DNA of 44,374 bases, taken from assembly GCA_028683595.1 (NCBI GenBank), contig JAQUHM010000002.1:1-44374 (forward strand), read 5' to 3'. Shown here piece after piece: positions 1 to 44,374 of the stretch. Below the pieces are notes generated by a model. The model had not been told where the DNA came from. It did no database searches and saw only the letters and a program-made list of their open reading frames with translations. The position numbers and the translations under genes were made by a program. The stretch comes from Geobacteraceae bacterium. GTDB lineage: Bacteria > Desulfobacterota > Desulfuromonadia > Geobacterales > Geobacteraceae. Numbering within the stretch: the stretch's first letter is position 1; the number at the start of each line of letters is the position of its first letter.

Positions 1-30
1 CTTGCTGAGTGGCGGGAAAGGAGGACTGCC

Positions 31-1443
31 GTGACAGCGGCCGATCTCTGGATTCTCATGCCGCTCTTTTTTCTTGCCTGCGGCGCGCTGCTGATTCTCC
101 TTGGAGGCGCATTCACGTCAGGCCGCTACGGGACATGGATCGGCGTGCTTGCCACTTTTGCTTCAGCCTGCTGGGTCCTCCGGGAACCTCCCCTGCTACT
201 GGCTCCTCAGCTGGGACTTGCTGCTACGCCCTTTGCCCGTTTCTTCACCTTTCTATTCTGCTTCACGGCCGCAGTGGTACTTCTTTTGTCCCACTCCCAT
301 AACCGTCGACGGGAAATTCGTGGTGAAGAATACCCTGCTACGGTACTGTTTGCCGCCTTCGGCATGTCGGTTCTGGCTGCTTCGGTGAACCTCCTGACCC
401 TCTTTCTCGGACTGGAGGCGTTGAGCTTCGCTTTTTATATCCTGACCGCAATTGACCGTGAGCGGCCGCAATCTGCCGAGGCGGGACTCAAATACCTCCT
501 CATGGGGGCCACTGCAGCCGCTTTCATCGCCTTCGGCATTGCACTCATCTATACCGGTACAGGAACCCTGGCCATTGTCGGGGCGGTGAACCCTCTTGGT
601 CCGACAGGAGTTCTGAACCCTCTCGTTGTTGCAGGCTGGGGATTTATTCTCATGGGTCTTGCTTTCAAGGTTTCTCTTGTGCCGGCCCACCTCTGGACAC
701 CCGACGTCTACCAGGGTGCTCCTGCGCCGGTTACCGCTTTTCTTTCCACCGGTTCGAAGGCAGCGGCCTTTGTTGCGTTCCTGCTGCTTCTCCCTGCAAT
801 GGGTTCCGGATTCATGCTCCTTCACGGACCGCTCTGGTTGCTGTGCCTTCTTTCCATGGTGGTGGGCAACCTTGCAGCGCTACGGCAGCATAATCTCAAA
901 AGAATGCTGGCCTATTCCTCCGTTGCCCAGATGGGATATGTGGCACTTGCGCTTGTTACCGGAAGCGTCGAAGGCTTCCGTGCCGTTGTTTTCTATCTTG
1001 TTGTCTATACGGTGACAAACCTTACGGCATTCGGTGCAATTGCTTCCCTGTCCGGGGAAAGCGGGATGGACGAGATCGACCACTGCCGGGGCATCGGCAG
1101 GACCCGCCCCTTCCGGGGAGGGGTGCTGGCGGTTGCTCTCTTTTCCCTGGCCGGAATCCCGCCGACCGCGGGGTTCATGGGGAAGTTTACCATCTTTGCC
1201 GCGGCGCTACAGGGGGGGGAGACCGCCTTGGCAATTGCCGGTATCGTAATGGCCGCCATCTCAGTGTACTATTACCTCCGAGTTGTTTCTGTCTTGTATT
1301 CGGCTGAAGGGGACAGAAACATATCGTTTCCGTCCCTGGCTGCTCCCGAAATTCTTGCCCTTGCTGTTACCACTTTTTTGATCCTTCTCTTTGGTGTGTT
1401 TCCGGGGGCGCTCCTGGAAATCATCAACCAAATCATTCTCTAG
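31..1443 (+). CDS. nuoN: NADH-quinone oxidoreductase subunit N
   Basis: 470-aa hydrophobic ORF with GTG start after AAAGGAGG; NuoN-like motifs (LKYLLMGATAAAFIAFGIALIYTGTGTL, LVPAHLWTPDVYQGAPAPVTAFLSTGSKAAAF, GIPPTAGFMGKF). Confidence 0.95.
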   Translation: MTAADLWILMPLFFLACGALLILLGGAFTSGRYGTWIGVLATFASACWVLREPPLLLAPQLGLAATPFARFFTFLFCFTAAVVLLLSHSHNRRREIRGEEYPATVLFAAFGMSVLAASVNLLTLFLGLEALSFAFYILTAIDRERPQSAEAGLKYLLMGATAAAFIAFGIALIYTGTGTLAIVGAVNPLGPTGVLNPLVVAGWGFILMGLAFKVSLVPAHLWTPDVYQGAPAPVTAFLSTGSKAAAFVAFLLLLPAMGSGFMLLHGPLWLLCLLSMVVGNLAALRQHNLKRMLAYSSVAQMGYVALALVTGSVEGFRAVVFYLVVYTVTNLTAFGAIASLSGESGMDEIDHCRGIGRTRPFRGGVLAVALFSLAGIPPTAGFMGKFTIFAAALQGGETALAIAGIVMAAISVYYYLRVVSVLYSAEGDRNISFPSLAAPEILALAVTTFLILLFGVFPGALLEIINQIIL

Positions 1444-1551
1444 GAGAATCGGGTTGATCTCTGCCTGAAGTATTGCTCGGCTTGTCCGCTAAGGTTCTCT
1501 ACCGACTCGGGGCTGGCGTCGGAACTGCCTGGAAATTGCGGTAAAAACCGG

Positions 1552-1580
1552 TTGACAGCTCAAGTAGGTATTGGTAGTTT
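1552..1580 (+). promoter_or_regulatory. candidate sigma70 promoter for the thi operon (TTGACA-N17-TAGTTT)
   Basis: TTGACA at 1552-1557, 17-nt spacer, TAGTTT at 1575-1580, about 100 nt upstream of the riboswitch. Confidence 0.5.
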
Positions 1581-1680
1581 ACTAGAAGAGGATGGTGTGG
1601 TTGACGATCGCTCTTCCGTATCTCAAAAGGGCTGAAATATCCCTGCCATCTGCGTTTTACTTAAAAATATCTAGGTTATA

Positions 1681-1770
1681 TCGCTGGGGGAGTTTCGGCT
1701 GAGAGACCGTTTCCGCATGGGACGGCAACCCCTTGAACCTGATCCGGGTAATTCCGGCGGAGGGAAGCGA
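1681..1770 (+). promoter_or_regulatory. TPP riboswitch (THI element)
   Basis: Conserved core GGCTGAGAGACC...CCCTTGAACCTGATCCGGGTAATTCCGGCGGAGGGAAG; P1 TCGCT/AGCGA closes it; lies upstream of thiS. Confidence 0.96.
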
Positions 1771-1818
1771 AAGTTTTGGGCATCTGCCCTAACTTCCGGT
1801 CGCTTTCGCGGCTTTTTT
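1767..1818 (+). terminator. candidate intrinsic terminator of the TPP riboswitch expression platform
   Basis: GCGAAAG (1767-1773) pairs with CTTTCGC (1803-1809), followed by GGC and TTTTTT; inner GGG/CCC and AAGTT/AACTT pairs. Confidence 0.6.
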
Positions 1819-1874
1819 GTTTCCTGGGACTGGACCTGAATCAGCAGAAAGACCGCAAGTGGTAAAGGAGGTCG

Positions 1875-2075
1875 ATGGTGGTGATACTTGTGAACGGCGA
1901 GCGGAAAGAAGTTGGACCCCTTTCGGTTCTCGGGCTCCTGGAGATGCTGGAGATTGACCCGAAGCGGGTGGCGGTTGAGCTGAACCTGGAAATACTTCCG
2001 AAACCGGACTTTGCTACCACGACTCTTCAGGATGGCGACCGCGTGGAAATCGTTCAGTTTGTCGGTGGTGGCTAG
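1875..2075 (+). CDS. thiS: sulfur carrier protein ThiS
   Basis: 66 aa, ends in ...VEIVQFVGGG with C-terminal Gly-Gly; AAAGGAGG RBS; downstream of TPP riboswitch. Confidence 0.94.
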   Translation: MVVILVNGERKEVGPLSVLGLLEMLEIDPKRVAVELNLEILPKPDFATTTLQDGDRVEIVQFVGGG

Positions 2076-2293
2076 TTAGTTTTCATCCGGAAAGTCTTGG
2101 CAGGGGCCGGGTTGGAACTTGCCCGAAGCCTCTCGTAATCGGTCACCACCTGTTACGCTGATCAGCTAACATGCTGGTTTCAGGCTATTTTCTTGCTGTT
2201 GCAATCGTGCAATGAAGCCGTACGAGAGACTCCGTGAAAGCCCCAACCCTCCACGGAACAGCACTTTTTCAGTTTCCGGATGAAAACTGGCTA
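2073..2293. repeat. intergenic element with long terminal inverted repeat and nested internal inverted repeats (MITE-like or structured RNA)
   Basis: AGTTTTCATCCGGAAA (2078-2093) is the perfect reverse complement of TTTCCGGATGAAAACT (2273-2288), extendable to 21 pairs with two G-U; inner GGGTTGG/CCAACCC and CTCTCGTA/TACGAGAG pairs. Confidence 0.75.
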
Positions 2294-2335
2294 CGAGTGT
2301 GACAATTGCTGACTGGGTGGAAAAAGGAGCAAGAA

Positions 2336-3118
2336 ATGGCAGACCCAAAAGATACACTGGTTATAGCAGGAAGAAAGTTTACTTCCCGGCTCATGGTGGG
2401 TACCGGCAAATATGCCGATTTTCAACAGATGGTGCAGGCTATCGAGATGTCCGGGGCTGAGATCGTCACTGTTGCTGTTCGAAGGGTGAATATCTCTGAT
2501 CGGAACAAGGAATCCCTGCTTGATTATCTCGATCTGAAGAAATATACCCTGCTGCCCAACACTGCCGGATGTTACACCGCTGATGATGCGGTCCGTACCT
2601 GTCGTCTGGCACGGGAGGCAGGGCTGTCGGATTTTGTCAAGCTGGAAGTTCTCGGCGATGAGAAGACCCTGTTCCCGGATAACGAAGAGCTTCTGAAGGC
2701 TGCAAAGGTGCTGGTTAAGGAGGGTTTCACCGTTCTTCCCTACACGAGTGACGACCCGATTCTCTGCAAAAAGCTGGAAGATCTGGGCTGCGCCGCGGTT
2801 ATGCCCCTTGGGGCTCCTATCGGCAGTGGCCTCGGCATCCGGAATCCCTACAATATCCGCATCATCCTGGAAACGGTGAAGGTTCCGGTCATTGTCGATG
2901 CAGGCGTCGGTACTGCATCGGATGCTGCCATTGCCATGGAACTGGGCTGTGATGGTGTGCTCATGAATACCGCCATCGCGGGCGCCAACGATCCCATTGC
3001 CATGGCAGAGGCCATGAAACTGGCAATCATTGCCGGGCGGCTTTCCTACAAGGCGGGAAGGATTCCCCGCAAGCTCTATGCAACCGCTTCCAGTCCTCTT
3101 GACGGGCTTGTCGAATAG
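2336..3118 (+). CDS. thiG: thiazole synthase ThiG
   Basis: ThiG motifs ([55 protein letters not shown]); start chosen at ATG 2336 after AAAGGAGC. Confidence 0.95.
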
Positions 3119-3155
3119 GTTCGCACGGGACGTGGGCGGTTACGTGAGGTGCAAC

Positions 3156-3818
3156 ATGGCTGGGAGACTGCTGGTGGATTTTCCCCTCTACCTGATAAGC
3201 GACCGGAAGCAGGTGCCGGGGGGGGACTTGTGCGCTGCCGTTGAAGGAGCGCTGCGGGGCGGGGTGCGGGCAGTGCAACTGCGGGAAAAGGATCTTTCCA
3301 GCCGTGAGCTGTACGAACTGGCCTGCCGGTTGAGAGCGATTACCTCCCGCTACGGGGCGAAGCTTTTGATAAACGAGCGGCTCGATATTGCCCTGGCCGC
3401 GGGTGCCGATGGTGTCCATTTGGGAGAAAACAGTCTTCCTCTCGTGCAGGCACGCAAGGTCGTTGGTGAAAACATGCTGGTCGGGGTTTCCTGCCACGAC
3501 CGGGAAAGGGCACTGGCTGCCCAGGACAACGGTGCTGATTTCATAACCTTCAGCCCCATATATTTTACCCCCTCAAAGGCTCCTTACGGGGAGCCGGTCG
3601 GAACGGAGCGCCTGGCCGAGGCATGCCGGCTTCTCCGGATTCCGGTCTTTGCCCTCGGCGGCATCAAACAGGAAACAGTGCGTGCGGTGCTTGGTCACGG
3701 AGCGCACGGCATCGCCCTCATTTCAGCGATCCTTGCCTCGGACGACCCGGAAAGGGCTACGCGGGAGATGCTTGAAGAAATTCACGGCGCATGGCAGCAG
3801 AAGGGCAAAAAGGCATAA
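3156..3818 (+). CDS. thiE: thiamine phosphate synthase ThiE
   Basis: YLISDRKQ, AVQLREKDLSSRELYELA, LLINERLDIALAAGADGVHLG, PVFALGGI. Confidence 0.94.
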   Translation: MAGRLLVDFPLYLISDRKQVPGGDLCAAVEGALRGGVRAVQLREKDLSSRELYELACRLRAITSRYGAKLLINERLDIALAAGADGVHLGENSLPLVQARKVVGENMLVGVSCHDRERALAAQDNGADFITFSPIYFTPSKAPYGEPVGTERLAEACRLLRIPVFALGGIKQETVRAVLGHGAHGIALISAILASDDPERATREMLEEIHGAWQQKGKKA

Positions 3819-3857
3819 TGGCGGGCACGGATTTCCCTGGTTTTTTTCTCGTGCCCT

Positions 3858-4829
3858 GTGCCAAATCTCATCATGGATACAACTCTCATTCACCCAGATC
3901 TCCGCTTTAATTCCTACGGCTCCTACCTGCGTCGCCGCTTCGGTTGCAGGGTCAGCAAAGTAAATGTCGACGGCGGCTTCACCTGCCCGAACCGCGATGG
4001 CAGCAGGGGGGTCGATGGATGCATCTACTGTGACAATCGCTCTTTTTCTCCCGGCACCATCGGGGAAACAATCCCCATCGAACGCCAGATGCAGGAAGGG
4101 ATGGCCTATCACCGCACGAGGCTCAAGAGCGAGAAGTTTATCGTCTATTTTCAGAAATATTCCAATACCTATGCCCCGGTGGACAGGTTGCGGGACCTCT
4201 ATTATCGGGCTCTTGACCATCCGGACGTGGTGGGGATCTCGGTGGGCACCCGACCGGATTGCCTGAGTGATGAGGCCCTGGCCCTTCTGGAGGAGATTGC
4301 CCGGGAACGGTATGTCTGTCTGGAGCTGGGGCTCCAGTCGGTGGATGAGGATATTCTCCGCTGGCTTAACCGCTGCCACGATTTCATTGAATATCGTAGT
4401 GCGCTGGAGAGGGCCGCCGGTCGGGGTTTTGATATCTGCACCCATTTGATCCATGGCTTCCCGGGTGAGACCAGTGAGTCATTCCGAAAAACCGCGAAAA
4501 TTATCTCTTCACTGCCGGTTGATTCCCTCAAAATCCATCAGCTCCATGCGGTGCGCGGAACCGTGCTTGCGGAGATGTATTTCCGAGGAGAGTTCGTTCC
4601 CCTGTCCCACCAGCAGTATGTTGCGGACGTCTGTGATTTCCTGGAACTGCTTCCCCCCCGTATCACGGTTCAGCGTCTTTACGGGTCCGCCCCCCTTGCC
4701 ATTCGCGTTGCGCCAACCTGGGACCTGAAGAACAACCGCATGTGGTACTCCATTGTCCACGAACTGAAAAGGCGCGGAACCTGGCAGGGGTCTGTCCTCC
4801 AGCCGGATGGTCGCCGTGTGGCTCTTTAG
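3858..4829 (+). CDS. TIGR01212/YhcC-type radical SAM protein
   Basis: RFGCRVSKVNVDGGFTCPNRDGSRGVDGCIYCDNRSFSP (CX..CXXC radical SAM-type Cys cluster), LGLQSVDEDILRWLNRCHD, HLIHGFPGET. Confidence 0.88.
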   Translation: MPNLIMDTTLIHPDLRFNSYGSYLRRRFGCRVSKVNVDGGFTCPNRDGSRGVDGCIYCDNRSFSPGTIGETIPIERQMQEGMAYHRTRLKSEKFIVYFQKYSNTYAPVDRLRDLYYRALDHPDVVGISVGTRPDCLSDEALALLEEIARERYVCLELGLQSVDEDILRWLNRCHDFIEYRSALERAAGRGFDICTHLIHGFPGETSESFRKTAKIISSLPVDSLKIHQLHAVRGTVLAEMYFRGEFVPLSHQQYVADVCDFLELLPPRITVQRLYGSAPLAIRVAPTWDLKNNRMWYSIVHELKRRGTWQGSVLQPDGRRVAL

Positions 4830-4995
4830 TTCTGATATTCCCTTCTCTGTCTCTGGACGTCTTCCATATTAAAATGCCTAAACCTGGTATCCATGCCGTT
4901 CTTCAGCCTATCTTCCTTCGCTTTTTTCTCAAGGTTTTCAGAAGAATACCGATAAGAATTAACGTTTGCAAGTATCAAGTATTCGCGGAGGGATA

Positions 4996-5403
4996 ATGGC
5001 ACTTATAACGTGGAGTGACAAACTAAGCGTACAGGTTCGTCAGTTTGACGAAGAGCACAAGCATTTGATAATGATGGTAAACCAGTTACATGATGCCATG
5101 AAGGAAGGCAAAGGGAAACAGGTAATAGGGAACGTGCTGGGCGGGCTCATCGACTATACCAAAAATCATTTTGCGGCCGAAGAGCGGCTAATGAAGGCCC
5201 ATGGTTTCCCTGACTACGAAAAACACAGAAAGGAACACAATCAGCTCACAATGACGGTGCTGGATCTCCAGAAGGGCTACGAGGCGGGAAGTGCCCTCTT
5301 GAGTCAGTCGGTGATGAACTTCCTGAAAGATTGGCTGACCAATCACATTCAGGGTGTGGATAAAGGGTATGGACCATATCTGAACGGCAAGGGTGTCAAG
5401 TAG
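4996..5403 (+). CDS. bacteriohemerythrin
   Basis: Hemerythrin motifs: FDEEHKHLI, HFAAEERLMKAHGFPDYEKHRKEH, LTNHIQGVDKGY; start at ATG after GGAGGG. Confidence 0.93.
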   Translation: MALITWSDKLSVQVRQFDEEHKHLIMMVNQLHDAMKEGKGKQVIGNVLGGLIDYTKNHFAAEERLMKAHGFPDYEKHRKEHNQLTMTVLDLQKGYEAGSALLSQSVMNFLKDWLTNHIQGVDKGYGPYLNGKGVK

Positions 5404-5440
5404 CAGAAGGGGGCAAAAGCTAAAAAGCTCAAAAAAAATG

Positions 5441-5581
5441 TCTCTCGCCCGCTTTGCTAGAGGCCGCAGAGTACGCAGAGAAAAGCCTAAGACCTTAAAC
5501 CTTTTCTGGAGTTAAAACTCGGAATCGATTTTCCTCTGCGTTCTCTGCGTGCTCTGGCGAACAGAGTGAGCGGGCGAGAGG
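5441..5581. repeat. intergenic inverted-repeat element (GCAGAG-rich) between convergent genes
   Basis: CTCTCGCCCGCT...CGCAGAGTACGCAGAG (left) is matched in reverse complement by CTCTGCGTTCTCTGCG...AGCGGGCGAGAG (right). Confidence 0.85.
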
Positions 5582-5615
5582 CAGGGTTCTGTTTGAGTGT
5601 TTTTATGACAAGGGA

Positions 5616-8165
5616 CTACCCTTGTTGCCCTTCGCACCAGCGTCGCCACATGCTCCTGTACGCTTCCTCCAGGTTGCGGGTGAAACGAGGAGCGTCGCAC
5701 AGCGGAGAGATCCTCATGCGTTCCCGCAGTCCTGTGCGGATGCTTTCAAGATGCGAAAAATCGTGAGCCTGGTCAACTGCTTTTGTGAGGTAGCCTGCCT
5801 GGTCCGGCACGATGAATTCCGACAACCCTACGGTAGTCAGGTGGCTCAGGGAGTGGCGGGAGGCAAATCTGTCGCCCCCGAGGGTAATGACCGGTACGCC
5901 CATCCAGAGACTTTCCAGGGTGGTAAGGCCTCCGGAATAGGGAAACGGGTCAAGGGCGATGTCCACTTCTCCGTACCGCGCCAACAATTCCGGGTGGGGA
6001 ACCATACCGGAAAAGTCGACACGATCCACGACCCCTCCAGCGGCAAAAATCTGCCGAAACCGATGGTGAATTGCCGGATCTCCCAGAGCTTTGGTTGCCA
6101 GCAGCAGGCGGGCATCCGGGAGTTCCTGCAGGAGACGGCGCCAGAGATCAATGACCGGACGATTGAGCTTTGCCAGGTTGTTGAAACAGCCAAAGGTGAT
6201 GAAACCGTTTCGCATGGCCGGAAGAGGTGCAACCGGCGGGGCATACTCCGGTGGTGAGTAGCAGACATAACAGTCTGGCAGCCGCACGACCGATTCCCGG
6301 TACCAGTGATCACTTCCTTCCGGGGTCTCCTGTGGGTCGGAAATGAGATAATCCATGGCAGAAAGCCCGGTGGTGCCCACGTACCCTGCCCAGGTTGCCT
6401 GCACCGGCGCGGGTTTTCTCCCGAATACCATGAGCCGGTTGCGGGCGGTGTGGCCGGAAAGATCGATCAGAATATCGATGGCGTCTTCCCGGATCAGCTC
6501 GGCAACCGAATCGTCGCTCCAACCAAAAATCACTCGCCATTGGTCGGTGTTTTGTCGCAGCCGGTCGGTCAGGTCGTCTCCAAAGCTCTGGTTGGCATAG
6601 CAGAAAACCTCGAACTTCTCCCTGTCGTGGGAAGCCAGGACTCCGTCAAGGAAATATCCGACCGGATGTCTGCGGAGGTCCCCTGAGACGTAGCCGATCC
6701 GAAGTCTCCTTTCGGGGTCGGGAGTTGTACTGGGCGGCGACATGACGGTTGTCCCTGCGAGCTGTAGGCGCTCCCAGACACGCGACTCCTTCAGCAAGTT
6801 CTCCGGGGTGACGATGGTGTCGTATTGCAGATTCATGAGCAGGTTACTGTGGGCAACGGCATGGTCCGGTTTCAGCTTAAGCGTTGTGCGGAAACAGGCA
6901 ACCGCTTCTTCCATCCGGCATTGGTCCTGGTAGACTGTGCCAAGGTTGTAATGGGCTTCCGGCATCTCCGGACGCAGCCGCAGGGCCTTTTCGTAAGAGG
7001 AGATGGCTTCTTCAAGCTTCCCCGTTTCTTTGAGTCCGTTGCCCAGGTTGACCAGGGCCTCGACGTTTTCCGCATCCTGCTCCAGGGCTTGCCGGTAGAC
7101 CTGCAGCGATTCCTCCAGCCTTCCCAGATCACGGAGGGTATTGCCAAGATTGTTGTACATGGCGGGAGAGTCGGGAAAGAGGGTCAGTGCCTGTTTGAAA
7201 CTTGCCACGGCTTCGTCGAGCCTGCCCTGGTCCCGGAGGGCGTTGCCTAGGTTGAAATGTGCCAGTGCTGCTTCGGGGGCGAGCTGGAGAGCCCGTCGGT
7301 AGCATGCTTCGGCTTCCTGCGCTTTTCCGCTGTCTCGCAGTACGGCACCGTAATTGACTAGAACTTCTGTGTTGTCCGGAATGTCAGCCAGCGCCTGTTT
7401 ATAACAGGAGGCCGATTCTTCGATTCTGCCAAGATCGCGGAAAACCGCACCAAGATTGAGACGGGCCTCCGTGTAATCGGGCGCCAGCTCCAAAGCCCGC
7501 TGATAACAGTCAGCCGCCTTCTCCGGACAGCCTGTTTCCAGCAGGACATTGCCAAGATTGAAATGCACAATTGCCAGGTCGGGCTTCAGGGAGAGAGCCT
7601 TTCGATAGCTGGCTTCAGCCGCTTTCAGACTGCCCAGTTCTTTCAAGGCGATTCCGCGGTTGATGTATGCCTCTGCCAATCGGGGATTGCCGGCAATGGC
7701 CCGTTCGAAACTCTCTGCTGCTTCCTTGGGCCTCTTCCGGCTCAACAGGACATTTCCCAGGTTGTAGTGAGCCATGGTGAACTTGGGATTGCAGTTAATA
7801 GCCTTTCGGAAGCTTTTTTCTGCTGCATCCAGGCGTCCCAGCTCGCGAAGAACGTTGCCGAGGTTGGAGTGGGCATCGGCGAAGTCGGGTTTTCGGGCCA
7901 GCGCCTGACCGATAAGTGTGCAGGCTGTTTCATAGCGCTGCTGCTGATAGGCACTGACACCGAGAAGATGGAGAGCTTCCGGATTGTCAGGATCGAGTTG
8001 GAGAATCTGTTGGTAGATGCTCTCAGCTGTTTGCAGATTCCCCGCCTGGTGGTGACGGAGGGCAAACTCCAGGGCGGAGGTGATGCTCATGGGTTGCCCG
8101 GACCCGGTATTTCCCGAGGGGGTGGCTTGCTGTGCCGATAGCCTTCCCTTGTTCTTTTTCTTCAT
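5616..8165 (-). CDS. TPR repeat protein with C-terminal O-GlcNAc transferase-like (GT41/SPINDLY) domain
   Basis: About 12 consecutive 34-aa TPRs (AHYNLGNVL..., AIVHFNLGNVLLETG...) then RLRIGYVSGDLRRHPVGYFLDGVL, DILIDLSGHTARNRLMVFGRKPAPVQATWAGYVGTTGLSAMDYLISD, DIALDPFPYSGGLTTLESLWMGVPVITLGGDRFASRHSLS; start chosen at MKKKNK after GGAG. Confidence 0.93.
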   Translation of the reverse strand: MKKKNKGRLSAQQATPSGNTGSGQPMSITSALEFALRHHQAGNLQTAESIYQQILQLDPDNPEALHLLGVSAYQQQRYETACTLIGQALARKPDFADAHSNLGNVLRELGRLDAAEKSFRKAINCNPKFTMAHYNLGNVLLSRKRPKEAAESFERAIAGNPRLAEAYINRGIALKELGSLKAAEASYRKALSLKPDLAIVHFNLGNVLLETGCPEKAADCYQRALELAPDYTEARLNLGAVFRDLGRIEESASCYKQALADIPDNTEVLVNYGAVLRDSGKAQEAEACYRRALQLAPEAALAHFNLGNALRDQGRLDEAVASFKQALTLFPDSPAMYNNLGNTLRDLGRLEESLQVYRQALEQDAENVEALVNLGNGLKETGKLEEAISSYEKALRLRPEMPEAHYNLGTVYQDQCRMEEAVACFRTTLKLKPDHAVAHSNLLMNLQYDTIVTPENLLKESRVWERLQLAGTTVMSPPSTTPDPERRLRIGYVSGDLRRHPVGYFLDGVLASHDREKFEVFCYANQSFGDDLTDRLRQNTDQWRVIFGWSDDSVAELIREDAIDILIDLSGHTARNRLMVFGRKPAPVQATWAGYVGTTGLSAMDYLISDPQETPEGSDHWYRESVVRLPDCYVCYSPPEYAPPVAPLPAMRNGFITFGCFNNLAKLNRPVIDLWRRLLQELPDARLLLATKALGDPAIHHRFRQIFAAGGVVDRVDFSGMVPHPELLARYGEVDIALDPFPYSGGLTTLESLWMGVPVITLGGDRFASRHSLSHLTTVGLSEFIVPDQAGYLTKAVDQAHDFSHLESIRTGLRERMRISPLCDAPRFTRNLEEAYRSMWRRWCEGQQG

Positions 8166-8394
8166 GAAAGGTACTCCGATTGCTGTCGCTGTGAGACATG
8201 AGGGAAAGAAGATTTCTTCCGCAATGCTTCTGTGGCTGAATATTTCACAAAACATTTCATCAAGCATAAATTTCTACTGTATCTGTATGGATTTTGCAAG
8301 TGTCAAGAATTGCAAGCTGTTCCAATGTTTCTCTCCAATTTTGCTCAAAGACTAGACTCTTCGATTTGCCGGAAGGGTTACAACAGGAAGCGCC

Positions 8395-10965
8395 ATGCCA
8401 CTCAAAAAAAGCACAAGATTCATATTCCTCTACGGCTTTATCGCCGTTGGTGCGATATCTTTCACCACACTGTTTTCCCTCGCCGAGATTCGAAGTGATG
8501 CATTGCGCCAGGCGATGATGCTGCAGGAGAGCCACCTCAGAACTTTCCGGATTCTCCTTGAGGAAAAAGGAAAGCCATTTTCGGTGGTTAGTGGAAAGTT
8601 GTTTGCCGGAGATTACCTGGTGAACGGAACCTTCGAACTTCCGGACAGGGTGAAGGAGATTTTCGGGGGAACGGCAACCATTTTTATGGGAAAGGTCAGG
8701 GTTTCCACCAATGTGCTCAAAGAGGACGGAAGTCGGGCAATCAACACTCTGCTTGACGGTCCCACCTGTCAGGTAGTCTTGGTGAAGGGCGAACCCTATC
8801 GTGGTGAAACCTCTATCTTCGGCATGCCCTATTTTGCCGCCTACGATCCGATCCGCAACAGTAAGGGCGAAGTTGTCGGGGCTCTCTTTGTTGGGGTGAA
8901 GAAGAGCGATTTCCTTGCAACGTATAAGAAAATCAGAACCGATGTCATCGCTATCCATTGTATCCTGATTGGAACCTTCATTCTCCTTACGTATCTACTT
9001 CTCCAAAAGCGGAAGAAAGCGGAAAAGGTACTTCGCCAGAGCGAGGAGCAGCTGAAATTTGTCTTGTCCGGGAGCAATGATGCCCTCTGGGACCTGAGGG
9101 TAAAGAACAGGGAGCTGACTTTTAACCAGCGATGGGCCGAAATTCTCGGCTATCAGCCGGAGGAAATACGGAAGGATATTGAGTTTTGGCAACAACTTGT
9201 CCATCCGGATGATCTGCAGAATCTTCTCGAGCAGTACCAAGGGAATGTCAAAAATAATGAGTCACGGTTCAGAGTTGAATGCAGGCTGATGAGCAGATCG
9301 GGGGAGTGGCGATGGATTCTGCTCAGGGGCAGGTCCGTGGATTGGGATTCGCAGGGAAAACCGACCCGGATAACAGGGACGGCAACCGATATTACCGAGC
9401 GCATTCGGGCCGACCTGGAGCTGCGCCAATCGCACCGTTTGTTACGCACCGTCTTTTCCAGTCTCAATGAGGCCCTGTTCCTGCTGGAAGAGGACTCAAG
9501 GGTCGTTATCGATTGCAATACCTCCGCCGAGATCATGTTCGGCTACACCCGGGCTGAATTGCTGGGTATCAGTTCGGATATTCTGCATGTGAATAGTGAA
9601 ATGGCAGAGACGTTCTCTCGGAAGGCGGCCTCCTCATATCAGGAAAAAAGTTTTTTTGCCGGCGAGTACCAGATGAAAAGAAAGGGCGACGAGGTGTTCC
9701 CGACCGATCACTTTTGCAACCCGATTCCGGGAGAAGGGGACGAGCCCTTTCTTATTCTCTATGTCGTGCGGGACATCAGCGAGCGGAAACGGGCGGAGGT
9801 TGATCGTACCCTGCTGGAAGAGCAGTTGCAACAGGCCCAGAAAATGGAGGCAGTGGGTCAGCTTGCGGGTGGCATTGCCCATGATTTTAATAACATCCTC
9901 ACGGCAATTATCGGTTATGGACACTTGGTACTGATGAATATGCAGGGTCCCGATCAATCCCGCCATCATATGGAACAGATTCTTGCTTCTTCGGAGAGGG
10001 CTGCGGGGTTGACTCAGGGGCTCCTTGCCTTCAGCAGGAAACAGGAGAGCAACCCGCAGCCGGTGGATCTGAACGGGATCGTCAGGAACATGCGAAAGTT
10101 TCTGGAAAGGATTATCGGCGAAGATATTGAAATTAAGTTCGATATGGAGCAGGACGGATTGACTGTTCTGGCCGATACCGGGCAAATGGAGCAGGTTCTC
10201 ATGAACCTGGTGACCAATGCCCGTGACGCAATGCCGGACGGTGGCATGCTGCATATTAAAACCGGGCTCATGGAAGATGGAAAGAGCCTGCTGAACCCGA
10301 TTGACTCTCCACAGCTCTCGAGATATGGCTATATTTCCGTTACCGATACCGGTGACGGCATGGATGAAAAGATCCGGGAAAAAATCTATGAACCTTTCTT
10401 CACCACCAAGGAGGTGGGAAAGGGGACCGGACTGGGTCTCTCCATAGCGTACGGAATCATCAAGCAACATAATGGTTTCATCAGTGTGGAGAGCCAGGAG
10501 CGGGAGGGAACGACTTTCAGGGTTCACCTTCCCCTGATTAAACAGGAAACGGTGACCGCGGAAATAGTCAAGCCTTTTTTCCTGCCCTACGGACAGGAAA
10601 CCATCCTGGTTGCCGAAGACGATGAAGAGGTCAGGAATCTCGGCAGGTCACTCTTGGAAGAGTGCGGGCACACGGTGATTATTGCTGATAACGGTGCGGA
10701 CGCCGTTGAAAAGTTCTCGGAACACGCAGACAGTATCTCACTGGTTATACTCGATGTGGTAATGCCGAAAATGAATGGAAGGCAGGCGTTAGAAGTTATC
10801 CGGGAGATGCAGCCGGATGTACGGGTGCTTTTCATGAGCGGCTATACCGCTGAAATTATTGCTGCCAAAGGGGTTCTTGAGGGAGATCTGGATTTTATGG
10901 AAAAACCGATGATTCCGAAAACTTTTCTGCACAAAGTGCGGGAGATCCTGGACAGGCAGGCTTGA
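8395..10965 (+). CDS. hybrid sensor histidine kinase (Cache-like sensor, PAS domains, HisKA, HATPase, C-terminal receiver)
   Basis: N-terminal TM plus Cache-like segment (SIFGMPYFAAYDPIRNSKGEVVGALFVGVKK); GQLAGGIAHDFNNILTAIIGYG H-box; GTGLGLSIAYGII G-box; receiver AEDDEEVRNLG...SLVILDVVMPKMNG. Confidence 0.93.
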   Translation: MPLKKSTRFIFLYGFIAVGAISFTTLFSLAEIRSDALRQAMMLQESHLRTFRILLEEKGKPFSVVSGKLFAGDYLVNGTFELPDRVKEIFGGTATIFMGKVRVSTNVLKEDGSRAINTLLDGPTCQVVLVKGEPYRGETSIFGMPYFAAYDPIRNSKGEVVGALFVGVKKSDFLATYKKIRTDVIAIHCILIGTFILLTYLLLQKRKKAEKVLRQSEEQLKFVLSGSNDALWDLRVKNRELTFNQRWAEILGYQPEEIRKDIEFWQQLVHPDDLQNLLEQYQGNVKNNESRFRVECRLMSRSGEWRWILLRGRSVDWDSQGKPTRITGTATDITERIRADLELRQSHRLLRTVFSSLNEALFLLEEDSRVVIDCNTSAEIMFGYTRAELLGISSDILHVNSEMAETFSRKAASSYQEKSFFAGEYQMKRKGDEVFPTDHFCNPIPGEGDEPFLILYVVRDISERKRAEVDRTLLEEQLQQAQKMEAVGQLAGGIAHDFNNILTAIIGYGHLVLMNMQGPDQSRHHMEQILASSERAAGLTQGLLAFSRKQESNPQPVDLNGIVRNMRKFLERIIGEDIEIKFDMEQDGLTVLADTGQMEQVLMNLVTNARDAMPDGGMLHIKTGLMEDGKSLLNPIDSPQLSRYGYISVTDTGDGMDEKIREKIYEPFFTTKEVGKGTGLGLSIAYGIIKQHNGFISVESQEREGTTFRVHLPLIKQETVTAEIVKPFFLPYGQETILVAEDDEEVRNLGRSLLEECGHTVIIADNGADAVEKFSEHADSISLVILDVVMPKMNGRQALEVIREMQPDVRVLFMSGYTAEIIAAKGVLEGDLDFMEKPMIPKTFLHKVREILDRQA

Positions 10966-11062
10966 AAGGTTTGTACAGTATTTATAGAGTGTAGACCGTT
11001 CCCGATTTGTGAACAGGAATCTGAAATGATACGCCTTGCTTGAGAGATGGTTCGCGCTATGA

Positions 11063-12466
<1,404 letters not shown>

Positions 12467-12569
12467 CAGGAAGAGGCACAAGGTTATCCGAATTTGAAGC
12501 CTTTTCCTGCATTCATTGACGCATTTCACGTTTGTGACAGGGGCGTTGAAATTATCGGGAGGGTTAGGC

Positions 12570-15176
12570 ATGTATACGTACGAGACGACATTCTCCACAG
12601 GACTGCCGGGACTCGATACGGTGGTGCAGGGAATTCTGCCTGGTGATAACGTCGTCTGGCAGGTGGACGCAATCGAAGATTACCAGGTTCTGGTGACTCC
12701 CTTTGTTGAGGCAGGTCTCGCCTCGGGGCGTCCGGTAGTGTATTTCCGGTTTGCCGACCATCAGCTGCTGATTGAGCAGCACAGTGCGGTTACCCTGATT
12801 GAGCTTGATCCCTGCGCCGGATTTGAAGTTTTCATCTCCCGGATCCAACAGGTCGCCGAAAAGTCCGGCCCCGGTACGCTCTATGTCTTTGACTGCCTTT
12901 CGGAGCTTGCCACGATCTGGTATTCCGATCAGATGCTTGCGAATTTTTTTCAGCTGACTTGTCCCTATCTTTTTGAACGTGAGTCGGTTGCCTATTTTGC
13001 CCTGTTCCGGAACTTCCATTCTTCCCGCGCCCTAAAGCCCATCACCAGAACAACGCAATTGCTTCTGGATGTTTTCCACTACCAGGGAAAGCACTACATT
13101 TATCCCCAGAAGGTTTATCTGCGTCATTCTCCCACCATAAACATGCTGCATCTCTGGGAGGGTGACGAGTTCTTCCCCGTTACCGCCAGCGCCCTGATCA
13201 GTTCGATCCTCACCGCAGTCAACTGGTCAGGACTTGATCCGGACTGCCGACCCGGGGCTTGGGAGAAGGCCCTCGTGGAAGGGGAGGAAGTCCTGAACCG
13301 GGTGAAAAACGGAGTTTATGACCAAGAGCAGGAAGAGGAGGTATTCCGCTGTCTTTCCCGTATGGTGGTTTCCCGCGACCCGGTCATGAAAGGCCTGGTC
13401 AGCAAGTACATGCCCTTGGAAGATATCCTGGAAATCATTCGGCGCATGATCGGAACCGGGCTCATTGGCGGTAAAACGGTGGGCATGCTTCTGGCCCGGC
13501 GTATTTTGCAGAGCAACTCCCCACGCTTTGCCGAACTGCTCGAGGCCCATGATTCCTTTTACGTCGGTTCGGATGTTTTTTTCACCTTTCTGGTCGAAAA
13601 CGGTGTCTGGTGGGTCCGGGAAAAACAGAGCAATCCTGCTACCTTTCTTGAGGGTTCGGAAATTGCTCGTCAGCGGACCCTCTCCGGCAGGTTCCCCGAC
13701 TATATCGTCAGGCAGTTCGAGCAGATGCTGGCCTACTTCGGACAATCTCCGATCATCGTGCGCTCCAGTTCTCTGCTGGAAGACAATTTTGGCAATTCCT
13801 TCAGCGGCAAGTACGAAAGTGTCTTCTGCCCCAATCAGGGCTCGCCGGAACGTCGTCTCGAAGATTTTCTCTCGGCTGTACGAACCGTCTATGCAAGCAG
13901 CATGAGTGAAAAAGCTCTGAGATATCGGGAGCAGAAGGGGCTGCTGGCGCAGGACGAGCAGATGGCTCTTTTGGTGATGCGGGTATCCGGATCGATTCAC
14001 GGGCGCTATCATTACCCCCACGCCGCGGGTGTCGGCTTTTCCTTTAATCCCTATGTCTGGAATGAAAACATCGACCCGGAGGCCGGAGTGGTGCGACTGG
14101 TCTTCGGATTGGGCACCCGGGCGGTTGACCGTTCAGACGACGAATATACCCGGGTAGTCGCCCTGAATGCCCCGGACCGCCGGCCGGAGGTCAATTTCGA
14201 GGAGGTGCGCCAGTATGCGCAGCGCAGGGTTGATTACCTCGATCTCGATGCGAATCGTCTTGTGTCAGGGCATTTTTTGGACGTCATTGCCGCCAGCCCC
14301 GATGTGCCGATAAGACTGTTCGCCTCCACCAATGGCGGTCCCAGTTTGGGGCCGGAAGGTGTCTGTCGTCCAACCTGGGTATTGACCTTTGATAGGCTGC
14401 TTAATTCGACCGGCTTTGTTGAGGATATGAGGACGATGCTGCAGGTGCTGCGTGACGCCTATAACTACCCGGTGGACGTGGAATTTACCCTTAATTTCCT
14501 AGATGAGCAGGTGTATCGAATCAATGTGGTGCAATGCCGGCCCTTACTGGTGAAGGGCATGGATACCCAGGCCCCGGTGCTGATCGACGTTCCACCCGCG
14601 CGAAGGATTATTGCTGCCAGCGGTGCGGTAATCGGCCACAGTCGCCGTATCAGCATCGACCGCTTCATCTATGTGGCCCCGGCAGTGTATGGGAAATTGA
14701 CTATCCAGGAACGGCATGAAGTGGCCCGGCTGATTGGAAGGCTCAATCTGACAATCGCTCCGAATGGAACGGAAAATGTCATGGTGCTGGGAGCGGGAAG
14801 GTGGGGTACCAGTTCTCCTTCACTCGGGATCCCGGTGGTTTTTGCCGACATCAACCGCGTTGCCGTGCTCTGCGAGATAGTTGCCATGCGTGAAAATCTC
14901 GTTCCGGATGTATCCCTTGGCACACATTTTCTCAATGAATTGATTGAGATGGATGTCCTCTATCTGGCGCTGTTTCCCCACAAGGGTGACAATTATTTGT
15001 GTGACGAGTTCTTCGAGGTGACACCAAATCGTTTGCTCGAATATTTTCCGGATGCGGAGCGCTGGAAGGATGTGATCAAGGTAGTTCACGCGGCAGATGC
15101 GACCGGGGCAGGGGGGGGGATCACTCTTGCTGCCGATTCCTTCAAGCAGAAGGTTGTTTGCTATCGGGAAGAATAA
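12570..15176 (+). CDS. PEP/pyruvate-binding (PPDK N-terminal) protein with N-terminal degenerate KaiC/RecA-like domain
   Basis: N-term TGLPGLDTVVQGILPGDNVVWQVD resembles KaiC/RadA start without a Walker A; PPDK_N-like IIVRSSSLLEDNFGNSFSGKYESVF...GVGFSFNPY...VEFTLNFLDEQVYRINVVQCRPL; GGGAGGG RBS before ATG 12570. Confidence 0.8.
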   Translation: MYTYETTFSTGLPGLDTVVQGILPGDNVVWQVDAIEDYQVLVTPFVEAGLASGRPVVYFRFADHQLLIEQHSAVTLIELDPCAGFEVFISRIQQVAEKSGPGTLYVFDCLSELATIWYSDQMLANFFQLTCPYLFERESVAYFALFRNFHSSRALKPITRTTQLLLDVFHYQGKHYIYPQKVYLRHSPTINMLHLWEGDEFFPVTASALISSILTAVNWSGLDPDCRPGAWEKALVEGEEVLNRVKNGVYDQEQEEEVFRCLSRMVVSRDPVMKGLVSKYMPLEDILEIIRRMIGTGLIGGKTVGMLLARRILQSNSPRFAELLEAHDSFYVGSDVFFTFLVENGVWWVREKQSNPATFLEGSEIARQRTLSGRFPDYIVRQFEQMLAYFGQSPIIVRSSSLLEDNFGNSFSGKYESVFCPNQGSPERRLEDFLSAVRTVYASSMSEKALRYREQKGLLAQDEQMALLVMRVSGSIHGRYHYPHAAGVGFSFNPYVWNENIDPEAGVVRLVFGLGTRAVDRSDDEYTRVVALNAPDRRPEVNFEEVRQYAQRRVDYLDLDANRLVSGHFLDVIAASPDVPIRLFASTNGGPSLGPEGVCRPTWVLTFDRLLNSTGFVEDMRTMLQVLRDAYNYPVDVEFTLNFLDEQVYRINVVQCRPLLVKGMDTQAPVLIDVPPARRIIAASGAVIGHSRRISIDRFIYVAPAVYGKLTIQERHEVARLIGRLNLTIAPNGTENVMVLGAGRWGTSSPSLGIPVVFADINRVAVLCEIVAMRENLVPDVSLGTHFLNELIEMDVLYLALFPHKGDNYLCDEFFEVTPNRLLEYFPDAERWKDVIKVVHAADATGAGGGITLAADSFKQKVVCYREE

Positions 15177-15283
15177 ACTGACAGGCCATGTAATACCTTT
15201 GTGGCGAGCTGTCAGCATGAATCCTCAAGAATATCCTCGTGCTGCCGATAGGTATAGAACGGGTTGCATGGGGGAGGTGCAGT

Positions 15284-15478
15284 ATGATGGAAATACGATC
15301 ATTGGCAAGTCAGGCTCTGCTTGCACAGGAGCAGTTGGCCCAAACCCAGATGGGCATAGCCGCTGTAAAACAGACAAATGAAGCACAAAAACAGGTGGCG
15401 GATATGCTCGCCAGGAATGCAGCAGCAGTAGCACCCGCCGAAGATACGCAACAGGGCGGTTTTTCGACGTATGCGTAA
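15284..15478 (+). CDS. small YjfB-like putative motility protein
   Basis: MMEIRSLASQALLAQEQLAQTQMGIAAVKQTNEAQKQVADML resembles the YjfB family layout; GGGGGAGG RBS; strong terminator downstream. Confidence 0.6.
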   Translation: MMEIRSLASQALLAQEQLAQTQMGIAAVKQTNEAQKQVADMLARNAAAVAPAEDTQQGGFSTYA

Positions 15479-15546
15479 CAAAGTAATCAGGTGCCGTAGG
15501 ACAATATAGAGAAGTCTGTAGGAAATAACCATGCCTGTGCACCCGG

Positions 15547-15586
15547 AAAGGGGCCTGCGTCAAATGAGACGCCGGCCCCTTTATTT
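15547..15586 (+). terminator. intrinsic terminator
   Basis: AAAGGGGCCTGCGTC-AAATGA-GACGCCGGCCCCTTT followed by ATTTT. Confidence 0.85.
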
Positions 15587-15695
15587 TGTGGAGGAGATGT
15601 GGTGATCGTTGTCGTTGCCGAAAATTGCCGCTATACTCTGACGTTGAAGAATACGGATCCGTGGAGAGAGAATCGCCGGGTCGGCGGGCATTCGG

Positions 15696-16256
15696 ATGCT
15701 CGTCGCTCGGCCGGTAGCTTCGGGAGGAGGAAGGTTGGAAAGGATTTCGATCAGGATGGGCGACATAACCACGGTGGAGGTGGATGCCATTGTGAATGCC
15801 GCCAACAGTACGCTCCTGGGTGGAGCGGGGGTTGACGGCATGATTCACTGGGCTGCCGGGAGCGGCCTTCTGGAGGAGTGCCGATCTATCGGCTGGTGTC
15901 CGACGGGTGAAGCGAGAATAACGGCCGGGTACAATCTCCCTGCCCGTTACGTGATCCATACGGTGGGTCCGGTCTACGGAGTGGATCGGGAAAACGCGCC
16001 GCGGCTCCTTGCATCCTGCTACGAAAACTGCCTTTCACTGGCCGTGCAGCACACCATCCGGACCCTTGCCTTTCCCGCCATCAGTTGTGGAGCTTACGGG
16101 TATCCGGTAGAAGAGGCATGCAAAATTGCACTGGACACGACCATTTCTTTCCTGGAGCGCAATGAAATTCCCGAAAAAGTATTTTTTGTCCTCTATTCCT
16201 GCCGTGACTATAATGCCTATTGGGAGTATTATGCGACAAAAATGGCGAATGGCTGA
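15696..16256 (+). CDS. macro-domain protein (O-acetyl-ADP-ribose deacetylase-like)
   Basis: MGDITTVEVDAIVNAANSTLLGGAGVDGMIHWAAG, YVIHTVGPVYG, AFPAISCGAYGYP; true start uncertain (TTG 15735 or ATG 15756 also possible). Confidence 0.9.
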   Translation: MLVARPVASGGGRLERISIRMGDITTVEVDAIVNAANSTLLGGAGVDGMIHWAAGSGLLEECRSIGWCPTGEARITAGYNLPARYVIHTVGPVYGVDRENAPRLLASCYENCLSLAVQHTIRTLAFPAISCGAYGYPVEEACKIALDTTISFLERNEIPEKVFFVLYSCRDYNAYWEYYATKMANG

Positions 16257-16409
16257 TTTCTCTGCCGAACTGCGGTTGGTTGTGGACGTCGTACGTTTGG
16301 AGTCACTGAGGGATCGGGTTTAGAACGGAAGGATTCACCTTCAGGATTCTTTCGAAATACACCGGACGGAGCGGATTCGGGAACAAAATCCGCGGTGAGA
16401 CTGTCAAGT

Positions 16410-17024
16410 ATGATACGGAGTAAAAAACGCTCGTTACCGGACGAGGATGCCGAACTCGTCGCCTCCTGCCGTGCGGGGAACCTTGACGCCTTCGAGGTCC
16501 TGGTCAAAAAGCACCAGGCGCGGATGTTCACCCTGGCCTTTCGGGTTCTCGGGAATCATGAGGATGCCGGGGAGATTGTGCAGGATGCCTTTGTTTCCGC
16601 CTACCGGGGATTGGGAAAATTTCGTGGCGACGCAGCCTTCACCACCTGGCTTACGACCATCACGGTCAACCTGGCGCGCAACCGCCTGCAGCAGCTGCTG
16701 AGCCGAAAGTCGCGCGAGGTCTGTTCCCTGGATGATCCGATTCCGGGCTGTGGGGAATGCAGCAGAACCCACGATCCGCCGGCTACTGGTCCCTCTGCCC
16801 ATGATCTGCTGGAGAGGGAAGAAATTCGTCAGAGGGTTCAAGGGTGCATCAACGGTCTTGAACCCGGATTTCGTGAGGCTCTGGTTCTTCGGGATGTGGA
16901 AGAGTATTCCTACGGCGAGATTGGAACGATGCTGAGCCTGGCTGAGGGGACCGTCAAGTCCCGCATTGCCAGGGCGCGCGAGGCAATCAGGGACTGTCTG
17001 AAGAGAGTTGTGGGGGAATTTTGA
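16410..17024 (+). CDS. ECF-type RNA polymerase sigma factor
   Basis: VLGNHEDAGEIVQDAFVSAYRGLGKFRGDAAFTTWLTTITVNLARNRL; EEYSYGEIGTMLSLAEGTVKSRIARAREAIRDCL; followed by an overlapping zinc-finger anti-sigma gene. Confidence 0.93.
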   Translation: MIRSKKRSLPDEDAELVASCRAGNLDAFEVLVKKHQARMFTLAFRVLGNHEDAGEIVQDAFVSAYRGLGKFRGDAAFTTWLTTITVNLARNRLQQLLSRKSREVCSLDDPIPGCGECSRTHDPPATGPSAHDLLEREEIRQRVQGCINGLEPGFREALVLRDVEEYSYGEIGTMLSLAEGTVKSRIARAREAIRDCLKRVVGEF

Positions 17025-18049
17025 TGGACCATGATTCCATACGTCATAAGCTGTCGGAATATCTGGACGGGGCTGTTATACCTGCCGAGAAGTTGCTGAT
17101 TGAAAAGCATCTTGCCGAGTGCAGCGATTGCAGAAAGTCTCTTTGCGAACTGGAAAAGACGGTTCAACACCTCCGGAACCTCGGGGAACTGGAACCACCG
17201 CCCTGGCTGGCGGTCAGGATCATGGCACGGGTCAGGGAGGAGGCCGATCGGGAAAAGGGGCTGCTGCTCCGGTTGCTTCATATGCCGTTGCGCTGGAGAG
17301 TTTCCGTTGAGGCTGTCGCCCTGGTTTTTCTTAGCGTGACCGGCTATCTCGTATACCGTAATGTCTCTTCGGAGTTGCCGCAAATAACTCCCTTGTCCGG
17401 CGTAACTCGTGAAGAGTCGGCTCCAGTTGTCCCGCCAGTGGCAAAGTCCCAAAAACTTCCGGAAGAAGAAAAAGCACCCGCGGTGAGAAAACCGCCGGCA
17501 GTCATGGCGGAAAAGCCGGGAGTGGGCTCGGTACCCCTTGGTCTTCCAGAGGAAGAACCCTTTGCTGAACCGCGCCAGGAAGAGCTTGAGCCGCCAGCAC
17601 CGTCTCCGGCTGAGGCTCCCTTCAGGGCGGAGAATAAGGGGATGCCAGATTTCCGGATGCAGGAGCGGAGCGCGGCCAAATCACTTTCTCCGTCAGATGA
17701 TTTTTCTCTTCCGGAAAAAAAGAGTGAGGCTCCTTCGGGGCTGGTGCGAAACAAGGCCCTTCCCTCGAGCGGGGTGGAGACGCTGCGGCTCGAACTACTT
17801 GTTGCTGATGCTTATTCTGTTCAGCGAGAGGTTGAACGTGCAACAGTTCGATTCGGTGGTATCATCCTGCGACGGGACTTTAATCTGGGGGGTGAGGGCG
17901 TTCTTGTCGTTCGACTGCAGCGGGAGGCGGTTCAAGGGTATATCAAACTGCTGAAAAAGCTGGGGGACGTGCGGGGGGGCGTTTCGGCGGCCCCGGAGGG
18001 TGATGATACTGTTGAGATATATCTTGCCGTGACAACCCGCCGGGAGTAG
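17024..18049 (+). CDS. anti-sigma factor (zf-HC2-type) with TM segment and C-terminal periplasmic-type domain
   Basis: HKLSEYLDGAVIPAEKLLIEKHLAECSDCRKSLCEL (HX3CX2C); TM VSVEAVALVFLSVTGYLVY; TGATG overlap with the sigma gene. Confidence 0.87.
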   Translation: MDHDSIRHKLSEYLDGAVIPAEKLLIEKHLAECSDCRKSLCELEKTVQHLRNLGELEPPPWLAVRIMARVREEADREKGLLLRLLHMPLRWRVSVEAVALVFLSVTGYLVYRNVSSELPQITPLSGVTREESAPVVPPVAKSQKLPEEEKAPAVRKPPAVMAEKPGVGSVPLGLPEEEPFAEPRQEELEPPAPSPAEAPFRAENKGMPDFRMQERSAAKSLSPSDDFSLPEKKSEAPSGLVRNKALPSSGVETLRLELLVADAYSVQREVERATVRFGGIILRRDFNLGGEGVLVVRLQREAVQGYIKLLKKLGDVRGGVSAAPEGDDTVEIYLAVTTRRE

Positions 18050-18082
18050 CCGGTCAGTCCTTGGCAGACAGCCGGAAACTGG

Positions 18083-18121
18083 CAGTAAGGAGTGCGCCAT
18101 CTTCAGGCGCACTCCTTACTG
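18083..18121. terminator. perfect 16-bp palindrome between convergent anti-sigma gene and greA (candidate bidirectional terminator)
   Basis: CAGTAAGGAGTGCGCC-ATCTTCA-GGCGCACTCCTTACTG; no clear T tract. Confidence 0.55.
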
Positions 18122-18127
18122 AACACT

Positions 18128-18604
18128 TCAGAGATACTTAATGTCGAGGATTTCGTATTCCTTCAGTCCGGAGGGTACCTTTACCCGCACAGTGTCATCC
18201 AGTCGGTGACCGATCAATGCCTTTCCCACCGGGGATGAGCATGACATCTTGCCCAGCTTGATGTCCGCTTCATCCTCTCCCACAATCCGGTAAGTAACTT
18301 CCTCATCCGTCATTGTATCGTACAGGGTTACCGTGGCGCCAAAAACCACCTTGTCCGGCTTAAGGTTGGAAAGATCAACAACGTAGGCGCGCGACAGCTT
18401 ATCCTTGAGTTCCTGGATTCGGCCTTCGATAAATCCCTGCCGGTGCTTGGCTGCATCATACTCCGCATTTTCCGAAAGATCTCCGTGGGCTCGCGCTTCG
18501 GCAATATCCTGAATGACTTTCGGGCGTTCTTCCCTGATGAGGCGTTTTAATTCCTCCTGCAGGGTTTCGAAGCTCTCCCTGGTCATAGGCACTGAATGGG
18601 ACAT
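18128..18604 (-). CDS. greA: transcription elongation factor GreA
   Basis: MTRESFETLQEELKRLIREERPKVIQDIAEARAHGDLSENAEYDAAKHRQ...SPVGKALIGHRLDD. Confidence 0.95.
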   Translation of the reverse strand: MSHSVPMTRESFETLQEELKRLIREERPKVIQDIAEARAHGDLSENAEYDAAKHRQGFIEGRIQELKDKLSRAYVVDLSNLKPDKVVFGATVTLYDTMTDEEVTYRIVGEDEADIKLGKMSCSSPVGKALIGHRLDDTVRVKVPSGLKEYEILDIKYL

Positions 18605-18766
18605 TGTGGTGCAATCCTCCTGTTACGGTGTTAAGGCGGTACAGTATGATGGCTGTCTGCCTGGTGCGTGGCATCTGTTTTTCTTTTTTTGCATCTTTTC
18701 CGCGGTGTACTCCCTGCACTGTGCAGCAGGTCTTTCTACATCGGTTTTGTAGCGTGTAAAATGTGA

Positions 18767-18789
18767 GGGGCAGCCGAACAGGCCGCCCC
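18767..18789 (-). terminator. candidate terminator downstream of carB
   Basis: On minus strand GGGGC-GGCC-TGTTC-GGC(T)-GCCCC hairpin followed by TCACATTTTA. Confidence 0.6.
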
Positions 18790-18828
18790 AAATATATGTG
18801 CGTCAGATGTTTTTCAAAAGTCTACAGG

Positions 18829-21800
18829 TTAGAGATACTCCTGCAGTGGTTTCGCTTCCAGGTCCTCGCGAAGCATGGCGAGTATCCCGTCAACAGCTGC
18901 CTTGGCTCCGGAGGTTGTTGTGAAATAGGCTATGTTGTTTACCAAGGTATTCCTGCGGATGGAAAAAGAGTCGGCAACTGCCTGCGCACCCTGCGTGGTA
19001 TTGATGACCATGCAGATCTCGTTGTTTTTTATGGCGTCAACGATATGGGGGCGACCTTCAACTACCTTGTTTACCACTCTGACCGGGATACCTTTTTCCT
19101 GCAAGTATGAAGCGGTTCCACGAGTGGCAACCAGCTCGAAGCCATTATCATACAGCTTTTTCGCAGGGCTGACAATATGTTTCTTGTCGCTGTCACGCAC
19201 GCTGAGGAACACCGAACCCGAGAGGGGAAGCCTGACTCCTGCACCCAGTTGAGCCTTGGCAAAGGCTCGGGCAAAATCGACGTCGATTCCCATAACCTCT
19301 CCGGTTGATTTCATCTCCGGCCCGAGGATGGTGTCCACGCCGGGAAACTTGACGAACGGAAATACCGATTCCTTGACCGCGATGTGTTTCGGTTCGATCT
19401 CTGTCTCGATCCCCAGCTCTTTCAGAGTCTTGCCTGCCATGATGCGAGCCGCCAGTTTAGCCAGGGGGCGACCGGTGGCCTTAGAGACAAAAGGTACGGT
19501 ACGCGATGCCCGCGGATTTACCTCCAGAATGTAGATCTCACCGTCCCGGACCGCAAACTGCACGTTCATCAGACCCTTGACCTCGAGTTCCAGGGCCATA
19601 AGTTTGGTTTGCCGCTTTATTTCGTCGCTCGTTTCGCGCGAAATAGAATAGGGGGGCAGGGAACAAGCCGAATCTCCGGAATGGATGCCGGCTTCTTCGA
19701 TATGTTCCATGATCCCGCCGATGATCACCTCCTGGCCGTCACAGAGGGCATCCACATCGATCTCGATTGCTTCATCGAGAAACTTGTCGATCAGGATCGG
19801 GTGCTCCGGGGAGGCCTGAACAGCGGTGGTCATGTAGCGGCGCAGTCCGTCCACATCATAGACGATCTCCATGGCGCGACCGCCGAGAACATAGGAGGGT
19901 CGGACAACGACCGGATAGCCGATTCGATCTGCGATCTTTTCCGATTCTTCGAAGGAGCGAGCCGTTCCGTTTTCCGGTTGACGCAGGTGGAGTTTGTGGA
20001 GCATGACCTGAAAGCGTTCCCGGTCTTCCGCCCTGTCAATGGCGTCGGGGGACGTTCCGATGATGGGTACTCCCGCTTTTTCCAGGGCGACCGCCAGTTT
20101 GAGGGGAGTCTGGCCGCCAAACTGAACAATGACACCGTACGGCTTCTCTTTGTCCACGATGTTGAGGACATCTTCGTAGGTGAGCGGCTCGAAATAGAGG
20201 CGGTCCGAGGTGTCGTAGTCGGTTGAGACCGTTTCCGGGTTGCAGTTGACCATGATTGTTTCGTAACCGTCTTCGGCCAGGGCGAATACACCGTGTACGC
20301 AGCAGTAATCGAACTCGATGCCTTGACCGATGCGGTTCGGGCCTCCGCCGAGAATCATGATTTTTTTCCGGTCAGTGGGATCGGCCTCGCACTCTTCTTC
20401 GTAAGTGGAGTAAAGGTAGGGGGTGTAGGCAACGAACTCGGCTGCACAGGTGTCGACCCGCTTGAAGACCGGTACGATATTCAGGGCCAGCCGTGTGGCG
20501 CGGATATTTTTCTCGGTTGTCTTCCAAAGCTGGGCAATAAAATGGTCGGAAAACCCATACTCCTTGGCGTCTTTCAGAACATCCCGAAGTTCCGGCAGGT
20601 TCTTTTCGTAGCTGTGGCGGGCCGCTTTCAGCTCCTCTTCCATTTCGACGATCTGCCGGATGTTGGTAAGGAACCAGGGATCGATGCCGGTAAGTGTGTA
20701 AAGTTCCGCCACTTTCATGCCGCTACGGAAGGCATCGCCCAAGTACCAGACACGCTCCCAGTTGGGAGTGCGCAGTTTTTCCATCAGAGTGGCCTGCTCG
20801 TTGGGGGTCAGGGCACGACGGGTTTCTTCGGTCAGATCGAAGAGACGGGATTCCAGTCCGCAGGAGCCAATTTCAAGGGAGCGCAATGCCTTCTGGAAGG
20901 ATTCCTTGAAGGTGCGACCGATGGCCATGACTTCGCCGACCGACTTCATCTGGGTGGTCAGCGTTGCATCGGCGGCTGGAAACTTTTCAAAAGTGAAGCG
21001 CGGGATCTTTGTCACCACATAGTCAATGGTTGGTTCGAAGCAGGCCGGTGTTTCGCGGGTAATGTCGTTCGTAATTTCGTCCAGATAGTAGCCGACCGCA
21101 AGTTTGGCGGCGATCTTGGCAATGGGGAATCCGGTTGCTTTTGACGCCAGGGCCGAGCTGCGGGATACGCGGGGATTCATTTCGATAACTGCGAGTTTGC
21201 CGTTGCGGGGATTGATGGAGAACTGGATATTGGACCCGCCGGTATCGACACCGATTTCCCGGATGATTTTCAGGGAGGCATCTCGCAGGATCTGGTATTC
21301 CTTGTCAGTGAGGGTCTGTGCCGGGGCAACGGTGATCGAGTCACCGGTGTGCACACCCATGGGGTCGAGATTCTCGATGGAGCAGATGATGACAACGTTA
21401 TCCTTGGTGTCGCGCATTACTTCCAGCTCGTACTCTTTCCAGCCAATCACCGACTCTTCTACCAGTATCTCGTTTGTTGGCGAAGCATCAATCCCTGCCA
21501 AGGCCATTTTTTCGTACTCTTCAACATTGTAGGAGATACCGCCGCCAGTTCCTCCGAGGGTAAAGGACGGGCGAATGATCGCCGGGAAGCCGATTTCACG
21601 GATGACCTCCATTGCCTCGGCAAGGGAATGGGCCAAACCGGAGCTGGGCACTTCCAGCCCGATCTTTTTCATTGCTTCCTTGAAAAGAGTACGGTCTTCT
21701 GCTTTCTTGATGGCCGGGAGCTTGGCGCCTATCAGTTCGACCCCGTATTTTTCCAGGACGCCGTTTTCCGCCACTGCCACAGCAGTATTGAGGGCCGTCT

Positions 21801-22077
21801 GACCTCCCAGGGTGGGCAGTAGAGCATCGGGGCGCTCTTTGACAATGATTTTTTCCAGGAACTCCGGGGTGACAGGTTCCACATAAGTACGGTCGGCAAA
21901 ATCAGGGTCGGTCATGATGGTGGCCGGGTTGCTGTTGAGGAGCACCACCTCGTAGCCCTCTTCCTTGAGTGCCTTGCATGCCTGCGTCCCGGAATAATCG
22001 AATTCGCATGCTTGACCGATGATGATCGGACCGGCACCGATGATGAGGATTTTCTTGATATCAGTTCTCTTCGGCAT
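18829..22077 (-). CDS. carB: carbamoyl-phosphate synthase large subunit
   Basis: 1082 aa; [58 protein letters not shown]; two ATP-grasp halves; MGS-like C-terminus. Confidence 0.98.
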
Positions 22078-22251
22078 TGTTTCTCCTTAGGTAAATCTAT
22101 GGTAACTCAAGGGAGAATCAGAGGTTCTGTTCTCCGGATACAGTGTCAGCGAAAATTGAAATAGGTTGCTCCGCCAAGACAGAGACTGGCCCATAGGAAG
22201 TCACGAAAGCGATTATCTTTCAACGGAGTGCCAAGGGCATGCAAACGGAAC

Positions 22252-23154
22252 TCATTCTTGTATCCAGCCATTTTCCAGGCCGTATTCATCCAGGGCCTCA
22301 ACTGTTTCCGCATATTCCCTGTCGGTAATTTTCCTCTGGAGGCCAGGGGTTTTCGCAGCCTCGTAGGCGGGGAAAAATTGGTTCATCAAGGAGATGTGGG
22401 TCTCCGTTCCCAGGTTTTCGGCGATCCAGCGTAGCGTCTCACGGCTGCCGGCTGCCCGGTCCGGCAGGACCAGGTGCCGGATGATCAGACCACGGCGGGC
22501 GATGCCATCGTCATCGAGGCTTAAATGGCCTGCCTGGCGGAACATTTCCCGGATGGCGGCACGGTTGATGTCTCGGTAGCCGGGGGCGGAAGAATAACGG
22601 ACCGCCGGCTCCTCGTCCGAATACTTCATGTCAGGCAGATAAATATCCACAATTCCGTCGAGGAGCGCCAGTATATCCTCTTTCTCGTAGCCGTTGGAAT
22701 TCCAGAGAAGCGGTAGACTGAAGCCCCTCGGTATGGCGAGCAAGAGGGCTGCCAGAATCTGTGGCAGGTAGTGACCGGGAGTAACGAGATTGATGTTGTG
22801 CGCTCCGAGCTTCTGGAGCTTCAGCATTCTCTCCGCCAGGCCGCTTGTGGTCAGTTCCTCCCCGTTGCCCATCTGGCTGATGGGGAAGTTCTGGCAGAAA
22901 CGGCAGCGTAGCGTGCACCAGGAGAAAAAAATCGTCCCGGATCCGCGGTCTCCCGAGATGGGCGGCTCCTCTCCCCGATGAATGGTGGCAGAGGCGATCT
23001 TCGGCCTCAGCCCTGCCCGGCAGAAGCCGGTCGCACCGCTGATGCGATCCACCCGGCAGTCATGGGGGCAGAGGTCGCAACTGCGGAGCCGTGCATACGC
23101 CTCTCGAACTCGCTCGCGGAGCTTACCTGATTGAAAAAGATCAATGTAACGCAT
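22252..23154 (-). CDS. PflX-like (PflA-related, COG1313-type) radical SAM protein
   Basis: CDLCPHDCRVDRISGATGFCRAG...TIFFSWCTLRCRFCQNFPISQ; start chosen at MRYIDLF. Confidence 0.85.
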   Translation of the reverse strand: MRYIDLFQSGKLRERVREAYARLRSCDLCPHDCRVDRISGATGFCRAGLRPKIASATIHRGEEPPISGDRGSGTIFFSWCTLRCRFCQNFPISQMGNGEELTTSGLAERMLKLQKLGAHNINLVTPGHYLPQILAALLLAIPRGFSLPLLWNSNGYEKEDILALLDGIVDIYLPDMKYSDEEPAVRYSSAPGYRDINRAAIREMFRQAGHLSLDDDGIARRGLIIRHLVLPDRAAGSRETLRWIAENLGTETHISLMNQFFPAYEAAKTPGLQRKITDREYAETVEALDEYGLENGWIQE

Positions 23155-23170
23155 GGGATATCGATTCTTG

Positions 23171-23200
23171 TAGGGGCAAACCTTGTGTTTGCCCGGTGCC
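23171..23200. repeat. intergenic palindromic repeat TAGGGGCAAACCTTGTGTTTGCCCGGTG
   Basis: GGGCAAAC-CTTGT-GTTTGCCC inverted repeat in the carA / radical SAM gap. Confidence 0.7.
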
Positions 23201-23258
23201 GGGGCGATCACACTCCTGTGCGCTGTAGCGCTTCGGCGCGCAAGAGCAAGGAACTCTC

Positions 23259-24386
23259 CTACACGTTCTTGTGTTTCTCCATCAAATCCACGAACCGCCC
23301 GAACAGGTACTGGGAGTCATGGGGGCCCGGAGATGCCTCGGGATGGTGCTGCACGGAGAAGATCGGCAGCTCCTTGTGGCGCATCCCTTCGACGGTCATA
23401 TCATTGAGATTCTCGTGGGCCAGTTCGCATGACTGGGAAAGTGAAGCGATGTCCACGGAAAACCCGTGGTTCTGGGCGGTGATTTCAACGATGCGGGTTG
23501 CCAGGTCCATAACCGGAAGGTTCGAGCCGTGGTTGCCGAATTTCAGCTTGACGGTTCGGCCGCCGAGGGCAAGGCCCAGGAGCTGGTGGCCGAGGCAGAT
23601 GCCGAAGATAGGGATTTTGCCGACCAGGCGCTTGATATTTTCGATAACCTCAGTCATTGGCTCTGGATCACCGGGGCCGTTGGAGAGGAATATCCCGTCA
23701 GGGTTCATGGCAAGTGCATCCTCGGCCGGGAAAGTGGCCGGAACAACCGTAACATCGCATCCGGCAGAGGTAAGGCAGCGAAGGATATTGAACTTTATGC
23801 CGAAGTCGTAGGCAACAACTTTGTACTGACGCTCCTTGCCGGTGAAGTCGGCATAGCCCGTACCCAGATTCCAGAGACCCTCCGACCATTGGTAGGGTTT
23901 GTCACTGCTGACCCCTGTTGCCAGGTCGAGACCTGACATGCTGGGAACCGCCCGGGCTTTCCTGACAAGGCTGGCATGGTCGCTGTCGATGGTGGAGATG
24001 ATGCCGTTTTGTGCTCCATGGTCGCGAAGATGGCGGGTGAGCGCACGGGTGTCGATTCCCTGGATGCCCACTACGCCATTCTCCTGCAGGTAGGCGCCGA
24101 GGCTCATGGTGGCCCTCCAGTTGGAATACTCTTCGATGTATTCCTTGACGATGAACCCTGAAAGATAGAGCTTGTTGCTTTCGATGTCTTCCGGGTTGAT
24201 GCCGGTATTGCCGATCTGGGGGTAGGTCAAGGTGACCATCTGCCCCTTGTAGGAAGGGTCGGTCAGTACTTCCTGGTATCCTGACATAGCGGTATTAAAA
24301 ACCACCTCGCCGGTTGCTTCTCCGGTGGCTCCAAATGATTTTCCTTCAAAAACACGGCCGTCGGCGAGCGCGAGAACTGCTTTCAT
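23259..24386 (-). CDS. carA: carbamoyl-phosphate synthase small subunit
   Basis: GATGEATGEVVFNTAMSGYQEVLTDPSYKGQMVTLTYPQIGNTG; GIFLSNGPGDPEPM; GIPIFGICLGHQLLGLALGG-type glutaminase motif; FSVQHHPEASPGP. Confidence 0.97.
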   Translation of the reverse strand: MKAVLALADGRVFEGKSFGATGEATGEVVFNTAMSGYQEVLTDPSYKGQMVTLTYPQIGNTGINPEDIESNKLYLSGFIVKEYIEEYSNWRATMSLGAYLQENGVVGIQGIDTRALTRHLRDHGAQNGIISTIDSDHASLVRKARAVPSMSGLDLATGVSSDKPYQWSEGLWNLGTGYADFTGKERQYKVVAYDFGIKFNILRCLTSAGCDVTVVPATFPAEDALAMNPDGIFLSNGPGDPEPMTEVIENIKRLVGKIPIFGICLGHQLLGLALGGRTVKLKFGNHGSNLPVMDLATRIVEITAQNHGFSVDIASLSQSCELAHENLNDMTVEGMRHKELPIFSVQHHPEASPGPHDSQYLFGRFVDLMEKHKNV

Positions 24387-24446
24387 GTATATCTCCCTAC
24401 TGTTTGGTATGTCACGGTTTGGGGCGCAAGCGGCGTCCCGATGAAT

Positions 24447-25724
24447 TTACTGGTTGTTATGAACAATTTCTCCGCCAACAATCGTAACCACAGCCTGTCC
24501 CTTCATGGTGGTGCCGAGAAAGGGTGAATTCTTCGACTTGCTGGCGAGGCTGTCTGCTGTCACGGTCCATTCCCGGTCCGGGTCGATGATCGTGATATCC
24601 GCAACAGCACCCGGTTCGAGGGTTCCCCGACTGATTCCCAATATCCGGGCCGGATTGCGGGAAAGCTTGTCAACAAGCGCATTGAGATCAAGGACCTTCT
24701 CCTGCACGAGCGTAAGGGAAAGAGGAAGCGCGGTTTCGAGTCCGATGATGCCGTTGGAGGCCAGGGCGAATTCCACATCCTTTTCGTCACTATGGTGAGG
24801 GGCATGATCGGTGGCGATTGCGTCGATGGTTCCGTCCGCAAGTCCCGCCTTGATGGCAGCCACATCTTCTTCGGTTCTGAGCGGCGGGTTCATCTTGGCG
24901 TTGGTATTATAGCCCCTGACCGCGTCTTCGGTAAGGGTAAAGTAATGGGGAGCCGTTTCGCAGGTTACCGAGACGCCGCGCGCTTTTGCGTCGCGAATGA
25001 TCTGGACTGCGCCTTTTGTCGATACATGGGCAATGTGGATCGGCGAGTTGCTGAATTCGGCGAGATAGACATCCCGTGCGGTCGCCGCGTCCTCGGCTAC
25101 CCAGGGGATTCCCTTGAGGCCAAGTTCGGTGGCGGTGAAGCCATCGTTCATCAGGCCGTCCCCGGAAAGTTCCAGGTCCTCTGCGTGAGAGATAAGGGTA
25201 ATCTCCATGCCCTTGGCGTATTCCAGTGCCCTGCGCATGAGTTCAGGATTGGCGAGGGGACGTCCATCGTCGGAAACTGCAACGCAACCGGCCTCTTTCA
25301 GGTCGCCCATCTCTGCCAGTTTTTCGCCCTTGCTGCCCTGGGTGATGGAGCCGACGGGAAAGACGTTGACGAAGCCCTCGGCTTTTGCCTTGGCAATGAT
25401 GTAAGTGGTAACGGCCTTGTTGTCGTTTGCCGGATTGGTATTGGGCATGCAGGCAACGGAAGTGAAGCCGCCGGCAGCTGCTGCCCTGGTTCCGGTCACG
25501 ATGTCTTCTTTGTATTCCAGTCCCGGGTCGCGAAGGTGGACATGCATGTCGATCAACCCGGGAGTGACAACCAGTCCATTGGCCTCGATGACCTGGCAGG
25601 ATTTGCCGGCAGCGAGCTTCTTGCCGAGTTCCTTTATTGTACCGTCCTCGATCCTGATGTCGAGTTTCTCGTCAATCTGCTGGGCCGGGTCAACTACACG
25701 ACCACCCTTTATCAAAAGATCCAT
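24447..25724 (-). CDS. pyrC: dihydroorotase
   Basis: [63 protein letters not shown]. Confidence 0.96.
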
Positions 25725-25742
25725 TTGGCACCTCGTGTGAAA

Positions 25743-25836
25743 ATGTTCAAAGTTATAGGTTCAAAGTTCAAGGCTCAAATTGGTAGGCAATGACAATTTT
25801 TCTGAGGGTCTAACCTTGAACATTGAACATCGAACC
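25743..25836. repeat. intergenic TTCAA-type inverted repeat
   Basis: GGTTCAAAGTTCAAGGCTC (left) versus AACCTTGAACATTGAACATCGAACC (right), between pyrB and pyrC. Confidence 0.7.
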
Positions 25837-25841
25837 GGGTT

Positions 25842-26774
25842 TTATTCCGTCGGCCCGCCGCCACTCACATGGTAGAGCATGGACATGCGGACCGCCACAC
25901 CGTTCTCCACCTGTTCGAGGATGACAGAGCTGTCCCCGTCTGCAACATCGGAGGAGATCTCCACCCCCCGGTTCATGGGACCGGGGTGCATGACCAGAAC
26001 ACCCGGTTTTGCCATCTTAACCAGATCCTCGGAAAGCCCGAAGTAGCGGGAGTATTCACGCATGGTGGGAAGCAGTGCCTTTCCCTGTCTTTCCAGCTGA
26101 ATGCGGAGCATCATGATAACATCGGCGCCTTCCACCGCGTCTTTCATCTTGCTGCAGACGGTGACGTTACCGAGGCGTTCCACGCCGGGGGGGATAAGGG
26201 TCGGAGGGCCTGCCAGGAATACCTCGGCCCCCATCTTGCTCAGTCCGTAGATGTTGGAGCGGGCGACCCGGCTGTGGGTGATGTCTCCGACGATGGCAAC
26301 CTTCAGCCCCTTCAGGGTGCCAAGTTTTTCACGTATGGTCATCATGTCGAGAAGCCCTTGCGAGGGATGCTCGTGGGAGCCGTCACCGGCATTGATGACC
26401 GAATAGGAAACTCGTTTTGCCAGGTAGTGGTGGGCTCCTGAGATTGCATGGCGCATGACGATGATGTCCGGCTTCATGGCTTCGATATTTCTGGCCGTAT
26501 CCGAGAGGGTTTCCCCTTTCTGAACAGCACTGGTGGATGCCGAGATGTTGAGGGTGTCTGCCGAGAGTCGTTTGGCGGCGATCTCGAACGAAGTGCGGGT
26601 GCGGGTGGAAGGCTCGAAGAACAGATTCACGACCGTTTTTCCGCGCAGAGTCGGAACCTTCTTGATCTCCCGCTTGCTGATCTCTTTCATGTTGTCGGCG
26701 GTGTTGAGAAGCAGTTCGATCTCTTCCGCCGTCAGATCCTGCAGTCCCAGGATGTCTCTATGTTTGAATGCCAT
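25842..26774 (-). CDS. pyrB: aspartate carbamoyltransferase catalytic subunit
   Basis: [66 protein letters not shown]. Confidence 0.97.
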
Positions 26775-26802
26775 GGGTGCCCCTCCAGATAATAATGAAA
26801 AA

Positions 26803-27378
<576 letters not shown>

Positions 27379-27411
27379 CTAGCCGCTGGCCGGGGGGGCT
27401 TGTGGCGCAAA

Positions 27412-27446
27412 AAAAGCCTTTCCGCAAAATAGGCGGAAAGGCTTTT
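27412..27446 (-). terminator. pyr operon attenuator terminator
   Basis: On minus strand AAAAGCCTTTCCGC-CTATTTT-GCGGAAAGGCTTTT + TTT, in the pyrR leader. Confidence 0.85.
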
Positions 27447-27489
27447 GGCTAGTCAATGGACTCGGATTGCTGCATGCCCCCACCTTTGT

Positions 27490-27505
27490 TAACCTCACAG
27501 GGTTA
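27490..27505 (-). promoter_or_regulatory. candidate PyrR-binding hairpin
   Basis: On minus strand TAACC-CTGTGA-GGTTA, resembling the PyrR anti-antiterminator loop, upstream of the attenuator. Confidence 0.6.
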
Positions 27506-27535
27506 GATTAAAAGGCCGGTCAGTAAATTTGACTT

Positions 27536-27564
27536 ACACTAGCACCATCTCCCGGGTCCGTCAA
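27536..27564 (-). promoter_or_regulatory. candidate pyr operon sigma70 promoter
   Basis: Minus strand TTGACG-N17-TAGTGT just upstream of the leader. Confidence 0.55.
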
Positions 27565-27581
27565 GGAAGAAAATGGTGCCG

Positions 27582-28997
27582 TCAGGTGGCTTCGTGTTCT
27601 CTTTCAAGCAGAGCCACATTCTCAACATGGGGGGTCTGGGGAAACATGTCCACCGGCTGAACCTCCCGGGTTCGGTAACCGAGTCCTTTGAGGATGTTGA
27701 GATCACGGGCCAGGGTGGTAGGAGAGCAGGAAACGTAGATAATCCGTTCGGGCTTCAGGCTTGAACAGCTCCGCAAAACCTCCTCATCGCACCCTTTGCG
27801 GGGTGGATTCAGAACAATGATGTCCGCCTCGAACCCTTCTTCGCTGATGCCAGAGAGCAGTTCTGCCGCGTTTCCTGCCTCGAATTGACAGTTTCGGATG
27901 CCGTTCAATCGGGCGTTCTTTGCGGCATCTGCCACGGCTGCTTCAGCCAGCTCGAAGCCGAGTATTTCGCGCGCGCTGCCGGCGAGAAACAGTGAAATGC
28001 CGCCAACTCCGCAGTACACGTCCACAACTGATTCCCTGCCACTGAGTCCGGCCCATTCTTTAACCTGTTGGTAGATTGTCTGGGCGCCGTCGTTGTTTAC
28101 CTGGAAAAACGAACGGGGGGAGATGGAAAAGCGGATATCCCCGAGTTTCTCGATGAGGGTCTGCTGTTTCGTGACAAAGAATTCCCGCTCACCCATGATC
28201 ACGTTGCCGGTCGAGTTGTTTACATTCTGTGCAACCACGGTAACTTCAGGAACCGCTTTTTTGAGATGCTTTGCCAGGTGGTGAATTTCGTTGAAGCTGC
28301 GTTCACTGGTTACAAAAACAACCATGGCGCGGTCTTCGTGCTCCGAGACGCGGACAACCAGGTAGCGCATCAGGCCGTTCTCGGTTTTTGGATTGTAGAT
28401 CGGTATTTTCCCCTTGCGGATGCCTTCTCTGGTGGCCTCTATAATACGGTTAATGAGTGGATGGTGGAGCTGGCAGTCCCCCAGGTCGATGACCTGGGGG
28501 GTGTTGCGCAGGTAGATGCCGATTTTTGGCTCCGCGAACTTTCCCGAGATCACGAGCTTTGCCCTTGTTCGATAGGCAAGAGGTTTTTTTGAAGGCAATG
28601 CCGGGTTTATGTTTGTGTCTCTAAGTGACGAGTAGTGTCTGAAGGCTCCCTCTACCAGGCCCTTTTTCCAGACCAGTTGTGCCTGGTATTGCATCTGGAT
28701 AAGTGGGCAGCCGTCGCAGGAGGCTGCTTTGGCGCACGGTGGCTTTGCCAGACGCTCCGGTGACCTGCGAAGGATTTTAAAGGTATCGGCAAAGGTATCG
28801 CGTTGGCCGGAAAAGGTAATGCGAGCACGTACCTGTTCCCCCGGGAGTGCCCCGTTCACGCGAATTCTTGTCCCATTGTGGTCTGCAGTGCCATAGCCCT
28901 CATCGTCAAGGCTGAGAATGGAGAGATCGAGTGCTTGACCTTTCACCAACTGCTGTTTCTTGGGCTTCGGATTTTGATCGATATTTTTTCTGTTCAT
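27582..28997 (-). CDS. TRAM-domain RNA (uracil-5-)-methyltransferase, RlmD/RumA-like
   Basis: TRAM-like N-term; CAKAASCDGCPLIQMQYQAQL cluster; VVDVYCGVGGISLFLA; VLNPPRKGCDEEVLRS; YVSCSPTTLARDL. Confidence 0.9.
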   Translation of the reverse strand: MNRKNIDQNPKPKKQQLVKGQALDLSILSLDDEGYGTADHNGTRIRVNGALPGEQVRARITFSGQRDTFADTFKILRRSPERLAKPPCAKAASCDGCPLIQMQYQAQLVWKKGLVEGAFRHYSSLRDTNINPALPSKKPLAYRTRAKLVISGKFAEPKIGIYLRNTPQVIDLGDCQLHHPLINRIIEATREGIRKGKIPIYNPKTENGLMRYLVVRVSEHEDRAMVVFVTSERSFNEIHHLAKHLKKAVPEVTVVAQNVNNSTGNVIMGEREFFVTKQQTLIEKLGDIRFSISPRSFFQVNNDGAQTIYQQVKEWAGLSGRESVVDVYCGVGGISLFLAGSAREILGFELAEAAVADAAKNARLNGIRNCQFEAGNAAELLSGISEEGFEADIIVLNPPRKGCDEEVLRSCSSLKPERIIYVSCSPTTLARDLNILKGLGYRTREVQPVDMFPQTPHVENVALLEREHEAT

Positions 28998-29181
28998 TTT
29001 TTTACTAGAAAACAATTGGCGATATTTGTCAATTTTTCTTTGTACGGAGTGCCGGTAATTTGGTAAAAGGCCAGCGGGGGGCCGCTTTGAGCTCCGGATA
29101 TCGTGACTTCAGAGAATCTCTTGTCTCTATTTCGGCCTGGAACAGGGTAATTCAGGTAACACATTGGAATAATGAAAAGCC

Positions 29182-29210
29182 TTGACACCCGTTATCGCAT
29201 ATCTTATCAT
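29182..29210 (+). promoter_or_regulatory. tRNA promoter TTGACA-N17-TATCAT
   Basis: Near-consensus sigma70 boxes 15 nt upstream of the tRNA. Confidence 0.8.
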
Positions 29211-29225
29211 GACTTTTCACTTTGC

Positions 29226-29302
29226 GGGCCTATAGCTCAGCTGGCTAGAGCCACCGGCTCATAACCGGTAGGTCCCAGGTTCGAATCCTGGTGGGCCCAC
29301 CA
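29226..29302 (+). tRNA. tRNA with CAU anticodon (Ile2 or elongator Met)
   Basis: GGGCCTA acceptor pairs with TGGGCCC; anticodon arm ACCGG-CTCATAA-CCGGT; T arm CCAGG-TTCGAAT-CCTGG; CCA encoded. Confidence 0.97.
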
Positions 29303-29373
29303 CCTGATCCATGGGATGATTGGGAATGCCTGTACGGTGCCAAGGTATCCAAAAAATATATCCAAAAGTGGAG

Positions 29374-29412
29374 AAAAGAGTGCAACCTTCCGAGATTGCA
29401 CTCTTTTCTTTT
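29374..29412 (+). terminator. intrinsic terminator after the tRNA
   Basis: AAAAGAGTGCAA-N10-TTGCACTCTTTT followed by CTTTT. Confidence 0.85.
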
Positions 29413-29422
29413 GGCTGGGAAA

Positions 29423-30538
29423 ATGAACCCCAGAGTATCCGATATTATTGAAATAATTGATACTATTGCCCCATTTCAGCTTGCAGAGGAATGGGATAAT
29501 GTAGGACTGCAGGTGGGAGACCCCTCGGCCCCGGTTTCGAGAATCATGGTTTCTCTCGATGCTGGCAACGAGGCGGTTGATGCCGCCGTTGCAGAACAAT
29601 GTCAGCTTCTTCTGACCCACCACCCGCTCATTTTTCGTCCCTTGCAGAGAATCAGCCTCGCAGATCCTTCCGGAGCCCTTATCGGGAAAGCATTACGCAA
29701 TTCTCTCAGCATTGTTTCCCTTCATACAAATTTTGACATTGTCGAGGGTGGCGTGAATGATCTGCTGGCTGACAAGCTTGGGATTATTTCCACGGTTCCG
29801 CTTTCGGTTACCTTTAGTGAAGCGCTGGTCAAGCTTGCCGTTTTCGTTCCTAAAGGCCACGAAGAGAGGGTTTCACAGGCTCTGTTCCAATTCAGTGGAA
29901 GTATCGGCAAGTATAGCGAATGTTCTTTCCAGGTTGAAGGAATGGGGACGTTTACGCCCCATGAAGGAGCGGCACCCTTTATAGGCACTGTCGGAAAGCG
30001 TGAATACGCTGAAGAAACGAGAATCGAGGTGCTGCTCCGCAAGGATGATGTGGACCGGGCACTCGTGGCATTGTCGTCTGCCCACCCTTATGAAGAGCCG
30101 GCCGTGGACTTGTATCCGCTGCTGAACAATGGCGTTCAGAAGGGACTTGGCAGGATCGGGATGCTGAAGCAGTCCCTTTCCCTGGACAAGTTCGTATCCC
30201 GTATCAAGGAAGAGTTTGCCGTGGAGGGATTGCGGTTTGTAGGTGATGGAGATCGGATGTTGGGAAAAGTTGCCCTTTGTGGGGGCAGCGGTTCCTCGCT
30301 GCTGCGGGAAGCATATTCCCAAGGCGCCGATGTATTGGTTACCGGGGATATAAAATACCATGACGCGCTCGAGGCCCAGTCGTTGGGGGTGGCGCTGGTT
30401 GATCTGGGACATTTCGCCTCGGAAATTCCCATGGTGGAAGAATTGGTTGCCCGGTTGGAAAGCGAGTTGCGCATACGGGGATTTGTCGCGGAACTCTTGG
30501 CGTTTACAGGTGAAAAGGACCCGTTCCGGTACCGATGA
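29423..30538 (+). CDS. Nif3-like dinuclear metal center protein (YqfO/YbgI family)
   Basis: MNPRVSDIIEIIDTIAPFQLAEEWDNVGLQVGD; CQLLLTHHPLIF; ALVDLGHFASEIPMVEELV; inserted middle domain as in YqfO. Confidence 0.93.
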   Translation: MNPRVSDIIEIIDTIAPFQLAEEWDNVGLQVGDPSAPVSRIMVSLDAGNEAVDAAVAEQCQLLLTHHPLIFRPLQRISLADPSGALIGKALRNSLSIVSLHTNFDIVEGGVNDLLADKLGIISTVPLSVTFSEALVKLAVFVPKGHEERVSQALFQFSGSIGKYSECSFQVEGMGTFTPHEGAAPFIGTVGKREYAEETRIEVLLRKDDVDRALVALSSAHPYEEPAVDLYPLLNNGVQKGLGRIGMLKQSLSLDKFVSRIKEEFAVEGLRFVGDGDRMLGKVALCGGSGSSLLREAYSQGADVLVTGDIKYHDALEAQSLGVALVDLGHFASEIPMVEELVARLESELRIRGFVAELLAFTGEKDPFRYR

Positions 30539-30595
30539 ACTGGTGGTGGAGTGTGACCAGGGGAAGGGCCGGAACAGTGAGACAGGAGGTAGGTT

Positions 30596-31321
30596 TTGGG
30601 CAAGAACGTGAGGATTCTGGCGCAACTTCAGGGGATCGATCTCAAGATTGATTCTTCGCGCGGAGAAACACAGGCTTTGCAGAGCGAAATTCACTCTCTG
30701 GAGGCCCAGGCGGAAGAAAAACAGCTCGAAATAGCTCAGCAAAAGGCGGAGTTGAGTGCTGTTGAAGAGGAAAAGAAGATCCTGGAAGAGAATCTGGCCA
30801 CAGAGGCGGACTCTATTGTCCGGTCTGAGGTGCGTTTGCGGGAGATCAAAACCCAGAAGGAATACCAGGCTGTGTCAAAGGAAATTGCCGCGGCGAAAAA
30901 AGTGAAGTCCGATCTTGAGGACCAGGTACTGCAGAAAATTACCCGAAGTGATGAGCTGAATGCGATCATTGCCGAGAAGGAAGCTTATCTGCAGGAGTTC
31001 GAGGTGAATTCGTCCGCTCGCAAGAGTGAACTCCGGGAAAGGATCAACCAGCTTGAGACGGACATCTCCGAAGTTAGCGCGGTGCGTGATAAAACCGCCA
31101 AAGGTGTTTCTCCCTCCATGATGAAACGCTACGAGACACTTCGCGAAAAACGCCAAGGCGTAGCAATTGCCGAAGCAAAAGGCGGTTCCTGCCTGGGCTG
31201 CAACATGAATCTTCCCCCGCAGCTTTTTAACAGCCTCTTCAAGGAAGATACGTACATCACCTGCCCGCATTGTCAGCGACTGCTCTATATGCGCAATGAT
31301 GTCGGGGATGTTTCTGAATAA
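30596..31321 (+). CDS. coiled-coil C4-type zinc ribbon protein
   Basis: Long coiled coil followed by GGSCLGCNMNLPPQLFN...YITCPHCQRLLY; TTG start after AGGAGG. Confidence 0.88.
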   Translation: MGKNVRILAQLQGIDLKIDSSRGETQALQSEIHSLEAQAEEKQLEIAQQKAELSAVEEEKKILEENLATEADSIVRSEVRLREIKTQKEYQAVSKEIAAAKKVKSDLEDQVLQKITRSDELNAIIAEKEAYLQEFEVNSSARKSELRERINQLETDISEVSAVRDKTAKGVSPSMMKRYETLREKRQGVAIAEAKGGSCLGCNMNLPPQLFNSLFKEDTYITCPHCQRLLYMRNDVGDVSE

Positions 31322-31329
31322 TACATAGA

Positions 31330-31729
31330 TTGGTCGAAGTAGTCCAGATGGCCGCTGCCTGCCGAAGCTTTTGCGAAGGCGGGGAGAGGAAAGTCCGGGC
31401 TCCATAGGGCATGGTGCTGGATAACGTCCAGCGGGGGCAACCCCAGGGAAAGTGCCACAGAGAGAAGACCGCCCGCCGAAGCCTTGGCGTAGGAGGGTAA
31501 GGGTGAAAGGGTGAGGTAAGAGCTCACCAGGTCCGGTGGTGACATCGGGTGCTCGGTAAACCCCACCAGGAGCAAGGCCAAATAGGGGAGCGTTAAGGAC
31601 GGCCCGTCCGTGCTTCCGGGTTGGCTGCTTGATGCCGTCGGTAACGGCGGCACTAGAGGAATGGTCATCACCCGTCGTCGGGTAACCTGCGATGGGAACA
31701 GAACCCGGCTTACGGTCTGCTTCGACCAA
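31330..31729 (+). ncRNA. rnpB: RNase P RNA (bacterial type A)
   Basis: TTGGTCGAAG/CTTCGACCAA terminal helix (P1); GAGGAAAGTCCGGGCTCCATAGGGCA; GGGAAAGTGCCACAGAGA; GGTAAGGGTGAAAGGGTGAGGTAAGAGCTCACC; ACAGAACCCGGCTTAC. Confidence 0.97.
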
Positions 31730-31769
31730 ACATGTTTTGACAGGATTCATTTTTTTGCAGGGAGTTTTT

Positions 31770-32318
31770 TTGACGGATCAGGAACTGTGGGAACGTGCCC
31801 TATCTATTGCCAGGGTTGAATATGAAACCCTTTCCGCATCGGTGAAAGACAAGGTGCTTGGAATAGGTGAATCCATTCGGCAGAAAAAGCAGGAAATGTA
31901 TGACTTGGCAGGGGGGGCGGCTGTAGTCGAAACCTGCGCCGACTGTGGGGGGCTTTGCTGCGAAAAAGGAAAATACCATTTTTCCGTGATTGATCTGCTG
32001 ATGTATCTCTCAACCGGCAAAGAGCTTTTTACACCATTATTCCGCGAAATACCCTGTCCTTTTCTTGGGGCAGAGGGCTGTTTCATGCCCCCTGCTTACC
32101 GCCCTTTTACCTGCATAACCTTCCACTGCGAGCGACTTGAAGTACTTCTTTCCTTTGCAGACCTGGAACGAATGTGTCACCTGGAGCGCGACCTGCGAGC
32201 TCTTTGTCAAAAGATGGAAGAACTGTTCGGAAAGCGTTTGATGCAGGGCCTTCTTTTGAGTTGCGCACGGTATCTTCGTGGCGAAGATACCGCGATCTTA
32301 GGTTCCGGGAGCCATTAA
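31770..32318 (+). CDS. Cys-rich YkgJ-type putative zinc/iron-chelating domain protein
   Basis: CADCGGLCCEKGKYHFS...PCPFLGAEGCFMPPAYRPFTCITFHC; TTG start after AGGGAG. Confidence 0.75.
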   Translation: MTDQELWERALSIARVEYETLSASVKDKVLGIGESIRQKKQEMYDLAGGAAVVETCADCGGLCCEKGKYHFSVIDLLMYLSTGKELFTPLFREIPCPFLGAEGCFMPPAYRPFTCITFHCERLEVLLSFADLERMCHLERDLRALCQKMEELFGKRLMQGLLLSCARYLRGEDTAILGSGSH

Positions 32319-32336
32319 TACTTCTTCGGAGGACCC

Positions 32337-32687
32337 ATGGTAACGAGTGTTCATGATCTTGTTTGTATTCATATAGAGAATAAACCAGCTTTTTTTGCCC
32401 GAATCGAAGACATTGTTCCTGATGTAAAGAGGGGGTGGTGGAAAGTGAGTCTGCTGGTGTTAACCAGCCCGCTTCAGATTTTTACCTGGATATTGGAAGA
32501 TAGTCAGATTAACGGAGCTCCCTTTACCATGGGAGGCACGCCGATTATGCTTGAAAAGGTCGTATCCCCCCTGGAGCAGGAAGATACGGGACTGTCTTCA
32601 TCTCAAGAGAAGGATACTGTCCCGGTGACTGACAAAAAGGAGACGGCAAAGGTTGTCTCTCTGGTTGATCGCAAGAAAGAGAAGTGA
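32337..32687 (+). CDS. hypothetical protein
   Basis: 116-aa ORF with ATG after GGAGG, in the operon direction; no recognised domain. Confidence 0.65.
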   Translation: MVTSVHDLVCIHIENKPAFFARIEDIVPDVKRGWWKVSLLVLTSPLQIFTWILEDSQINGAPFTMGGTPIMLEKVVSPLEQEDTGLSSSQEKDTVPVTDKKETAKVVSLVDRKKEK

Positions 32688-32937
32688 AAAGAACGGGTGC
32701 CGTTCCATTTCCAACCAGTTATTTCCTGTTTTTTTGCTTGGTACCAGCCACCTTTTATTTTCTTTTGTTTGCTCTATGGCCGTAACATGCTGAAGTAAAA
32801 AGACTTTATTTGGTTCCCAGTGCTGAAATTATCACATTTATTTCGGTCAAGAGACTATTTGTCCTCCTTCTTCCCGCAGTTCTCTTAACTCCCCGAAAAA
32901 TCGCAGTAAATTTCTCTTTTCTTGCCATACTTTTGCC

Positions 32938-32966
32938 TTGACAACACCCAGGACGCTTAGTATAGT
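32938..32966 (+). promoter_or_regulatory. dcw cluster promoter TTGACA-N17-TATAGT
   Basis: Near-consensus -35 and -10 with 17-nt spacing upstream of mraZ. Confidence 0.8.
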
Positions 32967-32977
32967 TTGACCACGTA

Positions 32978-33011
32978 GTGGTATAAAGTGGTAAAATGTG
33001 GAAAAAGGTGC
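32978..33011 (+). promoter_or_regulatory. candidate MraZ box: 10-bp-period GTGG direct repeats
   Basis: GTGGTATAAA GTGGTAAAAT GTGGAAAAAG GTGC, between promoter and mraZ start. Confidence 0.75.
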
Positions 33012-33021
33012 CGGAGGGGCG

Positions 33022-33504
33022 ATGTTTCGGGGGGTTTTTAATACCACCATTGATGGCAAGGGGCGGACCAGTCTGCCGGCGAAGTTTCGCGAAGTCCTTG
33101 TGGAACGCTTTGGCGATGAAAGGTTTTTTATCACCAATTCCAATCCAGTACGACTGGGTGACGGGGTTTCCTGTTCCGGTCTGGCGATTTATCCGTATCA
33201 GGAATGGATTGGCCTCGAGGAAAAGCTTGTCAAGGGAACCGGTCTCGGACTTTCATCAGTTCAACTGGCTGCTGTCAAGAGAAGAATCATGGCCCCGGCT
33301 GTCGAGTGTTCCGCCGACAAGCTTGGCAGGATACTGGTCCCTCCCCATCTCCGAAAGAGCGCGTCCCTGGAAAGAGAGATCGTCTTTGCCGGGCTCTTGA
33401 ATAAGGCAGAGATCTGGAGTCTTGCGGAATGGGATAAAGTCTATCGCCAGGACGACGATAATTTCCCTGGTGACTCTCAGGCCTTGGCCGATTTGGGGTT
33501 ATAG
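33022..33504 (+). CDS. mraZ: division/cell wall cluster transcriptional regulator MraZ
   Basis: [26 protein letters not shown]...[13 protein letters not shown]; heads the dcw cluster. Confidence 0.95.
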
Positions 33505-34442
33505 TGGCAGATTTCCGCCACATATCCGTTCTTTACGAGGAAGTCCTCCAGTATCTGGAACCCCGCTCCGGAGGGGTTTACGTGGATGGAACCCTGGGGG
33601 GCGGCGGGCATGCGCGGGGAATTCTGGAATGCTCAGCTCCTGACGGGATTTTGCTAGGTTTTGACAGGGATCAAGAGGCTTTGGCCGCGGCGGGATTGAA
33701 GCTTTCGGCTTACGGGAACCGTGTCAGGCTTTTTCATGAAAACTATTCCAATCTCACTGATGTGCTGGCTCGGGAAGAGATTGAATCAATCGACGGTATG
33801 GTGCTTGACGTTGGCGTTTCGTCCCATCAACTGGACAAGGCAGAGCGCGGTTTCAGCTTTCAGCAGGACGCTCAACTGGATATGAGGATGGACGGGTCTG
33901 CCGGGAGAACCGCTGCCGATCTCGTAAATATCCTTTCTGAAAAGGAATTGGAGCAGATACTCTGGGAGTTTGGCGAGGAGCGATGGGCACGGAGAATAGC
34001 TTCCATGATTGTTGCGGCGCGAGATGTGGAACCCATCAGCACTACATCGCGACTTGTTGACATTGTTAAAGGCGCCATTCCCCGGGCATGCTGGGAGGCA
34101 CGTCTGCATCCTGCCACCAGAACCTTTCAGGCACTGCGCATAGCCGTGAATGAAGAACTTAAAAGCCTGGAGCGCGGACTGGTTGCCGGTATTGAATCCT
34201 TGAAAAAGGGTGGTCGAATCGTCGTTATTTCTTTCCACTCCCTGGAAGACAGGATAGTGAAGAATGTCTTTAATGAATTTGCCCGAGGCTGCATTTGTCC
34301 GAAAAGTGTTCCGAGGTGTGTCTGCGGGAAAGTACCTGTCGTGCGAAAACTGACCGGTAGGCCTGTTGTTGCCGGGTCGGAAGAGATCGCTGCAAATTCC
34401 CGCTCTCGCAGTGCAAAACTGCGGGCCGCTGAAAAACTTTAG
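33504..34442 (+). CDS. rsmH: 16S rRNA (cytosine(1402)-N(4))-methyltransferase RsmH
   Basis: [58 protein letters not shown]. Confidence 0.97.
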
Positions 34443-34462
34443 AGGGAAAGGAGTCTTCTGCC

Positions 34463-34798
34463 ATGTCATTCGCGAAAACTGCACTCAGCAAGGTAGCCTC
34501 GCCGAAAAAAATGGAGTTGGCGGCCTCACAGAGATGGGACCTTTTCCCGTATCTTGTTACTCTCCTGTCCCTGCTTACCCTTCTCTCGCTTTTCCACGTC
34601 TGGTCACGGGTAAAGGTTGTTGACTTGAATCTGGAAATCACGGAGGCGAGCCACCTTTACAAGGGATTGCTGCAGGAAAAGAATATGCTGAGGCTTGAGG
34701 TCGCATCCTTGAAGAATCCGGCACGAATCGAGGCGCTGGCAAAGGGTGAACTGGGGATGGACCTGCCCAGCGACCAGCAGGTGATTGCCGTCAAATGA
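34463..34798 (+). CDS. ftsL: cell division protein FtsL
   Basis: Small single-TM protein between rsmH and ftsI, with FtsL-like coiled coil and ...IEALAKGELGMDLPS. Confidence 0.85.
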   Translation: MSFAKTALSKVASPKKMELAASQRWDLFPYLVTLLSLLTLLSLFHVWSRVKVVDLNLEITEASHLYKGLLQEKNMLRLEVASLKNPARIEALAKGELGMDLPSDQQVIAVK

Positions 34799-36774
34799 AG
34801 GATGCCAAGGAACAATGGTCCAGAATCCGCATCCGCATCATTGGTGTCCTGTTTGCAATTTTCTTTGTAATAACGTCGTTTCGGGCTTTTTATCTCCAGA
34901 TACTCAAGAAAGATGACTGGACCAGGATCGCGGAGAAACAGCATCAGAAAATTGTTCCCCTGACCCCTGCGCGCGGAACTATCTATGACAGTACCGGAGC
35001 GGCACTTGCTGTTTCCATTGAAATGGATTCCTGCTATGCAGAGCCGGTCTTTATCGAAGACTCAAGAGACGCGGCAATAAAGCTGGCCCCCGTTATCGGC
35101 ATGCCCCGGGGGGAACTCCAGCGAAAGCTTTCCGGTAAAAGGGGTTTCGTCTGGCTGCGGCGTAAACTTACTCCGGACATGACCCGGAAAATCCGGGATC
35201 TGAAAATAGCCGGGATCGGTTTTGTCAAGGAGTCACGGCGTTTCTATCCGAACTCCGAGGTAGCCTCCCATGTGATAGGATTTACCGGCCTTGATCCGCA
35301 AGGGCTCGAAGGGATCGAACTCAAGTATAATTCCCAGATTCTCGGAAACACCGGGTACCTGGTTACCGAGCGGGACGCCCTGGGACGTGATATTGCGCTC
35401 ATGGATAAGGTTGTCCAGAAGTCGTCCAAGGGCTACAATATTACCTTGACAGTGGACAAAAATATCCAGTACGTCACCGAAAAGGAGCTTGCCAAAGCGG
35501 TTACGGAAAGCAGGGCTGCTGGAGGAATGGCCATGGTAATGGATCCCCAAACCGGGAAAATCCTGGCCATGGCTTCCTATCCGACCTTTAATCCCAATGC
35601 TTTCCGTAGCTACTCCCCTGACGCGCTTCGGAACAGGGCAATTGCCGACACCTTCGAACCGGGTTCGACGATGAAAGTCTTCCTCATTACATCAGCCATG
35701 GAAGCAAAGGTTGTCGGCCCGAACGATGTTTTCAATTGTGAGAATGGCAATTACGCCATCGGTGGCAGGGTAATTCATGATACCCATAAGTATGGCAACC
35801 TGAGGGTGTCGGAAATATTGAAATACTCGAGTAATATCGGGTCGGCAAAAATCGGCAGTCGACTCGGGGCGGAGAGGCTGTTATCCAGCCTGAAAAATTT
35901 CGGTTTCGGGGAAAAAACCGGTATCGATCTTCCGGGGGAGGTTTCCGGATCCGTGCGGGGTCGCAGTCATTGGTACCCGATTGATCTGGCGACCATATCG
36001 TTTGGACAGGGACTTTCAATTTCTTCTCTGCAGCTGGTAACCGCGGTTTCTGCCATTGCCAACGGCGGATTATTGATGAAGCCGTACGTTGTTGAGAAGA
36101 TCTCTGATGACACCGGTACGGTTATTCGCCAGTTTTCTCCCGAAATCCGTCGCAGGGTGACTTCAGCCCGCACTTCCCAGACGATGACGAAGATGATGGA
36201 AAGTGTTACATCGGAGGGAGGAACCGGACTGAATGCTGTGGTTGACGGCTACCTGGTTGCCGGAAAAACCGGAACAGCCCAGAAGGTCGATTCTATGACG
36301 AGATGCTATTCCGCGACAAAGCGTACCGCATCATTTGTCGGATTCGTACCGGCTGATCATCCGCGTCTCACTATTCTGGTGGTGGTGGATGAACCAAAAA
36401 CCAGTTCCTATGGTGGTGTCGTGGCCGCTCCGGCATTTCGAGAAATTGCGCACCAGTCGCTCTGTTACTTGAAGGTGCCACCCACGCTCCCCCTTAAATC
36501 GAAGGATAAGAAAACGGAGAGCGAGGAATCATCCGAGACAGCGCAGGACCAGGCTTCCTTTGTTGCCGAAGGCGTTATCGATGAAATGACTGGAGGCGGT
36601 ATGATGCCCAATTTCCGCGGCATGAGTATCCGTCAGGTCATGCAATACATGGAAAAAAATTCCCTGAATGTAAAAATCATGGGGAGTGGTCGTGCGGTTG
36701 AGCAGAATCCACAGCCGGGCCAGCGGATAGCCCCGAAAAATCCGGTGTGGGTGAGGTTTGCCCCCTCCGCGTGA
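34795..36774 (+). CDS. ftsI: peptidoglycan D,D-transpeptidase FtsI (PBP3-like) with C-terminal PASTA domain
   Basis: FEPGSTMKVFLI (SXXK), KYSSNIGSAKIG (SXN), VAGKTGTAQKV (KTG); C-term MPNFRGMSIRQVMQYMEKN...VEQNPQPGQRI. Confidence 0.96.
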   Translation: MKDAKEQWSRIRIRIIGVLFAIFFVITSFRAFYLQILKKDDWTRIAEKQHQKIVPLTPARGTIYDSTGAALAVSIEMDSCYAEPVFIEDSRDAAIKLAPVIGMPRGELQRKLSGKRGFVWLRRKLTPDMTRKIRDLKIAGIGFVKESRRFYPNSEVASHVIGFTGLDPQGLEGIELKYNSQILGNTGYLVTERDALGRDIALMDKVVQKSSKGYNITLTVDKNIQYVTEKELAKAVTESRAAGGMAMVMDPQTGKILAMASYPTFNPNAFRSYSPDALRNRAIADTFEPGSTMKVFLITSAMEAKVVGPNDVFNCENGNYAIGGRVIHDTHKYGNLRVSEILKYSSNIGSAKIGSRLGAERLLSSLKNFGFGEKTGIDLPGEVSGSVRGRSHWYPIDLATISFGQGLSISSLQLVTAVSAIANGGLLMKPYVVEKISDDTGTVIRQFSPEIRRRVTSARTSQTMTKMMESVTSEGGTGLNAVVDGYLVAGKTGTAQKVDSMTRCYSATKRTASFVGFVPADHPRLTILVVVDEPKTSSYGGVVAAPAFREIAHQSLCYLKVPPTLPLKSKDKKTESEESSETAQDQASFVAEGVIDEMTGGGMMPNFRGMSIRQVMQYMEKNSLNVKIMGSGRAVEQNPQPGQRIAPKNPVWVRFAPSA

Positions 36775-38369
36775 TGACAATGAGCAGGGATGTTCCGGGA
36801 AGAAGTGGCGGCAAGGGTCTGCCAGGGAGAGGTTCAGTGCGGTTTTCCGAACTTTTACAATTTATAGGAGAGCCGGTGCGGGTTACCGGTGCTACGGATA
36901 TGGAAATTCGGGGCCTCTTCTATGATTCCCGTGCGGTTATTCCGGGCGGGTTGTTTTTCGCCTTGCGCGGGGCAACCGTTGATGGCCATTCCTTTCTCTC
37001 TCGGGCGGTAAGCGCCGGAGCCGTCGCCCTTGTCGTAGAGGATGACACTGAGCTTCCTGAAGGGATTACCGCGGTCACGGTTCGTGATGCCCGGCAGGCC
37101 ATGGCCCGGATGGCAGCCTGTTATTTCGGCAACCCTACGGCTGGCATCCCTTTGATCGGTATTACCGGAACCAACGGCAAAACTACCACCACCTACCTGA
37201 TCGAGTCGATTCTCGCTAAAGGAGGGATTCCGTCGGCGGTTCTCGGAACCATCAACTATCGTTTCGGATCATCATGTTTTGAATCTTCGCACACGACGCC
37301 TGAGTCGGTTGACCTCCAGAGAATGTTGAGGCAGATGGTCGATCTGGGTGCCAAGAGTGTCGTCATGGAGGTTTCTTCCCATTCCCTGGAGCAAAAGAGG
37401 GTTGACGGTTGTCTGTTCGATGTGGGGGTCTTTACCAACCTTACACGGGACCATCTGGACTATCATCACGACATGGAGTCCTACCTGGAAAGCAAACAGA
37501 GGCTATTTTCCGAACTCCTGGTTCCCGACCGGCAAAAGCCGTTGCGGCATGCTGTGGTAAATGTAGACGATCCGGCGGGTTTGGTAATCGCCGGGTCCGC
37601 AGTCTGTCCGGTTTTCACCTATGGCCTGAATCCCGGTGCCGCACTTTCGGCTCGGGATGTTGTTTTTTCCACGGCAGGAATTTCCGGAATACTCACTACG
37701 CCTGGCGGAGAATCGGCATTCTCGTCGCGCCTTTTGGGCCGCTTCAATCTGTACAACATCCTTTCTGCTGCCGGTGCTGCTTTTGTCCTGGGGCTATCCC
37801 TTGATACCATACGCTCCGGAATCGAGGATCACGGCAAGGTGGAAGGCCGGCTGGAGCGGGTTGAGAATGACCGGGGGATTACTGTGCTTGTGGATTATGC
37901 CCATACCGGAGATGCCCTGGAGAATGTCCTGCAAACCCTGCAGGAACTTGCGACCGGTCGTATTATAACCGTTTTCGGCTGCGGCGGCGATCGCGATCGC
38001 GGCAAGCGGCCCATTATGGGTGAAGTTGCGGGGCGTTTCAGCGACCTTGCGATCATCACCTCCGATAATCCACGCAGCGAAGAACCGGCGGCAATCATCC
38101 GCGAAGTACGGGAGGGTCTTCTTCCCCTGGGCCTCCGCGAATATCTCCTTCCTGAGCTGTCCGGTGAAATTACGGAGAAGGGTTTTCTCTCTGTCGAATC
38201 GCGCCGGGAAGCGATTCAACTGGCTGTTCGCTTGGCCAGGCCGGGAGATATCGTTCTTGTTGCCGGCAAGGGTCACGAAGATTATCAGATTATCGGAACG
38301 GAAAAGCACCACTTCGATGACCAGGAAGAGGCTGCGATCGCTCTTCAATTGCCAGGACGGGTGGCATGA
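36774..38369 (+). CDS. murE: UDP-N-acetylmuramoylalanyl-D-glutamate--2,6-diaminopimelate ligase
   Basis: [52 protein letters not shown]; alternative GTG start at 36837 with RBS GGGAGAGG. Confidence 0.96.
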   Translation: MTMSRDVPGRSGGKGLPGRGSVRFSELLQFIGEPVRVTGATDMEIRGLFYDSRAVIPGGLFFALRGATVDGHSFLSRAVSAGAVALVVEDDTELPEGITAVTVRDARQAMARMAACYFGNPTAGIPLIGITGTNGKTTTTYLIESILAKGGIPSAVLGTINYRFGSSCFESSHTTPESVDLQRMLRQMVDLGAKSVVMEVSSHSLEQKRVDGCLFDVGVFTNLTRDHLDYHHDMESYLESKQRLFSELLVPDRQKPLRHAVVNVDDPAGLVIAGSAVCPVFTYGLNPGAALSARDVVFSTAGISGILTTPGGESAFSSRLLGRFNLYNILSAAGAAFVLGLSLDTIRSGIEDHGKVEGRLERVENDRGITVLVDYAHTGDALENVLQTLQELATGRIITVFGCGGDRDRGKRPIMGEVAGRFSDLAIITSDNPRSEEPAAIIREVREGLLPLGLREYLLPELSGEITEKGFLSVESRREAIQLAVRLARPGDIVLVAGKGHEDYQIIGTEKHHFDDQEEAAIALQLPGRVA

Positions 38370-39781
38370 AGCCGGCGTTTACCGTTAGCGAGATAGCCGC
38401 GGCAGTTAGTGGAACCGTGACCGGAGTGACAGATGCCGGCGTTCTGGGGGTCTCCACCGATTCCCGCAGCGTGGAACCCGGAGAGCTGTTCGTGCCCCTG
38501 CGGGGAGAACGGTTTGACGGCCACCAGTTCATTCCCGGGGCTTTGACTCGGGGGGTCAGGGTTTTGCTGACAGAGCAGGGCCGGTATGACCTTGGTACCC
38601 TGCCGGCGGGAACCAGCTGCATCACCGTGGCTGATACTCTTCAGGCGCTCGGCGATCTGGCTGCTTTCCACCGCAACCGTTTTTCCCTGCCGGTGGTTGC
38701 CATTACCGGCAGCAATGGCAAGACCACCACCAAAGAGATGCTTGCAGCGATTTTGAGCCGAAGTGGGGAAGGACTGAAAACTGCGGGCAACCTGAACAAT
38801 CTCATTGGTCTTCCCCGTATGGTCTTTCAACTGTCTGAATGCCACAAATGGGCGGTTCTGGAAATGGGAATGAGTGAACCGGGAGAGATTGACCGACTGG
38901 CAGAGATCGCCCGTCCCGACGTTGGGGTGATTACCAATGTGGCCCCTGCCCACCTGCAAAGTATGGGGAGCGTTGCCGCTGTTTCCTCTGCCAAGGGTGA
39001 GCTTTTCCTCCGCCTTTGCCAGGGAAGCACGGCTGTTTTTAATGCCGATGACCCCCTTGTTGCCAAACTGCCGACGCCTTCCGGGGTCCGCAGAATCTCG
39101 TTCGGGCTCGGTCAGGCCAATGTGCGGGCGGAAAAGATCGAATCGCTGGGCAGGGCAGGGCAATCCTTTGTCCTTACTCTCCCCTCGGGGATGATGCCGG
39201 TGAAAATGAAGATTTTCGGTCGCCATAACATCCAGAATGCGCTGGCAGCGGCGGCAGTCGCCCATCTGTTGGGTCTTGGTCCGGACGATATCCGGCAAGG
39301 GCTGGAGTCCTTCTCCCCGGTGGAGAAACGTTTTTCGCCCGAGGATATCAATGGAATTCTTCTGATCGACGACAGCTACAATGCCAACCCCGCTTCGATG
39401 CGGGCAGCCCTCACTACCGTAGCCGGCCTGAAAGGGGCTGGTCGCGGCATTGCCGTTCTGGGCGATATGCTTGAGCTGGGAGAGTCTTCTACAACCGCCC
39501 ATGAGGAGATTGGCAGACTGGCTGCACAGTGCGTGGAGCGCCTCTACCTCCTGGGCGACATGGCGGAAAGTGTTGCACGTGGGGCTGCGGCAGGGCGGCT
39601 TCCTGCAGAATCGATTGTTCTTGCTCAGAGCCATGCCGAAATTCTAGACGATATTTCCGGCATCATGAAGCCGGGTGACTGCGTCCTGGTAAAGGGTTCT
39701 CGTGGTATGCGGATGGAAACGGTTGCCGAGGGAATCAGGAATATGTTTTCTGCCGAAACGGCGAAAGGAGCTGTGATCTGA
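38366..39781 (+). CDS. murF: UDP-N-acetylmuramoyl-tripeptide--D-alanyl-D-alanine ligase
   Basis: [44 protein letters not shown]. Confidence 0.96.
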
Positions 39782-40857
39782 TGCTGTATAATCTCCTCTA
39801 TCCACTGGCAACAGAATATCATTTCCTGAATGTCTTTAAATACCTGACCTTCAGAACCATCTATGCAGTTATAACGGCTCTGGTTGTCTCGTTTCTTCTG
39901 GGCCCCTGGATGATCCGCAAGCTTCAATCAATCCAGATGATGCAGGTGATCAGGACCGATGGCCCCGAATCGCATCTGAAAAAACAGGGGACTCCCACCA
40001 TGGGAGGGGTGCTTATCCTGACGGCTATCGTAATCCCGACACTGCTTTGGGCTGATCTTTCCAACAGATTCATCTGGATTGCACTGTCCGTAATTGTGGG
40101 GTACGGCCTGATAGGTTTCGTAGACGATTACAAGAAAGTGGTGGAGAAAAATCCCAAGGGACTATCTGCCCGGCAGAAGACCTTCTGGCAGGTGTTCATC
40201 GGTCTCCTGGTGGGCACCATCCTCTATTATACGCCCGGTTTTTCTACTGCCCTGACCGTACCGTTTTTCAAGAATGCAACTCCCGATCTGGGAATCTTCT
40301 ACATTCCGTTTGTCATGCTGGTCATCTTTGGTGCCAGCAGCGCGGTGAATTTGACGGATGGCCTCGATGGTCTGGCGATCGGCCCGGTTGCGATCAATGC
40401 CGGTACCTATCTGCTCTTTACCTACATTGCCGGCAACGTAAAGCTGGCAAGCTACCTTCAGGTGCCCTATGTTGCTGGAGCCGGTGAACTGGCGATTCTC
40501 TGCGGGGCCATGGCCGGTGCCGGGCTCGGCTTTCTCTGGTACAACTCCTATCCTGCCGAGGTATTCATGGGGGATGTGGGGTCCCTGCCCCTTGGCGGGG
40601 GCCTCGGTGCCGTGGCGGTCATCACCAAGCAGGAAATCCTGCTGGTTATAGTAGGCGGTATCTTCGTGGTGGAGGCCCTGTCGGTTATCTTCCAGGTTGG
40701 TTCATACAAATACCGCGGAAAGAGGATTTTCCGCATGGCTCCCATCCATCACCATTTTGAATTGAAGGGTGTAGCAGAGCCGAAAATCATAGTACGTTTC
40801 TGGATAATTACCATCATTCTGGCTCTGATTGCCATCTCAACCTTGAAGGTCAGATGA
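39781..40857 (+). CDS. mraY: phospho-N-acetylmuramoyl-pentapeptide-transferase
   Basis: [55 protein letters not shown]. Confidence 0.98.
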
Positions 40858-40936
40858 ACAGGTAACATACGACACAAGACCATTTCCCGGGTGCTAGCAT
40901 CTGGTAGCTAACCGCTAAAAACCGTACGGTACAGAC

Positions 40937-42295
40937 ATGGAACTAAAGGACAAGAAAATACTGGTGGTGGGTTTGGCCAGGACCGGTGTGGCAGTGGCAC
41001 GGTTCCTCAGCGAGTGCGGAGCCCGGGTGACTGTCAGTGACAGCAAGGGAAAGGAGGCATTGACTTCTTTTCTCTCGACCCTGTCAGCCTTGGATATAAC
41101 CTATGAGCTCGGTGGGCATGGCAACGATACTTTTCTTGCCGCGGACCTGATCGTGGTCAGCCCCGGCGTGCCGATGAATATCGCACAACTTACGCTGGCC
41201 CGGGGTCAGGGTGTCCCGGTTATCAGTGAGATTGAGCTAGCCTACGAATTCATCGACGCGCCCATTGCGGCAATCACCGGAACCAATGGCAAGACCACGA
41301 CGACCACTCTGGCCGGCGAAATATTCCGGAAATGCGGATTCAGAACCTTTGTAGGGGGCAATATCGGCAACCCCCTGATTGATCTGGTCATTTCGGGAGA
41401 GCGGACCGATCGGGTCGTGGCGGAAATAAGCTCCTTTCAACTGGAAGGGATTGTCCGTTTCCGCCCCCGCGTCGCGGTTCTGCTCAACATTACCGAAGAC
41501 CATCTCGACCGCTATGCCAGCTACCAGGAGTACATCGGCGCCAAGCTCATGGTATTTGCCAATCAGACCGCCGACGATTTTGCTGTTTTGAATGTTGACG
41601 ATCCCCTTGTGGCGGCCTGTGTCGATACGATTGCAGCCCGGGTCGTTCCCATGAGCAGGCACAAGGTCCTGGAGCAGGGCATCTTTTACCAGAATGGCGT
41701 GATTACCTTTGCCTGGGACGGGCAGCTGGAGCATTTTCCCACCGATTCCTTCAAGCTCCGGGGGGTGCATAATATCGATAACTGCATGGCTGCTTTTGCC
41801 ACGACACTGTTGATGGGCTGTCCTGCCCCGGCGGCCCTGGCGGCGGTGGCAGGTTTTTCCGGCCTTCCCCACCGGATGGAGTTGGTGGCAACAGTCAATG
41901 GCGTGGCCTACTACAACGACAGCAAGGGAACCAACGTGGGCAGCGTGGTAAAGTCTTTGGAAAGCTTTCCCGGAAACATCACGCTCATCGCGGGGGGCAA
42001 GGACAAGGGTGGCGAATATACTCCCCTTGCCGACCTGGTTCGGGAGCGGGTCCGCCATCTGATTCTGCTCGGTGAAGCCCGGGAACGGATTCGTGATGCC
42101 CTGGGCCATCTCACCGATACGATACTGGTAGACAGTCTCGAAGAAGCGGTGAAGGAGGCACATCGCCTGGCAGAGCCGGGAGACGTGGTACTGTTTTCTC
42201 CGGCATGCTCCAGTTTTGACATGTTCAGGAACTATGAACTGCGCGGCGAGCGATTTGTCTCGGCCGTGTGTGGGCTTATCGAGGAGGCGGAATAG
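40937..42295 (+). CDS. murD: UDP-N-acetylmuramoylalanine--D-glutamate ligase
   Basis: [74 protein letters not shown]. Confidence 0.97.
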
Positions 42296-43399
42296 ATGAA
42301 CAGATCTGAAGGATACGATCTGATTATCGTGCTCATGGTTGTGGCCTTGACCTGTTTCGGTGTGGTCATGGTCTATTCCGCATCTTCCATCATGGCGGCA
42401 AAGAAATATCATGACGAATTCTATTTCCTGAAACGCCAGGGTGTTTTTCTCGTTCTCGGCATCGGCGCCATGATCGGAGCCATGCGGATTGATTACCACT
42501 TCTGGAAAAAGGCGGCGGTACCGATCCTGATTTTCTGTCTTTTCCTCCTCGGGCTGGTCCTGATTCCGGGAATCGGCGGCAGCGCAGGCGGTTCGTCCCG
42601 CTGGATTCGGCTTCCGGGATTTTCCCTGCAGCCTTCGGAAATGGCAAAGATTGCCTTTATCATGTATATGGCGTATTCCCTCGACAAAAAACAGCACAAG
42701 GTAAAGATTTTTTCGACAGGTTTCCTGCCGTACATGGTTGTCCTGGCGGTAATGCTGATGTTTCTTCTGAAGCAGCCTGACCTGGGTTCCTCCCTGACTC
42801 TCGGGGCGGTTGCCATGGCGATGCTGTTTGCAGCGGGCACCAGGTTATCCTACATCCTTTCCATGGTATTGCTGGCTCTTCCGTTCCTCTATTATGCCAT
42901 CATGCATGTCGATTACCGCCGACGCCGCATCATGGCCTTTCTGAATCCCTGGGAAGACCCGACCAACACCGGTTTCCAGATCATCCAGTCATGGATTGCT
43001 GTCGGTACCGGCGGACTGTTCGGCCAGGGGCTCGGTGAGGGTAAGCAGAAGTTGTTCTATCTGCCTGAGGCACATACTGATTTCATCTTTTCCGTGGTGA
43101 GCGAAGAACTGGGCTTTCTCGGGTTTATGGTGATCTCGGCAATGTTTTTCCTGCTGGTGATGCGGGGAACCCGCGTTGCAATTTATGCGGAGGACAATTT
43201 CGGCAGATCCCTGGCTTTCGGCATCACCACCCTGATCGGGATCGAGGCATTCGTCAACATCGCCGTGGTAACAGGCATATTTCCGACAAAGGGATTGGCG
43301 CTTCCCTTCATCAGCTACGGAGGAAGTTCTCTCATTATTACTCTTTTTGCCATAGGTATACTGCTTAATATCTCTTCACGGGTACGGGTGACGCAATGA
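42296..43399 (+). CDS. ftsW: peptidoglycan glycosyltransferase FtsW
   Basis: SEDS family: VVMVYSASSIMA; LQPSEMAKIAFIMYMAY; QSWIAVGTGGLFGQGLGEGKQKLFYLPEAHTDFIFSVVSEELG; PFISYGGSSLI. Confidence 0.97.
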   Translation: MNRSEGYDLIIVLMVVALTCFGVVMVYSASSIMAAKKYHDEFYFLKRQGVFLVLGIGAMIGAMRIDYHFWKKAAVPILIFCLFLLGLVLIPGIGGSAGGSSRWIRLPGFSLQPSEMAKIAFIMYMAYSLDKKQHKVKIFSTGFLPYMVVLAVMLMFLLKQPDLGSSLTLGAVAMAMLFAAGTRLSYILSMVLLALPFLYYAIMHVDYRRRRIMAFLNPWEDPTNTGFQIIQSWIAVGTGGLFGQGLGEGKQKLFYLPEAHTDFIFSVVSEELGFLGFMVISAMFFLLVMRGTRVAIYAEDNFGRSLAFGITTLIGIEAFVNIAVVTGIFPTKGLALPFISYGGSSLIITLFAIGILLNISSRVRVTQ

Positions 43400-44374
43400 A
43401 AATACTTATCGCCGGCGGTGGCACAGGTGGACATTTGTTCCCGGGGATTGCCGTTGCGGAGGAGTTTCTGTCACGGGATCCGAGCAACGAAGTGCTGTTT
43501 GTCGGTACGGAGAAGGGCATCGAAGCACGTGTCCTGCCCCGGGCCGGATATCACCTGGAATGCATTGCCACAACCGGCATGCGGGGCAAAAGCGTCCTTT
43601 TCAAGGTGAAAGGGGTATGGCTGCTGCTGCTCGGCTATGTGCAGTCCCGGAGGATTTTACACGCATTCAAGCCGGATTTGGTGCTCGGGGTTGGTGGCTA
43701 TGCCTCTGGTCCTCTTGTTCTGGCTGCCAGAAAGGGATCCTGCAAGTGTTTTATCCATGAACAGAATGCCTTGCCGGGTCTGACGAACCGGATCCTTGCC
43801 AGGGTAGTGAAGAAAGTCTTCATCTCGCTGGAGGAGTCACGGCGGCACGTTCCTGCCGGGAAGCTGCTCCTGACGGGTAATCCCCTGCGGAGGCAGATCC
43901 TCGAGAAGTTGCATGTGGAGAAAAAGCCAAATGGTAACGGTTACGGCAACGGAAACGGCAAGGGCTTTCGCCTTCTGGTTTTCGGAGGCAGTGCCGGAGC
44001 CCATCGGATCAATATTGCCATGATCGAGGCACTGCCGGAACTTGCTGCTCTCAGGGAGCGAATCACCATTACCCATCAGACTGGTGAGCATGATCTGGAG
44101 GAAGTCCGCAAGGCCTACCAGCGGGAAAATTTCTGTGCCGAGGTGGTGCCGTTCATCGATGACATGGCCGCGGCGTATCAGGAAGCCGATCTGATTCTGT
44201 GCCGTGCCGGTGCAACTACCATTGCCGAGGTCACGGCATGCGGCAAAGCCTGTATCTTTGTTCCCTATCCTTATGCCACGGACGATCACCAGCGGAAGAA
44301 TGCCGAAGCTCTGGTGGACAAAGGCGCCGGGTTCATGATTCTTGACCAGGAACTCTCGGGGAAAAGGCTTGCTG
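43396..44374 (+). CDS. murG: UDP-N-acetylglucosamine--N-acetylmuramyl-(pentapeptide) pyrophosphoryl-undecaprenol GlcNAc transferase (partial, runs off window)
   Basis: MKILIAGGGTGGHLFPGIAVAEEF (ATGAAAATACTTATCGCC...), GVGGYASGPLVLAA, HEQNALPGLTNRILA, RAGATTIAEV; overlaps the ftsW stop; no stop codon before the window end. Confidence 0.97.
   Translation, partial: MKILIAGGGTGGHLFPGIAVAEEFLSRDPSNEVLFVGTEKGIEARVLPRAGYHLECIATTGMRGKSVLFKVKGVWLLLLGYVQSRRILHAFKPDLVLGVGGYASGPLVLAARKGSCKCFIHEQNALPGLTNRILARVVKKVFISLEESRRHVPAGKLLLTGNPLRRQILEKLHVEKKPNGNGYGNGNGKGFRLLVFGGSAGAHRINIAMIEALPELAALRERITITHQTGEHDLEEVRKAYQRENFCAEVVPFIDDMAAAYQEADLILCRAGATTIAEVTACGKACIFVPYPYATDDHQRKNAEALVDKGAGFMILDQELSGKRLA

Follow-up and report, generated by a model that had tools for sequence, protein, structure and literature searches.

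The thiS-thiG Junction

The window, i.e., the whole stretch of 44,374 nucleotides of Geobacteraceae DNA that was analyzed, contained a TPP riboswitch at 1676–1782 on the plus strand (Rfam RF00059, 66.9 bits), followed by thiS at 1875–2075 and thiG at 2336–3118 on the same strand. Both genes were taken from the list of open reading frames. The thiS frame, whose relatives were aligned by tblastn, ended in VGGG followed by the stop codon TAG (2073–2075). The thiG gene started with the ATG at 2336, its relatives in the genus encoded ThiG proteins that were 89–96% identical, and its ribosome-binding site AAAGGAGC was kept 3' of an insert. The insert was found to be an element of 211 bp (2078–2288, plus strand) bounded by a 16-bp terminal inverted repeat (TIR). 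The left TIR, AGTTTTCATCCGGAAA, was present at 2078–2093 on the plus strand and the right TIR at 2273–2288 on the minus strand; the two were exact reverse complements, as originally predicted, and both were matched by ends found genome-wide. The TIRs of the whole family were AGTTTYCATCCGGAAA. The element was shorter than 500 bp and, as had been noted from its reading frames, contained no gene.

The original prediction had described paired ends of 21 bp. Two G-U pairs and three more pairs do extend the pairing to 2073–2093/2273–2293, but the outermost five of the 21 pairs were found to consist of target-site and flank sequence and lie outside the element. The paired ends start at the thiS stop codon and stop 42 nucleotides before the ATG of thiG, close to the predicted spacing. 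The 6-bp repeat TGGCTA, which had also been recognized, was present on the plus strand at 2069–2074, overlapping the thiS stop codon, and at 2288–2293, and it represents the target duplication. The left copy of TGGCTA lies at a greater distance from its TIR than the right copy because the left end of the element contains a 4-bp tandem duplication, TAGT TAGT (2073–2080, plus strand); comparison with the other copies suggests that this duplication arose after the insertion.

Two further helices were nested between the TIRs at the predicted positions. The arms of helix 2 were present at 2109–2115 and 2243–2249 and those of helix 3 at 2130–2143 and 2217–2228, with compensatory changes across species in 6 of 7 and 7 of 12 pairs, respectively. 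The single-sequence fold of the element was modestly better than that of shuffled sequences (z −2.0, 7/200). The window contained two perfect 16-nucleotide inverted repeats within 400 bp, against none in 30 shuffled windows; the second one, with a short loop, was found at 18083–18121. A scan of the insert (2078–2288) for promoters and terminators found nothing, and the TPP riboswitch was the sole match in the Rfam search, which assigned no family to the element.

Dispersal of the Element

The source assembly, consisting of 486 contigs with 6.5% contamination, was found to contain 41 copies of the element, most of them 90–96% identical. About 100 oriented copies were gathered from the source genome and its relatives. 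When the 16-bp end was searched in the source assembly with up to two mismatches, 164 matches were found, against one for a reversed control pattern; these copies and matches are the strongest evidence that the element is real. All eight genomes of the genus that were searched contained lineage-specific versions of the element, and the search for dispersed copies that had been proposed for the locus was positive in the source genome and in the relatives alike. Across the phylum, the end (at most one mismatch) was present in 61 of the 247 genomes sampled; some genomes contained more than 100 ends, and the controls were near zero. The GTDB contigs with an element end included those of Geobacter, Desulfuromonadales, Desulfobacterales, Desulfonatronovibrio, and Desulfonatronospira; single matches in other taxa may be due to chance. 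Neither the element nor its end gave a useful match in IMG/VR or in phages and plasmids, and the end sequence was not described in the literature that was searched. The repeat class is very abundant in Geobacter relatives and other Desulfobacterota and was apparently undescribed until now. As far as searched, the element is new as a described family, and it is ordinary in kind.

The length between paired ends was 31, 53, 75, 172–180, 200–213, or 220–249 bp. At L027 (754–1185), two 211-bp copies were found head to tail with a few bases between them. Hairpins of 31–32 bp with intact ends and a target duplication were found at L059 (750–780), L094 (1502–1532), and L277 (503–534); they are apparently remnants of larger copies that underwent internal deletion.

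Target Duplication, Empty Site, and Stop Codon

Of the 59 end pairs, which span 31 to 249 bp, 48 agreed in at least three of the four flanking bases, a count that carries a small bias since the best-matching right end was taken where several were possible. The consensus of flanks and ends was T-ANNT-[A GTTT ... AAAC T]-ANNT-A, and that of the target was TANNTA. On the sequence alone, a duplication of ANNT (4 bp) is indistinguishable from one of TANNTA (6 bp); three end pairs of the genome G037 were read as 5-bp duplications (ACTCT, ACACT, and AGAGT).

The empty site that had been proposed as a check in sister species was found in three relatives (G003, G005, and G006) with ThiG 93–96% identical. 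In these genomes, thiS ended in GGTGG(T/C)TA(A/G), and a short spacer without an insert separated it from the thiG ribosome site; the stop context in G006 was GGCTAG. The insertion therefore fell on the thiS stop codon. The element starts with (A)G, and its G remakes TAG straight after the target duplication; therefore, thiS is intact and ThiS retains its C-terminal Gly-Gly. The thiG ribosome site was unaffected by the insert, and we infer that the thi operon still works.

The insert had alternatively been read as a cis-acting structured RNA that sets the expression of thiG relative to thiS. The nested helices with their compensatory changes and the location in an operon 3' of a TPP riboswitch are in favor of such an RNA. 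However, the same sequence was found at about 40 unrelated loci, and this dispersal already largely refutes it; moreover, the thiS-thiG spacers of close relatives were devoid of the element, the better fold was that of the strand antisense to the thi genes, and no Rfam family matched. A regulatory RNA of the thi operon is, in our judgment, very improbable, and the covarying helices are a property of the element family rather than of the operon.

Of 210 element ends at the loci collected, 31 had a junction TAG that terminated a reading frame of 100 codons or more; the other two frames gave 9 and 6 such cases. For 22 of these 31 ends, the stop codon was already there in the joined empty site. 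The frequency of remade stop codons (22 of 210 ends) was above that at non-coding TANNTA sites (33/1335) but not above that at non-coding TANNTAG sites (15/197). A special recognition of stop codons by the element need not be assumed: there is no enrichment over TANNTAG, and therefore the target preference together with the loss of insertions within genes suffices. This gives a simple reason for harmless insertions in operons, as a TANNTAG target is often a stop codon and is remade by the first G of the element.

A different palindromic repeat, CAGGTTGTTGAAAAACG...CAGTTTTTCAACAACCTG, was found in the thiS-thiG spacer of Geotalea (L121 and L118) and represents a separate insertion event at this junction. 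The assembly of the window (G000) contained three thiG genes (C136, C305, and C200), of which the other two were 89% identical to the ThiG of the window. Most relatives contained two thiG genes, and some of the three in the source assembly may reflect its 6.5% contamination.

Insertion Sequences with the Same Ends

A complete insertion sequence (IS) of 1,688 bp was found on contig 220 of the genome G237 (L381), with TTAATT followed by AGTTCCCATCCGGAAA at one end and TTTCCGGATGGGAACT followed by AATTAA at the other. It was located through the phylum scan, in which G237 was the one genome listed as having both ends of a single variant at a distance of 1.69 kb. Its only long ORF encoded 453 amino acids and matched the ISNCY family transposase NCBIfam NF033593 with 487 bits (cut-off 325) as well as Pfam DDE_Tnp_1. 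A second IS copy (L160) contained both ends in the same geometry and a transposase 60% identical to that of L381, with imperfect flanking repeats; in both, the transposase was bounded by ends of the element type. Fragments of transposases related to that of L381 were found beside the end at L231, L390, and L391. These three loci and L160 were obtained solely because they carry the element end. ISRm17 of Sinorhizobium meliloti (transposase 51% identical) has the ends AGTGCCCATCC (AGTGCCCATCCATAAAC / GTTTATGGACGGCCACT) and a 5-bp repeat, AGTCT. The element resembles ISNCY sequences of the ISRm17 type in its TIRs, which start AGTKYYCATCC..AAAC, and in the A..T duplication of 4–5 bp. It differs from them in being 211 bp long and without a gene, and only the TIRs are in common, as in a Type II MITE; by inspection, no similarity between MITE and IS ends was evident beyond the TIR.

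No ISNCY transposase was recognized in the eight genus genomes, and their PF01609 (DDE_Tnp_1) hits were not homologous to the L381 transposase. No transposase was found inside end pairs in G000–G007, G037, G041, G045, and G047, and the PF01609, PF13701, and PF01797 transposase loci in relatives had no genuine bounding ends. The long end pairs at L083, L180, L251, and L277, considered as transposase carriers, proved to be ordinary genes or chance. Since no ISNCY transposase was recognized in the genus genomes, the MITE copies of the genus appear orphaned, gaps in the assemblies being possible.

The dispersed copies, the TIRs, the target duplication, the empty site in relatives, and the autonomous IS with the same ends bear out the MITE reading of the original prediction. 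The element is almost certainly a non-autonomous DNA transposon with the TIRs of an ISNCY-family (ISRm17-like) insertion sequence. Judged from sequence comparison, these ends very probably define a class of MITEs mobilized by ISNCY/ISRm17-like elements, and a repeat class abundant in Desulfobacterota (61/247 genomes) is now tied to a defined transposase family. The copy between thiS and thiG would have been moved by this class of transposase. An ISNCY-family DDE transposase would be supplied in trans, presumably recognizing the element ends, and would cut a site resembling TANNTA, which at the thiS stop codon is TGGCTA. The element would then insert with duplication of the target site, its (A)G start remaking TAG, so that the Gly-Gly of ThiS and the thiG ribosome site would be kept.

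Dispersal by a single-strand transposase (Y1, RAYT), as a family of REP/BIME-like palindromes, would agree with the derivatives that are 31–32 bp hairpins and with the Y1 transposases common in the genomes examined, but it is highly unlikely in view of the matching variable duplications on both flanks, which are unexpected for Y1 transposition, the Y1 loci generally not bounded by element ends, and the ISNCY IS with the same ends. No RAYT mobilizing the element without target duplication was seen. At L012 (1195–1885), a REP-associated (Y1-type) transposase gene was found 0.6 kb from an element copy.

Comparison with Known MITEs

Chunjie is a MITE of G. uraniireducens; the copy in one of its two phosphate operons measures 235 bp, and the others 178–235 bp (PMC10969869). 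An alignment of the two phosphate operons in G041, taken as strain Rf4, yielded Chunjie-1. The element could be regarded as a copy of Chunjie, since both occur in the same host family, belong to the same size class, are intergenic and similar in copy number, and lie within an operon without breaking it. However, the ends of Chunjie-1 (CAGCGTTGTCCGGTTTGGTTT) and its 9-bp repeat (GCTTTTTTT) both differ from those of the element, in which neither the Chunjie TIR CAGCGTTGTCCGG.. nor a 9-bp duplication was found, and such an identity has hardly any probability left. The Correia/NEMIS and ERIC MITEs are short, palindromic, and intergenic and fold in transcripts, and some are substrates of RNase III or RNase E (PMC10969869). 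The element is likewise a short palindromic intergenic MITE but differs from them in sequence and host.

Covariation and Folding of the Interior

The interior, whose covariation was unexpected, was examined in an alignment of 40 non-redundant 211-bp family members taken from several genomes. Both arms of helix 2 changed in concert, from GGGTTGG/CCAACCC to GGAGCGG/CCGCTCC, and in the G002 clade, CTCTCGTA/TACGAGAG of helix 3 gave way to a different complementary pair. Double pair-preserving changes were found in 114 cells, against 39.7 (sd 5.6) in shuffled alignments and 12–28 with the partners slid. For the 211-bp family, the minus strand, which is antisense to the thi genes, gave the better consensus fold (−22.7 vs. 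−13.1 kcal/mol).

A sister MITE of 178 bp (L050, 2059–2236, and 67 other copies) was found in Geobacterales, Desulfobacterales, and Desulfonatronospira. It resembles the element in its TIRs and duplication and differs in its interior, which is unrelated, strongly conserved, structured, and covarying in the 68 aligned copies, from Geobacterales to Desulfobacterales. Its consensus fold was likewise better on the minus strand (−39.3 vs. −13.7 kcal/mol).

The G-U:A-C gains on the minus strand were counted in a tree-aware manner as single changes away from a Watson-Crick pair. They were 15:6 and 24:12 for pairs predicted on both strands, and only 27:21 (211-bp family) and 49:29 over all predicted pairs. 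This suggests selection on RNA or single-stranded DNA in the interior, and the MITE may contain a conserved structured RNA; the interior probably has structure that is under element-level selection. The covariation could alternatively come from hairpin-templated repair of the palindrome, which by itself would favor neither strand. We put forward only tentatively, as a rather doubtful proposal, that the ISNCY-type MITEs of Desulfobacterota may carry a conserved structured RNA of one strand (or a strand-specific fold of single-stranded DNA); compensatory mutation would preserve at least two unrelated interiors (211 and 178 bp) in different species, and these would travel as cargo flanked by the same ends.
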